From NCBI RefSeq assembly GCF_000147875.1, contig NC_014507.1:2046001-2110000 (forward strand): 64,000 bases of DNA. The letters run 5' to 3'. Below are positions 1-64,000 of the stretch, one piece after another (position 1 is the stretch's first letter; each line of letters starts with the position of its first letter). Source of the DNA: Methanolacinia petrolearia DSM 11571 (GTDB lineage Archaea > Halobacteriota > Methanomicrobia > Methanomicrobiales > Methanomicrobiaceae). The notes below the pieces were generated by a model. That model was not told where the DNA came from. It searched no databases and worked only from the letters and a program-made list of their open reading frames with translations. Position numbers and translations under genes: made by a program.

Positions 1-11
1 GAAGAGGATTC

Positions 12-43
12 AAAAATATTTATATTAATCAAAAAGGGAGGGG
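12..43 (+). promoter_or_regulatory. TATA-like element and ribosome binding site of the selD-like gene
   Basis: An AT-rich TATA-like stretch (about 12-26) is followed by a purine-rich GGGAGGGG at 36-43. The ATG at 49 is six bases further on, which fixes the start of the selD-like gene. The promoter assignment is by composition and spacing only. Confidence 0.45.
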
Positions 44-48
44 ATTAA

Positions 49-1095
49 ATGAGCGATATCGAAAAAAGAAAATTAACTAGTATTGCACCTTTGTTTGGAT
101 GCTCTTGTAAACTTCCTGAAACCGAATTGGAAACTTTGTTAGAAGATATAAACATTAGTTATTCTCCAGAAATCTTATGTCCTGGTGATGACGCTGCTGT
201 CATAAAGATCAATGATGACCTTGCAATTATAAAAACGACAGATTTTTTCACTCCAATTGTAGACGATCCGTATATTCAAGGCAAAATTGCAGCTTGTAAT
301 GCAACAAATGACGTTTATGCAATGGGAGCAACCGAAATTGTTGGCGTTTTGGCATTATTAGGTATTCCTCGTGAATTACCTCTAGAAAACGCAAGAATGA
401 TGCTCAAAGGATTTCAGGATTTTTGTAACAGCATAGGCACATCCATTGTTGGAGGCCACACGATAATAAATCCCTGGCCTTTTATTGGAGGAGCTGTAAC
501 TGCAATATCTTCGCCGGACAAAATAGTTTACCATTCCGGAGCACAACCCGGAGATGTTTTGCTATTGACAAAACCTCTGGGGATACAACCTGCAATGGCA
601 TCCACACGTTTATCCAGTGAATATTCTTCAATTATTCAATCCACATTAGATTCGGATATTGTAGCTAATGCTGTAAATTTAGCAATAGAATGTATGACTA
701 CATCAAATCTCAACGCCGCTAAAGCAATTAATGAAGTTGGTGCAAATGCCTTGACAGATGTCACGGGTTTTGGACTATACGGGCATGGATTGAATATTGC
801 TAGAAAAAGCAACGTATCTTTGAATATTGATTTAATTCCAATTATTTCTGGAACTTTAGAACTATCGGCTCTTTTTGAACATGGTCTTGAAGAAGGAAAA
901 TCAGCCGAGACTGCCGGAGGGTTATTAATGTCAGTTTCAGAGGAAAATTTGGATGAAATTATTCATTCATTAAATAAGTATAATGTCCCGGCTTATGAAA
1001 TTGGAACTGTTAAAGAAAAAGGAAATGAACACGTTGTCATTGACAATCCTGAAATATTAGAGATTTCATCTCTAAGCGTAAAATTTGAAAGTTGA
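49..1095 (+). CDS. selD: Selenophosphate synthetase (selenide, water dikinase) homologue
   Basis: The 348-residue product has the AIR-synthase/SelD fold pattern. SelD makes selenophosphate, the activated selenium donor, from selenide and ATP in the cytoplasm. The N-terminal GCSCK motif places Cys18, Cys20 and Lys21 where Escherichia coli SelD has Cys17, Cys19 and catalytic Lys20. A GDDAAV loop (about 46-52) and the DFFTPIVDDP segment are also typical of SelD. Start supported by GGGAGGGG upstream. It is directly followed by a DUF2099 gene, probably in one operon. No selenocysteine genes (selA, selB, tRNA-Sec) are in the window, so the role may be an orphan-SelD selenium pathway (inference). 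The gene is AT-rich compared with the core genes of the window. Confidence 0.85.
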   Translation: MSDIEKRKLTSIAPLFGCSCKLPETELETLLEDINISYSPEILCPGDDAAVIKINDDLAIIKTTDFFTPIVDDPYIQGKIAACNATNDVYAMGATEIVGVLALLGIPRELPLENARMMLKGFQDFCNSIGTSIVGGHTIINPWPFIGGAVTAISSPDKIVYHSGAQPGDVLLLTKPLGIQPAMASTRLSSEYSSIIQSTLDSDIVANAVNLAIECMTTSNLNAAKAINEVGANALTDVTGFGLYGHGLNIARKSNVSLNIDLIPIISGTLELSALFEHGLEEGKSAETAGGLLMSVSEENLDEIIHSLNKYNVPAYEIGTVKEKGNEHVVIDNPEILEISSLSVKFES

Positions 1096-1112
1096 AACAA
1101 TGGAGGTGCTTT

Positions 1113-1964
1113 ATGGATAAAAATGATCATATAATCGAGGTCGCAAAAGGTAGAATTCAAATATCCGATGGAGAAGTAACGGTTATTTCGAAACCAAAGA
1201 TTAAGTCTTGTCCGACATGGCAACGTGTATTAAACATCTCTGGTGAACTAAATGAACCGATTATAAAAGAGATAATCGAAAGAAGAATGGAACTTGGAAA
1301 ACTCTTCCAACCCGACAGAATACTGGAAAGCGACAATTTAATTTTTTCTTTTGGTGCATCGGAATTACTTTTTTGCGCTCTGAATGAGGGTATAATAGAT
1401 GCTGCCGTTTTGGTTTGCGATGGCGCAGGAACAATTATTAGTGACAAGCCAAAGGTTGTCCAGGGTGTTGGGGGATGGATGTCAGGAATGATAAAAACAA
1501 GCCCGATACCTGAAATAATTAGCCGACTGGAAGATTTGGGTACAATTGTTGTTGATAAAGAAAATGCAATTATTAATCCTCTGTATGGAGTTCAAAAAGC
1601 AATTGAAAATGGATATCGCAATATTGCAGTTACAGTAGCTGAAAACGATATTGATCTTATTCCTAAAATTAAGGAATTGGAAAATGGATGCAATATCTCA
1701 ATTTTATCAATTTGTACAGGAGCAATTTCTAAAAAAGAAGCACAAATTCTTACTCAGGCCGATCTCGTCTGGAGTTGTGCCTCAAAGGAGATAAATGAAG
1801 TTGTAGGCCCGGAATCGATTTTTACTACAAGAAGGTGCAAGCCAATTTATGCACTATCAACCAAAGGGAAAAAGATGATTTTGTCTGGTGCATCGCAATA
1901 TACCAGTCATATGGAATTGTTTGTTACTAGTGAGCCTACAACTCAGCCTTATCCATATATCTAA
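1113..1964 (+). CDS. DUF2099 family protein (methanogenesis marker protein 8)
   Basis: The 283-residue cytoplasmic protein matches what I know of the DUF2099 / methanogenesis marker 8 family, whose biochemical function is not established. Visible features are a DAAVLVCDGAGT segment, a GVGGWMSG glycine motif and several conserved cysteines (for example SICTGAISKKEA and WSCASKEI). The ATG at 1113 is chosen over an upstream in-frame ATG at 1092 because GGAGGTG lies at 1102-1108. It follows selD by 17 bases on the same strand, so the two are probably co-transcribed, which suggests a joint role in selenium handling (inference). It shares the AT-rich composition of selD. Confidence 0.75.
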   Translation: MDKNDHIIEVAKGRIQISDGEVTVISKPKIKSCPTWQRVLNISGELNEPIIKEIIERRMELGKLFQPDRILESDNLIFSFGASELLFCALNEGIIDAAVLVCDGAGTIISDKPKVVQGVGGWMSGMIKTSPIPEIISRLEDLGTIVVDKENAIINPLYGVQKAIENGYRNIAVTVAENDIDLIPKIKELENGCNISILSICTGAISKKEAQILTQADLVWSCASKEINEVVGPESIFTTRRCKPIYALSTKGKKMILSGASQYTSHMELFVTSEPTTQPYPYI

Positions 1965-2003
1965 AAAATTATTTTTAATAAACTCCTTATTATCGGACAT
2001 CAC

Positions 2004-2129
2004 GTTGCATAACCGCAAAATCAAAATTTCTAAATATGAAATTGTTGGATCTCTATTTTATTGAGACTACTTTGAGATTTCAAACAGCACCAGAATACTT
2101 TTCATAATGATGGCAATCGGTTATGCAAC
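2004..2129. repeat. 126-bp element bounded by a perfect 12-bp inverted repeat
   Basis: GTTGCATAACCG at 2004-2015 is exactly the reverse complement of CGGTTATGCAAC at 2118-2129. The interior is AT-rich with no open reading frame of note. It lies in the intergenic stretch after the DUF2099 gene and could be a miniature mobile element, a stem-loop RNA or regulatory DNA. Confidence 0.5.
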
Positions 2130-2198
2130 ATTCAGGATGAAGATGCCTGTTCTTTAAAAATCGAAATCTAAATATGCTTCTCTTCCAATTATCTTTCA

Positions 2199-3488
2199 AT
2201 GGACCCTGTTCTGGTTTTGATCCTCACTCTGGCATTCATAACAGTTCTTGCATTCTCGCGAAAGGTGCCGACATTTGTATTCTTATTTTCAGGAGCTGTA
2301 TTCCTGGGCCTTCTTGCGGGATTCGGATTCGAACAGGTTCTTACGTGGGCGATAGAAGGGATGGGGAATATCTTCTCTTCGTTTGCAGTTATCATACTGT
2401 CCGGCATCGTCATCGTGAGGTTACTGTCCGACCAGAGTTTGCTGGATATAATAATCTCCGGATTGCGATTCGGCATAAAAGATCGCGGTGTGAACGCCGG
2501 AATTATCGGCTACATCCTCTCGATCCCGACGACATGCTGTATCACCACTTACCTGATGATCGCCCCGGCGATGAAAAAACCGGGTGACAAAACTCCCGGA
2601 TCAAATAGGCCACTCTATCTCGTAGCGGTAGGCAGCATCATATCATATGTCCTGATATTTCCTACCCCTGCAACGATACCTCTCCTGACCGGTCTTGCGC
2701 CTGATTATCCGGTCTTTAATTTTGATGCAATAACAATCCCTCTCTCTTTCGGGATTCTCGTAATCATTCTGCTGCTCTCCGGTTTCCTGTACCGGAAGAC
2801 AAAAAGAGAAACGGTTGAATCCGTGCTGCCGGAAGAGAAGGTTCCTGCCGGTAGAAAGATCCGTGCATGGGCCCCTTTTATCGTAATGTTTGCAGCGATA
2901 CCCGTGGGACTTTTTCTTTTGCAGCTGTCTCACCTGATCCTCACGCAATTCATAATGCTTGCCGGAATGATAACCGCCCTTGCACTTGCTCCTCCTGATA
3001 TCAGGATGAAAAGCTTTTCAAAAGGTGCTAAATTTGCAGGGTTGATCCTGTTTGATTTCTGTTCCGCGGGAGCGGTAGGGAAGGTGATAGTAGGTTCGGG
3101 TATAGCGAACGGCATAATGGATTCGATGATCCCTGTACTTCCCGACATTCTGGTTCCGTTCATAATCGCGGCAGTTTTTGCAACCGTTCAGGGGTCCAGG
3201 GTAGTGACCGCGGTGATCTCGTCTGAAATAATTGCCACCGCCGGGCTTGCAGAAACACTTCACCCGGTTCCGCTGATACTCATGGTCTCGGCCGGAACGT
3301 GCTTTATCTCATATCTGACCGATCCGTACTTCTGGCTTGTGCAGAGAACCACGGGCGATGACATCACGACGGTGATGAAGCATTACACCCTGCCGCTGGC
3401 AGTTGCAGCGGTTATCATATTCGTTGTCGCTCTTCTGCTTACGGTATTTTTCTTTCCTTATGTCGAGAACGCGGCTCTTTTGGTTTGA
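2199..3488 (+). CDS. GntP-family permease
   Basis: The 429-residue polytopic membrane protein has about 11-12 hydrophobic segments. It resembles the GntP (gluconate/organic acid:H+ symporter) family, including the late conserved segment VQGSRVVTAVISSEI, which aligns with the GSATVA region of GntP. Substrate cannot be predicted; gluconate, citrate or another small organic acid are possible. A TATA-like stretch at about 2167-2177 lies 22-30 bases upstream of the ATG and there is no ribosome binding site, so the mRNA may be leaderless. Its composition resembles the core genes of the window rather than the AT-rich genes on either side, so this accessory region is a mosaic. Confidence 0.75.
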   Translation: MDPVLVLILTLAFITVLAFSRKVPTFVFLFSGAVFLGLLAGFGFEQVLTWAIEGMGNIFSSFAVIILSGIVIVRLLSDQSLLDIIISGLRFGIKDRGVNAGIIGYILSIPTTCCITTYLMIAPAMKKPGDKTPGSNRPLYLVAVGSIISYVLIFPTPATIPLLTGLAPDYPVFNFDAITIPLSFGILVIILLLSGFLYRKTKRETVESVLPEEKVPAGRKIRAWAPFIVMFAAIPVGLFLLQLSHLILTQFIMLAGMITALALAPPDIRMKSFSKGAKFAGLILFDFCSAGAVGKVIVGSGIANGIMDSMIPVLPDILVPFIIAAVFATVQGSRVVTAVISSEIIATAGLAETLHPVPLILMVSAGTCFISYLTDPYFWLVQRTTGDDITTVMKHYTLPLAVAAVIIFVVALLLTVFFFPYVENAALLV

Positions 3489-3566
3489 TAAGAAATATCA
3501 GGACAATATTTACTTTTGGACCACAGAACAAAAATTGTTATCATAATTCAGAATTAAGAATCAATA

Positions 3567-3806
3567 ATGGTCACTCATCAGGAAATCAGAGAACTCTTTT
3601 ATCCACTTGAATGGATTCTCCGGTTAATAATGATCACACTTCTCTGTCTGGTTTTATTGCACCTAACAGAAATTCCTGAAAATTACTACATGCTTGTCTT
3701 TGTCTATAGGGCCCTTGTAATTGGTATCTTGATTATGTTTCTCATTCAGGCGTATTGCATTTGGAATTTTTGGAGAGATAAAAAAAGTAATAGGGTCCTG
3801 TCATGA
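3567..3806 (+). CDS. Small two-helix membrane protein, coupled to the HEPN gene
   Basis: The 79-residue protein has an N-terminal charged segment, two hydrophobic helices (about residues 17-33 and 42-66) and a basic tail ending in RDKKSNRVLS. No family is recognised. Its stop codon overlaps the start of the downstream TPR-HEPN gene in an ATGA arrangement at 3803-3806, so the two are almost certainly co-translated. The pairing of a tiny membrane protein with a HEPN protein suggests an anchor, a membrane-targeting partner or an antidote (inference). Confidence 0.65.
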   Translation: MVTHQEIRELFYPLEWILRLIMITLLCLVLLHLTEIPENYYMLVFVYRALVIGILIMFLIQAYCIWNFWRDKKSNRVLS

Positions 3807-5401
3807 AAAGGCTATCACGCGAAGATATGATAGAATTAAATGAAAAATATTTAAATCTGGATTCTCTAAGTGAATTAGACGACAAAACTTCTTTAAATAT
3901 TTTTGGAACATTAATAGATACTTCACATTTTTTAGACAAACTTGAGGGATTGCTTCATGCATTAGATTTCTCAGAAGAATTGTTAAATCGCGAAATGAAT
4001 GAAGAAAATAAATCTGAGTTACACTACTATATTGCAAACCTTTGGGCAGATTTAGAGGAATTTAAAAGTACATGTATAAAAAGCCGTTGGGATTGGGATC
4101 AACCAGAAATAAAAAAAGTAATAACCAATATCAGATATTCTTTCAGATATGGATTTTTAGGGGATAATACAAAAGTTTCAGATTCTCGCAGATGTGAAAT
4201 TCTGACTAATTATGGAAATGCTCTCTCACAAATAGGTAGGATTATTGAAGCTATAGAATATTATGACAAGGTTTTAGAGATCAACCCAAACTTTTCTATG
4301 GCTAATGGGGCTAAAGGGAATAATTTATTTAAATATTCTAGATATCTTTACGATGAAGGCCATAAAGCATATTTTTTAAATTTATCATATAAAATGCTGA
4401 AAAAGGCAATAGAAGGAGATCCCTATCCCCAAGCCAAAAAAAATTTCCAGAATACTATCAACATTTTAGAAAAGGGATGTTCTAAAGAATTATTGGCTGA
4501 AAATTTTGATTTAAACTCTTATGAATTAGGAAATTCTCAGGATGAGATTGATTATAGGAATTGGGTATTAAATAATAGATTATTCCTGAATCCATTGAAT
4601 GATCTTGGACCAAATTCAATCGCTGCAAGAGATGTCTTACTAACCCCGTCAATCTTTACCAAAATCGACGAGGGACCATATTACCAAGGATTTTATAATC
4701 AAATGAAGCAGGAATTTGTATCTGCACGATACTTATTTTATGAAGGAATTACTCAAAGAGAACTCCATTTTTCAGATTTTGAAGTAATGTTATTTAATAC
4801 AGGAGATTTTCCAAGATATGGATTGAAAATCGAAAAAATAAAGATTGCATATCGTATGGCATATTCTTTATTTGATAAAATTGCCTTTTTTATAAATTAC
4901 TATTTTAGACTAGGATTAAAGGAAAAAGAAACTAATTTTAAATCTATATGGTATAAAAAACAGAAAGGAAATAAGCCATTAGAGATTAGAGGTGATCTTT
5001 ATAAAAAAGAAAATTTACCATTAAGAGGATTATTTTGGTTAAATCAGGATTTCTTCATAGAGGATTTTAAAGAATCAATAGAACCCGAATCAGAAGAACT
5101 GAAAAACATTCGAAATTCTTTAGAGCATAAATATTTGAAAATTCATTCGGATTATTATCCAATAAACTGTGGTGCTGACTTCAGTATGTATGGTGAAGAT
5201 AGATTAGCATACTCATTGAATTATAATACTTTCATTAGCAAAACATTGAAACTTTTAAAATTAACACGTTCTGCCTTAATATATCTATCTTTGGCGATAT
5301 ATACTGAGGAATTTCAACGTTACTCAAATTCTGAAAAAATGAAAGATGCATATTCTATTGAAATAGATGTGTTTTCGGATGATGATAAAAAATTGGACTA
5401 A
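3803..5401 (+). CDS. TPR-containing protein with C-terminal HEPN domain (LA2681-like)
   Basis: The 532-residue cytoplasmic protein has a tetratricopeptide-like stretch near residues 130-180 (GNALSQIGRIIEAIEYYDKV). Its C-terminal alpha-helical region carries an Arg-x4-His motif, R437-N-S-L-E-H442, the signature of HEPN ribonucleases. The layout resembles the LA2681-like HEPN family, generally linked to stress or defence (family knowledge; not tested by search). The gene is strongly AT-rich, overlaps the upstream small membrane protein gene by four bases, and lies in an accessory region with an antirestriction gene, a nuclease and an integrase. A likely role is an RNA-cleaving effector in an antiphage or abortive-infection module (inference). 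Confidence 0.7.
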   Translation: MKRLSREDMIELNEKYLNLDSLSELDDKTSLNIFGTLIDTSHFLDKLEGLLHALDFSEELLNREMNEENKSELHYYIANLWADLEEFKSTCIKSRWDWDQPEIKKVITNIRYSFRYGFLGDNTKVSDSRRCEILTNYGNALSQIGRIIEAIEYYDKVLEINPNFSMANGAKGNNLFKYSRYLYDEGHKAYFLNLSYKMLKKAIEGDPYPQAKKNFQNTINILEKGCSKELLAENFDLNSYELGNSQDEIDYRNWVLNNRLFLNPLNDLGPNSIAARDVLLTPSIFTKIDEGPYYQGFYNQMKQEFVSARYLFYEGITQRELHFSDFEVMLFNTGDFPRYGLKIEKIKIAYRMAYSLFDKIAFFINYYFRLGLKEKETNFKSIWYKKQKGNKPLEIRGDLYKKENLPLRGLFWLNQDFFIEDFKESIEPESEELKNIRNSLEHKYLKIHSDYYPINCGADFSMYGEDRLAYSLNYNTFISKTLKLLKLTRSALIYLSLAIYTEEFQRYSNSEKMKDAYSIEIDVFSDDDKKLD

Positions 5402-5692
5402 TTTTTTTGGATCATCGCTATTCATTTTTTACTGATAGCCGCAAGCGATATTCGAAGAATTTCGCGAAGCGGCGGGCCACCACACACAGCCGGCAGGGGC
5501 CGAGACAAAAAGTCGAGGTTCCTGCGGGCGTTATACAAACCAGCTCAACCGGAAAAAACAAGGCCGGTGTTGCGAAGCTCGCCGGAAGCCGGATGGGTTC
5601 CGGCATTGAGCATGAACTTGTTTCATGCGAAGCACTTACTCGAAGAGTTAGTGCGAGAGCGAGCAATCCCGGCCGGTACAAAAAAAAGGAAT
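5402..5692. other. GC-rich intergenic stretch between convergent HEPN and ardC genes
   Basis: No convincing gene is seen. Open frames on both strands here have low-complexity, shadow-like translations. A run of eight A on the plus strand just before 5690 reads as a T-tract for the minus strand and may terminate the ardC operon. The segment contains GCGAAGC/GCTTCGC-type sequences similar in texture to the repeats near 41950, but I could not establish homology. Confidence 0.35.
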
Positions 5693-6523
5693 TCATTCCT
5701 CCCCGCCCCCAGTGAGGAAGTCGGCCGCCCGCTGCGCATCCCCCGCGGCCCGGATGACATCGACGGCCGTGCCGTTCCTGATGTGACGGAGCCACCCTGC
5801 GACATAGGCAGCCTGGTTATCGATGACGGGCATATCGATCCCGGTCATCGCACACAGGAAGGCAGAACCCATCTCCGCCGTCAGCTCCTCGCGGCTGTAC
5901 TTCTCGCTCCCGAACCGGATCGGCCCGGTTATTCCCGGTCGCTTCAGGCGGGATTCATGACCGGTCCAGTGAGTCAGTTCATGGAAGTAGGTCGAGTAGT
6001 ATTCTTCCGGAGATTCGAACCGCTCCATCTCGGGCATGTGGATGATATCCGCAGCCGGGAGATATGCCGGCGGTCCCGGGGTGACCTTCGGGCAGTTCCT
6101 TTCGATCACTTCGTCGCAGGACGTGATCGCCCGGACCTCGCCGACCTCTTCCTTCTTGATCCCTTCGCACTGCGAGAGGTTGAAGACCCAGTAATACCTG
6201 ACAAGCGGCTTTTCCCGCTGAGACATCACAAGGACCTCGTCGCCCTGGTCGTTCACAATCGGCCTTGCCTCTTCGAAGGACCAGAAGACAACAAGTCCGG
6301 ATGCCTTCTCGCCTTTCCGGACATACCCGCCGAGCTGCTTGATCTGCCGGTACGTCCCCCACCATTCATGACCGGAGAGCAAAAGGCGGTTTATGCCCCG
6401 GTAGGGCCTTCCCGTCAGGAGATTGCACGGCGACAGGTTCTTCCACGACTGATGCCAGGGGATCGTCCCCGAGGAAAGAGAAGAGATGATCCTTTCCCGG
6501 ACCATCTCATAGACATTTACCAT
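5693..6523 (-). CDS. ArdC-like antirestriction protein with zincin-like metallopeptidase domain
   Basis: The predicted 276-residue protein has an N-terminal ArdC/DUF1738-type ssDNA-binding region (VRERIISSLSSG followed by IPWHQSW and RPYRGINRLLL) and a C-terminal zinc-metallopeptidase domain. The HELTHW motif (about residues 181-185) and the downstream EELTAEMG supply the zinc ligands. ArdC proteins on conjugative plasmids bind ssDNA and protect incoming DNA from restriction (family knowledge). The ATG at 6523 is preferred to an in-frame TTG at 6529 because GGGGTG precedes it and it overlaps the upstream gene's stop codon as TGATG. It is the last gene of a three-gene minus-strand operon, and its GC-rich composition differs from the AT-rich genes on either side. 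Confidence 0.85.
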   Translation of the reverse strand: MVNVYEMVRERIISSLSSGTIPWHQSWKNLSPCNLLTGRPYRGINRLLLSGHEWWGTYRQIKQLGGYVRKGEKASGLVVFWSFEEARPIVNDQGDEVLVMSQREKPLVRYYWVFNLSQCEGIKKEEVGEVRAITSCDEVIERNCPKVTPGPPAYLPAADIIHMPEMERFESPEEYYSTYFHELTHWTGHESRLKRPGITGPIRFGSEKYSREELTAEMGSAFLCAMTGIDMPVIDNQAAYVAGWLRHIRNGTAVDVIRAAGDAQRAADFLTGGGEE

Positions 6524-6771
6524 CAGCAAACACCCCTTACCCTTGCGGTGTAACAGTTGTCATCAGCCTGGGCCCGGCGGACACATTCATCGTATCCGTG
6601 CTTCTCGACCTCGTCGCGGTAGTGCTCGCGGATGCACTCTCCCCGTCGGCGGAGGTCTTCGGCCTCGTAGAGCATTGAGTGTGCCCTTCGTTCAAGCTCG
6701 ACCGCACGCTCATCGAGGAGTGCAATGTCTTCAAGTGCATACAGAGGGATTGCGTCGCTCATCCGGGACAT
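6523..6771 (-). CDS. Small hypothetical coiled-coil protein upstream of ardC
   Basis: The predicted 82-residue hydrophilic protein has a long helical stretch (ALLDERAVELERRAHSMLYE and following) likely to form a coiled coil, and three cysteines towards the C-terminus. No family is recognised. The start at 6771 is chosen because GGAGGTGG lies 6 bases upstream. The stop TGA overlaps the ardC start as TGATG, indicating translational coupling. Small proteins next to antirestriction genes are common on archaeal plasmids and integrated elements, but nothing specific can be said of its function. Confidence 0.6.
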   Translation of the reverse strand: MSRMSDAIPLYALEDIALLDERAVELERRAHSMLYEAEDLRRRGECIREHYRDEVEKHGYDECVRRAQADDNCYTARVRGVC

Positions 6772-6772
6772 T

Positions 6773-6910
6773 TCAGTCCACCTCCGCGAGCACGTCAGCG
6801 AAAAGCTGATATGTCTTCTGGTCAAAATCGATACTTAGCTCAACGCGAGCTTTCAGGGCGGCTAACTTTTGCGGGGAAGCCGCCCCGTTCCTTATCTGTT
6901 TTGTAGTCAT
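6773..6910 (-). CDS. 45-codon small ORF heading the ardC operon
   Basis: Reading the minus strand from the ATG at 6910 gives a 45-residue peptide beginning MTTKQIRNGAASPQKLAALK and ending in FADVLAEVD. GAGGT lies 8-9 bases upstream of the ATG. The stop codon sits one base before the next gene's start, and its last codons carry that gene's ribosome binding site. The peptide is basic at the N-terminus and acidic at the C-terminus, with no known family. The tight packing and own ribosome binding site argue for a real gene in an ardC operon of an integrated element. Confidence 0.55.
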   Translation of the reverse strand: MTTKQIRNGAASPQKLAALKARVELSIDFDQKTYQLFADVLAEVD

Positions 6911-7245
6911 TTCGATCTACCTCAGCCGGTGCTCAACCGCGACCGACTGAATGCGGGGGTAAAACGGCAAACGGAGTATGGCTGTCGCTCATCAGAGCGA
7001 CCGGCTTACCCGTTTGACGGAGACCCGCGTTTGCAAGAGGAGATTTACAGTGCCGTGCAGGGGAGCGACGAAAAGGTTTGAGGAGCGGATTCGCACGGCT
7101 GTTTGGGCGGTTATTCAGGAGAGGCATTCGGGCGGTTTTATAAATTCCAACCGATTCAATTTATCTGGTCCATAGTTTAGAGGAGTATAATCTACACAAA
7201 TTATTTGGACAGCAACAGGCTACAATAATACATTGGGGTAAATCA
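6911..7245. other. Leader/intergenic region between divergent ardC operon and nuclease gene
   Basis: No gene is supported. A minus-strand TATA-like element (TTTATAAAA, reading from about 7145) would place a transcript start near 7110-7118 and leave a GC-rich leader of about 200 bases before the first ORF at 6910. That leader includes a perfect 7-bp hairpin with a 4-base loop at 6984-7001 (GTCGCTC/GAGCGAC). The right part becomes AT-rich and carries a weak GGGGT ribosome binding site for the gene at 7246. Confidence 0.35.
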
Positions 7246-8715
7246 ATGTCTCTTACACATTTTGTGAAGCAAGAACAAATAAAAGAATTTTTTGCTTCTG
7301 AATTTTGTGATCCGATAAAAATTGACAAGAAATTGTATAAATTTTCCAACAGGAAAATTATGGGTTTTTCAATACTTGTCAATGATGGAAAAGTGGAGTA
7401 TATTTGTGACAGTGATGGAAGAGAAAAATCTATTTCAGCATTTGAAGATTTAATTGAGTTTTTAACAAATTACAAATATTTAAGCCACTTATGCTGTTTT
7501 TACTGCTCCAATTCAGATTTTATATCGATTATCAATCATCTATCAAAAAAAGAGATTAATCATCTATTAAAGAAACATGAAATTGATTATTATAAATATA
7601 AACTTCAGTTTTATCCTAATAAACAGCTGATAATCAGAAAACCGAAGAATATCCATTACTTTTTTAATTTACACCCTTTTTTTAGGGAAGAATTAAAGGT
7701 TGCAATGGGAAGCAGTTTAGATTATGATATAATTAGAAAAAATCAAAATGACACGGAGTATTATAAAAAACAAGCAGTTTTAGTGAAAAAAATCGCAGAG
7801 TATTATACAGATGAAAAGAGCAATTTTCCTCAATTTAATTTAAAGGTTACAAATGAACCCCAAACGGATAATTATTTTGAAATAGGCACTGCATTCGACT
7901 ATCTGTTGAGATTTAAGATTGAAGCAGAAAATGAAAACGTTATTACTCAACCCTGGGTTGCTTATAATTCACTTTATGATTTAAATTCTGAAGAAGATCT
8001 AAAAGAAAAGGAAAGAATCGAAAAACGCTTAGCAAAAGTTGAGAAGGTATATCGCTCTTTTCTGAAAAAAAAGATTGTTACAGAGAAATTGATTAAATGC
8101 TCTTTAGATCTTACTAAACTTGATTCAATTTATAGAGCTGGATATACATATGAAGAACTTGATTTTAAAATAGATTCTAAGGATATTGAAGATCTTGATA
8201 ATCTAATCAGTGGAGTACCAGAAGGATTACTCAAAGACAATAGAATTTGCATTCTAAACCCAACATTTGGATTAGCATCCTATCTCATCAGGGGGGCAGA
8301 CGCGGATCTATACATTGATAACACTCTCATCGATATTAAAACAACAAAAAATCCTGATTTTTCTAAATCTCATTTTTATCAATTATTAGGATATGTCCTC
8401 CTTCATAATTTAGGCCAAAAATACATGAAAAATTGTATAAAACCTGAAATTCTTAGTTTTTTCAATGAAAACTTTGGTTCCTATGATATGCCAGAATCCA
8501 CCAAAATTTTTCTGAATGAAACAATTGAAAGAATTGGGATATACTTCTCACGTTCCAATTACCTATACACATTGGAACTTAAGGACATTGTAAATGAAGG
8601 CAAATTTAGTGATGAAGTAATGAATTGGTTTGAAAATGAATGTTATGAATATCTACAAGCACAACTCATGAACGAGGCTATAGACCTCTTTGACTTATTA
8701 GAGGAGCTGGAATGA
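7246..8715 (+). CDS. PD-(D/E)XK nuclease-family protein, AT-rich accessory gene
   Basis: The 489-residue protein has a C-terminal RecB-like nuclease signature. Acidic residues lie in GADADLYIDN (D352, D354), followed by L-I-D363-I-K365, the D-x-K core of PD-(D/E)XK enzymes, and then Q379-LLG-Y383, the QxxxY helix motif seen in RecB-family and Cas4-like nucleases. The N-terminal 200 residues are lysine- and aromatic-rich without a recognised domain. The gene is very AT-rich, starts after GGGGT, and stands between the ardC operon and the integrase gene. A DNA-processing or defence role for a mobile element is likely (inference); the substrate is unknown. Confidence 0.6.
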   Translation: MSLTHFVKQEQIKEFFASEFCDPIKIDKKLYKFSNRKIMGFSILVNDGKVEYICDSDGREKSISAFEDLIEFLTNYKYLSHLCCFYCSNSDFISIINHLSKKEINHLLKKHEIDYYKYKLQFYPNKQLIIRKPKNIHYFFNLHPFFREELKVAMGSSLDYDIIRKNQNDTEYYKKQAVLVKKIAEYYTDEKSNFPQFNLKVTNEPQTDNYFEIGTAFDYLLRFKIEAENENVITQPWVAYNSLYDLNSEEDLKEKERIEKRLAKVEKVYRSFLKKKIVTEKLIKCSLDLTKLDSIYRAGYTYEELDFKIDSKDIEDLDNLISGVPEGLLKDNRICILNPTFGLASYLIRGADADLYIDNTLIDIKTTKNPDFSKSHFYQLLGYVLLHNLGQKYMKNCIKPEILSFFNENFGSYDMPESTKIFLNETIERIGIYFSRSNYLYTLELKDIVNEGKFSDEVMNWFENECYEYLQAQLMNEAIDLFDLLEELE

Positions 8716-8744
8716 GAATATCCTCTACAAACTGATACAATATA

Positions 8745-9884
8745 TCAAGCAATCCCAAGATCCTTTTTCAGTTTTTCAAGAAGCATACTATAGTCGTCAC
8801 TCCCTTTTGCTTCATTTATTGACTCTTCAACATCGATTGCCCCTTCCTGGTTGAGCACCATCGAACAATTTGTACAATAGAGGGCCGAACTTGGATTACT
8901 TGTTTTACACCGGGGACAAATAACAGGCTCAAGAGTTTTTTCCTGTTTCTGATCCTCGTCAATGAGACCGGCGTTCTCAAGCATCTTCCTCTCGATATCG
9001 CCGCCCGACAAGTGAACATAAACCTCCGGCATATTGGAATTTTTCTCCCATCCGGCAAAGACACGGAGCTCCATCTCGGAAAGTCCACGCTTCCCGCCTT
9101 CGTTCTTCACAAGATCCGTTAATCTTGCATGACGGATGGCATGAGGATGAATCCTTTTGTGGACGTTCGCCCTTTGTGCTACTCTCTTCAGCATGTTCTG
9201 AATAGTATGATGATTGAGCCTTTTGTTCCCGTTCCCATATCTGGTGAATGTAGTGAATAAAGGTGCATCCGATCGATCTCTTAAGGGGTGTACATTAATC
9301 CATGCCTGGAGATCCGGAACAGAGGATATCAGCCTAAGCCTCCTCATCCCTGTCTTCCCCTTTACAATAACCACTGCGCCGTACCTGTCAAACTCTATGT
9401 GCCCGATATTAAGCGATACTATTTCTCCGATGCGGGCCCCGGTATCCCAAAGTAACATTATTATTGCCCGGTCCCTCTGCCGGTCGCAGGCATTCACGAG
9501 TTTTTCAATATCATATCTGGTTAGGAGCTGGTCGGTTGGAAGACTTGATCGGACACGCTTTATCTTTACATTTTCAAACAGTGCCTCTTCAGTTTCTTTT
9601 CCGACAAGCCATCTGAAGAATAGTTTGATCTCAAGGATCTCTCCGTTCACGGTAACCTGGCTGCACTCTTTTCTACGCTTGATAAAATAATTCTCAACAT
9701 CATCTTGAGTAACCTGCTTTGAATCCTTGAATCCGTTTGAGATAAGGAAATTGTAGTTCCTCCAGACCTTTGTCTGAATTGTCTGTTCAGATAACTGCTT
9801 TAATTCGAGATGCTTTACATAGCTTTCAAGATATTTTATATTGGCCTCGTCGATAGATGGCAGCTTTTCAAAGTATGAGTCCAT
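8745..9884 (-). CDS. Tyrosine recombinase/integrase with C-terminal zinc ribbon
   Basis: The 379-residue phage/XerCD-type site-specific recombinase has an N-terminal SAM-like DNA-binding domain (about residues 14-95) and a catalytic domain with Arg151 (GARIGEI), a lysine in the VKGKTG beta-hairpin, His248-x2-Arg251 (HAIRH), Trp279 (AGWEK) and nucleophile Tyr289 (PEVYVHLSG). A C-terminal zinc ribbon follows (C323, C326, C337, C340; CPRC and CTNC). It is transcribed away from a tRNA-Leu 3' fragment 59 bases upstream of its start, the usual position of an integrase next to its attachment site. It probably drove integration of the accessory region to its left. Confidence 0.9.
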   Translation of the reverse strand: MDSYFEKLPSIDEANIKYLESYVKHLELKQLSEQTIQTKVWRNYNFLISNGFKDSKQVTQDDVENYFIKRRKECSQVTVNGEILEIKLFFRWLVGKETEEALFENVKIKRVRSSLPTDQLLTRYDIEKLVNACDRQRDRAIIMLLWDTGARIGEIVSLNIGHIEFDRYGAVVIVKGKTGMRRLRLISSVPDLQAWINVHPLRDRSDAPLFTTFTRYGNGNKRLNHHTIQNMLKRVAQRANVHKRIHPHAIRHARLTDLVKNEGGKRGLSEMELRVFAGWEKNSNMPEVYVHLSGGDIERKMLENAGLIDEDQKQEKTLEPVICPRCKTSNPSSALYCTNCSMVLNQEGAIDVEESINEAKGSDDYSMLLEKLKKDLGIA

Positions 9885-9942
9885 TAGTTACACCTCCACG
9901 ACATGGGTTTTAAGTGAAACCTGTGCCAAGTGGATGTAAGAG

Positions 9943-9994
9943 ACTTAAGATCCAGTCATGTAGATGTTCGTGGGTTCGAATCCCATCCCTCGCA
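9943..9994 (+). other. tRNA-Leu(TAA) 3' half, probable attachment-site scar
   Basis: The sequence runs from the anticodon loop (CTTAAGA, anticodon TAA) through the variable arm and an intact T arm (GTGGG TTCGAAT CCCAT) to the acceptor 3' strand CCCTCGC plus A at 9994. The 5' bases do not supply the complementary acceptor strand GCGAGGG or the 5' anticodon stem, so this is not a functional tRNA. Archaeal tyrosine integrases commonly recombine in the 3' half of tRNA genes starting in the anticodon loop, leaving such a fragment at one end of the element. No second copy was seen in this window. Confidence 0.75.
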
Positions 9995-10015
9995 CTTTTA
10001 TTAAATATACAATTC

Positions 10016-10972
10016 TTACCACAGGACGATCAGGATACCAAATACTATTACCATGATAACATTTCTCAATATGATCGATAAAATCTGGATCTCTGCACCT
10101 GTCTTAGGCCCGAAGATAGCGGCATAAGATGAACCGTAAAACCTTATCCCCCTTGTAACACTGGTCAGGATATTTCCGGCGATAAGCGTGATGATTATCT
10201 CTTCGGATGTCAGCGTTCCTGATATCATCAGCCCGGAGGCAACACTCGCTCCTGCGATAAAAGATCCGAACTGTGCCGCAATTATAGCAAATCCTGCAGG
10301 AGGAATAGGGAAATAACTGCCCAGAGACTGGATATTGTCGGCAATTATATCGAAGACTCCCGTATTGATCAATGCAGCAACCAATACAAGTACAGGTATG
10401 CTGATCTTCAGGATATGAACAAGCGGTTCCACAGATGAATTAAGCGCCTTTTTTGCATGCTGACCAAGACTGAGTTTTACATTCTCCTCAACGTAACAGA
10501 TCTCGTAATCCCGCGGTTTCAGCAGAAATCTGCCGGAAACAACCAAAATAAAAGTTTTTATGAAACCGACAAGAGTCAGAATTAAAAAATATGCCAGCCC
10601 GGTTAATCCGAGAAGAGGAATATAAACCGGAAGAAGATATCGCCAGTGCATTACAATATTTGGAAAAGAATTCATCAGTGCTGCAAGAATCATTTCCTTA
10701 TGGCTGAGAATCCCTTCACGCTCGTATTTTACAAGCATCGCGTTGGCAGCTTTAGGAGAGACAAAAGCCATCATGAAAGATATCCCGCAGTCAGGGTGGA
10801 GATTGGCATAATCGGTTATCGGTCTTGAAAAGCGTGACAATTTATCCGTAATATTAAAAGAAATTATCAATTCGGCAATAAACACACCCACGGCCATCAT
10901 CGGAACAGAAGCCAGGATCAGGTCCAGGGAAAGAACCAGTGTATCGATAATAAATTGATAAATATCTATCAT
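10016..10972 (-). CDS. Nucleoside-recognition (GATE) domain membrane protein
   Basis: The 318-residue polytopic protein has about 8 hydrophobic segments. It resembles archaeal membrane proteins with the nucleoside recognition/GATE domain (for example the GISFMMAFVSPKAANAML segment and the late GAGASVASGLMISG-like region). Members are thought to transport small solutes, but substrates are unknown. It stands alone on the minus strand just right of the tRNA scar, so it probably marks the start of the original chromosome. The start at 10972 gives a plausible short N-terminus ahead of the first membrane helix. Confidence 0.6.
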   Translation of the reverse strand: MIDIYQFIIDTLVLSLDLILASVPMMAVGVFIAELIISFNITDKLSRFSRPITDYANLHPDCGISFMMAFVSPKAANAMLVKYEREGILSHKEMILAALMNSFPNIVMHWRYLLPVYIPLLGLTGLAYFLILTLVGFIKTFILVVSGRFLLKPRDYEICYVEENVKLSLGQHAKKALNSSVEPLVHILKISIPVLVLVAALINTGVFDIIADNIQSLGSYFPIPPAGFAIIAAQFGSFIAGASVASGLMISGTLTSEEIIITLIAGNILTSVTRGIRFYGSSYAAIFGPKTGAEIQILSIILRNVIMVIVFGILIVLW

Positions 10973-11131
10973 CTGAAAAAAAACCTCGACAAATACCGGA
11001 AGCTAACATATGTATAAAAAATGCTACTATTTTAGAGCTTTCATCTTACTTTATTTGCTAAAATAATAGTTATTTACACCAATTTAAATTAATCACCGAC
11101 TCGTCAGAACCTAAAAATTATTTACCAGAAA

Positions 11132-11154
11132 TTCCTGAATTTGTTAATTCAGAA
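11132..11154. promoter_or_regulatory. Near-palindrome upstream of SLC13 transporter gene
   Basis: TTCCTGAATT and TAATTCAGAA flank a TGT centre, giving an imperfect palindrome about 55 bases before the transporter start. A second imperfect inverted repeat (ACTATTTTAG and CTAAAATAATAGT) lies near 11021-11052. Either could be a regulator binding site; no regulator is identified. Confidence 0.3.
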
Positions 11155-11209
11155 CACCCAATATCTTTTTAATTCACCCCGCAATATTCACTAATACCGT
11201 GGTGAAAAC

Positions 11210-13000
11210 TTGACTCCCGAGATCCTCCTTGTGCTGGCAGTCCTTTTGGCAGCGATCATCCTCTTTGTCACCGGCAAATTCAGGAATGACATCAATGCTG
11301 TCATAATAATGCTGACCGTAGGCATTCTCGGCCTTGTCAGTCCGCTCGATACAATTTCCGGGTTCGGGAGCAACGCGGTCATCTCGATAATAGGAGTAAT
11401 GATCCTCGGCTACGGGATCGATCGCACCGGCATAATGGTCGTGATTGCACGAAAGATTATGGAAGTAGGGGAATCCAGTGAAAGGAAGATTACGACAGTA
11501 ATTTCATCCGTACTCGGACTGGTCTCCGCCTTCATGCAGGACCTCGGTTCGGTCGCACTATTTCTCCCTGCCGTCCTGAGAATATCCCGGAAGAGCAAAA
11601 TTCCCAAATCGCGGCTGATAATGCCCATGGGATTTGCGGCAATACTTGGGGGAACCCTTACGATGGTCGGGTCATCACCACTTATACTGTTAAACGACCT
11701 GCTTGAACAGGACGCCCTTGATCCGTTCGGGTTCTTTGCCGTAACCCCGATCGGTGCGGCACTCCTCCTTTCCGGGGTCCTGTACTTCATGCTGCTCGGC
11801 AGGTATGTTCTTCCATCAAAAGACGAAGCAAAGGAATCCCAGAGACCGCAGGAGGAACTGATAGAATCGTGGAACCTCTCCGGGAGCATGCACCACTACC
11901 GCGTCACGGAAGGATCGCGGTTAAACGGAATGAAAAGAGAGGAGGCAAACCTGAAAAAAGGTTACTCCCTATACCTCCTTGCGATCACGGAAGGCGATGA
12001 CGTAATCTACGGTCCGTGGAGGTACACCATCTTTTCCGCAGGAGAAATCCTGACACTTCTCGGAAGTTTTGAGGACGCAGAAAGATTTGCAAAAGATTTC
12101 GGCCTTAAAAGGCATGAAGATCAGCAGGGATTGACCGAAAAGATTGGAGAGGAAAATGCAGGATTTGCCGAGGTAATCCTGAAACCCCGCTCAAAACTAA
12201 TCGGCAAAACGATAAGGGAGATCGCATTCAGGAAAAATTACAGCCTCGAGATAATAATCCTGCTCAGCGAAAACAACCCTATAAGAGATGACTTTTCCGA
12301 CACCCCGTTAAAGACGGGGGACACCATCGTAGTATACGGTCCGTGGAACAGGATCGAGGCGATTGGGAAGGACCCGAACTTCGTCCTTTTAACACCTGTT
12401 GAAGAGAAAGAGATGAAAAAAGGGAAAGGTGCAGTTGCAATAGGATGTTTTGCCGGCGGAATACTGCTCTCGTTCGCAGGGCTCCCAATATCGGTGGGGC
12501 TCCTTACAGGTGCAATCGCAATGGTCCTTCTCGGTGTAATCGATATGGACGAGGCATATCATGCAGTAGACTGGAAGACCGTATTTCTGCTCGCAGGACT
12601 TATCCCACTCGGCCTCGCAATGGATCAGACAGGAACAGCTGCATACATTGCAGACATCATCATCCAGGTCGCAGGGCAGAGCCATCCCATCCTGCTCATG
12701 TTCGCAATTGCAATCCTTACAACATTCTTCACTCTCTTCATGTCGAATGCCGCCGCAACCGTTCTGCTTGTTCCACTCGTGATATTTATTGGAAGTTCTA
12801 CAGGACTCGATCCCCGGGGGCTTGCACTGCTCGTGGCAGTATGTGCATCCAATTCGTTCATTCTTCCGACTCACCAGGTAAATGCATTCCTCATGAACCG
12901 GGGCGGATACAGGAATTCGGACTACATAAAGGCAGGAGGGGGAATGACTTTCCTGTTCCTTGTCGTGGCCGTGGGAATGGTTTATATAATGTTTGCGTAA
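11210..13000 (+). CDS. SLC13/DASS-type anion transporter with two RCK-C (TrkA-C) domains
   Basis: The 596-residue membrane protein has two membrane halves (about residues 1-200 and 405-596) separated by two cytosolic TrkA-C domains (about 220-300 and 310-395, the latter with SKLIGKTIREIAF and DTIVVYGPW). This is the layout of sulfate/dicarboxylate-type SLC13 permeases regulated by ligand binding. The TTG at 11210 is preceded by GGTG and gives the expected short N-terminus. It lies 31 bases before an MBL-rhodanese gene and upstream of two YeeE/YedE genes, so the substrate may be sulfate, thiosulfate or another sulfur oxyanion (inference from context). Confidence 0.8.
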   Translation: MTPEILLVLAVLLAAIILFVTGKFRNDINAVIIMLTVGILGLVSPLDTISGFGSNAVISIIGVMILGYGIDRTGIMVVIARKIMEVGESSERKITTVISSVLGLVSAFMQDLGSVALFLPAVLRISRKSKIPKSRLIMPMGFAAILGGTLTMVGSSPLILLNDLLEQDALDPFGFFAVTPIGAALLLSGVLYFMLLGRYVLPSKDEAKESQRPQEELIESWNLSGSMHHYRVTEGSRLNGMKREEANLKKGYSLYLLAITEGDDVIYGPWRYTIFSAGEILTLLGSFEDAERFAKDFGLKRHEDQQGLTEKIGEENAGFAEVILKPRSKLIGKTIREIAFRKNYSLEIIILLSENNPIRDDFSDTPLKTGDTIVVYGPWNRIEAIGKDPNFVLLTPVEEKEMKKGKGAVAIGCFAGGILLSFAGLPISVGLLTGAIAMVLLGVIDMDEAYHAVDWKTVFLLAGLIPLGLAMDQTGTAAYIADIIIQVAGQSHPILLMFAIAILTTFFTLFMSNAAATVLLVPLVIFIGSSTGLDPRGLALLVAVCASNSFILPTHQVNAFLMNRGGYRNSDYIKAGGGMTFLFLVVAVGMVYIMFA

Positions 13001-13031
13001 TATCTGCAACTATTAGGAGGGCTTTGCATAT

Positions 13032-14399
13032 ATGCTTCTGAAACATTTCTATGTAGAAAAAATTGCCCACAGTTCTTATCTTATCGGCGGAAACAAGACC
13101 TGTGCGATAGTTGATCCTGCACGCGACGTCGGAAAGTACATCCATGCAGCGAAGGAAGAAGAGCTTGATATAACCCACATACTCGAAACGCATCTTCACG
13201 CCGATTTTATCTCGGGCCACATCGATCTTGCGGAGAAAACAGGTGCAGCAATATACGCTCCGAAGAACGGAAACTGCGAGTTTGAGCATGTCGCCGTTGG
13301 TGAGGGCTCCACGTTCTCAATAGAAAACATCGAATTTCATGTACTCGATACGCCCGGGCATACGCCCGACTGCCTCGTATATCTTGTAAACGATCTGTCG
13401 AGGGGAGACGAAACTGTGCTGGCATTCACAGGCGACACCCTGTTCGTCGGGGATGTAGGAAGACCCGACCTCTTCCCCGGTCGGGCGGAGGAGCTTGCCG
13501 GAAAACTCTACGACAATATAAACAACAAAATTGCAAAGATCACGGGAGACTGTATCGTCCTGCCTGCACACGGTGCAGGCTCCCTGTGCGGAAAGGCAAT
13601 AGGAACGATGAAATTATCGACAATAGGGTATGAACTGAAATACAACAGGGAGATCCTGATAAAAGACAAAAACGATTTCATAAGATCGCTTACCGTCGGA
13701 ATGCCCCCGGCGCCGGATCATTTCGGCAGGTGCAGCGAGATTAACAGAAAAGGGCCTGTCCCTGTTGAATCTCTCCCGGAGATCGTGCCGATGACGCCCG
13801 CCGAATTCAGGGAGAAGATGAACGATGGAAAGACCGTCGTCCTGAACACCTGCGATTATGCAGCATTCGGCGGCCACCACATCCCGGGAAGCTGGCACAT
13901 AGATATGAGCGGGAACTTATCGACATTTGCCGGCTGGGTCCTTCCCCCTGAAAAAGATGTCCTCCTTGTAACTGACAATCAACAGCAGGCGGAGGAGGCT
14001 GTAGTAATGCTCAGGAGAGTTGGGCTGGATCACGCCGTAGGGTACCTGGATGGGGGAACTCATGCCTGGGTTGCGGCAGGTTACGAGACCGGGCATGTAC
14101 CCCAGCTGTCCGCAAATGAAGTTCATGAAAAACTAAATGGAGGCGGGTACACTCTCCTTGACGTCAGAACAGAGGATGAATACAGGGAAAAACACGTCCC
14201 CGGCGCAGTAAATATACTTGCAATGGATCTCAGGACGAGATACAGGGAACTCGATACCGAAGGGCCTTTAATCGCAATGTGCCGGACCGGACGGCGGTCG
14301 AGCCTCGCATGCAGCATCTTAAAGCAGCATAATTTCAGGAATATCTGCAATGCATCAGGCGGAATTACCGGATACATTGCGGCAGGCTATCTTAAATGA
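13032..14399 (+). CDS. MBL-fold hydrolase with two rhodanese domains (persulfide-dioxygenase-like)
   Basis: The 455-residue protein has an N-terminal metallo-beta-lactamase domain with THLHADFISG (metal-binding HxHxDH-type motif), a later DTPGHTP histidine and LPAHGAG. It resembles ETHE1/persulfide dioxygenases and CstB-like sulfur transferases. Two rhodanese domains follow (about residues 255-350 and 360-455). The second has the active-site loop C-R-T-G-R-R-S; the first appears to lack a catalytic cysteine loop. It probably handles persulfide or thiosulfate sulfur together with the downstream YeeE/YedE importers. GAGG precedes the ATG; the next gene starts 10 bases downstream. Confidence 0.85.
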   Translation: MLLKHFYVEKIAHSSYLIGGNKTCAIVDPARDVGKYIHAAKEEELDITHILETHLHADFISGHIDLAEKTGAAIYAPKNGNCEFEHVAVGEGSTFSIENIEFHVLDTPGHTPDCLVYLVNDLSRGDETVLAFTGDTLFVGDVGRPDLFPGRAEELAGKLYDNINNKIAKITGDCIVLPAHGAGSLCGKAIGTMKLSTIGYELKYNREILIKDKNDFIRSLTVGMPPAPDHFGRCSEINRKGPVPVESLPEIVPMTPAEFREKMNDGKTVVLNTCDYAAFGGHHIPGSWHIDMSGNLSTFAGWVLPPEKDVLLVTDNQQQAEEAVVMLRRVGLDHAVGYLDGGTHAWVAAGYETGHVPQLSANEVHEKLNGGGYTLLDVRTEDEYREKHVPGAVNILAMDLRTRYRELDTEGPLIAMCRTGRRSSLACSILKQHNFRNICNASGGITGYIAAGYLK

Positions 14400-14408
14400 G
14401 GTGATAAC

Positions 14409-14906
14409 ATGGAATGGACACCATATATCGCAGGAATCGGCATAGGAATCCTGAGCTGGATTGCATTTCTGCTATCGGACAAGCCGCTCGGGTGCTCGAC
14501 AGCCTTCTCGAATACGAGCGGAATGATCGAGAGATTGTTCAGGGGCAAAAAAACAGAGGATAAGGAGTATTACCAAAAATACAAGCTGGGGATAGACTGG
14601 CAGTGGATGCTTGTCATCGGAATAATTATCGGTGTATTCATCACGTCGGTCCTCACGGGCGGGTTCGCAATCGAATGGGTTCCGGATACTTTCGCAGATA
14701 AATTCGGATATAATCCTGTATTGAGATGGATCTTCGCCATCGTCGGGGGAATCCTCATGGGCCTCGGGGCACGATGGGCTGGCGGGTGCACAAGCGGGCA
14801 CGGGATCAGCGGGGCATTGCAGCTTGCAATATCCAGCTGGATTGCCGTGATGATGTTCTTCATAGCAGGAATCGCCACTGCGATGCTGATATACGGAGTA
14901 TTGTGA
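14409..14906 (+). CDS. YeeE/YedE family membrane protein, half-length (first of pair)
   Basis: The 165-residue protein has about four membrane helices and conserved cysteine motifs GCSTAFSN near the N-terminus and GGCTSGHGISG near residue 120, typical of YeeE/YedE (TsuA-like) sulfur transporters that pass thiosulfate across the membrane. It is about half the length of TsuA and is followed directly by another half-length member, so the two may form one transporter. The ATG is preceded by GAGGTGAT, and it is co-transcribed with the MBL-rhodanese gene. Confidence 0.8.
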   Translation: MEWTPYIAGIGIGILSWIAFLLSDKPLGCSTAFSNTSGMIERLFRGKKTEDKEYYQKYKLGIDWQWMLVIGIIIGVFITSVLTGGFAIEWVPDTFADKFGYNPVLRWIFAIVGGILMGLGARWAGGCTSGHGISGALQLAISSWIAVMMFFIAGIATAMLIYGVL

Positions 14907-14916
14907 GGTTAAAAAA

Positions 14917-15474
14917 ATGCTGACGGAAACAAGGAAGAATAAAAGACTCCAGCTTTTCATAGGATTCATAATCGGATTGCTCTTCGGTCTCTTCCTCTAT
15001 ATAGGAGGAGTAACGGAATACAATGTAATAATAGGACAGCTTCTTCTGACAGACTTCACAGTCCTGAAAGTAATTATGACGGCCATCGTTGTCGGTATGC
15101 CTGGCATCTATATAATGAAAGGAAAAGGCCTTGTCAGTCTCCATGTCAGGAAAGGATCAGTAGGATCGACAGTCATCGGGGGACTGATATTCGGAATAGG
15201 GTTCGCCATCCTGGGATATTGCCCCGGAACGGTTGCAGGTGCAGCTGGCCATGGATCTATGGATGCACTTTTCGGCGGAATTGTTGGTATATTGATCGGG
15301 ACCTGGATCTTTGGATCGCTGTATCCCGCCCTGAATAAAAAAATACTCAACAGGGGAGAGTTCAGGCACATGACGATCCCTGAAAAATTCGGGGTGAACC
15401 CGTGGTTCGTTGTCATTCCGGCCGTGATCTTTATTGCACTGGTCCTCGCCAGCCTGGAGTATACAGGCTATTAA
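14917..15474 (+). CDS. YeeE/YedE family membrane protein, half-length (second of pair)
   Basis: The 185-residue membrane protein has the YeeE/YedE motif GYCPGTVAGAAGHGSMDA at about residues 103-120 and four or five helices. With the gene 10 bases upstream it makes the equivalent of one full-length YeeE/TsuA transporter. The cluster of transporter halves with a rhodanese-bearing hydrolase suggests import and processing of thiosulfate or a related sulfur compound (inference). The C-terminus ends in a hydrophobic segment followed by LEYTGY. Confidence 0.8.
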   Translation: MLTETRKNKRLQLFIGFIIGLLFGLFLYIGGVTEYNVIIGQLLLTDFTVLKVIMTAIVVGMPGIYIMKGKGLVSLHVRKGSVGSTVIGGLIFGIGFAILGYCPGTVAGAAGHGSMDALFGGIVGILIGTWIFGSLYPALNKKILNRGEFRHMTIPEKFGVNPWFVVIPAVIFIALVLASLEYTGY

Positions 15475-15553
15475 TATTAGTGTACCGTGTACATCGTGCT
15501 TCCGCCCGGCGGTACCAATAATAAATATTTATTACAACCTCCAATTGATTTTT

Positions 15554-15886
15554 ATGTCACTAGTGTGGTTCGAGGAACTGATTCACCTGCTGGTTCTGTT
15601 TTTTGAATTCGTCGGAGGATTGCTGATAATATACGGCGGAATAGTTGCTACCGCAAAGATTCTCCTGCTGGAAATTGCAAAAAAATCATATTCATACAAC
15701 AGGATCCGTCTTGAACTAACAGGAAAGATAGTATTCGGCCTGGAATTCCTGATTGCGGCTGACATTCTTGCAACTATAATATCTCCTTCACAGGAAGAAC
15801 TCATCATGCTTGCAGTAGTCGTAATCATAAGGACGATCCTCGGCTACTTCCTTGAAAAAGAGGCAAAAGAATTCCAGATTGAATAA
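15554..15886 (+). CDS. DUF1622 family membrane protein
   Basis: The 110-residue protein has three predicted helices and matches the general pattern of DUF1622 (N-terminal amphipathic segment, helix, EIAKKSYSYNRIRLELTGKI, then two more helices). Function is unknown. The ATG at 15554 is chosen over a longer upstream reading because the extra residues look unlike protein. No ribosome binding site is seen, but an AT-rich TATA-like stretch at about 15525-15538 suggests a leaderless mRNA. It follows the sulfur gene cluster but has its own promoter. Confidence 0.7.
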   Translation: MSLVWFEELIHLLVLFFEFVGGLLIIYGGIVATAKILLLEIAKKSYSYNRIRLELTGKIVFGLEFLIAADILATIISPSQEELIMLAVVVIIRTILGYFLEKEAKEFQIE

Positions 15887-16203
15887 AATATCCCGGTAAA
15901 CCACCAAATAGCAGGCATTGAAATATGAGTGGCGAGACGAAGAATTAGAGAATTTTAATTTATCATTTGAATGATATCACGGAGGAATTACTTTACAACA
16001 TGACCTTTTTCGGTTCACCATTTAGTGAAATAAAACAAACATAATATTGCTGGTTTTTACAAATTAATTCCTTTCATCAATGTTCTATTAATAAAACTTT
16101 TAAATGATATATTCGTAAAATATAGTGATTGATATTGGAGGGATCCAATACTGTCGCTTAGCGGAAAGCAAACAAAATAATTCATAAATTGGAGGAAAAT
16201 TGT
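15887..16203 (+). promoter_or_regulatory. Archaellin operon promoter region and structured 5' leader
   Basis: No gene is supported in these 317 bases. A promoter-like element AAAACTTTTAAATG lies at 16093-16105, implying a transcript start near 16128 and a leader of about 75 bases. The leader has a small ATTGG/CCAAT stem-loop and ends in GGAGG at 16191-16195, the ribosome binding site for the archaellin start at 16204. Confidence 0.5.
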
Positions 16204-16803
16204 ATGAAGTTGAATAAAGAAGAAGCATTCACCGGTCTAGAGGCTGCAATTGTGCTTATCGCATTCGTTGTTGTAGCGGCGGTATTCTCATATGTAGTGC
16301 TCGGAGCAGGTTTCTTTACGACACAAAAGGCACAGGAAGTTGTCTATACCAGTGTCGATCAGGCAAGTTCGAGTATCGAGATCCTTGGAGATGTCTATGG
16401 TCTTAACACCACCAGCCCGGTACCAACCGGCCCGGTTATTGACGCTGTAAGGTTCACTGTAGGTCTGACAGCAGGCGGATCGCCCGTAGATTTCGGCCAG
16501 ACAACACTCACTTTCAGTACAAATGAGAATGTCTCAAGGTTGGACAGAGCAGCAGATACACTCACAGACGCGACCAGCATCAGTCCAGGACAGTGGGGAG
16601 TTATCAGGATGGCAAACAACGACAGCAGCGACCTGCTTCTTGAAAACCAGGAGCAGTTTACAATCTATGCAATGCCTGTTGCTTCTGACGCTATCGAAGC
16701 CAATGAAGATTTCGAGATTCAGGTCCGCCCCGCGGTAGGTACAGCATACGCAATAGAGAGATCAGCACCTGCAAGAGTCACGGGTGTAAATGCACTATAC
16801 TGA
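16204..16803 (+). CDS. arlB1: Archaellin B1
   Basis: The 199-residue archaellin is a major filament subunit of the archaellum. It has a class III (type IV pilin-like) signal peptide: a short basic/acidic leader MKLNKEEAFTG with predicted cleavage after Gly, followed by the hydrophobic helix LEAAIVLIAFVVVAAVFSYV. The globular part carries several N-glycosylation sequons (NTT, NVS, NDS). The ATG at 16204 is preferred to an upstream TTG at 16189 because GGAGG lies just before it. It is first of three tandem archaellin genes. Its N-terminal coding DNA shares a 50-bp exact match with arlB2. Confidence 0.93.
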   Translation: MKLNKEEAFTGLEAAIVLIAFVVVAAVFSYVVLGAGFFTTQKAQEVVYTSVDQASSSIEILGDVYGLNTTSPVPTGPVIDAVRFTVGLTAGGSPVDFGQTTLTFSTNENVSRLDRAADTLTDATSISPGQWGVIRMANNDSSDLLLENQEQFTIYAMPVASDAIEANEDFEIQVRPAVGTAYAIERSAPARVTGVNALY

Positions 16804-16816
16804 GGAGATGATGATA

Positions 16817-17434
16817 ATGAAGATGTTTAAATCAGAAGAAGGATTCACCGGTCTTGAAGCTGCAATTGTGCTTATCGCATTCGTTGTTGTAGCGGCGGTA
16901 TTCTCATACGTAGTGCTGGGAGCAGGTTTCTTCACCACACAGAAGGCACAGGAGACCGTTTATTCAAGTGTCGACATGGCATCATCAAGTCTTGAAGTTC
17001 TTGGTGACGTCTATGGCTGGGGAAATACTGCAGGCACTGCTATTGATGGCGTCCAGTTTGTTGTAGGTCTTACTGCAGGAGGAAGCTCTGTTGATTTTGC
17101 ACAGACGACGATGGTATTCACCAACACATCCCAGATAGTTGATCTTGATAAGGATGTACAGATCACAAGCAGTTCATCAGACGTAGTAAATGTAACAGCA
17201 AGAGATTCGCTTGATGCCGATACATGGTATATCATCGACATCCAGAACGACGACACCGACAAAGGTGCACTTCTTGAAAACCAGGAACAGTTCACAATCT
17301 TCGCAAAGCTTGGAACAGCAGTAGTAACACCAAATGAAGCATTCACAATCGAGGTTAAGCCCCCGGTAGGCGCCTCATACGGTATAAACCGTAAAGGACC
17401 TGCAAGAGTGAATGATGTGAATATTCTCTACTAA
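16817..17434 (+). CDS. arlB2: Archaellin B2
   Basis: The 205-residue archaellin has the leader MKMFKSEEGFTG cleaved before LEAAIVLIAF, the conserved core helix, and a globular C-terminal domain with NTS and NVT sequons. The ATG at 16817 is chosen among four clustered ATG codons because GAGGAG at 16802-16807 is correctly spaced and the leader then matches arlB1 in length. It begins 13 bases after arlB1. Its helix-coding DNA is nearly identical to arlB1, whereas the following segment is closer to arlB3, suggesting recombination among the copies. Confidence 0.93.
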   Translation: MKMFKSEEGFTGLEAAIVLIAFVVVAAVFSYVVLGAGFFTTQKAQETVYSSVDMASSSLEVLGDVYGWGNTAGTAIDGVQFVVGLTAGGSSVDFAQTTMVFTNTSQIVDLDKDVQITSSSSDVVNVTARDSLDADTWYIIDIQNDDTDKGALLENQEQFTIFAKLGTAVVTPNEAFTIEVKPPVGASYGINRKGPARVNDVNILY

Positions 17435-17440
17435 AAAAAC

Positions 17441-17448
17441 TTTTTTTT
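17441..17448 (+). terminator. Oligo-T tract between arlB2 and arlB3
   Basis: An uninterrupted run of eight T follows a run of seven A, six bases after the arlB2 stop codon. Oligo-T tracts in the non-template strand terminate archaeal RNA polymerase, so this may cause partial termination and lower arlB3 expression (inference). Confidence 0.4.
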
Positions 17449-17457
17449 CGGAGGATT

Positions 17458-18081
17458 ATGCAGGGGTATCGCTCTTACGACGCCTTTACAGGTCTTGAAG
17501 CCGCTATTGTTCTTATTGCGTTTGTCGTAGTGGCAGCATTATTCTCCTATGTTGTCTTAGGAGCAGGATTCTTTACTACACAAAAGGCACAGGAGACCGT
17601 TTATTCAGGTGTCGGTATGGCTTCATCAAGTTTAGAAATACTTGGCGACGTTTACGGGAACAGTACAGGGGTCGGTGGAACAAATGCCGAAATAGACGGA
17701 GTGATGTTTGTCACGGGCCTTACGGCAGGTGGAAGTTCCATAGACTTCTCAAGGACTACCATCACTTATTCGAATAAGGATAACGTAACACTAGTGCAAC
17801 GTTCATCGTCGATCGACAGTACATCATCAAATGTCGTAGTAGACAGATCAACGGTCGGACAGAATGAATGGGCAATTATCGACATTCAGAACGATGACAG
17901 TGACAAGGGTGCGCTTCTTGAAAACCAGGAGCAGTTCACGATCTATGTAAAACTGGACACTCCAAATTATATCAGCAAAAACGAGGATTTCAGTATTGAT
18001 ATCCGACCGGATCAGGGTGCGGCATACTCTATAAAAAGAACCGCACCGGCAAGGATCTACAAAATGAATGTACTGTATTGA
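17458..18081 (+). CDS. arlB3: Archaellin B3
   Basis: The 207-residue archaellin has the leader MQGYRSYDAFTG, predicted cleavage before LEAAIVLIAF, the conserved polymerisation helix, and a globular domain with NST and NVT sequons. The start is fixed by GGAGG at 17451-17455. The same N-terminal protein sequence as arlB1/B2 is encoded here with many synonymous differences, so this copy is older or escapes gene conversion. The leader is also different in its first residues. It may be a minor or specialised filament subunit. Confidence 0.92.
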   Translation: MQGYRSYDAFTGLEAAIVLIAFVVVAALFSYVVLGAGFFTTQKAQETVYSGVGMASSSLEILGDVYGNSTGVGGTNAEIDGVMFVTGLTAGGSSIDFSRTTITYSNKDNVTLVQRSSSIDSTSSNVVVDRSTVGQNEWAIIDIQNDDSDKGALLENQEQFTIYVKLDTPNYISKNEDFSIDIRPDQGAAYSIKRTAPARIYKMNVLY

Positions 18082-18107
18082 GACAACCATCTCAATGCTG
18101 AACTACT

Positions 18108-18115
18108 TTTTTATT
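18108..18115 (+). terminator. Oligo-T terminator after archaellin genes
   Basis: A T-rich run (CTACTTTTTTA) lies about 28 bases after the arlB3 stop codon, ahead of a separate promoter for the downstream archaellum genes. It is consistent with an archaeal oligo-T terminator ending the archaellin transcript. Confidence 0.4.
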
Positions 18116-18202
18116 TCAAACATACAGATAACAGGAAATATTTCCCCTTTAAAAGGGTACTCATACGCAATATTTTTCATAGACGATACTACAGTAAAAA
18201 AA

Positions 18203-18215
18203 GACTTTTAAATAG
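18203..18215 (+). promoter_or_regulatory. Promoter of the archaellum accessory operon
   Basis: GACTTTTAAATAG at 18203-18215 lies 24-36 bases before the ATG at 18239, the usual TATA distance for a leaderless archaeal mRNA. The core ACTTTTAAAT is identical to the one upstream of arlB1 at 16096-16105, suggesting that both transcripts use the same promoter type. Confidence 0.5.
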
Positions 18216-18238
18216 TAAATATTAAATGATTAGTAACT

Positions 18239-19030
18239 ATGGCAGTTAATCAGTCGCAGGTAGATCATATATTATCAACCGCATCTGCTGATGATCCGGA
18301 AGTTAAACTTCAAAACCTCCAGGACGAGGTTGATCTCCTAAAAAAATCCGTAAAAAAACTCCTCATCGACTTACGTGAAAGGATGAACGAAATGGATAAC
18401 CCTTTCATTGTAGCGCCTAATCTTCCCCCATTAGCCGAACTGCCTGAAAAAAAGGCTGAAGAACTTCCTGAGCCATTTGAAGAAGAAAAAGAAGAACCTG
18501 ATATTAAAGAAATAACGGATATCAAATCAACAGACAACGAATCCGCTTTGGAAGCTAAAGAAGAGATCCTTTCAAACCTCCATGAGAGATTTGAAGATAT
18601 AAGGACAATGGCCCAGCCGGTACCGGCTGGAACGAACCCGGCCGAGAGACCCAGGCTGCAAAAACTACACCAGTTATTCGAGTGGATCTCCAGGATGGTA
18701 AAGAAATACGGCCATGACCGTCTGGAGATCATGACAGGAACTTATCATGAAATGGGATATATCAGCGATGATGCCTACAGGCAGATAAATGAAATAGCCA
18801 GATTAATGCCGGAATCCATCGGGGAGTTTCATGAAATCAGTTCAGAGGAGTTTGTATCCGAGCTTTACCTTTTAAACAGAATATTAATACCTGAGGATTC
18901 CTCACTGGACAGGGAGATGATAGAAGTAATAATGGAGAAGAAAGAAACTGAAGTAATAGATACAAAGAAGGAATCAAAAGACGATTCCGGATATGAAGAG
19001 GACTGGATTGAACTCCTTGAGAAGGTTTGA
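18239..19030 (+). CDS. Archaellum accessory protein of the FlaC/D/E (ArlC/D/E) family
   Basis: The 263-residue cytosolic protein has a coiled-coil N-terminus (about residues 20-50), an acidic Pro/Glu-rich linker (about 60-110) and a FlaD/FlaE-type domain (about 130-225, containing HQLFEWISRMVKKYG and YISDDAYRQINEIARLMPE). These proteins form the cytosolic ring of the archaellum motor and receive the CheF/CheY taxis signal. Only one such gene is present, so it probably does the work of the separate ArlC, D and E proteins of other archaea. It probably has a leaderless mRNA. Confidence 0.88.
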   Translation: MAVNQSQVDHILSTASADDPEVKLQNLQDEVDLLKKSVKKLLIDLRERMNEMDNPFIVAPNLPPLAELPEKKAEELPEPFEEEKEEPDIKEITDIKSTDNESALEAKEEILSNLHERFEDIRTMAQPVPAGTNPAERPRLQKLHQLFEWISRMVKKYGHDRLEIMTGTYHEMGYISDDAYRQINEIARLMPESIGEFHEISSEEFVSELYLLNRILIPEDSSLDREMIEVIMEKKETEVIDTKKESKDDSGYEEDWIELLEKV

Positions 19031-19041
19031 AGTGTTTTTAA

Positions 19042-19551
19042 ATGTCCAGTGAAACATTTGCGACGGCAATATTCCTGATTACAGCCATAGTTGCAGCAGC
19101 TGTATTAATAAATGCTTTTTTCCCGATAATTTACCAGGCCTCATCTACATTCTCCGAATCATCCCAATCTGCTGACGAACGTTTGCGTACAGAGGTCAAA
19201 GTAATCAACACATATGCAAACTCTTCATCGGATCCGGATGCAGAAGTCTGGATCAAAAATATAGGATCTGCCAGGATTGCAAAGAACGACATCGATGTAT
19301 CCGACGTATTCTTTGGCCAGGAAGGTGATTTCGAGTATCTCTTGCTTGATATTTCAGGAACTATAGATAAAGGAGAATGGAGTTACACCGTTCTGGAAGA
19401 TACCGTCAATGACTACTGGGACCCCAGGGAAACCCTGCGTATAGATATAAACAGCAACAAAATTCCAGACACCAGCGGCCAGTACGTCTATTTCCAGTTT
19501 GTACTCCCTTCCGGCGTATCGGTAGCTAAAACATTTACAACGAGTGGTTAA
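19042..19551 (+). CDS. arlF: Archaellum stator protein ArlF (FlaF)
   Basis: The 169-residue protein has one N-terminal membrane helix (about residues 6-30) and a beta-rich exterior domain. ArlF binds the S-layer and forms the static anchor of the archaellum motor with ArlG. It lies between arlD/E and arlG in conserved gene order. The upstream gene ends 12 bases before, and its last codons overlap arlG by 8 bases if the GTG at 19544 is the start of arlG. Confidence 0.88.
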   Translation: MSSETFATAIFLITAIVAAAVLINAFFPIIYQASSTFSESSQSADERLRTEVKVINTYANSSSDPDAEVWIKNIGSARIAKNDIDVSDVFFGQEGDFEYLLLDISGTIDKGEWSYTVLEDTVNDYWDPRETLRIDINSNKIPDTSGQYVYFQFVLPSGVSVAKTFTTSG

Positions 19552-20026
19552 TGTGGCCAGTGCGTCTTTAGTTGCAACAGCCTTTGCTTTGATAATGCTG
19601 ATAATAACAGCATATTTTCTGGTAGGGGTCGTATTAACGACAGCCGAGGTTGTATCAACCGCACAGACGGATCAGATTAACCAGCAGGAGGAAAGGGTCA
19701 GGACCGCTATAAATATCAATAACACCTCAATCGAGTCAGGGTCTATAATCTATGCAGAAATCGAAAATACGGGGAGTGTTGTCATATCAGACATTAAATA
19801 TATGGATGTCTATACAATTAATGGTAAATCCTCTCCAATATATTATTCTCAAGGTACAGGAACAGGTACCTGGAGTAAAATATCAATAGAACCGGATATC
19901 ATTAATCCAGGACAATGGGATCCGAAGGAAGTAATGAACATTTCAGTGACCTACCCCGGAAGTGATCCACCGGTTTGGATCCAGGTGACAACACCGAACG
20001 GGATATCGGACTCAACATATATATAA
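19544..20026 (+). CDS. arlG: Archaellum stator protein ArlG (FlaG)
   Basis: The 160-residue protein has an N-terminal membrane helix (about residues 8-34) and a beta-sandwich domain outside the membrane. ArlG polymerises and caps with ArlF to anchor the motor to the S-layer. The gene overlaps arlF. The GTG at 19544 or the GTG at 19553 could be the start, and neither has a strong ribosome binding site, so translation is probably coupled to arlF. Confidence 0.87.
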   Translation: MVNVASASLVATAFALIMLIITAYFLVGVVLTTAEVVSTAQTDQINQQEERVRTAININNTSIESGSIIYAEIENTGSVVISDIKYMDVYTINGKSSPIYYSQGTGTGTWSKISIEPDIINPGQWDPKEVMNISVTYPGSDPPVWIQVTTPNGISDSTYI

Positions 20027-20038
20027 GAGGTGATCATA

Positions 20039-20785
20039 TTGGGAGATTCAGATAAAAAATCACTGGGTGACCTTCTTGGCGGAGAAGAAAGGGAGATCCT
20101 CTCGACAGGGAACCCCGAGATCGACAAAAAACTTGCAGATGGTTTGCCCCTTCAGTCCCTGACATTAATTGAAGGAGAGAATGATACCGGAAAGAGTGTC
20201 ATAACGCAACAGATTATCTGGGGAGCCATGAAAGCAAGCCTGAATGTCGATCTTTATACATCTGAAAACACAGCCAAAAGTTTCCTGAACCAGATGCAAT
20301 CAATGAGTCTGGACATCTCCGATTATTATGCCTGGGGTTATCTCAAGATCTACCCTATGCATACGATAGGTTTTGAATGGGGCGAGGATGAGATGAGCGG
20401 AATCCTGAAAAGGATCATTGCGAAAATCAGAAATAGCGACGCTGATGTCATAGTAGTCGATTCATTAACGCTTCTGACAGAATCCACATCCCAGACCGAC
20501 CTTCTGGCCTTCCTTACAAGCTGCAAAAATCTTGTAGACCATGGAAAGACAATTCTGATTACTCTTCATACATATGCATTCGAAGAGGATACACTTGTTC
20601 GTATAAGATCGATCTGCGATGCACATTTATTCATGAAAAAGGCCCTTGTCGGAGATAAATATGTCATGGTAATGGAAGTCGTAAAGGTCAGGGGTGCACG
20701 GAAAACCACAGGTAATCTGGTTTCATTCGAGGTGCATCCCGGATACGGAATGAAGATTATTCCGATTTCCAGCGCAAGAGTCTGA
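20039..20785 (+). CDS. arlH: Archaellum ATPase-regulating protein ArlH (FlaH, KaiC-like)
   Basis: The 248-residue RecA/KaiC-like ATP-binding protein has Walker A GENDTGKS at residues 46-53 and Walker B DVIVVDS. ArlH binds ATP and ArlI inside the cytosolic ring and regulates motor assembly or switching. The TTG at 20039 is preferred to a GTG at 20030 because GAGGTGAT at 20027-20034 would otherwise overlap the start codon. It follows arlG by 12 bases and precedes arlI by 21 bases. Confidence 0.92.
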   Translation: MGDSDKKSLGDLLGGEEREILSTGNPEIDKKLADGLPLQSLTLIEGENDTGKSVITQQIIWGAMKASLNVDLYTSENTAKSFLNQMQSMSLDISDYYAWGYLKIYPMHTIGFEWGEDEMSGILKRIIAKIRNSDADVIVVDSLTLLTESTSQTDLLAFLTSCKNLVDHGKTILITLHTYAFEEDTLVRIRSICDAHLFMKKALVGDKYVMVMEVVKVRGARKTTGNLVSFEVHPGYGMKIIPISSARV

Positions 20786-20806
20786 AGGTAAAAGGGGATT
20801 TAACAG

Positions 20807-22666
20807 ATGGGTGCTCTAAGTGCAAATATAAACCTGCCGTTCCAGCCTGAAGAGGTGGACGAGGAAGAGGATATCTATTCCAACTATGAATCTTCCTCTC
20901 TTTTCAGGATGCTTCCTGCTAATGCCAAGGAGTACGTAGCAAAAAGCCCCCATCTTCTCGAATATCTCCAGATGTTTCCTGTGAACCTTTATGGGATTCC
21001 TCTCTTCTTCTCCGAATTAAAGAGAGAAGTAAAAAGCATGGAAAACCCTAACATCATCTACCCCGTTGATGAATTCACCTTTATTCATATCTTCCCCGAC
21101 CAGGACGATGTCAGAAACTTTTACATTCCAATTGAACCGTCCTTCATGCATACTGTAGCAGAAGCAATGCCGGTAATCGAGAAAAAGATGGTGGATATCA
21201 TTGATGCTCTCGAAGAGGACCCTGTTACAGAAGAAGAAAGAACTGAGGTACTGAAGAAGGTATTAAAGGAAATAATCTATGTTAAAAAACCGGACGAATC
21301 GTTTGACGATATAACCGCACTTGAAGGAGGAGATACCGGGGTCAAAGATAAAATCGTCAAATTTCTGAATACCGATTTTTCAGCCAAAACCGATAAAAAA
21401 ACTCTTGAAAAACATAACGTCAAAGAAACTCCCGACGGGAAAGTGATCCTGACGCTGGCGGAATACAGGTCTATAGAATATCTCCTGATTCGTGACAAAA
21501 TCGATATGGGGATTTTGAAGCCGTTTCTATCCGACCCCTATATTGAAGATATCACCTGCGACGGCGTCGGGCCGATATTTATCGAGCACAAGATCTTCAA
21601 GGGCCTTAAATCAGTTGTTGAATTTACCAATTCGGATGAGATCGATGATTTTGTAATCAAAATGGCCGAACGGATCAAAAGGCCGATAACATACAGGAAC
21701 CCTATTGTCGACGCCACCCTCCCGGACGGTTCGCGTATCAACATAGTCTACGGTACCGAGGTCTCAAAGCACGGGAGCAATTTTACGATTCGTAAATTTG
21801 CAGAAGAGCCTGCAAGTATTCTCCAGTTGATCGAATGGAAGACTACCGACTATATGGTTGCCGGCTACCTGTGGATGTGCATCGAGTTCGGAATGTCGCT
21901 GTTCATGAGCGGTGAGACTGCGAGCGGAAAGACGACAAGTCTCAACGCACTTACGGCATTCATCGCTCCTGAAAGCAAGATCGTCACCATTGAGGATACC
22001 CCCGAGCTTACAGTACCCCATAAGAACTGGACAAGACAGGTCTCCAAAGGGAAAGGGAAAGGTGAAGGAGGAGAGGGAGAAGTCACGATGTTCGACCTTC
22101 TTCGTGCCGCTCTTCGTCAGAGGCCGAACTATATCCTTGTCGGAGAAATTCGTGGTTCTGAAGGAGCGGTCGCATTCGGTGCAATGCAGACCGGCCACCC
22201 TGTCATGAGCACTTTTCACGCGGCATCCGTCGAAAAACTGATACAGCGTCTCTGCAGTGATCCGATCAATATTCCAATGACTCACGTAGACAACCTGAAC
22301 CTTGTCATTATCCAGAGTGCCGTTACAAGACCGAACGGTGATAAAGTCAGGAGGATGCTCAGCATCAACGAACTGGTAGGCTACGATCCGGATACAAAAG
22401 GGTTTTCATTCATCGCCATGTTTGTCTGGAACCCGACAACCGATGAATTTGAATTCCCCGGGAAAGGCAGCAGTTACCTGCTTGAAAACAAAATCGCAAC
22501 GATGCTTGGTATACCTGAACATAAAAGATCTGAGATCTATTTTGAAGTCGAAAAAAGGGCACGAGTCCTCCAGAGACTGCATAAGGCAGGATATGTCGGT
22601 TTCTGGGATCTGTATCATATGATGACAAAAGTCAAAAAGCAGGGCCTTCTGAAGATCGATATTTAG
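20807..22666 (+). CDS. arlI: Archaellum motor ATPase ArlI (FlaI)
   Basis: The 619-residue type II/IV secretion superfamily ATPase powers archaellum assembly and rotation. The C-terminal RecA domain has Walker A GETASGKT at residues 369-376, a Walker-B-like region ILVGEIRG and the histidine box MSTFHAAS. The N-terminal region is longer than in many ArlI proteins and carries an acidic stretch (residues 15-25). It acts as a hexamer beneath ArlJ, whose gene begins 9 bases downstream. Confidence 0.95.
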   Translation: MGALSANINLPFQPEEVDEEEDIYSNYESSSLFRMLPANAKEYVAKSPHLLEYLQMFPVNLYGIPLFFSELKREVKSMENPNIIYPVDEFTFIHIFPDQDDVRNFYIPIEPSFMHTVAEAMPVIEKKMVDIIDALEEDPVTEEERTEVLKKVLKEIIYVKKPDESFDDITALEGGDTGVKDKIVKFLNTDFSAKTDKKTLEKHNVKETPDGKVILTLAEYRSIEYLLIRDKIDMGILKPFLSDPYIEDITCDGVGPIFIEHKIFKGLKSVVEFTNSDEIDDFVIKMAERIKRPITYRNPIVDATLPDGSRINIVYGTEVSKHGSNFTIRKFAEEPASILQLIEWKTTDYMVAGYLWMCIEFGMSLFMSGETASGKTTSLNALTAFIAPESKIVTIEDTPELTVPHKNWTRQVSKGKGKGEGGEGEVTMFDLLRAALRQRPNYILVGEIRGSEGAVAFGAMQTGHPVMSTFHAASVEKLIQRLCSDPINIPMTHVDNLNLVIIQSAVTRPNGDKVRRMLSINELVGYDPDTKGFSFIAMFVWNPTTDEFEFPGKGSSYLLENKIATMLGIPEHKRSEIYFEVEKRARVLQRLHKAGYVGFWDLYHMMTKVKKQGLLKIDI

Positions 22667-22675
22667 GCAGCAGAC

Positions 22676-24274
22676 ATGTTCGAAAGCACTATAGAGAATC
22701 TCAGGGAAAAGAACGGGGGAAAACTGCCATTTGAAGATACTCTGGGAGATCTGTTCAAAAAAATAAAGGATATCAGGGATAACAAGCGGATGGGAAATGA
22801 TCTCCTTTTCATGATCACTTATATGGCATCGATTATTCATGCCAATGTTTCAAGACCAGAGATTTTTGCATATACTGCCGAAAGAAAGGAATACCTGCCC
22901 TCAAAAGCTATGAAAAGAGTGGAGTGTTTTGTTAAAAGATGGAATTACAGTTATGCCGAGGCACTTCTTCTTGTAGCGGATCGTGTAAGAAACGAGATGC
23001 TCGAGAGTCTCTTTAACAGGTTCGGAAACTCCATCGAATCGGGTGTTCCTGATGAAGAATTCCTTACGTCAGAACTGGGAACTGTCAGAAACGTTTACAG
23101 GAATCATTTCGAACAGGGTATTGAGATGCTGAAAAAATGGGGCGATGCATATATCGCACTTATGCTTTCTGCAACCATTGTAAGCATTATTATCATGGTT
23201 TCTGTTGCGATCTACGCCCCGGACGATCTTGAATCTACCCTGAACTCGTCTTATTTCCTGACTGTAGGAGTCTCCGCCTTCGGCCTGATTACAATGTATA
23301 AATCAATCCCCGACGATCAGAAAGCACACGGACTTGAAGAAGGCGGCAGTTATGAACAAAACCTGATTGGAAAATTTGAAAGGATTATCATTCCGGTGAC
23401 TCTCCTGATTTCAATTATAATGCTTTTCCTTGGCATCAATTTCGGTGTGATCTGCATCCTCGTCGGACTTATGCTCGGGCCGATTGGTTACCTTGGATTT
23501 AAAGACGATCAAAATATCATAGCAAGAGATGAAGATTTCACTGTCTTCATCAGGGGACTGGGAGCAATCATGGGGGGTATGGGCATGACCGTAGGACCTG
23601 CGATGTCAGAGGTCGACAGGAAATCACTTTCTGTACTCGGGCCGTTTATAGACGGAGTTTATTCAAAACTGAACCTGGGTCTTGATGAAAAACTAGTGTG
23701 GGCGAGATTTATAAAAGACTGCGGAAGCAACCTTATCTATAAATATTTAGGTATCTTTCGCGATTCGGTAGATCTTGGTGCAGGACCTTCGGAGGTATCA
23801 CAGATCGTAAGCGGATCGATGCTTGAACAAACACTCCTAAGGCAGAAACGTGAGATGCTCGCCACGGGCTTTATTGTTCTGCTCATCCCCATGCATATAG
23901 CGATGATTGCCATCTTCACTTTCCTGTACAGCATCCTCATAACAATGTCACGTGCAATTACAAGTGTTATGACTACATTTTCCGATACTGCTTCCGCCCT
24001 GAGTTCGTCCACATCCTCTCTGGGAGGATCGATGGTCAGTTCTATAAACATCTTTACTAATTTTCCCGAAGATAAAATGCAGACTTTCCTGATAATTAGT
24101 ATAATGATTATCACCATATCAAACATTCTTGCAGGAAAAATCGTCAAAGGAGGTCACCGATCAATGCTGTACTTTTTCGGAAGCATTTTAATTGGTCTGA
24201 CGGGAATAATATATATAATAACTCCGGTAGTGGTAGCGGCTTTGTTTTCAATTCCAGGATTTGAGGCGATATAA
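22676..24274 (+). CDS. arlJ: Archaellum platform membrane protein ArlJ (FlaJ)
   Basis: The 532-residue polytopic protein has two T2SF-type domains and about eight or nine membrane helices (first pair about residues 160-210, others about 240-285 and 400-530). It forms the membrane platform on which ArlI acts. The gene is the last of the recognised core archaellum genes. The TAA stop at 24272-24274 shares its final A with the ATG of the next gene, so the unknown acidic protein is translationally coupled to ArlJ. Confidence 0.93.
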   Translation: MFESTIENLREKNGGKLPFEDTLGDLFKKIKDIRDNKRMGNDLLFMITYMASIIHANVSRPEIFAYTAERKEYLPSKAMKRVECFVKRWNYSYAEALLLVADRVRNEMLESLFNRFGNSIESGVPDEEFLTSELGTVRNVYRNHFEQGIEMLKKWGDAYIALMLSATIVSIIIMVSVAIYAPDDLESTLNSSYFLTVGVSAFGLITMYKSIPDDQKAHGLEEGGSYEQNLIGKFERIIIPVTLLISIIMLFLGINFGVICILVGLMLGPIGYLGFKDDQNIIARDEDFTVFIRGLGAIMGGMGMTVGPAMSEVDRKSLSVLGPFIDGVYSKLNLGLDEKLVWARFIKDCGSNLIYKYLGIFRDSVDLGAGPSEVSQIVSGSMLEQTLLRQKREMLATGFIVLLIPMHIAMIAIFTFLYSILITMSRAITSVMTTFSDTASALSSSTSSLGGSMVSSINIFTNFPEDKMQTFLIISIMIITISNILAGKIVKGGHRSMLYFFGSILIGLTGIIYIITPVVVAALFSIPGFEAI

Positions 24275-25656
24275 TGGTTTCTATGAACGACTCCACAAGA
24301 AGACTGATAATGATGCTGACCATAATTTTTGCAGGGACAGCAGTAACATTTCTTGAATTAAGCCCAATTCTCGTATTCCTGATATCCATTATAATCGGGG
24401 TAGTGATGCTCTTCGGGCTTAATATCTTATCATTTGAGGAACTGAAAGAGGATATTTTATCATTCAGAGAAAGACTCAATCAACCCATATCCCTTAAAAA
24501 ATCCAAAGCCGATAAAAAAACCGGAGATTTGAAAACTACTCCTAATGAAAAGAAGGAAACTGATTCAAAAAGCAATAAAGATAAGAAAAAAAGAGAGATT
24601 CCTTTCTCCGGCCTTATTGAAAAACTGCCATTTAAAAAAGAGAAGAAGGAAAAATCCCAAGGAACCCCGGAGAAACCATCGCTATTCTCAGGACTGTTTT
24701 CCAAAATAAAATCAAAAGACGGCAAGGATGATAAAACCAAGAAAATTGATGAACTGCTTGATAAAACAATAAACGAACCGATAGTCGGGCCTGGTAAAAC
24801 AGAAGATTCTGCCGTAGCGGCGGCTGAAGTAGGTGAGGAGGATTTTTCAGATTTCGACGATCTGGATCTGGGACTTGAAGATGAAGATTCGGATTTCGAT
24901 TTTGAAAGCGCCGGAGAGATCGAAGAACCTAAAGGCAACGGTGCTTCGGCTGCTGCAGGCATGGAAGAGGAGATCCCTGATTCGGCAATCGCTGAAATCC
25001 TTGCCAAGGAAGGTATAGAATTTGATCTCGAATCAGATGAAGAATTCCCTGAACTCTCCGGGGATGAAGATAGCGCAGAACCGGGTCAGGAAAGCAGCAG
25101 GAAGGGACTGAGCGATCTCGACGAACTTGACAGTGATGTTTCAGGACTTGATCTTGAAGACGAAGAGCTGGATGAATTTGATCAGATTGATCTCGACGAA
25201 ATAGAGCCCGAAGAGGAGCTGGATCTTGAAGAGGAAGAAGATGACTCGATAGAGATCGGTGATTCCGAGGAAGAAACTCAGGAAGTAGTAGTCGCTCCCC
25301 CGGAAGAATCGGACGATCTCTTTGCAGCACCACCCAAGGAATGGTCGCAAACCAAACAGGGTACGGGTTCTGAAGAAATACCTGTCGACGAACCATTATC
25401 ACTCTCCTTTGGCAGCGGAGGTGGCGGACTGGATGATGATGATCTCTTCGCAATGCTCAAGGCCGATACGAAAAAAGCGGTTGTCGTCCAGGAACTCAGT
25501 CTTGTCAGGGATTTAAAGGATACTAATGTAAATAGCACAGAACTGGTAGATGAACTGCAATCTGTATTATATGGTCTGGGAGTAAAGGTTGAAAAGATTG
25601 ATGGTGAAGGAAATGCAAAACCTGAACATATAAATGAAGATGAATCCGGGGTTTGA
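24274..25656 (+). CDS. Membrane-anchored acidic protein between arlJ and cheF, unknown function
   Basis: The 460-residue protein has a pair of N-terminal membrane helices (about residues 10-50), a lysine-rich segment (about 66-150), a long Asp/Glu-rich low-complexity region (about 185-345), and a C-terminal segment with DDDDLFAMLKAD (about 385-400) and a predicted helical domain to the end (VVVQELSLVRDLKD onwards). No family is recognised. The start overlaps the arlJ stop by one base and cheF follows 3 bases after its end, so it belongs to the arl-che operon. Its position and topology would suit a tether between the archaellum base and the cytosolic taxis machinery (inference). Confidence 0.75.
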   Translation: MVSMNDSTRRLIMMLTIIFAGTAVTFLELSPILVFLISIIIGVVMLFGLNILSFEELKEDILSFRERLNQPISLKKSKADKKTGDLKTTPNEKKETDSKSNKDKKKREIPFSGLIEKLPFKKEKKEKSQGTPEKPSLFSGLFSKIKSKDGKDDKTKKIDELLDKTINEPIVGPGKTEDSAVAAAEVGEEDFSDFDDLDLGLEDEDSDFDFESAGEIEEPKGNGASAAAGMEEEIPDSAIAEILAKEGIEFDLESDEEFPELSGDEDSAEPGQESSRKGLSDLDELDSDVSGLDLEDEELDEFDQIDLDEIEPEEELDLEEEEDDSIEIGDSEEETQEVVVAPPEESDDLFAAPPKEWSQTKQGTGSEEIPVDEPLSLSFGSGGGGLDDDDLFAMLKADTKKAVVVQELSLVRDLKDTNVNSTELVDELQSVLYGLGVKVEKIDGEGNAKPEHINEDESGV

Positions 25657-25659
25657 ATA

Positions 25660-26469
25660 ATGACAGAGACTACTTTGAAACAGGTCCCTGTAAAGATAGA
25701 ATATGGCGGGAAATGGATCTCTACAAAAATCGGAGTGAACGAAGAAAAAATATTATTCCCTGAGCCTATATCTGCAGAAATAAAAATTAAGACGATAGAC
25801 GACCTTGAAGAAAAAAAGAATATTATTACGATAAGTACGAAAAAAGGAGAATCCTACAAGATTGCATCCATTCCAAAAGTGCTCCAGATATTAAAAAAGA
25901 CAATAATCATGGGATGTTCGGCATACAGGCTCATGGCATATTTTATGTCGCCTGCGATAAGAGGCGGTGTCATGGTAAGCAATGCCTCTTGGGAGAAAGG
26001 TGCAATTGCGGTTTTAAAAACAGGGATCTGGTTTGTGAGCAAGAACAAGCAGATCTGCATACCTCTTGATGAAGTAACAGGAATTGAACTGACAAAAAGA
26101 GAAGTGCAGGGCAAAGACAATGATGTTGTGCAGATAGTAAATATTGAAAACGAAGAAGTTGTTACGAGTTTCGTTCTCTGCCCCCTTACAACTCTCCAGA
26201 TCCTGTTCAACTACCTGAAAGATGCCACGAAAGGTACCGAGGTAAGTGCAGGCGATGTGGATGATGTTTCTGCTCAGGTTGCAATGCTTGTATATTCAGG
26301 TATGGACTCCCATGCAATTGAAAAGATGGTGAATATTTCTCATAAGGAGATTGAGAAGATATACGACAAACTCATCAAGCAGGGCCTTGTGGAAGTCGTT
26401 ATGACAAGGCGTGAGGTCAAACTTACTACAAAGGGTGTAAGATTTGTAAATGAGGCAGTAAAGACATAA
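25660..26469 (+). CDS. cheF: Archaeal taxis adaptor CheF (DUF439)
   Basis: The 269-residue cytosolic protein has PH-like beta-rich halves and a C-terminal winged-helix-like region (about residues 205-265, HKEIEKIYDKLIKQGLVEV). CheF links phosphorylated CheY to the ArlC/D/E proteins of the archaellum motor, so chemosensory signals change rotation. The position between the archaellum genes and cheY fits that role. A T-rich stretch follows the stop codon, and a gap of about 100 bases precedes cheY. Confidence 0.85.
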   Translation: MTETTLKQVPVKIEYGGKWISTKIGVNEEKILFPEPISAEIKIKTIDDLEEKKNIITISTKKGESYKIASIPKVLQILKKTIIMGCSAYRLMAYFMSPAIRGGVMVSNASWEKGAIAVLKTGIWFVSKNKQICIPLDEVTGIELTKREVQGKDNDVVQIVNIENEEVVTSFVLCPLTTLQILFNYLKDATKGTEVSAGDVDDVSAQVAMLVYSGMDSHAIEKMVNISHKEIEKIYDKLIKQGLVEVVMTRREVKLTTKGVRFVNEAVKT

Positions 26470-26570
26470 ATGTTTGCTTCAATCTCTTTTTTTGAAATAT
26501 TTTTCCGATATAACCATGCATTTTTCGATAGTCTTAATAGCGGTTGTAGAAGAACTTATATTGATTCATA

Positions 26571-26933
26571 ATGGGAAGGATTTTAGTTGTAGATGATACC
26601 ATGTTCATGAGAACACTATTGAAAAATATCCTCTTTTCAGGCTCTCATGATATCGTCGGTGAAGCTGAGAATGGAGAAGAGGCTGTTGAAAAATACAAGA
26701 GCCTTAAACCTGATCTCGTCACGATGGACGTTGTAATGCCGAAGATGAACGGCATCGAAGCTTTAAAAGCAATAATGGCTGAAGATCCTTCGGCCAAAGT
26801 AGTTATGTGCACCGCCGTGGGACAGGAACAGATGGTCAAACTTGCAATAAAATCCGGGGCAAAGGGCTATATCGTAAAACCTTTCCAGGCTCCAAAGGTA
26901 TTGGAAGAAGTGAACAACGTATTGAATTCATAA
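26571..26933 (+). CDS. cheY: Chemotaxis response regulator CheY
   Basis: This is a 120-residue single-domain receiver. Acidic residues D8 and D9, phosphoacceptor D53 (TMDVVMP), T81 and K103 (VKPF) are all present. CheY~P binds CheF and the archaellum switch. The gene stands about 100 bases after cheF, with AT-rich sequence upstream that could hold a separate promoter, and begins the cheYBACD run. Confidence 0.95.
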
Positions 26934-26949
26934 AAGCAATGACCGTTGT

Positions 26950-27972
26950 ATGATAAGAGTTCTTGTTATAGATGATTCCGTATTTATGCGGACGGTCCTT
27001 ACAGACCTGCTGGGCAGAGACCCTTCGATCGATGTAGTAGGTACGGCAGAGGATGGCAGAGATGCACTCAAAAAAATAGAGGGGCTGTCTCCGGACGTAA
27101 TCACACTAGATATCCAGATGCCGAACATGAACGGGATAGAAGTTTTGGAAGTACTCCAGTCCTTCGAAAATCCTCCGAAAATCCTTATGCTTTCGACCCT
27201 CACATCAAGAGATGCAGAACTGACCAAGAAAGGTCTGGATCTTGGTGCGGACGATTTTATGCTCAAACCGAAGAATCTCGGTAAAATCCGTGGAATCGAA
27301 CAGGAACTCATATCTAAAATCAAGCATCTGATAACAATCCCTTCCATAACGGAAAAACCAAGGATTATCCAAAGGCCTGCAGAAAACCTTGTCATGATAG
27401 GATCTTCAGCAGGCGGTCCCCCGATGCTTGACTCGGTTGTATCTTCTTTAAAAGAAGATCTCAATGCGGCGGTCGTGATAACCCAGCATATGCCCGCCGG
27501 CTTCACAGCATCACTTGCCGAAAGACTGAACAGGATTTCACCGCTTAAAGTCAAAGAGACGGAGAATGCCGAACTGCTTCAAATCGGATGCATATATGTT
27601 TCAAAAGGTGGTTTTCACACAATTATCTCAGCAAACCCCTTATCAAACGGAAAGATGGGCGGAAAAATCACCCATTCGAAAGCTCCTCCTGTCCATGCGG
27701 TCAGACCTGCTGTTGACAAAACATTCGCCTCAGGGGCTAAAGTATTCGGAAAAAAGACCATGGGAGTAATATTAAGCGGCATGGGAAGCGACGGAGGAGA
27801 AGGGATGGAATATATAAAAAATGCCGGCGGGCGAACGATAGTCGTTAAAGAGGAGGACTGCCTTGTCTACGGCATGGCAAGGTCTGCACTCGAAAGAAAC
27901 AGCGTTGACAAAGTATTGTCACTTAAATCAATTCCCAGGGATATTTCGAAATATATAGCGTCAATAGAGTGA
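26950..27972 (+). CDS. cheB: Chemotaxis methylesterase/deamidase CheB
   Basis: The 340-residue protein has an N-terminal receiver domain (D54 phosphoacceptor in TLDIQMP) and a C-terminal methylesterase domain with the triad S153 (GSSAGGPP), H180 (TQHMPAGF) and D281 (GMGSDGGEGM). CheB removes methyl groups from chemoreceptors for adaptation and can deamidate glutamines. It starts 16 bases after cheY and ends 4 bases before cheA. The matching methyltransferase gene cheR is not in this window. Confidence 0.95.
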   Translation: MIRVLVIDDSVFMRTVLTDLLGRDPSIDVVGTAEDGRDALKKIEGLSPDVITLDIQMPNMNGIEVLEVLQSFENPPKILMLSTLTSRDAELTKKGLDLGADDFMLKPKNLGKIRGIEQELISKIKHLITIPSITEKPRIIQRPAENLVMIGSSAGGPPMLDSVVSSLKEDLNAAVVITQHMPAGFTASLAERLNRISPLKVKETENAELLQIGCIYVSKGGFHTIISANPLSNGKMGGKITHSKAPPVHAVRPAVDKTFASGAKVFGKKTMGVILSGMGSDGGEGMEYIKNAGGRTIVVKEEDCLVYGMARSALERNSVDKVLSLKSIPRDISKYIASIE

Positions 27973-27976
27973 TTAC

Positions 27977-30322
27977 ATGACAGACGAGGACTCTTACAGA
28001 AAATTATTTGTTGCGGAATCATTGGAGAACCATGAGACCATAGTTAATAATATTCTGGTTTTGGAAGAGGGTTCAGACGACACAGCTATCGATGAGATCT
28101 TCCGTGCCGCCCATACCCTGAAAGGAATGTCGGCATCGATGGGATATATGCAGATGGAACGTCTCTGCCACAAAATGGAGGATGTATTCCACTGTATAAG
28201 AAGCGGGGAACTGGATATCTCCCCGGAACTGACTGATATACTCCTTGCCTGTACAGATCGCATAGAAGAGATGATCGACGATATCGAAGGCGGCGGAGAC
28301 AGTTCATCAATAAATGAAGACGATCTCGTTGAAAAATTAAAGGAGTATGAAACTCAGGGGCAGCAGGAGGATACATCCATCCCGGCGGTCGATGAAATCT
28401 CCATCATAACTGAATGCGAAGATGGAGAAGAAGGGATGGAAGAAGAAACCTTGTCTGAAAATCCTGTAATACCAAAGATTCAAAGATATAAACTTACACT
28501 TGAGATCGATAAAGAATGCAATATGAAGGATGTCAGGGCCCTGATAGTCATCCAGAATCTTGAAGAGCTCGGACATATCATATCAAGCGAGCCTTCAGCC
28601 GAGGAGATCGACAACGGATCAATAGGAGAAGACCTCGAGATAATTATAGAAAGCGATTCAGGGGAAGAGGCTCTTATTAGCGCATCGCAGATTACCGATA
28701 TAAAGAATGTTGAAATATTGCCGGTGGGAGAGGATGTCTCTGAAAAGATCCCTGAATATAAACTGAAAATATTCATAGAGCCGGAATGCAACATGAAGGA
28801 TGTCAGGGCAATGATTGTCCTGCAGAACCTTGAAAAACTGGGACAGATAATTCATACAATCCCCTCAATAGATGAGATCGATTCAGGCGAAATTGATGAT
28901 GCATTTGAAGTTATTATCTCCAGCGAATCTCCGGAATCACAGATTTTGACCAGTTCCAGGGGAACGGAGATCAAAGAAGTCAGGATCGAGCCGTATATAC
29001 AGGATACCCAGGCCAGGAAAGAGACCCAACCAGAAGAATCTGCAAAAGAAACAGACACCAAAGGTAAAATTCAGACTGAAGACACGAGCTATGCAAAGGA
29101 TAGCGCCTCCAAATCGGATGAGCCTGCAAAAAAAGACGATACGGATTCCAAGAACCGGGAAAAATCCAGGGACAACAACAAAAAGAAAGAGGTCAAAAAC
29201 CTCAGGGTTGATATCTCACGCCTGGACCAGATGATGAACCTTGTCGAGGATCTCGTCATCAATGGCGGCCGCCTGAAACAGATTGCAAAAGAGCACCAGA
29301 TAAAAGATATGGACGAGGCGCTGAACATGGTCAGCAGATCGATCTCCGATCTGCAGAACCTGATGATGTACATCAGGATGATCCCGCTCAACCATATCTT
29401 CAACCGTTTCCCAAGAGTCGTAAGGGATGTGGCTCATCATGATAAGAAGGAGGTCGAATTTATAATGACCGGAGGGGAGACTGAACTGGACAGGAGTGTC
29501 ATCGACGGTCTGGGAGATCCACTCCTTCACCTGATAAGAAACGGTGTTAATCATGGTATCGAAACCCCGGATGTCAGAATCGCGGCAGGAAAGGATCCGA
29601 AAGGCACGCTCACACTGTCTGCCTATCGCGACCAGGGGAATGTGATTATCGAACTCTCAGATGACGGAAAGGGCATCAGCAGGGAAAAAGTCCTTAAAAA
29701 AGCTATAGAAAAAGGATTTATAACCGGAGAAGAGGCTGACAACCTTCCTGATGAAGAGGTCCCAAAATTCCTGTTCCTCCCCGGATTTTCCACTGCGGAA
29801 GAGATAACCGATATCAGTGGAAGGGGGGTTGGCCTGGACGTTGTAAAGAGTACGATCGAATCTCTGAAAGGCTCAATAAAAGTCAAATCTGTTGAAGGAC
29901 AGGGTTCTACCTTTACGCTAACCCTGCCTCCGACAATGGCGATTATTGAAGTGATGATGGTCAGGATCAACAATCGCAGATGCGCAATCCCGATCAATGT
30001 GGTCGTTGAAGTTGCCAAGATTAACTTAAAGGACATAAACAGGATCGGAAAAAGCGAGGCCATCCTGCTAAGAGACGAAGTACTCCAGCTTCACAGGCTT
30101 GATGAAATGTTCGGGAAAGCGCAGCCAAGCGGCATGATTGTTATTGTGCAGTACCAGGGTTCAAAATGCTGTATACCTGTTGACGTAGTCGAAGGACAGC
30201 AGGAGATCGTCGTCAAACCCGTAAGCAACATAATCGGAACATGTCCTGGAGTAGGAGGAGTAACTATACCCGGAGACGGAGATGTCATTCCTATACTTGA
30301 TGTCAACACAATGATAATTTAA
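27977..30322 (+). CDS. cheA: Chemotaxis histidine kinase CheA with two P2-like domains
   Basis: The 781-residue kinase has an Hpt domain with His46 (AAHTLKG), two tandem P2-like repeats (about residues 170-250 and 258-345, each with ECNMKDVRA and a leucine-rich segment), a Lys/Asp-rich linker, a dimerisation domain (about 410-475), an HATPase domain (RNGVNHGIE, DDGKGIS, GRGVGLDVV) and a C-terminal CheW-like domain. P2 domains dock CheY and CheB, so two copies may raise docking capacity. It is part of the cheYBACD operon. Confidence 0.95.
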   Translation: MTDEDSYRKLFVAESLENHETIVNNILVLEEGSDDTAIDEIFRAAHTLKGMSASMGYMQMERLCHKMEDVFHCIRSGELDISPELTDILLACTDRIEEMIDDIEGGGDSSSINEDDLVEKLKEYETQGQQEDTSIPAVDEISIITECEDGEEGMEEETLSENPVIPKIQRYKLTLEIDKECNMKDVRALIVIQNLEELGHIISSEPSAEEIDNGSIGEDLEIIIESDSGEEALISASQITDIKNVEILPVGEDVSEKIPEYKLKIFIEPECNMKDVRAMIVLQNLEKLGQIIHTIPSIDEIDSGEIDDAFEVIISSESPESQILTSSRGTEIKEVRIEPYIQDTQARKETQPEESAKETDTKGKIQTEDTSYAKDSASKSDEPAKKDDTDSKNREKSRDNNKKKEVKNLRVDISRLDQMMNLVEDLVINGGRLKQIAKEHQIKDMDEALNMVSRSISDLQNLMMYIRMIPLNHIFNRFPRVVRDVAHHDKKEVEFIMTGGETELDRSVIDGLGDPLLHLIRNGVNHGIETPDVRIAAGKDPKGTLTLSAYRDQGNVIIELSDDGKGISREKVLKKAIEKGFITGEEADNLPDEEVPKFLFLPGFSTAEEITDISGRGVGLDVVKSTIESLKGSIKVKSVEGQGSTFTLTLPPTMAIIEVMMVRINNRRCAIPINVVVEVAKINLKDINRIGKSEAILLRDEVLQLHRLDEMFGKAQPSGMIVIVQYQGSKCCIPVDVVEGQQEIVVKPVSNIIGTCPGVGGVTIPGDGDVIPILDVNTMII

Positions 30323-30337
30323 AACCGGAGAATTAAG

Positions 30338-30943
30338 ATGGAATTAACCGAAGCACAACTTGACGCAATGAAAGAGCTGGGAAATATCGGTGCATCGCAT
30401 GCAGCTACATCTCTGTCCACAATGCTCATGTCAGAGATCTATATGACCGTCCCTGAAGCGAAGGTCATAGATATTTCCGAGATCTCCGAACATTTCGGAG
30501 ATGAGATCGCAGCCCTGGTCGTATTTGAAATTCAGGGCGAGATAAGCCCGGGAGGATATGTCATCCTGCATATTCCAAAGGATTCCGCGATTAATCTTAC
30601 AAATACGATGCTTGGATCAACGGACTGCGACAGGGAGTTAAACGAGATGGACGAGAGCGCCCTTCTCGAAGTTGGAAACATTATGGTATCCCAGTTCCTC
30701 GATGCTACGGCATCGCTGTTGGGTGTTGTTATGCTGCCATCTCCTCCTGCTATTGCCATAGATATGTCTCATGCGGCCTTTGCCAGCATTGTCGCCCAGG
30801 TAGCTGTTGATATAAATGAGATAATCTTATTCAAAACCGAACTTACATCAAAAATGCATGATATTGAGAGTACTATTGTCATGCTTCCCGACGAAAATAC
30901 ACTAAATATAATCCTTTCACTGTTAGAAAAGATGATCTCGTAA
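30338..30943 (+). CDS. cheC: CheY phosphatase CheC
   Basis: The 201-residue protein of the CheC/CheX/FliY family has the two phosphatase motifs ELGNIGASHA (about residues 11-20) and EVGNIMVSQ (about 112-120). It dephosphorylates CheY~P and is stimulated by CheD in Bacillus and archaea. It sits directly between cheA and cheD, and its start is supported by a GGAG before the ATG. Confidence 0.93.
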   Translation: MELTEAQLDAMKELGNIGASHAATSLSTMLMSEIYMTVPEAKVIDISEISEHFGDEIAALVVFEIQGEISPGGYVILHIPKDSAINLTNTMLGSTDCDRELNEMDESALLEVGNIMVSQFLDATASLLGVVMLPSPPAIAIDMSHAAFASIVAQVAVDINEIILFKTELTSKMHDIESTIVMLPDENTLNIILSLLEKMIS

Positions 30944-30954
30944 TATTTTATTAA

Positions 30955-31461
30955 ATGGTCGAGAACACGATGGAAGAATCAAAAAAGCCTGAATTGAAGG
31001 GAATAAATATCGGAATTGGCGAACTGAAGGTAGGAGGTTTTGTAATGACTTCCATAGGCCTTGGATCGTGTATAGCTGTCGTTCTGCACGATAAAAAAAA
31101 GGCTGTAGGCGGCGTTGCTCATGTCATGCTCCCCAACAGCAATGACAAAAAAGACAGGCCGGGGAAATATGCAGATACGGCTGTTCCCGAATTACTTGGA
31201 GAGCTGATTGCCGAAGGAAGCAACAAGAGGGATATCATTGCAAAAATTGCAGGCGGATCAAGCATGTTCAGGCAGTTCAAGGGGAACCTTGATATTGGCG
31301 GAAGAAATATCGAAGCTGTTAAGGAAGCACTGAACATGAACAGAATTCCTCTGGAAGGTGAAGATACCGGAGGAAATGTCGGAAGATCAATTATGTACGA
31401 TCCGGGCCAGAGTGGTGTTATTGTAATCAGAAGGGCGGATGGTACATGTATAAATATCTGA
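30955..31461 (+). CDS. cheD: Chemoreceptor glutamine deamidase CheD
   Basis: The 168-residue protein has the CheD catalytic motif GLGSCIAVVLHD (Cys) and a downstream histidine in GGVAHVMLPNS. CheD deamidates receptor glutamines and interacts with CheC for adaptation. The start could be the ATG at 30955 or the one at 30970, as neither has a strong ribosome binding site. The 3' end overlaps the following propeller gene by 16 bases. Confidence 0.92.
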   Translation: MVENTMEESKKPELKGINIGIGELKVGGFVMTSIGLGSCIAVVLHDKKKAVGGVAHVMLPNSNDKKDRPGKYADTAVPELLGELIAEGSNKRDIIAKIAGGSSMFRQFKGNLDIGGRNIEAVKEALNMNRIPLEGEDTGGNVGRSIMYDPGQSGVIVIRRADGTCINI

Positions 31462-32534
31462 TTTTGCTTTTTCTTTCAGCTTTACTGGCATTTAACCCCG
31501 TATCGGCAGAACTTGTCCAGTTCTGGCCCGATTCAAACTCCATAAGTACTGCGGATGTCAGGGATATCTGCGACGGAACAAACGAAAGAATTATTTTCGC
31601 CACGTCAAACGGGATCTCGATATATGATAATGAAGAATGGAAGATTCTTCACGCTCTTCCCACGGACAAAAGAGGATATCTTGAAGGCATACCTCTGAAC
31701 GACTACGTTCTCCAGGCAGAATATGATTGCCTGAACAACCTGTGGATTGGATACAGCAATGGCATACAGATCTACAACGGTTATTCGAAACCGGTAACGA
31801 TCAGGCAGGTCGATGACGTTTTAGTGGACACTGCGATCAACAAATTAAAACGCCAGGGAAGGATAATATGGATTGCAACGGGGGATTCAGGTGTTTATTA
31901 TTATTTTAACGGCAGATTTGGATGGGTAAAACCCGGAGAAGAAACCGGTCTTCTCGGGAACCATATCAATGACATTGAGGTGGATTACGCAAACGATATC
32001 CTGTATATGGCATCCGCTTCAAAGGGTCAGTTTTCATATGACGGAGGTATAGAGGGGCTCGACAACATAACATTCAAACAGATAACCGATCCTCTCATTG
32101 CAAAAGATATGACGGAGATTGCTTCATATCCATACGGGGGTGTTGTATTCTTCAACAAAACCGATGCAGTTTACTATAACGAATTGTCAGGGGCAGAACA
32201 TATCTTCAACGTTAAAGATCTCTCAGGCGGTACAAATAAAATATATGACCTGGCAGTTACAAATGACGGCAAATATGTAATAGGAACCAACAACGGTATC
32301 TTCTGTTGGTATAAAGGCGAGGTCTGCAGGCACCTGACAAGATTTGACGGTCTGTCTGATTATAAAGTTGATAAGATATACATCGATGATTCCGGCAGAT
32401 GGTGGTTTTCAACAAAAGAGACCGTAGGTTACTACTATGAACCGAAGTTTACTGCCGTCTCTTCCATTGAGATCAATCCCGGTTCTTTCGGGCAGGATTC
32501 TACGATTATCAATAATGTTTTTTCGAGTGTCTGA
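31446..32534 (+). CDS. Exported beta-propeller protein at the end of the che operon
   Basis: The 362-residue protein has an N-terminal signal peptide (MYKYLILLFLSALLAFNPVSA) and repeated propeller blades typical of the two-component-regulator propeller (ligand-sensing) type, for example FATSNGISIYD, WIGYSNGIQIYNG, WIATGDSGVYYY and VIGTNNGIFCWYKG. It has no kinase domain and no second membrane helix, so it is probably an exported or envelope-bound sensor. The start lies inside cheD (16-base overlap), which indicates coupling to the taxis operon. A role as a ligand-binding partner of a receptor is possible (inference). Confidence 0.75.
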   Translation: MYKYLILLFLSALLAFNPVSAELVQFWPDSNSISTADVRDICDGTNERIIFATSNGISIYDNEEWKILHALPTDKRGYLEGIPLNDYVLQAEYDCLNNLWIGYSNGIQIYNGYSKPVTIRQVDDVLVDTAINKLKRQGRIIWIATGDSGVYYYFNGRFGWVKPGEETGLLGNHINDIEVDYANDILYMASASKGQFSYDGGIEGLDNITFKQITDPLIAKDMTEIASYPYGGVVFFNKTDAVYYNELSGAEHIFNVKDLSGGTNKIYDLAVTNDGKYVIGTNNGIFCWYKGEVCRHLTRFDGLSDYKVDKIYIDDSGRWWFSTKETVGYYYEPKFTAVSSIEINPGSFGQDSTIINNVFSSV

Positions 32535-32574
32535 AAAAAAGTCTTTATTACCCTGATTTCTTTTTCCATTGCCG

Positions 32575-32874
32575 TATTACTTACATACCTTACTTGGGCG
32601 ACCCCGTCACCGGCGGCCAGGTCCGCCGGACTGCCCCTACCCAGGGGCCTTACCTTAAGATAGCTCTCTCACGGCACGCTCAGGGGACCGGCAAGGGTCC
32701 CCTAAGCTGTTGAATTTGTTTTTATTCCTTCCGTACACACCATGAGTTTACCGCGTCCCGCCGCTCAGGGGATTCTTGTCTATCCCCTGTGCGGCCTATC
32801 ACAATTGAGAGGCCCCGAGGTCGGGGCCGATCCGCGAACCTGCTGTGCGGTTCGCGGCGAGGGGTTGTCAAAGA
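32575..32874. repeat. Structured repeat, family 1, copy 1
   Basis: This GC-rich element of about 300 bases is repeated at 50031-50340. It contains several hairpins: GGCGG/CCGCC near 32612, GGGGACC/GGTCCCC near 32683-32702, a CAGGGGA/TCCCCTG hairpin at 32766-32788 and CCGCGAACC/GGTTCGCGG at 32832-32857. Copies differ by base-pair-preserving changes. It lies between the ends of two convergent genes. No protein coding is evident; it may be a non-coding RNA, a terminator array or a mobile-element remnant. Confidence 0.75.
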
Positions 32875-33051
32875 TGTACTTTTGGATTATCTGTTTAGAG
32901 TTGTTTAATTCCCTCATAACGGCATACAAAGCTGGTGTCAAATGTTTATGAAACAAAGATTCTATTCGGAGTATCACAGACTGAAAAAAAGTTCAATATT
33001 CAATTATCGGTTTAAATAAAATTCAACTTTGAGAAAATTTCAGCAGGTTGT
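32875..33051. other. Intergenic remainder before the TPR-like gene
   Basis: AT-rich sequence without a gene. It contains GTTTATGAAACAAAG at 32944-32958, which is found again at 40054-40068 as part of a palindrome. Confidence 0.4.
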
Positions 33052-34248
33052 TTATTCCTGTATTTTGATTACCTGCATCGCGTATTTGTCAATGGATTCA
33101 AAAAATGCATTCTTAGAAGTCTTATGTCTCAGAATATCATCATCGGAGAATATATCGTTCATAAGATAATCAAGTGCAACCAGGTAGAAATGAAGGGATT
33201 TAAACCTCTTCTTTAACTGCTTGAACTGGAGTTTTGCCTCACGCTGCTCACCACGCATAACGAATATAGCAAGATCGAATAACTGAACCAGGTAATTAGG
33301 CATTCCTTTTTCCAGCGCCTTGTCACGGAATTCATTGTAAGTACTCTTGCTGTTTGAAAGCAATGACAATTTGATTCCGTAATAGAACGGCTCAAGACTG
33401 TTCGGATTCTGCTGTATCATCTGTTTTACAATGCCGGCAGCGCCGACACCGTCTCTTTTTTCCAGTTTCAGGTAGAAATTCTCCCTCAGGAAGTCCTGAT
33501 CATTATAGAACTTATCAACGGCATACGCAAGGAACTGAAGCCTTTTTTCTTCATTACCATTGTTTTTGGCCTTTTCGATCCCGATTTTTACGTACCACCG
33601 CTCATTAGGGAACCACTCGAGCGCTTTCTTAGTCATCAGCCAGAATGCACGGTCCATTGATTCCGTATCTTTAATATCCAACTGTTTGAAGCGGTTTACG
33701 GAAGGTTTTACCTTGGCCATCTCAAGGAGGGTCTCTCTTGCCTGAAGTTCAAGACGACTCGGCCGATCGTCTATTTCCCCGTGAAGAGCCTTCTTCTCAT
33801 TTCCGGAGAGAGCGTAATAGCAGTAAGCAATATACATGCCTATCCTGGCATCGTACTTCCAGTAATCACTGAAATAATCAATCGCTTCCCTGTACCTGCC
33901 GATATCCATCATCTTGACGCCCGAGAGAATCCTCAGAGTGGATCTGCCGGATTTTTTCTTCTTGCATCTCAGGGCGTTGGATATTATTTTTTCGATGAAT
34001 TCAACGGATTTAGCCTCGGGACTCGCTTTCATAATGCGAAAAGAGATATCGTCGATGAAATTGTCATATGAGTTGTTGTCAATATCAGGAAATGCATTAT
34101 CGAGTGCAGACATTACATGGCCATAAAAAACAGGGATATTGGATGATATCTTATCCGGGTTGCTGTCGATGTATAAAAAAAGATCATTCTTCAGGACATC
34201 AACCTTTTCATACCTTATGGCATCCGTTAATTTCTCCCCACGAGGCAT
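33052..34248 (-). CDS. TPR-like helical repeat protein of unknown function
   Basis: The 398-residue all-helical protein has TPR-like units (for example GVKMMDIGRYREAIDYFSDY and PNSLEPFYYGIKLSLL) but no recognised family or catalytic motif. It is hydrophilic, cytosolic and rich in Lys, Tyr and Phe. The ATG at 34248 is preceded by GGGTGGAT. It lies 49 bases downstream of the ABCE1 gene on the same strand, so co-transcription with this translation factor is possible. A scaffold role is likely from the fold only. Confidence 0.65.
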   Translation of the reverse strand: MPRGEKLTDAIRYEKVDVLKNDLFLYIDSNPDKISSNIPVFYGHVMSALDNAFPDIDNNSYDNFIDDISFRIMKASPEAKSVEFIEKIISNALRCKKKKSGRSTLRILSGVKMMDIGRYREAIDYFSDYWKYDARIGMYIAYCYYALSGNEKKALHGEIDDRPSRLELQARETLLEMAKVKPSVNRFKQLDIKDTESMDRAFWLMTKKALEWFPNERWYVKIGIEKAKNNGNEEKRLQFLAYAVDKFYNDQDFLRENFYLKLEKRDGVGAAGIVKQMIQQNPNSLEPFYYGIKLSLLSNSKSTYNEFRDKALEKGMPNYLVQLFDLAIFVMRGEQREAKLQFKQLKKRFKSLHFYLVALDYLMNDIFSDDDILRHKTSKNAFFESIDKYAMQVIKIQE

Positions 34249-34297
34249 AATCCACCCTTCTTCCAGTTACAAAGGTTAAATTTATATAAACTTAAAA

Positions 34298-36073
34298 TTA
34301 TGTTTTTGATATTTCGGCATAATAGTAATCCCCGGCCGATCTCTGCTCCCTGTCAAGATAGCTGCCGGGTTTGTTGATTCTTGGTCTGCCGGTTTTGTCT
34401 CTCCTGAAGGTTACTCCCAGTTCTTTCAGGAAATGATTCATTCCCTCTCTCATATCCATAGGGCCAAGCGCCTTTCCTGAAATTCCGGGTTCACCGTCAA
34501 ATACGAAGAGCCGCTCACTGATCATATCGATGACATAAATATCGTGGTCGATCACAAGAACACCCGAACCGGACGATTCCGCATGACGTTTTATGACTCT
34601 TGACAGGACCATACGCTGCTCTACGTCGAGATGGGCGCTCGGCTCGTCAAGGATGTAAAGATCAGCCTCCTTCGAAAGACACAACGCGATTGCCACCCTT
34701 TGAAGCTCTCCGCCTGAAAGCTGGGAAACGGATGACTGGAGGATCGGCTCAAGCGAAAGGGGCTCAAGGATTTCATGCTTGTAGTAATTGCTGTCGAATT
34801 TGTTCGTTGCCTGCCTGAGCATGAATTCAACTGAATCTGTGGAATCTGTTTTGATATACTGTGGTTTGTATGAGATTTTTACCGCGGATTCCATTTTCCC
34901 TTCATCGGGCTCCTCCAACCCTGCAAGGATCTTTGCAAAAGTACTCTTGCCTATTCCGTTCGGCCCGACAAGACCGAGGACTTCCCCGCACCTTATCTCA
35001 CCTCCCCGGATGGTGAGTTCGAACTTTCCATCATAATTCTTTTTGAGTGCCGGAAAAGTCATAAGAGTCTCTCTTTTCACTTCACGGTTGTGCGAATAGG
35101 TCTCGAAGTTTACCGAATAGTCACGGAACCTGACGTTCTCCTCTTGCAGGAATCCTTCGAGGTACTGGTTGATGCCGACACGCACACCCTTGGGACGCGT
35201 GAGTATTCCGAATACCGAAGGCTTACCATAGGCGATATGCACGTTTTCTGCCAGCATATCGAGGATCGCAAGGTCGTGCTCTACGATTAGAACAGGCTTT
35301 TCAACAGAGAGCTCCTGGATCAGTTCTGCGGCAGTCATCCTCTGGTATATATCAAGGTAAGGAGTGATTTCATCAAGGAAATAGAAGTCTGCATTGCGGG
35401 AAAGGCATGCTGCAAGTGCAATACGCTGGATCTCTCCGCCCGAAAGTTTGCCAATATCACGATCGAGGATAGACTCAAGCTTCAGCTTTTGTACGTAATG
35501 CCCAAGTTTACCTCTTTCGTCGGTTGATTTCAGCAGATCGATTACTTTTCCCTTGAATACCTTCGGTATGAAGTCGATATACTGTGGTTTTATCGAGGCT
35601 TTCAGGGAGCCAGATGAGATCATCTTGATATAATCGAAAAGTTCCGTTCCTGCATAATGCTTAAGAACTGCATCCCAGGACGGATCTGTTTCAAAATCAC
35701 CGAGATTGGGAATAATCTGCCCGGATAAAATACTGACGGCAGTACTTTTCCCGATACCGTTCGGCCCCAGGATACCGGTAACTTTTCCTTCGAGAGGAAT
35801 TGCCATTCCATAGAGTGCAAAGCCGTTCTGCCCGTAGCGGTGTGTGGGGAATTCCAGCTCCTCGGGCAGGGTTACTATATCAAGAGCTTCAAACGGGCAC
35901 TTCTTTACACAAATTCCGCAGCCTACACACAACTCTTCGGATATTACAATTTTCCCGTCTTCGCCGATAACTACGGTCTCGTCACCTGTACGGACCCTTG
36001 GGCAGTAGATGATGCACTCCTTTCCACATTTCTTCGAATGACATCGATCCTTATGTACAACAGCAATTCGCAT
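34298..36073 (-). CDS. rli: Ribosome recycling ATPase ABCE1/RLI
   Basis: The 591-residue protein splits terminated or stalled ribosomes with pelota or aRF1. N-terminal Fe-S domain: C11, C16, C20, C24 and a second cluster C49, C52, C55, C59 (VGCGICVKKCP). Two ABC domains follow, each with GPNGIGKST and an LSGGE signature. The ATG at 36073 is chosen because GGTGGT precedes it; an in-frame GTG at 36082 lies inside that ribosome binding site. It is downstream of an EMC6-like gene and divergent from NFACT and pelota genes, giving a ribosome-rescue neighbourhood. Confidence 0.96.
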   Translation of the reverse strand: MRIAVVHKDRCHSKKCGKECIIYCPRVRTGDETVVIGEDGKIVISEELCVGCGICVKKCPFEALDIVTLPEELEFPTHRYGQNGFALYGMAIPLEGKVTGILGPNGIGKSTAVSILSGQIIPNLGDFETDPSWDAVLKHYAGTELFDYIKMISSGSLKASIKPQYIDFIPKVFKGKVIDLLKSTDERGKLGHYVQKLKLESILDRDIGKLSGGEIQRIALAACLSRNADFYFLDEITPYLDIYQRMTAAELIQELSVEKPVLIVEHDLAILDMLAENVHIAYGKPSVFGILTRPKGVRVGINQYLEGFLQEENVRFRDYSVNFETYSHNREVKRETLMTFPALKKNYDGKFELTIRGGEIRCGEVLGLVGPNGIGKSTFAKILAGLEEPDEGKMESAVKISYKPQYIKTDSTDSVEFMLRQATNKFDSNYYKHEILEPLSLEPILQSSVSQLSGGELQRVAIALCLSKEADLYILDEPSAHLDVEQRMVLSRVIKRHAESSGSGVLVIDHDIYVIDMISERLFVFDGEPGISGKALGPMDMREGMNHFLKELGVTFRRDKTGRPRINKPGSYLDREQRSAGDYYYAEISKT

Positions 36074-36103
36074 TGATACCACCAGTAAAAATAATGTCCA
36101 AAA

Positions 36104-36460
36104 TTATTGTAATGAAAGAAGAATCGTCCATGATATGAACCAGAAGGCAAAAGTCATGAATGCCTGGTAGAACCAGTCCTTTCCTCCCAGTTTGGTATAA
36201 TCGATCTTAAACACCATGAAGATGTGTTTCTGGAATACTATTCCGGCAAGCAGAAACAGCCATCCGAGAATCGATAGACTTTCTCCGGGGGAAACCGACG
36301 GATTTCCAATTATGACATATGAAAGTATTCCGGTTAACATACCCATGAAGCAGGCGATGCCCGTCCTGAGCATGCGCTCCCTGTGGCCGTCGACCTTATC
36401 TGTGGGGCTTTTCTTTATTTCCTCTTCGTTATTGATATCCAGTTGTTTCTCCTCGACCAT
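36104..36460 (-). CDS. Three-helix membrane protein, possibly EMC6-like
   Basis: The 118-residue protein has a hydrophilic N-terminus and three hydrophobic helices, ending in DWFYQAFMTFAFWFISWTILL. The pattern resembles archaeal EMC6/Rab5ip-like proteins, which may belong to a membrane-insertase complex (family assignment from memory). The start at 36460 follows GGTG and leaves 54 bases to the divergent NFACT start. An alternative ATG at 36496 would add 12 residues. It is 30 bases upstream of ABCE1 on the same strand. Confidence 0.6.
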   Translation of the reverse strand: MVEEKQLDINNEEEIKKSPTDKVDGHRERMLRTGIACFMGMLTGILSYVIIGNPSVSPGESLSILGWLFLLAGIVFQKHIFMVFKIDYTKLGGKDWFYQAFMTFAFWFISWTILLSLQ

Positions 36461-36514
36461 CGAGACACCAGTGATTATTTTTTGGTTTTCAGACAATATG
36501 TAGTTTGGTATATA

Positions 36515-38425
36515 ATGGCAACCCAGCAGGGAATGAGCAGCATTGACATCAGGACAATGCTCTATGAAATAAGAGAAAGGTTACCCCTTTGGATCGGAAA
36601 GATCTACCAGTACAATACCAATTCCTTCGGTTTCAGGCTGAACGGGGAAGATAAATCCAAATATAATTTCCTGGTGGAATGCGGCAGAAGGGCACATCTC
36701 ACAGATAATCTTCCGGATGCACCCCAGAATCCTTCGGGATACTCTATGTTCCTCCGGAAATATATCAGCGGGGGCAGGGTTCTGGATATAAAGCAGTACG
36801 GACTCCAGAGAATTTTTATTATTAAAATAGGTAAAACGGAAAAAGAATACAACCTGATATTCGAACTATTTAATGAAGGAAACGCCGTTTTGTGCGACGA
36901 AAACTTTATCGTCATAAATCCGCTGAAAAGACTGCATTTCAGGGACCGCGAGATCGTTTCCGGGACTGAGTATATCTTCCCGGAATCCGGTACTGATGAC
37001 ATTACGATTGAGAGCATAAGGACTGTACTTGAAAATTCAGAAAGGGATCTCGTAAGAACTCTTGCATCCAATTTTTTACTGGGAGGAAGATATGCAGAGG
37101 AGGTCTGCAGGACTGCAGGTTATGACAAGACAATGAACCCCGCTGAGGCCGAACCGCAGACGATCCTGAATGCAATAGAGGAACTTCTGTCAAGGGGCAC
37201 GAATGCCGTCATCACGAAATCGGGATGCTGGCCATACCCGCTTCCGGGTGAAGAGCCGGTATCATCTTTTTCCAGCTTCAATGATGCTCTTTCGGCGTAC
37301 TTCCCTCTCCCGCAATCGGCCGCGAAGGATGCAAAGAAAGAGAAACTCCCAAAGTCCGAAATTATTCGCAGAAGACAGCAGGAAGCGATAGTAAACTTCG
37401 AAAAGAAGATCGCCGAACTACAGGAGAAAGTGGATGCGATATATGAGAACTACCAGGATATTTCAGGGATCATAGACACTCTCAGGGATGCAAGTTCAAA
37501 ATTATCATGGCAGGAGATCGAGGAGACACTCAAAAACAGTTCTCTTCCTGCGGCAAAATCCATCGTAAGGATCTATCCTTCAGAATCCGCAGTGGATGTC
37601 ATGGCCGGCGGAAAAAAGGTAAAGATATTCATAAACGAAAATCCCGAAGCGAATGCGAACAGGTACTACGGAGAGATCAAGAAATACAAAAAGAAGAAGG
37701 CGGGCGCCCTCGTAGCGATGGAGAAGTTCATGCCGAAGGAGAAGCAGGCAAAAAAGAGGCAGGATTACAAACCCCAGAAGAAGAAATGGTATCATAAATA
37801 CCGCTGGTTCGTTACAAGCGACGGTGTCCTCGTAATAGGTGGACAGGATGCAGGCAGCAACGAAGACATCGGAAAAAAATACCTCGAAGGCAGGGATTAT
37901 TTCGTTCATGCCGACGTTCACGGCGGAAGCGTTGTTGTAGTTAAAGGAGAAACGGAGAATTGGGAAGAGGTTGCGGAATTCGCAGCATCCTACTCGAATG
38001 CCTGGAAAGCCGGCCATTTCAACTGCGATGTTTATGCAGCAAAACCCGAACAGGTCAGCAAGACCGCAGAATCGGGGGAATTCGTGAAGAGGGGTGCATT
38101 TATAATCCGGGGCGAGAGAAGATACTTCAGGAATATTGGCCTGAAGGTTGCAATAGGGCTTCAGCTTGAACCTGAACTTGCGGTAATCGGCGGGCCGGAG
38201 AGCGCTGTAAAAAAGACAGCCGCATACTATGCCGTGCTCCTTCCCGGAAAATTCGAGCCGAACGATACGGCCAAAAAAGTCCTGAGGGAACTGAAGAAGA
38301 TGATCCCTGAAGAAGATATTAAGGATTTGAAGACTGTTCTCAATACCGAAAGCATAGCGGCCTTCGTCCCTCCTGGGGGATCGGATATTGTCGAAGTTGT
38401 GGACATGACAAAGGAGAACTCATAA
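36515..38425 (+). CDS. NFACT family protein (Rqc2/NEMF homologue)
   Basis: The 636-residue protein has an NFACT-N domain (residues 1-180, SSIDIRTMLYEI onwards), a helix-hairpin-helix and coiled-coil middle (about 280-400, with LPKSEIIRRRQQEA), and an NFACT-R domain (about 460-590, RWFVTSDGVLVIGGQDAGSNE and HADVHGGSVVVVKG). Homologues bind obstructed 60S/50S subunits with peptidyl-tRNA and direct tail addition to stalled peptides. Translation could also start at 36533. Its stop overlaps the pelota start (TAATG), so the two rescue factors are coupled. Confidence 0.9.
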   Translation: MATQQGMSSIDIRTMLYEIRERLPLWIGKIYQYNTNSFGFRLNGEDKSKYNFLVECGRRAHLTDNLPDAPQNPSGYSMFLRKYISGGRVLDIKQYGLQRIFIIKIGKTEKEYNLIFELFNEGNAVLCDENFIVINPLKRLHFRDREIVSGTEYIFPESGTDDITIESIRTVLENSERDLVRTLASNFLLGGRYAEEVCRTAGYDKTMNPAEAEPQTILNAIEELLSRGTNAVITKSGCWPYPLPGEEPVSSFSSFNDALSAYFPLPQSAAKDAKKEKLPKSEIIRRRQQEAIVNFEKKIAELQEKVDAIYENYQDISGIIDTLRDASSKLSWQEIEETLKNSSLPAAKSIVRIYPSESAVDVMAGGKKVKIFINENPEANANRYYGEIKKYKKKKAGALVAMEKFMPKEKQAKKRQDYKPQKKKWYHKYRWFVTSDGVLVIGGQDAGSNEDIGKKYLEGRDYFVHADVHGGSVVVVKGETENWEEVAEFAASYSNAWKAGHFNCDVYAAKPEQVSKTAESGEFVKRGAFIIRGERRYFRNIGLKVAIGLQLEPELAVIGGPESAVKKTAAYYAVLLPGKFEPNDTAKKVLRELKKMIPEEDIKDLKTVLNTESIAAFVPPGGSDIVEVVDMTKENS

Positions 38426-39450
38426 TGAAGGCCGAGTTCGGCGATATCAAGAACTCATTCGGAGAGATCAGGCTGTTTCCAGAGAACACAGACGATCTCT
38501 GGCATATCGGCCACATCATCAGGGAGAGCGACCTCGTCTTTGCCACGACCTTCAGGAGCCTTGACTCCGCAACCGACAAGGCAAGACCGGAAAAGATGGA
38601 GAAAAAACCTGTCCGTCTCGGTATAAGAGTCGAGAAGGTAGAATTTCATCACAATGCGAACAGGCTGAGGATCAGCGGAATCATCGAGCAGGGGCTCGAT
38701 ACAGGATTTCACCATACTATAAATCTCGAAGCTGGATTCGAGATCTCGGTTATAAAGAACTGGAGAAAGATCGATCTTGAGAGGATAGATAGGGCCGTTA
38801 AGGCGTCAGTGACAGGAGTAGTTCATATCGTAGCGATCGAAGAAGGCGAGGCCGAGATCTACAGGATACGGCAGTTCGGCCCGGAAAGATTTACAACGAT
38901 CTCCGGGGGCTCGGGAAAGCGTGAAGGACTGGATATGCGAACAGGTTTCTTCGACGAGATCTTATCAAACCTTTCGAATGTTACGGGGCCGGTTGTCGTT
39001 GCCGGTCCTGGTTTCATAAAAGAGGATTTCATGAAATTCCTCGAAGGAAAAGACAGGGATCTTGCTTCAAGATGTGTGGTCGCCGATACAAGAAGGATAG
39101 GCAGGGGTGCAGTGCAGGAAGTCATCGGCCAGGGAATCCTTAACCGGATCTCGGAAGATATCCAGCTTGCCCGTGAAGTTTCATGCATGGATGAACTTAT
39201 CGCCAGGATCTCATCCGGCGGCAATGCCGCCTACGGTATTGATGAGGTTGAAAATGCAGTAGCGATGGGAGCCGCAGACGAGGTGCTTGTAACGGACGAG
39301 CTGATAAGGGATTTACGGGTCTCCGAACTGCTCGACAAAGCGGAGAATATGCGTGCAAAGATAACTGTACTCTCATCAGAATTCGAACCGGGAAAACAGC
39401 TCGATGCTTTCGGCGGAATCGCAGTTCTGCTAAGGTACTCCATGGGCTGA
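38425..39450 (+). CDS. pelA: Pelota (Dom34) mRNA surveillance protein
   Basis: The 341-residue pelota homologue has an N-terminal Sm-like domain (residues 1-130), a central eRF1 domain 2-like region (about 135-260) and an eRF1 domain 3-like region (about 265-341). Pelota recognises ribosomes stalled on truncated mRNA and recruits ABCE1 to split them. The ATG shares its A with the TAA stop of the NFACT gene. Archaeal pelota pairs with aEF1A. Confidence 0.94.
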   Translation: MKAEFGDIKNSFGEIRLFPENTDDLWHIGHIIRESDLVFATTFRSLDSATDKARPEKMEKKPVRLGIRVEKVEFHHNANRLRISGIIEQGLDTGFHHTINLEAGFEISVIKNWRKIDLERIDRAVKASVTGVVHIVAIEEGEAEIYRIRQFGPERFTTISGGSGKREGLDMRTGFFDEILSNLSNVTGPVVVAGPGFIKEDFMKFLEGKDRDLASRCVVADTRRIGRGAVQEVIGQGILNRISEDIQLAREVSCMDELIARISSGGNAAYGIDEVENAVAMGAADEVLVTDELIRDLRVSELLDKAENMRAKITVLSSEFEPGKQLDAFGGIAVLLRYSMG

Positions 39451-39506
39451 ATAACAACTGCTGAGTTTGCCGGTCCGGGGAAAAAATTAATTTGAATTTT
39501 TATTTA

Positions 39507-39525
39507 CATGAAACTTTGTTTCATG
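39507..39525. repeat. 19-bp palindrome CATGAAAC-TTT-GTTTCATG
   Basis: Eight-base arms flank a three-base centre, between the convergent pelota gene and a membrane protein gene whose stop codon lies within it. It may act as a bidirectional terminator or a protein binding site. A related palindrome is at 40058-40075. Confidence 0.5.
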
Positions 39526-39874
39526 AACGTTCTTTGGAATATACAAACGCGAGATAACCCCCGATAATTCCAAGGATGCTCCCCAGAAATCCCGACAGGA
39601 AGGGTATACTGATCACAGATGTTCCTGACAGTATAAAGACAAACGAGATGATATTGAGTATTCCAAAGAAGATTACGGCAAGACTGGCGTCCTTTACATC
39701 CTTTGCTATTCCGTTTTTCATTCTCACAGCAGAAACAACGACGATTATGCCAATTAAAACGAGTACGTATCCGGTAGACACTCCTGATATGGAATATGCT
39801 GCTCCCGATATCAGGAAAAGAAAGCCGCTTAAAAATGAAATCGCGAACGGGATTTTTATATCTGTCATGTTCAT
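39521..39874 (-). CDS. Small four-helix membrane protein, unknown
   Basis: The 117-residue protein has four hydrophobic segments (about residues 8-28, 34-50, 62-82 and 88-110) and a short C-terminal YSKERS. No family is recognised. A possible start at 39874 gives a balanced hydrophobic topology; other frames over this region have poor composition. It is convergent with pelota and about 280 bases from the divergent small membrane protein gene at 40154. Confidence 0.55.
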   Translation of the reverse strand: MNMTDIKIPFAISFLSGFLFLISGAAYSISGVSTGYVLVLIGIIVVVSAVRMKNGIAKDVKDASLAVIFFGILNIISFVFILSGTSVISIPFLSGFLGSILGIIGGYLAFVYSKERS

Positions 39875-40057
39875 GCCTAAGCCTATGGTGTTTATTTGGC
39901 AATACGTATGAAAATACTATTCCTTTTTAATCAATAAGGAAGCAATGTCTGCCCTCTTAAAAAAGATCATTTAGGTTGTTACTTTGGAATTAAATCCGCA
40001 CATTCCCACAAATCAATTTGATCTCATATTTCAACGAAATTACCGGGAGAAACGTTT

Positions 40058-40075
40058 ATGAAACAAAGGTTTCAT
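40058..40075. repeat. 18-bp palindrome ATGAAAC-AAAG-GTTTCAT
   Basis: Seven-base arms flank a four-base centre, between divergent small membrane protein genes. Further TTTCATG and CATGTAAA fragments follow to 40120. The left arm context GTTTATGAAACAAAG is shared with 32944-32958. Confidence 0.45.
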
Positions 40076-40153
40076 GGACTGTTTCATGTAAATCACAACG
40101 TGATTTTCATGTAAAAATGAAATCTTAATTAACCATTAACCGAAATTTCAATT

Positions 40154-40420
40154 ATGTCAGAATCAGAAGAGACTAATTCACTGAGGATCGTAGCGGCCCT
40201 CATACTTGGCATAATATCAGGTGTGATTGTTTTTTTCATCATTGCACTCGTTCTGGGTTTTATTGAGGATACTTCGGGAATAAGAACCGGGATATCGGTC
40301 AATGTCGCCGACAATATCCTGAGTGCGGTGCTGATGTTTATTTTCATAATTGCAGGCATGGCATTCTTCTACTGGAAGGTAAAGAATACTCCTGCTTCAA
40401 AAGAAGAAATCGAAGATTAA
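40154..40420 (+). CDS. Small two-helix membrane protein, unknown
   Basis: The 88-residue protein has a charged N-terminus, two hydrophobic helices (about residues 12-36 and 52-75), and an acidic tail PASKEEIED. It resembles no family I recognise. It ends one base before the convergent FKBP gene. The upstream region carries ATGAAAC palindromes and an AT-rich stretch that may serve as promoter. Confidence 0.55.
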   Translation: MSESEETNSLRIVAALILGIISGVIVFFIIALVLGFIEDTSGIRTGISVNVADNILSAVLMFIFIIAGMAFFYWKVKNTPASKEEIED

Positions 40421-40421
40421 T

Positions 40422-41135
40422 TTATTCTTCGGCAGGTTCCGGGGACTCGGTTACGGGTTCCGGTTCTGCATCATTTTTAGGTTTTTTGAATGTTTCCTTG
40501 AGTTCTATCTCTTCGATACCATCTACATATTCGAAGATCTGGTGAACACACATTCCCTTGCCCATCATCCATCTCTGGTCGTAGGTAATTCCCGGCGGGA
40601 GGATGATCGTGAGCTTTCCATCTTCGAGAGTTGCCTCAAATTCACGACCTGTGAAGAGATCAAGAACAGATTCGGCTTTTTCTACAGGATCCTCGACAAC
40701 TTCCTCGATTGTATACTTGTACTGGAGTGTCTTTCCGGCGAGCATGTGGTTGAAATCAACTACTGCACGTGAACCGATTACGTTTGTAACGAATCCCTGG
40801 CGGCCTTCTGAAGTCACACGCATTCCGACGGTGGGCTTCTCTTTGAAGTCCTTTACATTGACCGATTTTACAAGATTATCGTCCCTTTCGCCGTATGCCT
40901 TCTCGGGGGCGATTGTGATCTCGTACTCCTGGCCGATCTCCTTGTCGACAAGGTCTTCGTCAAGACCGGGGATTACGTGGTTCCCTCCGACACAAATTGT
41001 AATCGGCTTGTAGGTCTTCTCCTCGATATAGCTGCCGTCTTCCTTTGCGACCTCCTCATAGGTCGTATCGAAGATATTTCCGTCAACGCTGCCGGTATAA
41101 TTTATTTTTACAAAATCGCCTTCTTTTATTGACAT
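40422..41135 (-). CDS. FKBP-type peptidyl-prolyl isomerase, long archaeal type
   Basis: The 237-residue prolyl isomerase and chaperone has an N-terminal FKBP domain (VKINYTGSVDGNIFDTT, GNHVIPGLDEDLVDKEIG) interrupted by an insert-in-flap domain of the SlyD/archaeal long type (KDFKEKPTVGMRVTSEGRQGF, VDFNHMLAGKTLQYK), then a C-terminal domain and a Glu/Pro-rich tail. It is cytosolic. It stands alone on the minus strand, convergent with a small membrane protein gene and divergent from the CYTH gene. Confidence 0.92.
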   Translation of the reverse strand: MSIKEGDFVKINYTGSVDGNIFDTTYEEVAKEDGSYIEEKTYKPITICVGGNHVIPGLDEDLVDKEIGQEYEITIAPEKAYGERDDNLVKSVNVKDFKEKPTVGMRVTSEGRQGFVTNVIGSRAVVDFNHMLAGKTLQYKYTIEEVVEDPVEKAESVLDLFTGREFEATLEDGKLTIILPPGITYDQRWMMGKGMCVHQIFEYVDGIEEIELKETFKKPKNDAEPEPVTESPEPAEE

Positions 41136-41190
41136 AAATACACCTGTCTATATTAATTGGTATTATGTACTTAATATAAGTGATATAGAT

Positions 41191-41721
41191 ATGTTTGAAG
41201 TAGAGGCCAAGATAAAAGTCGGTTCTACAGGCCCGATCAGAACCAGACTAATAGAAAAGGGAGCGGTATTCGATAAAAAAAGCAGGCAGACAGATACCTA
41301 CTTCAACTCACCATTCAGAGACTTCGCCAAATCTGATGAGGCACTTCGGATACGCAGCGAGGACGGGTTTTCGGAGATCACATACAAAGGTCCGAAGGTC
41401 CAGGGAACCGGAGCAAAGGCAAGGGAGGAATTCAATGTCGAGGTTTCAGATCCAAAAAACCTGGCAGAAATTCTCACGAAAATCGGTTTTTATAGAAGTG
41501 CCGAAGTTTTCAAGACAAGAGAAGAGTTCAGGTTTATGGAGACAAACGTTGCTCTTGACAGGGTCGACAATCTCGGCGAGTTTGTCGAGATAGAGGTGAT
41601 AACGGATGACAGGGAGTCCGCACTCGAAAAAATAGAAACGGTCAGGAAGGAACTTGAGATTACAGGAGATCATATTCCCGAATCCTATCTTGAGATGATC
41701 CTTGCCAAAGGAAATGAATAA
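41191..41721 (+). CDS. CYTH domain protein (class IV adenylate cyclase family)
   Basis: The 176-residue protein has the CYTH signature ExExK at E3-V-E5-A-K7 and later charged motifs (RIRSEDG, ITYKGPK, REEFNVEV, FVEIEV). CYTH enzymes act on triphosphates: class IV adenylate cyclases, thiamine triphosphatases and inorganic triphosphatases. The archaeal substrate is not known, and tripolyphosphatase is as likely as cAMP synthesis. It is divergent from the FKBP gene. Confidence 0.85.
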   Translation: MFEVEAKIKVGSTGPIRTRLIEKGAVFDKKSRQTDTYFNSPFRDFAKSDEALRIRSEDGFSEITYKGPKVQGTGAKAREEFNVEVSDPKNLAEILTKIGFYRSAEVFKTREEFRFMETNVALDRVDNLGEFVEIEVITDDRESALEKIETVRKELEITGDHIPESYLEMILAKGNE

Positions 41722-41752
41722 TTTTTTTGAGTAAGTGTCTTTTTTTTTAAAA

Positions 41753-41890
41753 GGGCATAAGCCCCCTCCGGGGGCAGCCCCAAACGCAAATTTTCGAGGA
41801 GCAGGAGGGGATGCTTGTCCATCCCTGACTGCGACCTATCGCAGTGAGGGGGAGGGTCATAGGGAGGGGGAACCCTCCCCCTTCCTATAT
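41753..41890. repeat. Structured repeat, family 2, short copy
   Basis: The copy begins with GCATAAGCCCCC and a CCCC/GGGG hairpin, then runs through GGAGCAGGAGGGGATGCTTG, a CTGCG/CGCAG hairpin and the terminal hairpin with GGGAGGGGG and CCCCCTTCC. It lacks the central part present at 41944-42240. It lies between the convergent CYTH and phosphoesterase genes. Confidence 0.7.
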
Positions 41891-41943
41891 AACAATAAAA
41901 CCTGAAATTTTTCCAAACCATTGAAATTTAAAAAATATTTCCC

Positions 41944-42240
41944 AAAGGCAACCCTTGCGCAAGTTCGCTCCGCTTACGCTTCGCGAACACGCCCTAACCT
42001 CAGGGCTTTGCGCTTGCGATAGCCCGTCCTAGGCGCTACCCATTCGGGTAGCCCCGGCCGGGGGAGAAAACTTTTGGAAAACGTAAAACAAGGTATAATG
42101 GATAACCATAGATCATCCCCGATTTTGAAACGATAAAAAAGAAAATTCACGGAGCCGGAGGGATGCTTGCCCATCTCGACGGCGACTATCACGACGAGGG
42201 GGAGGGTTATAAGGAGGGGGAACCCTCCCCCTCCTTATAT
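41944..42240. repeat. Structured repeat, family 2, long copy
   Basis: The element of about 300 bases begins GGCAACCCTTGCGCAAGTTC, has GCGAACACGCCCT and CTTTGCGCTTGCGATAGCCC, a TTTTGAAACGA segment, GGAGGGATGCTTG and a perfect terminal hairpin. It is homologous to 60781-60970. It contains no plausible gene. Confidence 0.7.
42208..42239. terminator. Perfect 13-bp hairpin ending the long repeat copy
   Basis: TATAAGGAGGGGG pairs exactly with CCCCCTCCTTATA around the loop AACCCT. The equivalent hairpin in the short copy (near 41859-41889) keeps the stem with a G-T wobble. The position between convergent gene ends suits a bidirectional terminator. Confidence 0.5.
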
Positions 42241-42303
42241 TTTGATCACAGAGTCAATTGAAAAATAAAAGATCTGAGCTAAAATATTAATTTTTAAAAT
42301 AAA

Positions 42304-42948
42304 TTAAACCGAAAGAATCTCGACCCTTATATCCTTCGGCTCATCGCCCAGGGTGACAATCGCACACTTTCCTTCGAATGCAGGGCCGGGATTGACAATT
42401 ACCGTTCCGTCTACCTCCTTTATTCCCAGATCGTCATGGATATGCCCGCAGCAGACGAGATCGAATCCTTTCATATGCTTTCTGATGCTCGAACTTCCGA
42501 CATTTGCATCACCTACACTGTCAAGCGTTCCTTCGGGTGGGGCGTGACAGACAAGTATATTGTGAACGTTATTCTTTGTTCCCTTCTTTGCCTTTGTTAA
42601 AATTTCATCAATCTCTTCTTCAGAGAGTTCAAATGGAGTCCCGAAAGGAGTCGGATTGGATCCCCCTATACCGACTAGAGTTATCTTGCCCAGCTCCAGC
42701 GACGAGCCATGAAGCGAAACCGCATTAGAATCTTCAAGATAATTAACAGTCTCCCTGCTGTCGCAGTTTCCAGGAACTGCAAAACACGGCACATCGATCT
42801 GTTCAAGCATTCCAAGCGCAGGTTCGAATGGACCGTCGGGATCGGTGAAGTCCCCGGAAATTATCACCATATCAGGGTCAAGTTCAAGAAAGGAATTTAA
42901 TTTCCCATATTGACCATGAAGATCGGTCAGCACAAGGATTCTCATCAT
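42304..42948 (-). CDS. Calcineurin-like metallophosphoesterase
   Basis: The 214-residue phosphoesterase has D-x-H (TDLHGQ), SGDFTD, GNCDSRE, CHAPPEG and CGHIHDD motifs, the five metal-binding blocks of this superfamily. The substrate is unknown; related YfcE-type enzymes act on phosphodiesters. It is the last gene of a minus-strand run with two radical SAM genes, starting 60 bases after the nearer of them. Confidence 0.88.
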   Translation of the reverse strand: MMRILVLTDLHGQYGKLNSFLELDPDMVIISGDFTDPDGPFEPALGMLEQIDVPCFAVPGNCDSRETVNYLEDSNAVSLHGSSLELGKITLVGIGGSNPTPFGTPFELSEEEIDEILTKAKKGTKNNVHNILVCHAPPEGTLDSVGDANVGSSSIRKHMKGFDLVCCGHIHDDLGIKEVDGTVIVNPGPAFEGKCAIVTLGDEPKDIRVEILSV

Positions 42949-43008
42949 GGATTATTGTTCGTTTTCCCGATAAAAAAATCCTGCTATAATCACGAATCTT
43001 CGCCGGGT

Positions 43009-44148
43009 TCAAAGATCACCGGAAGCCTGTTTTTTCCCGAAGAAACGGGATTCGGCATCATGCCAGTGCCCTGTAACTTTCCCGGAGAGGGAAAGTTTCC
43101 CAAGCAGGGCGTTCACTTCCGGTATAAGTTCCGACGGTTCCGTTCCTGCAAGGGGAGTTCCAGGAAGCGGGGTGAAATAATGAGCATGGATCTTCCCGAA
43201 ACGCGATACCCACCTCATCTGTTCGACAGTCGCCATCTGGTCTTCTTCTGTCTCGAACGGAATCCCGACAATATAATCCACAACAGGAGCAAAGCCTCTC
43301 TCGTGGCATAACTCAACGGCCCGAATTACATCATCACACGTATGACCACGGTGCAACAAAGAGAGAACCCTTTCGCTTCCCGACTGCGCCCCGAAATGAA
43401 TCTTTTTATTAGCACAGTACTTTTCGATGAGATCGATTGCCTCATCGTTAATGAATTCGGGCCGGACTTCACTCGGGAATGTTCCAAGGTAGACATTCTG
43501 ATCCTTTGAAAATGAAGAAAGAAGTTTTTCCACTTTCTCCGGCAGGAACTCCCTCCCGTTCGAGCCATAAGCAAGTGCATTGGGAGTAAGAAACCTCACA
43601 TCCGTATAGATCTTTGATGCCTTCACGATCTCGTCGACCGATCTGTGCCTCATGCATCCCCCGAAGAGCCTCGGCGTCTGGCAGTACCCGCACCTGAACG
43701 GGCATCCACGTGAGATCTCGACCGCACTCTTCGCCTGCGTAAAAGGAGGATAATAATCGAGAAGAACGCATCTATCGTTTGGCGTGAATCCGGTTTTCGT
43801 CGCCACACCCGGCAACTGTTGCACTAGGAAATTATCAGCGTCCGACATTATCATCTTCAGAAGTTTAGGCAGGACATACTCTCCCTCGCCTACTACAACA
43901 TAGTCTGCAACTTCAGCCATCTCCCCCGGAAGTGCAGACGGATGAGGACCGCCGACGATTGTAACGCATTTGGCATCCCTTATCTCGTCGATATAATGAG
44001 GAGCATCAACCGAATTCAGGCTGTATAAGGTAATATCATTCTCAGGACCGTCGGTTTCCCGGAGGATTATTCCTTCTTTTTCGCAGGCGGCATACAACAC
44101 TGCAAAAGAATTTCTCGCCCACCTGATCTTCCTCCAGTTAACTATCAT
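43009..44148 (-). CDS. B12-binding/radical SAM protein (TIGR04013, MJ_0865-like)
   Basis: The 379-residue protein has an N-terminal cobalamin-binding-like domain (VTIVGGPHPSALPGEM, VVVGEGE) and a radical SAM domain with C-x3-C-x2-C in RGCPFRCGYC, at about residues 150-160. It resembles the MJ_0865 family of uncharacterised archaeal B12-binding radical SAM proteins. The B12-binding DxHxxG motif is not evident, so cobalamin use is uncertain. It begins 12 bases downstream of a second radical SAM gene, which suggests a shared pathway. Confidence 0.8.
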   Translation of the reverse strand: MIVNWRKIRWARNSFAVLYAACEKEGIILRETDGPENDITLYSLNSVDAPHYIDEIRDAKCVTIVGGPHPSALPGEMAEVADYVVVGEGEYVLPKLLKMIMSDADNFLVQQLPGVATKTGFTPNDRCVLLDYYPPFTQAKSAVEISRGCPFRCGYCQTPRLFGGCMRHRSVDEIVKASKIYTDVRFLTPNALAYGSNGREFLPEKVEKLLSSFSKDQNVYLGTFPSEVRPEFINDEAIDLIEKYCANKKIHFGAQSGSERVLSLLHRGHTCDDVIRAVELCHERGFAPVVDYIVGIPFETEEDQMATVEQMRWVSRFGKIHAHYFTPLPGTPLAGTEPSELIPEVNALLGKLSLSGKVTGHWHDAESRFFGKKQASGDL

Positions 44149-44160
44149 TAAACAAACGCC

Positions 44161-45291
44161 CTAAGGGATTATCTCACACCCGTTATATTTATTGATGCGG
44201 AAATCCTCAGCAGAGATTAAGCCCTGCCCGATCATCTCCTGTATTTCAGGAATCACCGATTCAACTGCCGATTTAAGATTTAAAACACTCCCGTAGACCA
44301 GCCGTCTTCCCTCTTCCGGCCAGGGGCGAATAACATTCGAATACAGGCACCTCCCACCGCAGAAACCCGCGATATCGCATTCCAGGCAGTCACCACCCGG
44401 TTCTGTCTTCTCCAGGTTTTTCGGATCGGAATCAAAGATATTTCCGGAGTAAAAGCCCTTCATCCCCACCATGCACGGGCAGGGAACGATGTTTCCGTCG
44501 GTCTGTATGGCATAGTTCATATGCCCCGCACCGCATCTCATAGGAGCAGGCGCCATACCGGAACCCGTAAGAATATCGTAAACCAGCCCGCAGAAAGGAT
44601 ACCACCGCGGAACGATTCCGGTCTCTCTTATAAGCTCAAGCCATTTTTTAGCAAGCCTGGCGATTCCCGGGTTGTAGGACTCTTCGATCCATTCACGAAA
44701 TCCCGGCCTTTCGGAGTAATCATACCAGAAATTGGCATCCATCTGCCAGTGTATCGAACTGAATGTATAATCCTTGTTGTCTGCAAGGAAGGTTACCGAC
44801 TCATATATATTCGTCTTCTCCGCAACGGTCATCCTCGCGACAATCTCACCTAAAAAACCGGAGTCATTGATATATTTGATAGACTCCATTAAACCGTCAT
44901 ATACTTCTTCTCCACGATAACCGTCTGTTGTTCTCCTGTCGCCGTCGATCGAGAGCAGTATAGTATCCAGTCTCCGGATGTACCCGGGAGGTAAGTTCCT
45001 GATCAACAGCCCGTTCGTATAAATGGAAAACCTGCATGAGGGCATCTTATCCATGAAACCCATAAGCAGATCCGGCCTCAGGGTCGGTTCCCCCCCATAG
45101 AACAGTATACCAGGCTCATCATCTTTTTTCAGGAATGAATACAGGTTCTCGGGGCTGTATTCAGGGGACGAGGGAAGCAAAACACACTCGTCACACGATT
45201 CCAAATCCGACTCACATGAGAAAAATTCCTTGCCACGGCAATAAGAACAGTTCAGGTTACACTCGTCGTTTACAATAAGGTGATAATACAA
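44161..45291 (-). CDS. Radical SAM/SPASM protein, putative peptide-modifying (AF0577-like)
   Basis: The 376-residue protein has the N-terminal radical SAM motif C-N-L-N-C-S-Y-C (about residues 11-18), FYGGEPT, and a C-terminal SPASM region (CGAGHMNYAIQTDG, CPCMVG, CLECDIAGFCGGRC). It resembles TIGR04084, named as peptide-modifying on the basis of its SPASM domain; no substrate is established. It starts with TTG at 45291 preceded by GGAGG. It lies upstream of another radical SAM gene on the same strand and 31 bases downstream of a DUF126 gene. Confidence 0.8.
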   Translation of the reverse strand: MYYHLIVNDECNLNCSYCRGKEFFSCESDLESCDECVLLPSSPEYSPENLYSFLKKDDEPGILFYGGEPTLRPDLLMGFMDKMPSCRFSIYTNGLLIRNLPPGYIRRLDTILLSIDGDRRTTDGYRGEEVYDGLMESIKYINDSGFLGEIVARMTVAEKTNIYESVTFLADNKDYTFSSIHWQMDANFWYDYSERPGFREWIEESYNPGIARLAKKWLELIRETGIVPRWYPFCGLVYDILTGSGMAPAPMRCGAGHMNYAIQTDGNIVPCPCMVGMKGFYSGNIFDSDPKNLEKTEPGGDCLECDIAGFCGGRCLYSNVIRPWPEEGRRLVYGSVLNLKSAVESVIPEIQEMIGQGLISAEDFRINKYNGCEIIP

Positions 45292-45322
45292 ATTATCCTC
45301 CGTTTGAGGTTGTCAAATATTA

Positions 45323-45724
45323 TTATTCTACAATAATTTCGCCGGTATCGCCGTTTACTGTTACGACTGAACCATCAGGAATCTCAGAGATCGGTTTCTC
45401 GGGTTTGTCCACCATGGGAATATCTGCGATTATTGCACCGACCGCGATAATCGTTTCAGCCTCAATATTTATTATGGCACTCGGGGCTTTCCCGTTTCGA
45501 CGCAGGGCATAGATGATATAGGACCCGACAGTCGAACCTTTGCCGTGCGGAAACGCAAGCACCTTTCCCCCGATGGATTTGCCTTCTAGAGGGTGGCCTG
45601 ATTCAATTACAATGCCTGTCTCGGGATCGACGCCGGATAAGAACGAGATCGCCTCACCGCTAACCAATAGTTCGCCGGTACCCTTACCCCCGGATATACC
45701 CCTGGCCATAATTGTAAAAGACAT
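45323..45724 (-). CDS. DUF126 protein, aconitase-X-type swivel subunit (phosphomevalonate dehydratase small subunit)
   Basis: The 133-residue protein is the swivelling domain of aconitase X (AcnX). In archaea this small subunit, with the large AcnX subunit, makes trans-anhydromevalonate 5-phosphate in the modified mevalonate pathway for isoprenoid lipids. Typical motifs: GISGGKGTGELLV, EGKSIGGKVLAFPHGKGST, PMVDKPEK and the terminal VTVNGDTGEI. The ATG at 45724 is preferred; the longer reading has extra residues of unlikely composition. The large subunit gene is not adjacent. The promoter region is shared with the divergent PAN gene. Confidence 0.82.
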   Translation of the reverse strand: MSFTIMARGISGGKGTGELLVSGEAISFLSGVDPETGIVIESGHPLEGKSIGGKVLAFPHGKGSTVGSYIIYALRRNGKAPSAIINIEAETIIAVGAIIADIPMVDKPEKPISEIPDGSVVTVNGDTGEIIVE

Positions 45725-45760
45725 ATCTAATAAATGTTGTAAAGTAAGATATAAAGTAAC

Positions 45761-46936
45761 ATGGATGACACTCTCTTCGAAAGTCACGAAAATATTGATA
45801 TATCAAAGCTTAATTTACAGGAGTTAAGCGAACAGCTGCGTGACCTGGAAGCAAAACTCAATATTCTCACCCGCGAGACTGCGAGGCTTGAGAAAGAGAA
45901 TATGCAACTCAAAAAGGAGAACGCACAACTCAAGCGGCCTCCTTTATTTGTTGCAACAGTAGTAGACATCCTCGATTCCGGTGAGATATATCTCAGGCAG
46001 CAGGGGAATAACCAGGAATATATTACAAATGCCCTGGACGCAATCTGCAGCGACTTAAAACCCGGGATGAAGGTTGCGGTGAACAACGCACTCCAGATTA
46101 TCAGGACCGTAGGAAATACTTTCGATTCGAGAGTCAGGGTGATGGAGCTTGAAGAATCCCCTGATGTAACATTCAAAAACGTGGGCGGACTCAAGAATGA
46201 GATCGAAGAGGTAAGGGAGGCTGTAGAATACCCACTCACAAGGCCGGAAGTATTCCAGAGGATCGGTGTCGAACCGCCGAAGGGAATTCTCCTCTACGGG
46301 CCTCCGGGAACAGGAAAGACTCTCATTGCAAAGGCAGTTGCAAATCAGGCAAATGCAACCTTCATCAGGATGTCGGGCAGTGAACTTGTTCACAAGTTCA
46401 TAGGAGAAGGTGCCCAGATGGTCAGGGATCTCTTCCTCCTCGCAAGGGAACGCGCCCCATCCATCGTATTCATCGACGAGATCGATGCAATCGGCAGCAT
46501 GAGGACTCATGACGGAACATCGGGAAGCGCCGAGGTCCAGCGTACACTCATGCAGCTCCTTGCCGAGATGGATGGATTCGACAACCGCGGGGACGTAAGG
46601 ATAATGGCGGCTACCAACCGTGTAGATATGCTTGATCCCGCACTGCTCCGGCCGGGACGATTCGACAGGGTTCTCGAAGTCTCTCCCCCGGACAGCGACG
46701 CAAGATTCGAGATCTTCAGGATACACACGGATAATATGAATATCGGAACTGTGGACCTGAAAGATCTTGTAAATATTACCGAAAATGCCACAGGTGCGGA
46801 GATCCAGGCTATATGCCGCGAGGCGGGAATGTTTGCAGTACGCAGAAACGCCTCAGAAATTACGATGGACGACTTCCAGGCAGCAATATCCAAGGTTAAA
46901 AATAAATCCAAATCCGATGACATAATGTATACCTAA
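45761..46936 (+). CDS. pan: Proteasome-activating nucleotidase PAN (first copy)
   Basis: The 391-residue AAA ATPase unfolds proteins and feeds them to the 20S proteasome. It has an N-terminal coiled coil (about residues 18-66), an OB domain (about 67-125), Walker A GPPGTGKT at residues 180-187, Walker [13 protein letters not shown], an arginine-finger region (LLRPGRFDR), and C-terminal Met-Tyr-Thr, the HbYX motif that opens the proteasome gate. It is divergent from the DUF126 gene and followed 2 bases later by a small unknown gene. Confidence 0.95.
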   Translation: MDDTLFESHENIDISKLNLQELSEQLRDLEAKLNILTRETARLEKENMQLKKENAQLKRPPLFVATVVDILDSGEIYLRQQGNNQEYITNALDAICSDLKPGMKVAVNNALQIIRTVGNTFDSRVRVMELEESPDVTFKNVGGLKNEIEEVREAVEYPLTRPEVFQRIGVEPPKGILLYGPPGTGKTLIAKAVANQANATFIRMSGSELVHKFIGEGAQMVRDLFLLARERAPSIVFIDEIDAIGSMRTHDGTSGSAEVQRTLMQLLAEMDGFDNRGDVRIMAATNRVDMLDPALLRPGRFDRVLEVSPPDSDARFEIFRIHTDNMNIGTVDLKDLVNITENATGAEIQAICREAGMFAVRRNASEITMDDFQAAISKVKNKSKSDDIMYT

Positions 46937-46938
46937 TC

Positions 46939-47379
46939 ATGAATCTGCTGATGATCCAAAAAGAAGGAACAGACCTCTACAGGACTCTTCTTGATTCGGA
47001 GACCAGCAGAGAGATCCTTCGTTTTTATCGCCCCAGGAAAACCGAATGCGGGGTAATTATCGAGAATTCCACACTAGGCGGTGCACTTTCGCTCATCTCC
47101 GAGCTCAATTGGTACATAAGGAGATATGTTGCCGAACTGTTTCTAGAAATTTCCCCTGAACTGTATTGTACAAGGGATTTTGCAACCGATGTCTACCAGA
47201 GAAGCAATAAACTGAAAGAGACATGGAGCTTCTCCAAACTTATATCCATAAAGGGCGGTCAGATCATGGACGAGATCTGGATGGAGCCCCATTCATCAAA
47301 AGAGGATTATCCCGATATTCTGGAATCATCTGATTACGTTCTGGAAGTCTGGTGTGCTGAATACGAAAAAGAAGAGTAA
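46939..47379 (+). CDS. Conserved hypothetical protein downstream of PAN (possibly DUF5804)
   Basis: The 146-residue acidic cytosolic protein is of mixed alpha/beta composition. A resemblance to DUF5804 is suspected from memory but not certain. It has no catalytic motif. It starts 2 bases after the PAN stop codon, so it is co-transcribed and probably co-translated with PAN, which suggests a role linked to proteolysis (inference). It ends 20 bases before the convergent second PAN gene. Confidence 0.65.
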   Translation: MNLLMIQKEGTDLYRTLLDSETSREILRFYRPRKTECGVIIENSTLGGALSLISELNWYIRRYVAELFLEISPELYCTRDFATDVYQRSNKLKETWSFSKLISIKGGQIMDEIWMEPHSSKEDYPDILESSDYVLEVWCAEYEKEE

Positions 47380-47399
47380 ATAATATTTAATTATTCTTT

Positions 47400-48635
47400 T
47401 CAGGCGAACATCGCGCCATCCGAGAGATCGGCCAGACCCTGCTTGACATCATGCCTGATCTTGTCTATCGCCTTTATGAAATCGTTCATATCGACATCTT
47501 CCTTTTCCGTCCTGATGGCAAACATTCCTGCTTCAGTGCATATAGCTCTCAGATCCGAACCGTTCTTCCCTTCGGTCAGGGCGGCAACCTCTGAGAGATC
47601 AACGTTCTTCTGGAGGTTCATTCTCTTTGTATGGATCTTAAGTATCGCAAGACGTCCTTCAATATCAGGGAGCGGGATCTCGATCATCCGGTCAAAGCGT
47701 CCGGGTCTCAGTAGTGCAGGATCGAGAATGTCGATCCTGTTTGTGGCTCCGATGATCTTTACATCGCCGCGGTTGTCGAACCCGTCGAGGTCGGCCAGGA
47801 GCTGCATGAGGGTTCTCTGGACTTCACGATCACCCGAAGTGATGCTCTCCGTCCTGTGTGCCCCGATCGCATCGATCTCATCGATGAATATTATAGAAGG
47901 TGCGTTCATCTTCGCGTGCTCGAAGAGTTCTCTCACAAGACGGGCGCCCTCACCGATATACTTCTGGACCAGCTCGGAGCCGACTACTCTTAAGAACTTG
48001 GCATTTGTCTCATGAGCGACAGCTCTTGCAAGGAGTGTCTTTCCCGTTCCCGGGGGACCGTAGAGAAGGACACCTTTCGGCGGTGATATTCCAATCTTTT
48101 CGAATATCTCCGGCCTTTTAAGAGGCAGTTCTATAGCCTCCCGGATCTCGTTTATCTGTATTTCAAGTCCGCCGATATCCACATACGATTCTACAGGTGG
48201 ATCTTCGACCTCCATTCCGTATATCTGGGAGTCAAAAGATGCCGGAAGAATATCCACAATAGTAAGTGACTGCTGGTTGAGCGTACAGCGTACACCCGGC
48301 TTTAGATCCTTCGCATCGATGAACCCGGAGGCCCTAACCATAAATCTCGGCCCTGCACTTGACTGGACAATTACCCTGTTGTCCGTGGCTACATCCGAGA
48401 TAGTGCCGATTATCAACGGCGGGCTCCTTAATTTGTCGACCTCTCCCTTCAGTTTGCGGATCTCACGCTCATACCTGAGTTTCTGGTTGTCGATGAACCT
48501 CTTCTCCGATTCGAGCTGCCTGATCTCTTCACGAAGCTCCAGGTTCCTGGTCTCAAGACCCGAGATCCTGTCGAGAAGATATTTTGTGACGTCCTGCTCT
48601 TTCTCAGGATCAATTTCAACTGGTTTATCGGCCAT
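47400..48635 (-). CDS. Proteasome-activating nucleotidase PAN (second copy)
   Basis: This 411-residue PAN paralogue has a coiled coil (about residues 12-70), an OB domain, Walker A GPPGTGKT, Walker [12 protein letters not shown] and C-terminal Met-Phe-Ala, a variant HbYX end with Phe in place of Tyr. The start at 48635 follows GAGGAAG. It is convergent with the first PAN and its partner gene. Two PAN paralogues are known from haloarchaea and some methanogens; the different ends may give different gate-opening activity. Confidence 0.93.
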
Positions 48636-48692
48636 CCGCTTCCTCAATTAGGTATTTAGGGGTTGCCCAATATATAGATGTTTGCGATTAAT

Positions 48693-49202
48693 ATGTCTGA
48701 ATGTGAGGTTTGCGGATGTATAATCCGTGGAAAGCCAATACTGGTTCAAATAGGGGGCGCAAAGATGTGGGTATGTAGCAATTGCGCCAAACTGGGAACA
48801 GAAATTCAGCGCCCCGGGATGGATGCAATCAAAAAGGGTTCGTCAGGAATGGTATCTGCAAAACCGGGATTCCGATCGGTTTCGCCGCAAAAAAAGAAAT
48901 CCAGGGATGTTTTTGACATGATCGACGGCGAGATCAACGAGGATTTCAGTGATATCATACGTGATGCGAGGATGAGTAAGGGGCTCAGCCAGAAGGAACT
49001 CGCCATGCAGATCAAGGAGAAGGAAGGCCTGATAAAAAAGATTGAAAAGGGAATGATCCCCGAAGATTCGGTCCGAAAAAAGATCGAAGAGGCACTCTCA
49101 ATAAAACTGACGGAATCGTCCGATATCAGTCTCAAAACAGGCCCGAAGGGAGGAATCGAACCCACCCTCGGCGACGTTATGAAGATTAAAAAAGGAAAAT
49201 AA
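48693..49202 (+). CDS. Multiprotein bridging factor 1 homologue (archaeal type)
   Basis: The 169-residue protein has an N-terminal zinc ribbon (C4-x2-C7 in CEVCG and CSNC at about 34-37) and a C-terminal Cro/C1-type helix-turn-helix (about residues 84-135, RMSKGLSQKELAMQIKEKE). Archaeal MBF1 binds ribosomes and TBP-linked factors. The ATG at 48693 is preferred over an upstream ATG at 48678 because TATATA at about 48670-48675 suits a leaderless mRNA and MSECEVCG is the conserved beginning. It is divergent from the second PAN. Confidence 0.92.
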   Translation: MSECEVCGCIIRGKPILVQIGGAKMWVCSNCAKLGTEIQRPGMDAIKKGSSGMVSAKPGFRSVSPQKKKSRDVFDMIDGEINEDFSDIIRDARMSKGLSQKELAMQIKEKEGLIKKIEKGMIPEDSVRKKIEEALSIKLTESSDISLKTGPKGGIEPTLGDVMKIKKGK

Positions 49203-49217
49203 CCGGAGTTACGTTAA

Positions 49218-49892
49218 ATGCCTGAAGAAAAGCCCGTTATAATGATAAACTTCAAGACCTACAACGAGAGTTACGGTTTCAGGGCTCATGACATTGCCGA
49301 GGCAGCCGAGACCGTAGCGGAAGAAAGCGGCATTGAAATCGTAATCTGTCCCGGATTCATGGATATACACCCGATGTCAAACCATTACCGCCTGCCTGTC
49401 TTCGCCCAGCATATAGACGGAATCTCGCCTGGCGCACACACGGGGCATATCCTTGCCGAGGCAGTAAGAGCGGCGGGAGCTACGGGCACGCTTATCAACC
49501 ACTCGGAGAGAAGACTGACTCTTGCGGATATCTCCGCGGCTGTGGACGCAGCAAAAAGAGCAAATCTGAAGACCGTAGTCTGTACAAACAACACAGCGAC
49601 GAGCGGAGCGGCGGCGGCACTCTCTCCCGACTACGTGGCTATCGAACCGCCGGAACTCATCGGCAGCGGGATTTCGGTTGCAACGGCAGACCCGGAAATA
49701 ATCGAAAATTCGGTAAATGCGGTAAAATCAGTCAACAAAGATGTCAAAGTCCTTGCAGGTGCGGGAATCAGTTCGGGCTCGTGTGTCAAAAGAGCTGTCG
49801 AACTCGGCTCGGACGGGGTACTGCTCGCATCGGGGGTCGTTAAGGCCGAAGACCCCGCAGTGGTCCTGAGAGACCTTGTCTCAAAGATCTAA
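49218..49892 (+). CDS. tpiA: Triosephosphate isomerase, archaeal type
   Basis: The 224-residue enzyme interconverts dihydroxyacetone phosphate and glyceraldehyde 3-phosphate in gluconeogenesis/glycolysis. It has INFKTY (Asn and Lys), catalytic His in LINHSERR (about residue 95) and Glu in IEPPELIG (about 140). The short length is typical of archaeal tetrameric TIM. It starts 15 bases after MBF1, so both are probably co-transcribed. Confidence 0.96.
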
Positions 49893-50030
49893 AAAAATAT
49901 GGCTCTTCGCTGTTTCATGTGGGTAAATAATTTCGAGATCCCACACATCCTCACATAAGTTAGGAGCCAGCAAATCCTTCGCATTTTCTTTTCTTCACAT
50001 ACATTCGGATACACATACATGGCACTGTCA

Positions 50031-50340
50031 TATTGCTTACATACCTTACTATACCTTACCCTGGCAACCCCGGCACTGGCGGCCAGGCCGCCGGACGGCC
50101 ACTGCCCAGGGGCCTTGCCTTAAGATAATCTTCTCACGGCACGCCCGGGGGACCGGTGAAGGTCCCCGGGCTGTTTTTTTTGGTTTTTTGCATACAAAAC
50201 ACACGTTGTGATCTTACCGCACCTCGCCGCTCGGGGAATACTCGTCTATCCCCTGAACGGTCTATCATCATAGAGAGGCCCCGAGGTCGGGGCCGATCCG
50301 CGAGCCTGCCGTGCGGCCCGCGGCGGGGGGTTGCCAAAAG
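50031..50340. repeat. Structured repeat, family 1, copy 2
   Basis: Homologous to 32575-32874 over the whole length: TTACATACCTTACT, GGCGGCCAGG, CCCAGGGGCCTT, CTCACGGCACGC, GGGGACCGG, TCTATCCCCTG, GAGAGGCCCCGAGGTCGGGG and CCGCGAGCC are all shared. The stem after CACGGCACGC is perfect here (GCCCGG/CCGGGC). It lies between convergent tpiA and the HTH-CBS gene. Open frames over it (for example 50134-50337 minus) are shadow translations. Confidence 0.75.
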
Positions 50341-50402
50341 TAGCGAAACTTGTTTTTATATCCAAAAAGATTAACGAAGAGCCAAAAAATATCAAATAAT
50401 AT

Positions 50403-50957
50403 TCAGACAATCATCGACATAAGGTCATGCTTGGTTATTACACCGCTGACCTTCCCTTTTTCAAGAACTAAAATCGCATGACTGTTGTGGAGCATATGTA
50501 CTATAGTCTCGATATCGGTTGAAGGCGGGACTGTCGGAAAACCCTCTTCCATGAAATCGGATACGAGATGATCCTTTGTTTTGTTGATCTTTCCCTCCTC
50601 CATCGCGTTGATTATCGCTGACTCGGATATACATCCAACAGGGACGCCTTCATCAATTACCGGTATCTGGGATATCCCGTGTTTCTCCATTATCTCTATC
50701 GTCGAGGCAAGAGTCTTCTCGGAGTTTATGCATATTACAGGCTGGTGCATGAGATCCCCCGCGGTTATCATGGACCTCTCGGCATCCAGCAGGACCCCGA
50801 CTATCTTCTGTAGCGTGCTCACTCTCGGGTCTACGGTTCCCGCTTCAATACGTGCGACCATCGACTGGCTGAGCCTCGATCGCTTTGCAACATCGGTCTG
50901 GGTCAGCCCGAGTTTCACCCTTTTGTCCCTAATCTCTCCGGGCGTGGGTATATGCAT
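50403..50957 (-). CDS. XRE-type HTH regulator with paired CBS domains
   Basis: The 184-residue protein has a helix-turn-helix (about residues 7-58, LGLTQTDVAKRSRLSQSMVARIE) and two CBS domains (about 65-120 and 127-184). CBS pairs often sense adenine nucleotides or S-adenosyl compounds. Likely a transcription regulator responding to energy or cofactor status (inference). The start at 50957 is 40 bases from the 3' end of the RNase P RNA gene, which it follows on the same strand. Confidence 0.85.
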   Translation of the reverse strand: MHIPTPGEIRDKRVKLGLTQTDVAKRSRLSQSMVARIEAGTVDPRVSTLQKIVGVLLDAERSMITAGDLMHQPVICINSEKTLASTIEIMEKHGISQIPVIDEGVPVGCISESAIINAMEEGKINKTKDHLVSDFMEEGFPTVPPSTDIETIVHMLHNSHAILVLEKGKVSGVITKHDLMSMIV

Positions 50958-50997
50958 GAGAAACTATTGTAGATTCTCTTATTTAAAACAGTAAAAT

Positions 50998-51307
50998 GAG
51001 TGGGAGTAATAAGCCCCATTTTGTTCCGACAACATTCAGCTTTGCGCCATACCCGGAACCGGCCCGGAAATGCCGTTATGTTCCTGTTTGGCTTGCTCCC
51101 CCGGGGATTCGCCGTTCCATCGCTTCCCCTGGTCCGATAGCACCTCAGGAGATCCGCTCCATCACAGGTTAAACCAGGGGCCGTGTCGTTTCTGTGCCAG
51201 CGCCGCGACTCTCGCCGCCTGCATTTGCATGCAGCCGGGTCTCCGGCCGGAGTGGGGACTTTCCTCAGCGGCAACTTGATGCCGCCGTCAGCTGTCCTCT
51301 CCCTCTC
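50998..51307 (-). ncRNA. rnpB: RNase P RNA, archaeal type
   Basis: The minus strand carries the hallmark blocks of RNase P RNA: GAGGAAAGTCCCC near the 5' end (51254-51266), ACAGAAACGACAC in the middle (about 51182-51194), GCAAGCCAAACAGG (51083-51096) and a 3' AACAAAATGGGG. The ends pair as helix P1: GAGAGGGAG (51307-51299) with CTCCCACTC (51006-50998), with one mismatch. It processes the 5' ends of tRNA precursors. Promoter: TAATATATA about 23 bases upstream of the 5' end (see 51327-51337). The exact ends are estimated from P1. Confidence 0.93.
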
Positions 51308-51310
51308 ACT

Positions 51311-51337
51311 TATAATTTAAAGGCGAGTATATATTAG
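51311..51337. promoter_or_regulatory. Interleaved divergent promoters of rnpB and AMMECR1 gene
   Basis: TATAATTTAA (51311-51320) is 21-30 bases before the AMMECR1 ATG and suits a leaderless transcript in the plus direction. TATATATTA (51328-51336), read as TAATATATA on the minus strand, is about 23 bases before the RNase P RNA 5' end. Each box thus lies closer to the other gene. Confidence 0.5.
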
Positions 51338-51340
51338 ATT

Positions 51341-51904
51341 ATGGAACTGCTGTCGGAAAAAGAAGGAATGATCGCACTCTGCCTTGCAAGGAAGACGATC
51401 GAAAAGCAGATCAGGAGGGGGGATCTTGAATGCGAAGAACTGTCCCCAGTATTCGATGAAAAGAGAGGAGTCTTCGTAACTATCACAGAAAGAGGCGAAC
51501 TCAGGGGATGTATAGGACTGCCCTATCCCATGTACCCGTTAAAGGAAGGAATCGTAGAAGCCGCGATCTCTGCCTCAACATCCGACCCGAGATTCCCGCC
51601 TGTAAGCCCGGAGGAGCTTGACGAGATCCGGCTGGAGGTCACGATTCTTACAAACCCGGAAAGGCTCGAATGCCTTCCGGAGGAGAGGCCGGAAAATATC
51701 GTGATCGAAAGAGACGGGTTGATTATAAAAGGATTCGGCAGGAGCGGCCTGCTTCTTCCCCAGGTTGCAACGGAATACAATATGGACCCCGTCGAGTTCC
51801 TTGATCATGTATGCATGAAAGCCGGACTCCCCACAGGAATGTGGAGATCGGGCGATGTGGAGATCATGACATTCCAGGGACAGATATTCACGGAAAATAA
51901 GTGA
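51341..51904 (+). CDS. AMMECR1 domain protein
   Basis: The 187-residue cytosolic protein of the AMMECR1 family has the invariant LRGCIG motif at about residues 54-59, the LEVTILTNPE segment and GLLLPQVA. Members are found in archaea and eukaryotes; archaeal ones often sit beside radical SAM (AmmeMemoRadiSam) genes, though not here. Function is not established. A decayed partial duplicate lies directly downstream. Confidence 0.9.
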   Translation: MELLSEKEGMIALCLARKTIEKQIRRGDLECEELSPVFDEKRGVFVTITERGELRGCIGLPYPMYPLKEGIVEAAISASTSDPRFPPVSPEELDEIRLEVTILTNPERLECLPEERPENIVIERDGLIIKGFGRSGLLLPQVATEYNMDPVEFLDHVCMKAGLPTGMWRSGDVEIMTFQGQIFTENK

Positions 51905-51941
51905 TCGAAGAAATGACCAGTGGCCGACACCGGTTCAAGCT

Positions 51942-52075
51942 CCATCTCACTTATAATAATCCGGAGCATATATATGTGGACTATGGAACTGTTGCCGGAT
52001 AAGTGACCGGGCGTTGTATTGCACATATATAATACTGAGATAACGACTTTCCAGGTACAGACAATCACGGGATAA
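51942..52075 (+). pseudogene. Decayed partial duplicate of the AMMECR1 gene and its promoter
   Basis: CTCACTTATAATAATC resembles the promoter at 51304-51320. It is followed by an ATG at 51983 giving MELLPDK and a stop, beside the real gene's MELLSEK. Downstream, GAGATAACGACTTTCCAGG encodes EITTFQ, which aligns with EIMTFQ near the real C-terminus, then a stop. The middle (about 500 bases) is missing. The remnant keeps both TATA boxes. Confidence 0.65.
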
Positions 52076-52095
52076 AAAAAATAAAAGAGTAACCG

Positions 52096-53568
52096 ATGGC
52101 AATCAATTTTGAAATCACCCAGAAAGACATAATGGGCAGGCTGGGAAAGCTCAGGGTAGGGGATAAAACCATAAAGACGCCCCTCCTTCTTCCCGTAATA
52201 AACCCGCATATACAGATAATCACTCCGTCAGAACTCGAAAAGATGGGAGTAGAGGCACTCATCACCAACGCCTACATCTTCAGCAAGAGCAGCGAGTTCA
52301 GGGAGAGGGCATTGAACGAGGGTCTTCATTCGGTGCTCGGGTTCAGCGGCGTAATCATGACCGACTCGGGAGCCTTCCAGCAGTCCGTCTACGGCGATGT
52401 CGATTTCTCGAACTCCGAGACAGTCGCATTCCAGAGGGCAATCGGCAGCGAGATCATTGTCCCGATGGATATCGCATCTCCCCCGGACAGGACACACGAA
52501 GAGGCCGAAGATGAGCTCAACATTACGATGCAGAGAATAAGAGAGGCCCTCCAGATAATAGACGACGGGCATCTCGCGGCCCCGGTGCAGGGCGGAATCC
52601 ACACCGATCTCAGGAAGAGGGCAGGACACGAGGTCTCGGAACTGAACAACATCTTCTGCCCGATCGGCGCCGTTGTCCCGCTCATGGAGTCATACAGGTA
52701 CAAAGATCTTGTGAAGGTAGTAATGGCCGCAAAATCGACTATGTCCCCTTCCGCATGTGTCCATCTCTTCGGGGCGGGACACCCTTCGATGTTCGCTCTT
52801 GCGGCAGCAATGGGATGCGATGTCTTCGATTCGGCGGCATATGCACTCTACGCCCGCGAAGACAGGTACATGACGCCGCAGGGCAGCTATAAGCTGGCGG
52901 AGCTGAACGAACTCCCCTGTGCCTGTGAAGTCTGCCGGACCCATACGGCAGAGGAGTTGAAAAAGTCCGAAGACAAAGAGAGACTGCTCGCCCTTCACAA
53001 CATGCACGTCACACTTGCCGAGATTGCAAGGATCAGGCAGGCGATACTCGAAGGAACCCTCTGGGAGCTTGTCGACGAGAGATGCAGGAACCACCCGAGA
53101 CTCTACGACGGCTACCTCGAACTCCTCAAATATAAAGATCAATTGGAGAAGTCCGACAGGATCACCAAAAGACGTTTCTTCTACAGGGGAAAAGAGAGCT
53201 ACATGAGGACCGAGGTCACGGCGTACCACAGGAACCTGTCACGTATCGATACCGGCGATAAGGCCCTCATACTGATCGACGGAAAAGACGGAAAGAAGAC
53301 CGGGCAGGAGGATGCAGGGGAAGTGCTCCTTTTCAAGCCGCCGTTCGGCCCTTACCCCCCGGAACTAAAGGAGACCTTCCCGGTAGGGCAGAGTGAGATG
53401 CCTGAGACCGATGAAGACATGTTCAGGTCAGGTTGCAGGGGACTGAAGGTCCTGGTCGAATCCAACCCCAATACCAAGTTCACAATCTTCGGCGGCGAAG
53501 AGTTCAGGCACGTCATCGACGATGAACTCGCGGAACTAAAAGAGAAGGGCAGGTTCAGTTATGTTTGA
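52096..53568 (+). CDS. tgtA: tRNA-guanine(15) transglycosylase TgtA
   Basis: The 490-residue enzyme exchanges guanine-15 in archaeal tRNA for preQ0, the first step of archaeosine formation. It has the catalytic Asp90 in [10 protein letters not shown], an Asp in [19 protein letters not shown], zinc ligands CACEVC and a His following, and C-terminal sequence beyond the barrel. It lacks a clear PUA domain at its end, and the PUA domain is found in ArcS. Its 3' end overlaps arcS by 8 bases. Confidence 0.94.
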
Positions 53569-55195
53569 AGTAACTAAACGCGAAGGGCCTGCACGGACCG
53601 GTGTTTTTTCAGAAGGGGAACTCACACTCAACACTCCCTGTGTTATAGATACTATAGAGACCTTCCCATCCCTCGGAACGATGGCTTATTCCAACATACC
53701 GCTATATGCAGACGGAGAATTCTGCGGAAGATTCCTCGAACAGCAGGGGGAATTTTTCATATCGCATCCTGCATCGCCCGAAAGCCTGAAAGCAGGATCA
53801 GGTGCGGCCGTGATGGTTCCCAACTGGCATACGGTGATCACCGACCCGAGGAACTACGTGAAATGGATCCTCGATATGAAGACCCGGCATCCGCCCGATA
53901 CGATGTGGTATGCTCCCGCCTCCGCACTTCCCTCGAATGTCGCCACACTGATCGCGTCGGGATTCGATCTCTTCGACTATATTGCCGTGGACCTGAAGAC
54001 CTCGCAGGGAATATTCTGCAACCCTGACGGAGAATATCCAGCTGACGAATACCTGAACGGCGGAACATGCGGGTGCGAAGGGTGCCTCAAAGGAGACCTG
54101 AAGCTCCATAACAGGATCGCACTCGAATCGGAGATCGCAAAGGTAATACTCAGGATAAAAGAAGGAACCATCAGGGAATACCTGGAGAAGCAGTCGCTGA
54201 ACGCCCCCAACCTCGTATCCATCCTCCGGTTCTTCGACCGCGAACATAAGTTTGCAGAAAGCAGCACTCCGGTCGCAAGACCGATCAGGCTCTACACGAA
54301 TTCCGGCGACTCTATCAACCGCCCGGAGATCAAAAGGTTCATGCAGAGAGTCGTATCGAGATACATTCCTTCAAGAACGGACGCGGCGGTAATACTCCCC
54401 TGCTCGGCGAGAAAACCGTACTCATCATCACAGAGCCACAGGAAGTACATGGGTGCAATCCGCGATCGCGCCCACGAGATCATCCTGACATCACCCCTTG
54501 CACTAGTTCCCCGCGAACTTGAGGGTGTATATCCTGCAGGACATTACGATGTTCCTGTCACCGGCTACTGGGACATGGAGGAGAGGAATATAATCGGTAA
54601 GGTCGTCGAGGATTATTTCACAAAGAACAGGTACGAACAGGTATTTGTTCACCTTGACGGGGATGCCGCGATAATTGCAAAGGACGCCCTTGAAAGAGCA
54701 GGCATCGAACCGATATTCACGGCTACCGGAAACAGTCCTACATCCCATGATTCGATACGAAATCTTGAACAGGCAATGGCCGGTCTTCCAAGGAAGAGCC
54801 ATAACTACATCAGGGGCATGCTCTCGTGGCAGTTCGGCGTTGATGTAGATACATCCGGAATGATAATCAAGGGCCGCTTCGGCAACAGGAAAGTCCTGAA
54901 GAAGAAGACGCAGCTATTCAGCATAGAAAATGAAACAGGTTTATACCGGCCGACATTTGAAGGCTGGGAGCACCTGGCCGGCCGTTATACCGTCTCGATC
55001 GACGACTTCGTCCCCCAGGGAGACATACTTGCGCCCGGAGTCATCGGATGCGACCCTGAAATCAGACCCGGCGACGAAGTCTTTGTGAAAGGATCAAAGG
55101 CAATCGCAACAGGAAGAGCCTCGATGGGTTCCGAAGAGATGATAGGATCTAAGAGAGGCGTAGCGGTCAAAGTGCGTAAAGTAAAGAAGATCTAA
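53561..55195 (+). CDS. arcS: Archaeosine synthase ArcS
   Basis: The 544-residue TgtA paralogue has lost the TGT catalytic aspartate region (N-terminus [10 protein letters not shown]), retains a CGCEGC zinc motif, and carries the ArcS signature [15 protein letters not shown] (about residues 279-293) and a C-terminal PUA domain (about 465-544). ArcS adds lysine or otherwise converts preQ0-tRNA toward archaeosine. The gene overlaps tgtA by 8 bases, so both enzymes are translated together. Confidence 0.93.
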
Positions 55196-55238
55196 TGATA
55201 AATTATAATCACAAATTTTTGTTACCGGAGTGACTCTA

Positions 55239-56078
55239 TTGGCTTATAAAATCGAAAAGGCAGAAATGATTGCCGAAAATATTTTTGAATTCTGGATTAA
55301 CGCCCCGCATGTCGCAAAAAATGCACGGGCCGGACAGTTCCTTGTTATCCGCATCAACGATAAAGGAGAGAGGATTCCCTTAACGGTCTCGGGTGTCGAC
55401 GGCGACCTTGTCAGGATAGTATTCATGAAGGTCGGGAAGACGACGATGTTCCTCTCGACTCTCGGGGAAGGAGACTTCATCGAAGATGTCGCCGGCCCCT
55501 TGGGTCACCCCAGCGAGATAAAGGACTGGGGAAGATGCGTCGTTATAGGTGGAGGCGTAGGCATAGCATGTCTCCCGATTCTTGCAAAGGCACTGAAGGA
55601 ATCAGGCAATGAAGTCACCGGTATCATCGGCGCGAGGAACAAAAGCCTTCTCCTTCTTAAGGACGAACTCGCATCACACTGCGACGAACTCGTTGTCTGC
55701 ACAGACGACGGCAGTTTTGGTTATCACGGATTCCCGGTTGATATCCTGAAGAAGAAACTCGAAGAGGGAGTCGTCGACTGCGTCTGGATCATCGGCCCTG
55801 CGATAATGATGAAGATCACATCTCTTGCGACCGTTCCCTATAATGTCAGGACATTTGTCAGCCTCAACCCGATAATGGTCGACGGAACCGGAATGTGCGG
55901 TTCATGCAGGGTCACCATAGACGGCGAGACGAAATTCGCATGTGTAGACGGCCCGGAATTCGAGGCCGCCTCCGTAGACTGGAACGAACTCATGACAAGA
56001 CAGAGAATCTATACCGAAGAGGAACTGAAGGCAAGAGAACTATTCGAAGATCATACATGTGAATGCGGGGGCCACTAA
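55239..56078 (+). CDS. FAD/NAD(P)-binding reductase subunit, NfnA/sulfide dehydrogenase-like
   Basis: The 279-residue protein is of the ferredoxin-NADP reductase type: N-terminal FAD domain (RIPLTVSG), NAD domain (VVIGGGVGIACLP) and a C-terminal [2Fe-2S] motif (CGSCRVTIDGETKFAC). With the next gene it resembles the NfnAB ferredoxin:NADP transhydrogenase or archaeal sulfide dehydrogenase. The TTG at 55239 is preferred over a GTG at 55230 because GGAGTGA lies just upstream. Coenzyme partner is not certain for a methanogen that uses F420. Confidence 0.85.
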   Translation: MAYKIEKAEMIAENIFEFWINAPHVAKNARAGQFLVIRINDKGERIPLTVSGVDGDLVRIVFMKVGKTTMFLSTLGEGDFIEDVAGPLGHPSEIKDWGRCVVIGGGVGIACLPILAKALKESGNEVTGIIGARNKSLLLLKDELASHCDELVVCTDDGSFGYHGFPVDILKKKLEEGVVDCVWIIGPAIMMKITSLATVPYNVRTFVSLNPIMVDGTGMCGSCRVTIDGETKFACVDGPEFEAASVDWNELMTRQRIYTEEELKARELFEDHTCECGGH

Positions 56079-56079
56079 A

Positions 56080-57426
56080 ATGAGCAAGAGAAAAGCCGAA
56101 GAGAGAATCAAAGACTTCAATGAAGTCGATCACGGATTCTCAAAACAGGATGCTATTCTGGAGTCGCTCAGGTGCATGGATTGCGTCAGGCCCCAGTGTA
56201 TAAAGGGATGTCCTGTAAATATCGACATCCCGGGATTTATTTCGGCAATATCGAAGGAGGATTTCAGGAAGGCAGCCGTGATCCTCAAAACTGACAACAT
56301 GCTTCCGGCAATCTGCGGAAGGGTTTGCCCCCAGGAGAACCAGTGCGAGGGTGTCTGTGTTCTCGGGAACAAAGGAAAACCTGTAAAGATCGGAGCCCTC
56401 GAAAGATTCGTCGCCGACTGGGAGAGGGAAAACGGCGTGCAGATCCCGGAGGTCAAAGAGAAGACAGGAAAGAGAGTCGCGATAGTCGGCTCCGGCCCTG
56501 CAGGGATTACCGCCGCCGCAGAACTCGCAAAGGAAGGTCATTCGGTAACTATATTCGAGTCGCTTCACAAGGCCGGAGGAGTTCTCACGTATGGAATCCC
56601 ATCATTCAGGCTCCCAAAGGATATCGTTAAGGCAGAGATCGACAAGGTGCTGGAGCTCGGTGCAGAACTGAAACTCAACCATATAGTAGGAAGAAGCGTT
56701 CCCGTAGACGAACTGCTGGCATACGATGCGGTCTTCCTCGGAACAGGCGCAGGTCTTCCCTCATTCATGGGAATCGAAGGTGAGAACCTGAACGGAGTCT
56801 ATTCGGCAAACGAATTCCTGACGAGGGTAAACCTGATGCACGCCGATTCATTCCCTGATTACGACACTCCTATAATGAAGAAAGACAAGGTCGTCGTCAT
56901 CGGCGGAGGAAATGTCGCGATGGATTCAGCCAGGGTCGCAAAAAGAATGGGCGCCGACGTGATCCTCGTATACAGACGCAGGAAAGAAGATCTGCCTGCC
57001 AGAGAGGCCGAGGTCGAGAACGCCATTGAGGAGGGAATTGAGTTTGTATGCTGTGCAAACCCTGTCAGGGTCCTTGGCGAGGATTCGGTCGCAGGTGTCG
57101 AATGCGTCAGGATGGAGATGCGCGAAGAGGATGCAAGCGGACGGCCTTGTCCAGTCCCGATGACCGGAGAGGGGGCCTTGTTCACGATCGACGCCGATGT
57201 TGTAATAGAGGCTATAGGACAGAGCCCCAACCCCCTGTTGATATCATTAGTTGACAATCTTGAGAGAGGCAGAAAAGGAAATGTCATCGCCGATGAGGAG
57301 ACAGGTCAGACCTCGATCGAAAATGTCTTCGCGGCAGGAGACGTCGCCACCGGTGCGGCAACCGTAATTGAGGCTATGGGATCAGCCAAGAAGGTGGCAA
57401 GGGCAATCAACGAGAGACTAAAATAA
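56080..57426 (+). CDS. gltA: Glutamate synthase small-subunit-like flavoprotein, NfnB/GltA-like
   Basis: The 448-residue protein has an N-terminal Fe-S domain (CMDCVRPQCIKGCPVN and later CGRVCPQENQCEGVC), then FAD (GSGPAGITAAAELA) and NADPH (VIGGGNVAMDSARVAKRMG) sites and the conserved C-terminal ATG-type ENVFAAGDVATG. It is annotated in many archaea as homotetrameric glutamate synthase, but paired with the upstream subunit it fits NfnB/sulfide dehydrogenase alpha. The ATG at 56080 is one base after the upstream stop codon, so translation is coupled. Confidence 0.88.
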   Translation: MSKRKAEERIKDFNEVDHGFSKQDAILESLRCMDCVRPQCIKGCPVNIDIPGFISAISKEDFRKAAVILKTDNMLPAICGRVCPQENQCEGVCVLGNKGKPVKIGALERFVADWERENGVQIPEVKEKTGKRVAIVGSGPAGITAAAELAKEGHSVTIFESLHKAGGVLTYGIPSFRLPKDIVKAEIDKVLELGAELKLNHIVGRSVPVDELLAYDAVFLGTGAGLPSFMGIEGENLNGVYSANEFLTRVNLMHADSFPDYDTPIMKKDKVVVIGGGNVAMDSARVAKRMGADVILVYRRRKEDLPAREAEVENAIEEGIEFVCCANPVRVLGEDSVAGVECVRMEMREEDASGRPCPVPMTGEGALFTIDADVVIEAIGQSPNPLLISLVDNLERGRKGNVIADEETGQTSIENVFAAGDVATGAATVIEAMGSAKKVARAINERLK

Positions 57427-57593
57427 TTTTACAAAATTACCTTTTTATATTAAATATTCGTCATTTTTATCACCCCAATGAGAAAAAAATTACCCATTGT
57501 TAATAATAATTAATTTACTTAGAGAAAGAATACAACTCATTTATATCGCATAAAGAATAAAATTTGACTGACACTTGCTAATGCATGGTGATT

Positions 57594-58493
57594 ATGATGG
57601 ATTCCAATGGAAAATTAAAAATTCTACTCCCGCTTTTACTGATAGTATCAGCAATATTATTTGCGGGATGTACGGGGACGTCTGATTCCCAGGCAACTGC
57701 CACACCAACCGCTACGGCCGTTGCTACCGCTTCAGAAACTACTGCTACAACAACTACAACAGAACCAGTAACCCTTACTGTCTTTACTGCAGCATCGCTT
57801 ACTGGTGCCTTCACCGATATAGCAGATTACTACAATGCTCAATCAAACGGCATTACAGTAGAGAACGTATTCGACGGTTCACAGGCACTCCGTACACAGA
57901 TAGAGCAGGGCGCGGAGCCGGACGTATTTGTATCAGCGAACACAAAACACATGAATGCCCTCGTAGACGAGGGATACATGGACAATGATACAGTCCAGTT
58001 GTTCCTTGAAAACTCAATGGCAGTAATTGTTCCTGTTGACAATCCGGCAAACATTACAACACTTGCCGACCTTGCAAACGACGGAGTTAAGATTGTTATC
58101 GGTACTGCAGATGTACCTTTCGGATCATACACACGTCAGGTGCTTGAGAAAATGAACGCAAGCGATGAATACGGACCGGAGTATGTCGATGCCGTATATG
58201 CAAATGTAGTCTCTGAAGAGACCGCAGTCAGCACAGTGGTTCCCAAGCTGACACTTGGAGAAGCTGACGCAGCATTTGTTTACAAATCAGATATTCTGCA
58301 GGAATATAAGGATCAGCTGATAACTATGGAAATTCCCGAAGAATTCAATGTAGTTGCAAAATATCCACTTGGCATTCTTGCCGGTTCAGAGAATAAAGAC
58401 GCTGCTCAGGATTTCATAGAATTCGTACGTGGTACAGAAGGCAGTGCTATACTTGAAGACTATGGATTTGATCCAATTCCTGAAGACCAGTAA
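57594..58493 (+). CDS. modA: Molybdate/tungstate ABC transporter substrate-binding lipoprotein
   Basis: The roughly 300-residue protein has a lipoprotein signal (ILFAGC lipobox at about residues 20-26), a Thr/Ala-rich linker and a ModA-like binding domain (LTVFTAASLTGAFTDIA, GSQALRTQIEQGAEPDVFVSA, SDILQEYKD). It binds molybdate or tungstate outside the membrane. GGTGAT lies before the start; ATG at 57594 or 57597 are both possible. An AT-rich TATA-like stretch is at about 57539-57549. First gene of modABC. Confidence 0.9.
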   Translation: MMDSNGKLKILLPLLLIVSAILFAGCTGTSDSQATATPTATAVATASETTATTTTTEPVTLTVFTAASLTGAFTDIADYYNAQSNGITVENVFDGSQALRTQIEQGAEPDVFVSANTKHMNALVDEGYMDNDTVQLFLENSMAVIVPVDNPANITTLADLANDGVKIVIGTADVPFGSYTRQVLEKMNASDEYGPEYVDAVYANVVSEETAVSTVVPKLTLGEADAAFVYKSDILQEYKDQLITMEIPEEFNVVAKYPLGILAGSENKDAAQDFIEFVRGTEGSAILEDYGFDPIPEDQ

Positions 58494-59301
58494 AAAACTG
58501 GCATCATTTAAAGAGAAAACAAAGGGAATGGGGTTTAACCTCGCCCTTTTTATTCTTATCGCGCTGTTCCTGCTGATCCTGATTTTTCCGATAGCTTCGC
58601 TTTTCCTTAAAATCACACCTGAGGAATTTGTCAGTTCACTTTCAGAACCCGTTGTTGTCGATGCAATGGTCCTCTCACTTATAACAGCCACCATCAGCAC
58701 CATAATTGTAATCACACTGGGTACTCCCCTGTCCTACGTAAACTCAAGGGTAAAATACAGGGGAAGATCCATCATCGATACGCTTACAGATCTCCCTATA
58801 GTACTCCCGCCAGCTGTTGCTGGTCTTGCCCTCCTGATGGCTTTCGGGCGAAAAGGAGTTCTTGGAAGTTATCTAAATATTTTTGGGATACAGCTGGCAT
58901 TTACCACTGCCGCTGTGATTCTGGCACAGGTGTTTGTGGCGTCTCCTTTTTACATACGCCAGGCCAGAGCAAGTTTTGAAGCGGTAGATCCAATCTATGA
59001 AAATGCAGCAAAAACTCTCGGTGCATCCAGATTACAGGTTTTGATGAAGATCACAATACCCATAGCATCATCCGGCCTTGTATCTGGCGCAATCCTGACA
59101 TTTGCACGTGCACTCGGAGAGTTCGGCGCCACCTTAATGTTTGCCGGGAATTACCAGGGAAAAACACAGACCATGCCCCTTGCAATCTATACAACCATGC
59201 AGAGTAATATGTACGATGCAATAAGCCTGGCAATAATCCTGGTTGTCATCTCATTCGCGGTGATAATGACGGTCAAGTACGTGACAAAGAGGGAGATCTG
59301 A
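58462..59301 (+). CDS. modB: Molybdate/tungstate ABC transporter permease
   Basis: The 279-residue permease has about six helices and the permease EAA-like loop (AKTLGASRLQVLMKITIPIA). It passes molybdate or tungstate through the membrane. The start is uncertain: the ATG at 58462 gives a 32-base overlap with modA, whereas the ATG at 58528 (MGFNLALF) gives a start just before the first helix with weak AAGGGA upstream. The stop shares one base with the modC start. Confidence 0.9.
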   Translation: MDLIQFLKTSKKLASFKEKTKGMGFNLALFILIALFLLILIFPIASLFLKITPEEFVSSLSEPVVVDAMVLSLITATISTIIVITLGTPLSYVNSRVKYRGRSIIDTLTDLPIVLPPAVAGLALLMAFGRKGVLGSYLNIFGIQLAFTTAAVILAQVFVASPFYIRQARASFEAVDPIYENAAKTLGASRLQVLMKITIPIASSGLVSGAILTFARALGEFGATLMFAGNYQGKTQTMPLAIYTTMQSNMYDAISLAIILVVISFAVIMTVKYVTKREI

Positions 59302-60374
59302 TGCTTTCGATCGATATTAAAAAGGAACTTCGGGATTTTACCCAGGAAATCTCCCTCTCAGTATCAGAAGGTGAAACGCTTGTTCTGATAGGAGAGAACG
59401 GTGCGGGAAAATCTACTCTGCTGAATATGATCTCTGGACTGTTGATTCCAGACTCCGGAACTATTTCGTTAAACCAGAGGGTACTGTTCTCTGCAGATGA
59501 AGGAATAAATATTCCGGCCGATGAAAGAAATATCGGTCATCTGTTCCAGTCATATGCACTCTTTCCCCATTATTCGGTATATGACAACATAGCCTTCGGG
59601 CTGAGATGCCGGAAGACGAAGAAAGCGGAGATCGAGGAGCGGGTAAACGTCCAGATCGAAGCGATGCACCTTTCGGATCTCAGGGATATCAATGTAGGCA
59701 GTCTTTCGGGAGGTCAGAGACAGAGGGTCGCTCTTGCAAGAGCTCTTGTACTTGACCCGGATCTCCTTCTGCTTGACGAACCGCTTGCGGCAGTTGACGT
59801 CCTCATGCAGACTGAAATGCGGAGAGAACTCCGGCACAGGATGAAGGAAACAAACATTCCCTCGATAATCGTAACTCATACGTTTGCCGATGCACTTGAA
59901 CTTAGCGACAGGATAGCAATTATACAGGAGGGAAGGATCGTCCAGGAAGGATCTCCCGAGGAAATATTCAACGATCCTGCTACAGATTTTGTCGCAAAAT
60001 TCACCGGAATGGAGAACCTCTTCCGTGGAAAATCCATGCAGAGAGCCGACGGCGAGGCAGAGATACGCGTAGGTTCCCTTGTTATACATACGGTCACACC
60101 GCTGGAAGGCGACGTCTACGTTGCCATAAGAGGAGAAGAACTTATATTCTCCAAAGAGGCACTGGATTCAACAGCCAGAAATGTCTTTTCAGGAATCGTA
60201 TCCGAAATTAAATGGAATGGTGTATTGTCACGAATTTCAGTGAATCTTGGAGACATTCAGCTATCAGGATTAATAACAAGGCAGAGTCTCACACGTCTGA
60301 AGATTGAGAGAGGGGATCCAATACATGTCTCGTTCAAGGCCTCTGCCGTACATATATTTCCTTATACCAGCTGA
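59301..60374 (+). CDS. modC: Molybdate/tungstate ABC transporter ATP-binding protein
   Basis: The 357-residue ATPase has Walker A GENGAGKST at residues 31-39, a Q-loop (FQSYALFPH), signature LSGGQRQR, Walker B LLLLDEPLAAVD, an H-loop (IVTHTF) and a C-terminal TOBE-like domain (about 285-357) for oxyanion-linked regulation. It powers import through ModB. Last gene of the operon; the convergent region downstream holds repeats. Confidence 0.93.
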   Translation: MLSIDIKKELRDFTQEISLSVSEGETLVLIGENGAGKSTLLNMISGLLIPDSGTISLNQRVLFSADEGINIPADERNIGHLFQSYALFPHYSVYDNIAFGLRCRKTKKAEIEERVNVQIEAMHLSDLRDINVGSLSGGQRQRVALARALVLDPDLLLLDEPLAAVDVLMQTEMRRELRHRMKETNIPSIIVTHTFADALELSDRIAIIQEGRIVQEGSPEEIFNDPATDFVAKFTGMENLFRGKSMQRADGEAEIRVGSLVIHTVTPLEGDVYVAIRGEELIFSKEALDSTARNVFSGIVSEIKWNGVLSRISVNLGDIQLSGLITRQSLTRLKIERGDPIHVSFKASAVHIFPYTS

Positions 60375-60530
60375 ATTAATGTCCATACAAAGATCTAAAA
60401 AATTTTTCCCAGATTCCTTTGTAGAATCCGGTCAGTAGTTCCATGAACCCTGCGATTTAAAATAAACATACTTTAAGAGCAGGAAGGAATTTTCCTCTTC
60501 TTTTTAATCAAGAGCCTTCCTGAATTTTTT
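60375..60530. other. Intergenic stretch after modC
   Basis: No gene seen. AT-rich with a T-rich tract at about 60499-60505 that may end the modABC transcript. Confidence 0.35.
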
Positions 60531-60720
60531 AATGGCATAAGCCCCTAACGGGGCAGCCCGGACGCAGGATTGCTAAGCAACCTACGCAATTGAAATAGCC
60601 CGGCCTCCGGCCGGGAGAGATTAACTATCGGAACATAACCCGGTTGTTGAGAGTTTTGAAACCGACAACAAACCATTCACGGAGGAGGAGGGGAGGGGGA
60701 ATCGTCCCCTTCCCTTGTAT
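60531..60720. repeat. Structured repeat, family 2, third copy
   Basis: It begins GGCATAAGCCCC with a CCCC/GGGG hairpin, then ATAGCCCGGCCTCCGGCCGGG (a 7-bp hairpin), AGAGATTAACTATC, GTTTTGAAACCGAC, ATTCACGGAGGAGGAGGGG and a terminal GGGGGAATCGTCCCC hairpin. It shares its central part with 60852-60926 in the next copy. Confidence 0.7.
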
Positions 60721-60780
60721 CTGACTTGATAGTAATGTTTAGATCTTTACCTGAATCTTAAATTGGATAGACTCCCCCAA

Positions 60781-60970
60781 GTGGCAACCCTTGCGCAAGT
60801 TCGCTTCGCAGGCTCAGCGAACACGCCCTGACCTCAGGACTTTGCGCTTGCGATAGCCCGACCTCCGGTCGGGAGAGATTAACTGTCCGAAACATAATCC
60901 GGTTGTTGAGAGTTTTGAAACCGACAAAAATCCATTTTGGAGCAGGAAGGGATGATTTCCCCCTCCCTAA
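60781..60970. repeat. Structured repeat, family 2, fourth copy
   Basis: It begins GGCAACCCTTGCGCAAGTTC as at 41947, continues GCGAACACGCCCTGACCTCAG and GCGCTTGCGATAGCCC, and then has CCCGACCTCCGGTCGGG, the compensated version of the hairpin in the previous copy, followed by GTTTTGAAACCGAC and TGGAGCAGGAAGGGATG. It is convergent-intergenic like the other copies. Confidence 0.7.
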
Positions 60971-61154
60971 ATCTTAAATTAGTGATAAAAGTCCTTCAAA
61001 GAATTCAAGTCCTGAAGAGATATCTGGGCACATCGCAGGTATCCCCTGAGCAGAGAGATACAGAAGACTAACATCCGTCAAATGAATTCAGAATATCACA
61101 ATTTTCAAAGCTGATCGAAAAATGAAAAATAAAAGATTAATTTGAAAAATTAAA
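60971..61154. other. Intergenic tail before the surface protein gene
   Basis: Nothing convincing is seen beyond AT-rich sequence with small inverted repeats; likely 3' region of the convergent surface protein gene. Confidence 0.3.
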
Positions 61155-62267
61155 TTATCCTAATTCATCCCAGGATGTGGCTCTTGTATAGACGAGATAA
61201 CCTACCACAGCCAGAACAACGATTACTATTCCAATAATGATGAAAGTGAAGGATCCGAAATCAGGGAGGAAGCCTTTTGAAACCTCTGCGTAAACCTCTT
61301 CTGCATATGTTAGTGCTTCCGAAGCTTTTGAATTTGCAGTTTCGGCAAGGGTGTAAGCCTGGGTGTAGCTTGCATCATTGAAGAGCGTTTTTGCTGAATT
61401 CAGGGAAGATTGTGCAGATTCGACTTTAGTCTCAATATTTATAACTCTTGCATCATTTCCCATGCTCCGGTTGTTCTTAAAATCTGTAAGATAGAAATCT
61501 ACACTGTCAAGTGTTTCCTGGGCATCATCGATTGCCATCTGCGCCCATGCCTGATTCAAAAGAACCTCTCCTTCATCAATAAGGCTCTGGGCCTCTGTCA
61601 AGAGTTCATTTGCTTCATCATATGAAGCTGTTTTGGAGGCCTTTATATCAGCCGCTGCTTCATTGTATTTTGTCTGTGCAGCAGAAACATCTACCCCTGC
61701 ATTAAGTTTGGACTGTATCTGATCATTAAAATCAGCAAGATCATCATCAAGGATATCCTGGAGTTTATCGATATCATCAGGATTCAGCACAGTCCTCTTA
61801 ACAGGATCCGCAGCCCCGGAAGTGTACTCATTTCCATCCTCATCTGTCTGGATAATCTGGAAAAAAATCACATCACCAGTACTTGTAACATCCGGAATAG
61901 TCGCAGTTAGAGTATAGCTGATAACTATCGTATTGTCAGATGGGTAATTAAGCTCCCAGCCGCTGATACTCAGAGGATTCTTTGATGACTCCATCTCGTT
62001 GCCATGACCGTTTATCTTTACTTCATATGTCCACTTAGGATCCTTAAGTGCTGTGTAAGTTTTTAAGGTATCCTCATCAGGGAATGTATAATCCCCACTG
62101 TCTGTCAGCTTTACATCTGCAGTAATTGTTACTTCGTCTCCAGGAGTATAGGAACTCTTGTCGGGAAGGATTTTCACCGTAGGTGCCTCATAGTTCACCG
62201 CGCTTGCTGACTGGACAATTACAAGAGAGAACAATAAAATTAAGAAAAAGATATATTTGACTTTCAT
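61155..62267 (-). CDS. Surface protein with Ig-like domain, coiled coil and C-terminal membrane anchor
   Basis: The 370-residue protein has a signal peptide (ending VQSASA), a beta-rich domain with PDKSSYTPGDEVTITADV typical of Ig-like/CARDB-type surface modules (about residues 28-165), a long coiled coil (about 170-335), and a C-terminal membrane helix (about 345-365) with a short basic and Trp-containing tail (YTRATSWDELG). It would be anchored in the membrane with the coiled coil outside. It starts 22 bases after the CetZ stop codon on the same strand. Confidence 0.75.
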   Translation of the reverse strand: MKVKYIFFLILLFSLVIVQSASAVNYEAPTVKILPDKSSYTPGDEVTITADVKLTDSGDYTFPDEDTLKTYTALKDPKWTYEVKINGHGNEMESSKNPLSISGWELNYPSDNTIVISYTLTATIPDVTSTGDVIFFQIIQTDEDGNEYTSGAADPVKRTVLNPDDIDKLQDILDDDLADFNDQIQSKLNAGVDVSAAQTKYNEAAADIKASKTASYDEANELLTEAQSLIDEGEVLLNQAWAQMAIDDAQETLDSVDFYLTDFKNNRSMGNDARVINIETKVESAQSSLNSAKTLFNDASYTQAYTLAETANSKASEALTYAEEVYAEVSKGFLPDFGSFTFIIIGIVIVVLAVVGYLVYTRATSWDELG

Positions 62268-62289
62268 TTTTAATCCTTACCTCACTATA

Positions 62290-63465
62290 TTATTCGAACA
62301 ACGGATCAATTCCTTCTCCGTCATCAAACATTGTTACACGTCTTTCTTTTGACTTTATCACATCTTCCTTGGTTTCTTTTGCAATTTCAAGAAGTTCACG
62401 AATTCTCGGTGCATCTCCGATTGTTGCGAGCACGACCACTGCCGCAACCTTCGAACTTTCAAGCGGATAATCTCCGCCACGAACCTCAACTCCTGCAATA
62501 TTCTCTTCGACCCAGGACTTGGATTTTTCAACCCCTTTCCTGTCCATCTCGCCCGGAGGACCTGCAATAAGGACGAGAGCCCTCTCGGCAGTAGTATAAT
62601 CGCATGGAAGCGTAAGTCGTCCGAGCATAGCTCTCCTGACAAGCCCGATAATCTTTGCCGACTTGTCTTCTCCTGTAAGAACTTCCTCAGTATTCTCCTT
62701 CTTTTTGACAGATAATCCACCAAGGAGGCCTTTTTTCTGCTTTACACTCTGCGTGACTTTGTCGCTTATAGCATACCCTACACTGCTAACGCCACCGCCA
62801 CGAAGGGTGTTAATAACCTCACTGGAGTCGACGACCATCTCCCCCACTCCGCTTCTGCCGACCTCTCCTGCGCGGAAAAGTACCCCGAAACGTCTGACGA
62901 TTTCATCATTCAGGCGTTCATAAGCGGATTTGACACTCTCACCCTCATTCTTCCAGGCACTATTGTCGAATATAAAAGTATTATCCGCTTCATTAACAAG
63001 TGTTGACAGACTTCTTGCTGCGTTATAAGAGTAGAGACGCCCCTCTTCAGGAGCAGGGAGTATACCGACAGCGTAGACAGGCTCACGGTATATTCTCTTA
63101 AGATGACGACACAGGACAGGAGAGCCACCTGAACCGGTACCTCCTCCTAATCCTGCTACGACAATAAATGCATCGATATCGTGGGTTCCACGTGAATCGA
63201 TTGTATTGATTATACTGTCTATCTCATCGGCAGTAATCTTTGCTCCCGTAACGTTGTCTGTACCGACACCGTGACCCTTTACAACTGTTTGCCCGATTAG
63301 AATGCGATCTCTCAATTCAATATTTTTGAGACCCATAAGATCGGTTCTTGCAGTATTAACTGCAATACCTCTGAAACTACGAACCGGCGCTTTTTTATCT
63401 TGGTCTATAAACATATCCACTATTTTGCCGCCGGCCTGTCCAAATCCAATGAAAAAGACTCTCAT
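62290..63465 (-). CDS. CetZ tubulin/FtsZ-superfamily protein
   Basis: The 391-residue GTPase-type cytoskeletal protein has the tubulin signature G-L-G-G-G-T-G-S-G-G (about residues 105-114), an N-terminal FIGFGQAGGKIVDMF nucleotide loop and VNTARTDL. It is closer to CetZ than to FtsZ: it lacks the FtsZ C-terminal tail and the sequence near the T-loops differs. CetZ proteins affect cell shape and motility in haloarchaea. The ATG at 63465 is favoured because GGTG precedes it at a suitable distance. Confidence 0.85.
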   Translation of the reverse strand: MRVFFIGFGQAGGKIVDMFIDQDKKAPVRSFRGIAVNTARTDLMGLKNIELRDRILIGQTVVKGHGVGTDNVTGAKITADEIDSIINTIDSRGTHDIDAFIVVAGLGGGTGSGGSPVLCRHLKRIYREPVYAVGILPAPEEGRLYSYNAARSLSTLVNEADNTFIFDNSAWKNEGESVKSAYERLNDEIVRRFGVLFRAGEVGRSGVGEMVVDSSEVINTLRGGGVSSVGYAISDKVTQSVKQKKGLLGGLSVKKKENTEEVLTGEDKSAKIIGLVRRAMLGRLTLPCDYTTAERALVLIAGPPGEMDRKGVEKSKSWVEENIAGVEVRGGDYPLESSKVAAVVVLATIGDAPRIRELLEIAKETKEDVIKSKERRVTMFDDGEGIDPLFE

Positions 63466-63703
63466 GTAATTATACACCATCCAGTGGAGTGAAGATCAAT
63501 TGTACCTTTTCTTCAGGATATAAGAATGTATTTCTCCTTTACTTCAAAAACTTTCTTATCAACCCAATTTTTACATCCACTTATTGAGTATTAATTAAAC
63601 CGCTTACGGTAAATAATATTTGATTAATCCAGATATTGTTAAGGCTGTAAAGACAATCTCACATCAATAAATAATAAAAAAAACAACACTTTCATGATAA
63701 TAA
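63466..63703. promoter_or_regulatory. Divergent promoter region of CetZ and oxidoreductase genes
   Basis: AT-rich sequence of about 240 bases between divergent genes with several TATA-like stretches (for example AATAATATTT near 63613 and AATAATAAAAAAA near 63670). No gene is seen. Confidence 0.35.
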
Positions 63704-64000
63704 TTGAAAAATATAAATATCTGCATCATCGGTTCAGGTCTTGCGGGCCTTTCAGCGGCATATTACCTGAAATATAAATATAATATTGAAATATTTGAGA
63801 AAAGAGAAAGAACAGGCGGCTGTCTGTCATCCTCAAAAACAAAAAACGGGTACGTTGAGGATTTTTATCACCACTTTTTTGAGGGTGACAGTCTGCTTAT
63901 TTCCCTGATAGAAGAACTCAGTCTCAAGGAAGAAATGGAATGGCTGAAGGGAAGCACAGGGTATCATGTAAACGGCAAAAACGAACCCCTTACCACAATT
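63704..64000 (+). CDS. FAD-dependent oxidoreductase, N-terminal part (runs off the window)
   Basis: The TTG at 63704 directly after an in-frame TAA opens a frame of 99 codons to the window edge. It begins MKNINICIIGSGLAGLSAAY, the Rossmann dinucleotide motif GSGLAG, then EIFEKRERTGG, and YHHFF about residue 60. This matches the amine oxidase/protoporphyrinogen oxidase-type flavoprotein family. Neither an ATG nor a clear ribosome binding site is seen, so the start may be leaderless or lie at this TTG. The substrate cannot be told from this part. Confidence 0.7.
   Translation, partial: MKNINICIIGSGLAGLSAAYYLKYKYNIEIFEKRERTGGCLSSSKTKNGYVEDFYHHFFEGDSLLISLIEELSLKEEMEWLKGSTGYHVNGKNEPLTTI

Follow-up and report, generated by a model that had tools for sequence, protein, structure and literature searches.

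A MITE/BIME-like mobile repeat of inverted twin modules in Methanolacinia petrolearia, with an apparently selected fold and a putative RNA role

Is a structured sequence of some 300 bases, which recurs at a distance of 17 kb, an RNA gene, a mobile element or something of both? The window in which the question arose is the whole stretch of DNA analysed, 64,000 nucleotides of Methanolacinia petrolearia DSM 11571 (NC_014507.1, positions 2,046,001 to 2,110,000). A first-pass annotation of it, made from the letters alone, aligned positions 32575-32874 with 50031-50340 along their full length, and realignment bears this out, with a homologous core of ~273 bp at 32597-32869 (copy 1) and 50063-50335 (copy 2). 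Both copies are real. However, they are just two of 40 loci in the genome, and the family is far larger than the pair first reported. The genome searched was that of M. petrolearia (formerly Methanoplanus petrolearius) SEBR 4847, 2,843,290 bp in one contig (PMC3035365), where BLASTN with the 300-base repeat gave 59 matching places that merged into the 40 loci; the sister species, a second Methanolacinia, has 54 matching places by the same program. The survey of relatives that the first-pass annotation had proposed, by nucleotide and covariance-model search, thus did yield a family, with 40 loci here and dozens in the sister species.

What had been overlooked is that each copy consists of two homologous halves in inverted orientation, as is evident from model cross-matches and from alignment of their consensus sequences. 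In a multiple alignment of 64 full-length copies the two modules are conserved, at 88% and 86% mean identity, with the linker at 66% and the flanks loose. Each module is of ~120 nt, the 5′ module being read on the minus strand and the 3′ module on the plus strand. Aligning one module consensus with the other gives a score of 29, against 10 +/- 2.6 for shuffles. A covariance model made from 3′ modules only (R1) detects 5′ modules on the minus strand with E 2e-4 to 2e-9, and its counterpart made from 5′ modules only (R2) detects 3′ modules on the plus strand with E 8e-8 to 3e-10. In order, a module consists of hairpin A, with the hexaloop CUYGYC, hairpin C (GGCCCC…GGGGCC), hairpin D and the 3′ end GGGGUUGYC; a small hairpin B is clear in the 5′ module only. 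The features of the two window copies are:

32597-32869: copy 1 core, two inverted homologous modules and a linker, without recognisable inverted ends
32597-32713, minus: copy 1 5′ module; R2 118.2 bits; R1, the other module's model, 36.9 bits, E 7e-8, same strand
minus: copy 1 5′ module hairpins, A′ ~32678-32707, C′ ~32632-32649, D′ 32610-32629
32714-32748: copy 1 linker, poorly conserved (mean identity 66%; modules 86-88%)
32749-32869, plus: copy 1 3′ module; R1 143.6 bits; R2 43.2 bits, E 6e-9
plus: copy 1 3′ module hairpins, A 32760-32795, C 32811-32828, D 32832-32857, then GGGGTTGTC
49892-49900, plus: copy 2 left target-site duplication AAAAAATAT, from the sequence
49901-49927, plus: copy 2 left inverted end GGCTCTTCGCTGTTTCATGTGGGTAAA, ISL3-type; its first 26 bases match an autonomous ISL3 end at 24/26
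50063-50177, minus: copy 2 5′ module; R2 122.1 bits; R1 23.9 bits
50215-50335, plus: copy 2 3′ module; R1 130.1 bits; R2 38.7 bits, E 8e-8
50359-50383, minus: copy 2 right inverted end GGCTCTTCGTTAATC..., from end comparison
50384-50392, plus: copy 2 right target-site duplication AAAAAATAT, from the sequence

Besides scattered twin-module copies, tandem arrays and single modules also occur, and at one locus common to both species (L065, G000:C1:1688000-1697500, and L101, G001:C39) tandem arrays flank genes for an AAA protein, an MCP and CheR on both sides. Beyond the genus the DNA search returned fragments only, and with R1 a module match was found in 7 of 185 genomes of the order.

Is the fold under selection? 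Both copies, on either strand, fold far better than dinucleotide shuffles (z about -4.7 to -6.5). The initial argument for selection compared just the two copies, and it needs pruning. In the stem around GGGGACC, where two pairs were said to have changed on both sides, one T-A pair has indeed become C-G, but the pair beside it is mismatched, C-A, in copy 1, and at a further site an A-T lies opposite a bulged G, so that ‘two pairs’ comes down to a single clear case. In the 3′ stem CCGCGAACC/GGTTCGCGG the change of an A-T pair to G-C stands, but the next A-T is A-C in copy 2, which had escaped notice. With many copies, where a lack of covariation above background would have told against a selected fold, the signal is well above both shuffles and slid controls: the two modules have 11 and 8 doubly changed pairs against shuffled means of 3.5 and 2.9, with no shuffle out of 500 reaching the observed number (sets of 32 and 29 representatives, whose relatedness inflates such counts), and the signal is lost when the control structures are slid. 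A global covariation scan of all column pairs had a best E of 0.75 because hypervariable flanks dominated the null, hence the targeted tests. These used local hairpin pairs; a long-range fold of the whole element was set aside as evidence, since inverted homology between the halves can by itself give rise to it. The repeat family, its inverted modules and their covariation are well established.

As relatedness inflates the count of doubly changed pairs, a second test was made on wobble pairs. Among tree-mapped changes at Watson-Crick pairs, those to G-U, as read on the module's own strand, number 110 and those to A-C 47, a bias moderate in size and based on parsimony reconstruction; equivalent changes at unpaired sites are 202:168 (paired-site excess p 6e-4), and restriction to pairs predicted on both strands leaves 82:38 (p 0.0045). 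Since the two modules lie on different strands, mutation biased uniformly towards one strand cannot account for the excess. The bias towards each module's own strand suggests a single-stranded fold, probably of RNA, and together with the doubly changed pairs supports the original proposal that the fold is selected. A coding reading was rejected, there being no conserved reading frame among the aligned copies. That no RNA family of this type was known holds for Rfam 15, in which no family is above its gathering threshold; at gathering and permissive thresholds alike the repeat has only chance matches, and a tRNA/tmRNA search found none. The sole Rfam family found in the window is archaeal RNase P RNA, an ordinary gene near copy 2 (50998-51307, minus; RF00373, 200 bits).

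How did so many copies arise? A subset is bounded by inverted ends GGCTCTTCG... with target duplications of 8-9 bp, of which ATAAAATT, AGCAATAT and TTTTATTT are perfect at 8 bp and several others have one or two differences; copy 2 has the 9-bp AAAAAATAT on both sides. Around copy 1, at 32577-32893, there are no inverted ends. For one sister-species copy an empty site is at hand, as its joined flanks, 460 bp, are contiguous in M. petrolearia (G000); of the four sites tested, two more are filled in both species, and so is that of copy 2. In a sister genus (G007) an ISL3 element of 1,351 bp has perfect 8-bp duplications, and its ends match those of the repeat at 24/26 on one side and about 22/25 on the other. 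The published ISL3 transposon Tn7546 has ends GGGTCTTCGGA and an 8-bp duplication, resembling the ISL3-type ends of the repeat in both end sequence and duplication length (PMC9782665). No ISL3 transposase (PF01610) was found in the three Methanolacinia genomes G000, G001 and G002, one of them 84% complete; it is present in G007, G012, G011, G005 and G123. A RAYT/IS200 origin was rejected, as the Y1/RAYT transposase (PF01797) is absent from these genomes, and a viral carrier was sought with two sequence patterns, neither of which gave a match.

It is likely, judging from ends, duplications and the empty site, that a subset of copies, copy 2 included, are ISL3-type MITEs, spread by an ISL3 transposase. 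The first-pass annotation had recognised that copies being transposons would count against its RNA family, and for this subset that is in part what they appear to be; a stand-alone RNA family is therefore not established, and the repeat is to be seen as mobile with a selected fold. With ISL3-family MITEs it has in common inverted ends GGCTCTTCGCT..., AT-rich duplications of 8-9 bp, no reading frame and an empty site in a relative. However, ordinary MITEs need only their ends, whereas the M. petrolearia repeat has an internal covarying twin-module core that is also found without those ends.

Where the copies lie, and what has happened to them there, are further clues. Copy 1 sits between convergent genes, 31446-32534 (plus) and 33052-34248 (minus). 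Of 80 loci, 39 are between convergent, 30 between tandem and 11 between divergent genes, as judged with a simple longest-ORF caller; the 39/80 compares with 8 convergent pairs among 55 gene pairs in the window. Orientation of the element in tandem contexts has no clear bias with respect to the flanking genes (17 same, 13 opposite). Such intergenic placement fits tolerance of insertion as well as it fits 3′-end function. At 23 of the 40 loci both flanks match one sister-species locus, with flank identity mostly 88-97%. At such shared sites core identity is ~88%, where paralog medians lie near 84%, and of 12 same-direction cases only 3 have the positional ortholog as the closest core. In 5 of 21 cores examined the core is flipped between collinear flanks in the two species: L083 compared with window 32597-32869, which is copy 1, and also L078, L094, L099 and L103. 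Simple one-time insertion does not account for the low identity of these cores or for their flips, and this tells against the explanation favoured below, as do the lack of a consistent orientation in tandem contexts and the restriction of inverted ends to some of the copies. Candidate routes of core turnover may be gene conversion, replacement, repeated insertion or inversion via the terminal inverted repeats.

That explanation, to which a probability of roughly 55% may be given, is of a MITE/BIME-like structured repeat, dispersed in part by ISL3, whose fold is selected and has a role at RNA 3′ ends. Copies with ISL3 ends would have been amplified in trans by an ISL3 transposase that was later lost from these species, and the core would be an older unit, found as well on its own, in tandem arrays and within other shells. 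In read-through transcripts from flanking genes the modules would fold as single strands, most likely RNA, and could then act as 3′-end structures that stabilise ends or limit convergent read-through, a role that would make their insertion tolerable. The verdict, drawn from comparative sequence evidence, is of a fold that is real and selected, in a MITE/BIME-like mobile repeat whose RNA role is putative.

The repeat joins a known class of small mobile structured repeats as a further member. Like REP/BIME sequences (GTAG/CGTC REPs, PMC3733652), it is extragenic and structured, and occurs in inverted pairs and clusters, often between convergent genes; inverted structured units in extragenic space are the REP/BIME-like feature present here. 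However, REP units are of 20-40 nt (PMC3733652), whereas the modules here are ~120 nt with several hairpins, and REP/BIMEs are tied to a Y1/RAYT transposase, of which these genomes have none. Also MITE-like and intergenic, and in some cases with conserved secondary structure, are bcr1 and its relatives in the Bacillus cereus group, about half of which are transcribed, often within UTRs (PMC3446304). From these the repeat differs in domain of life, sequence and architecture. We know of no bcr1 arranged as inverted twin modules. For archaea the gain is a well-supported structured mobile repeat whose fold selection, strand preference, transposition vehicle and placement are all readable from sequence.

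Might the structure instead act as DNA, with hairpins or cruciforms that are bound by a protein, flag terminators or supercoiling sites, or have a part in recombination, roles proposed for REP/BIME? Unlikely though it is, this is the rival that survives best. Both strands fold well, the modules are laid out as inverted twins, cores at shared sites are paralog-like and sometimes flipped, and, as DNA in vitro, related G-rich repeats form a hairpin, triplex or G4 (PMC8044849). Against it, the wobble bias goes with whichever strand a module is read on, which is unexpected for a duplex cruciform, and the Y1/RAYT transposase of a single-strand DNA route is lacking.

A second rival, distinctly improbable, is a neutral decaying MITE, with palindromes kept tidy by template-switch correction or by gene conversion between arms or copies, and no function at all. 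MITE ends with target duplications, the near-equal resemblance of shared-site cores to paralogs and orthologs, and the free divergence of linker and flanks speak for it; it sits badly with the own-strand wobble bias, with modules at 86-88% identity against 66% for the linker, and with conservation into other genera of motifs outside stems, namely the hexaloop, UAUCRC and GGGUUGCC. A longer shot still is that the 120-nt module is a new Methanomicrobiaceae class of RNA that drives its own spread or replacement, in the form of folded RNA or ssDNA that homes into fixed sites between genes, or converts or inverts there, and was later captured by ISL3 ends; if true, such a self-spreading module would account for cores that are flipped, or little alike, at shared sites. 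Improbable too is a new RNA family in which every module is a functional gene by itself and MITEs carry it only occasionally since, for all the strong covariation, conserved loops and diverged single modules in other genera, copy number is very high in one genus, most genomes of the order lack it (7/185 have a match) and a non-systematic check identified no promoter. Concerted evolution of such repeats, or their inversion in place, becomes directly testable through the flipped, paralog-like cores.

R1 also finds diverged modules in other Methanomicrobiaceae and within the window, here called type 2:

41947-42073, minus: type 2 module (GCGCA...GCCCTGAGGTTAGGGC...GTTCGC...TTGCGCAAGGGTTGCC); R1 23.8 bits, E 2e-4; motif match
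60783-60884, minus: second type 2 module; R1 27 bits, E 3e-5; motif match
41787-41874, plus: companion module that shares the hairpin A motif and has CTATCGC, then a G-quadruplex-type repeat; R1 12.1 bits, a weak match

Type 2 retains UAUCRC, hairpin C with GAGGU, and GGGUUGCC. It has 20 matches in the M. petrolearia genome, and elsewhere was found in Methanomicrobiaceae only, in a GTDB-wide scan that left out near relatives. Its companion module bears the hexaloop hairpin together with a G-rich tract in agreement with the recurrent G-quadruplex sequences known from Methanomicrobiaceae: the motif GGGGGAGGGTCATAGGGAGGGGG at 41848-41870, followed by a C-rich tract, corresponds to the published rPQS of Methanolacinia (PMC8044849). 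Is the main (type 1) repeat then an rPQS? That identity was rejected, as the motif, four G-runs then a C-rich tract, is in none of the 64 type 1 copies on either strand. Like the repeat, rPQS are intergenic, about half of them between convergent genes, and belong to the same archaeal family, and the convergent, tandem and divergent proportions of the repeat loci are close to those given for them; in the window they are part of type 2 elements. So far as the accessible portion of that source goes, an rPQS is a short G/C-rich tract, and modules, covariation and mobility do not figure in the description (PMC8044849). The known G-quadruplex repeats of Methanomicrobiaceae are thereby placed inside larger related elements.

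A near-copy of the 41848-41870 motif, with AAGGAGGGGG, lies near 42199, and the regions 41760-42235 and 60530-60985, both between convergent genes, are packed with type 2 modules, including GGGCATAAGCCC palindromes. Related modules occur at L150, L155 and L159 (G007, G012), with an expanded short repeat, CAGCAAATACAA, inside L155. Three loci of G009 (L032, L036 and L038) have single diverged modules in elements whose inverted ends seem different, approximately GTAGTATCCCGATTCATTTTACA with GGGACAGCA on the other side.
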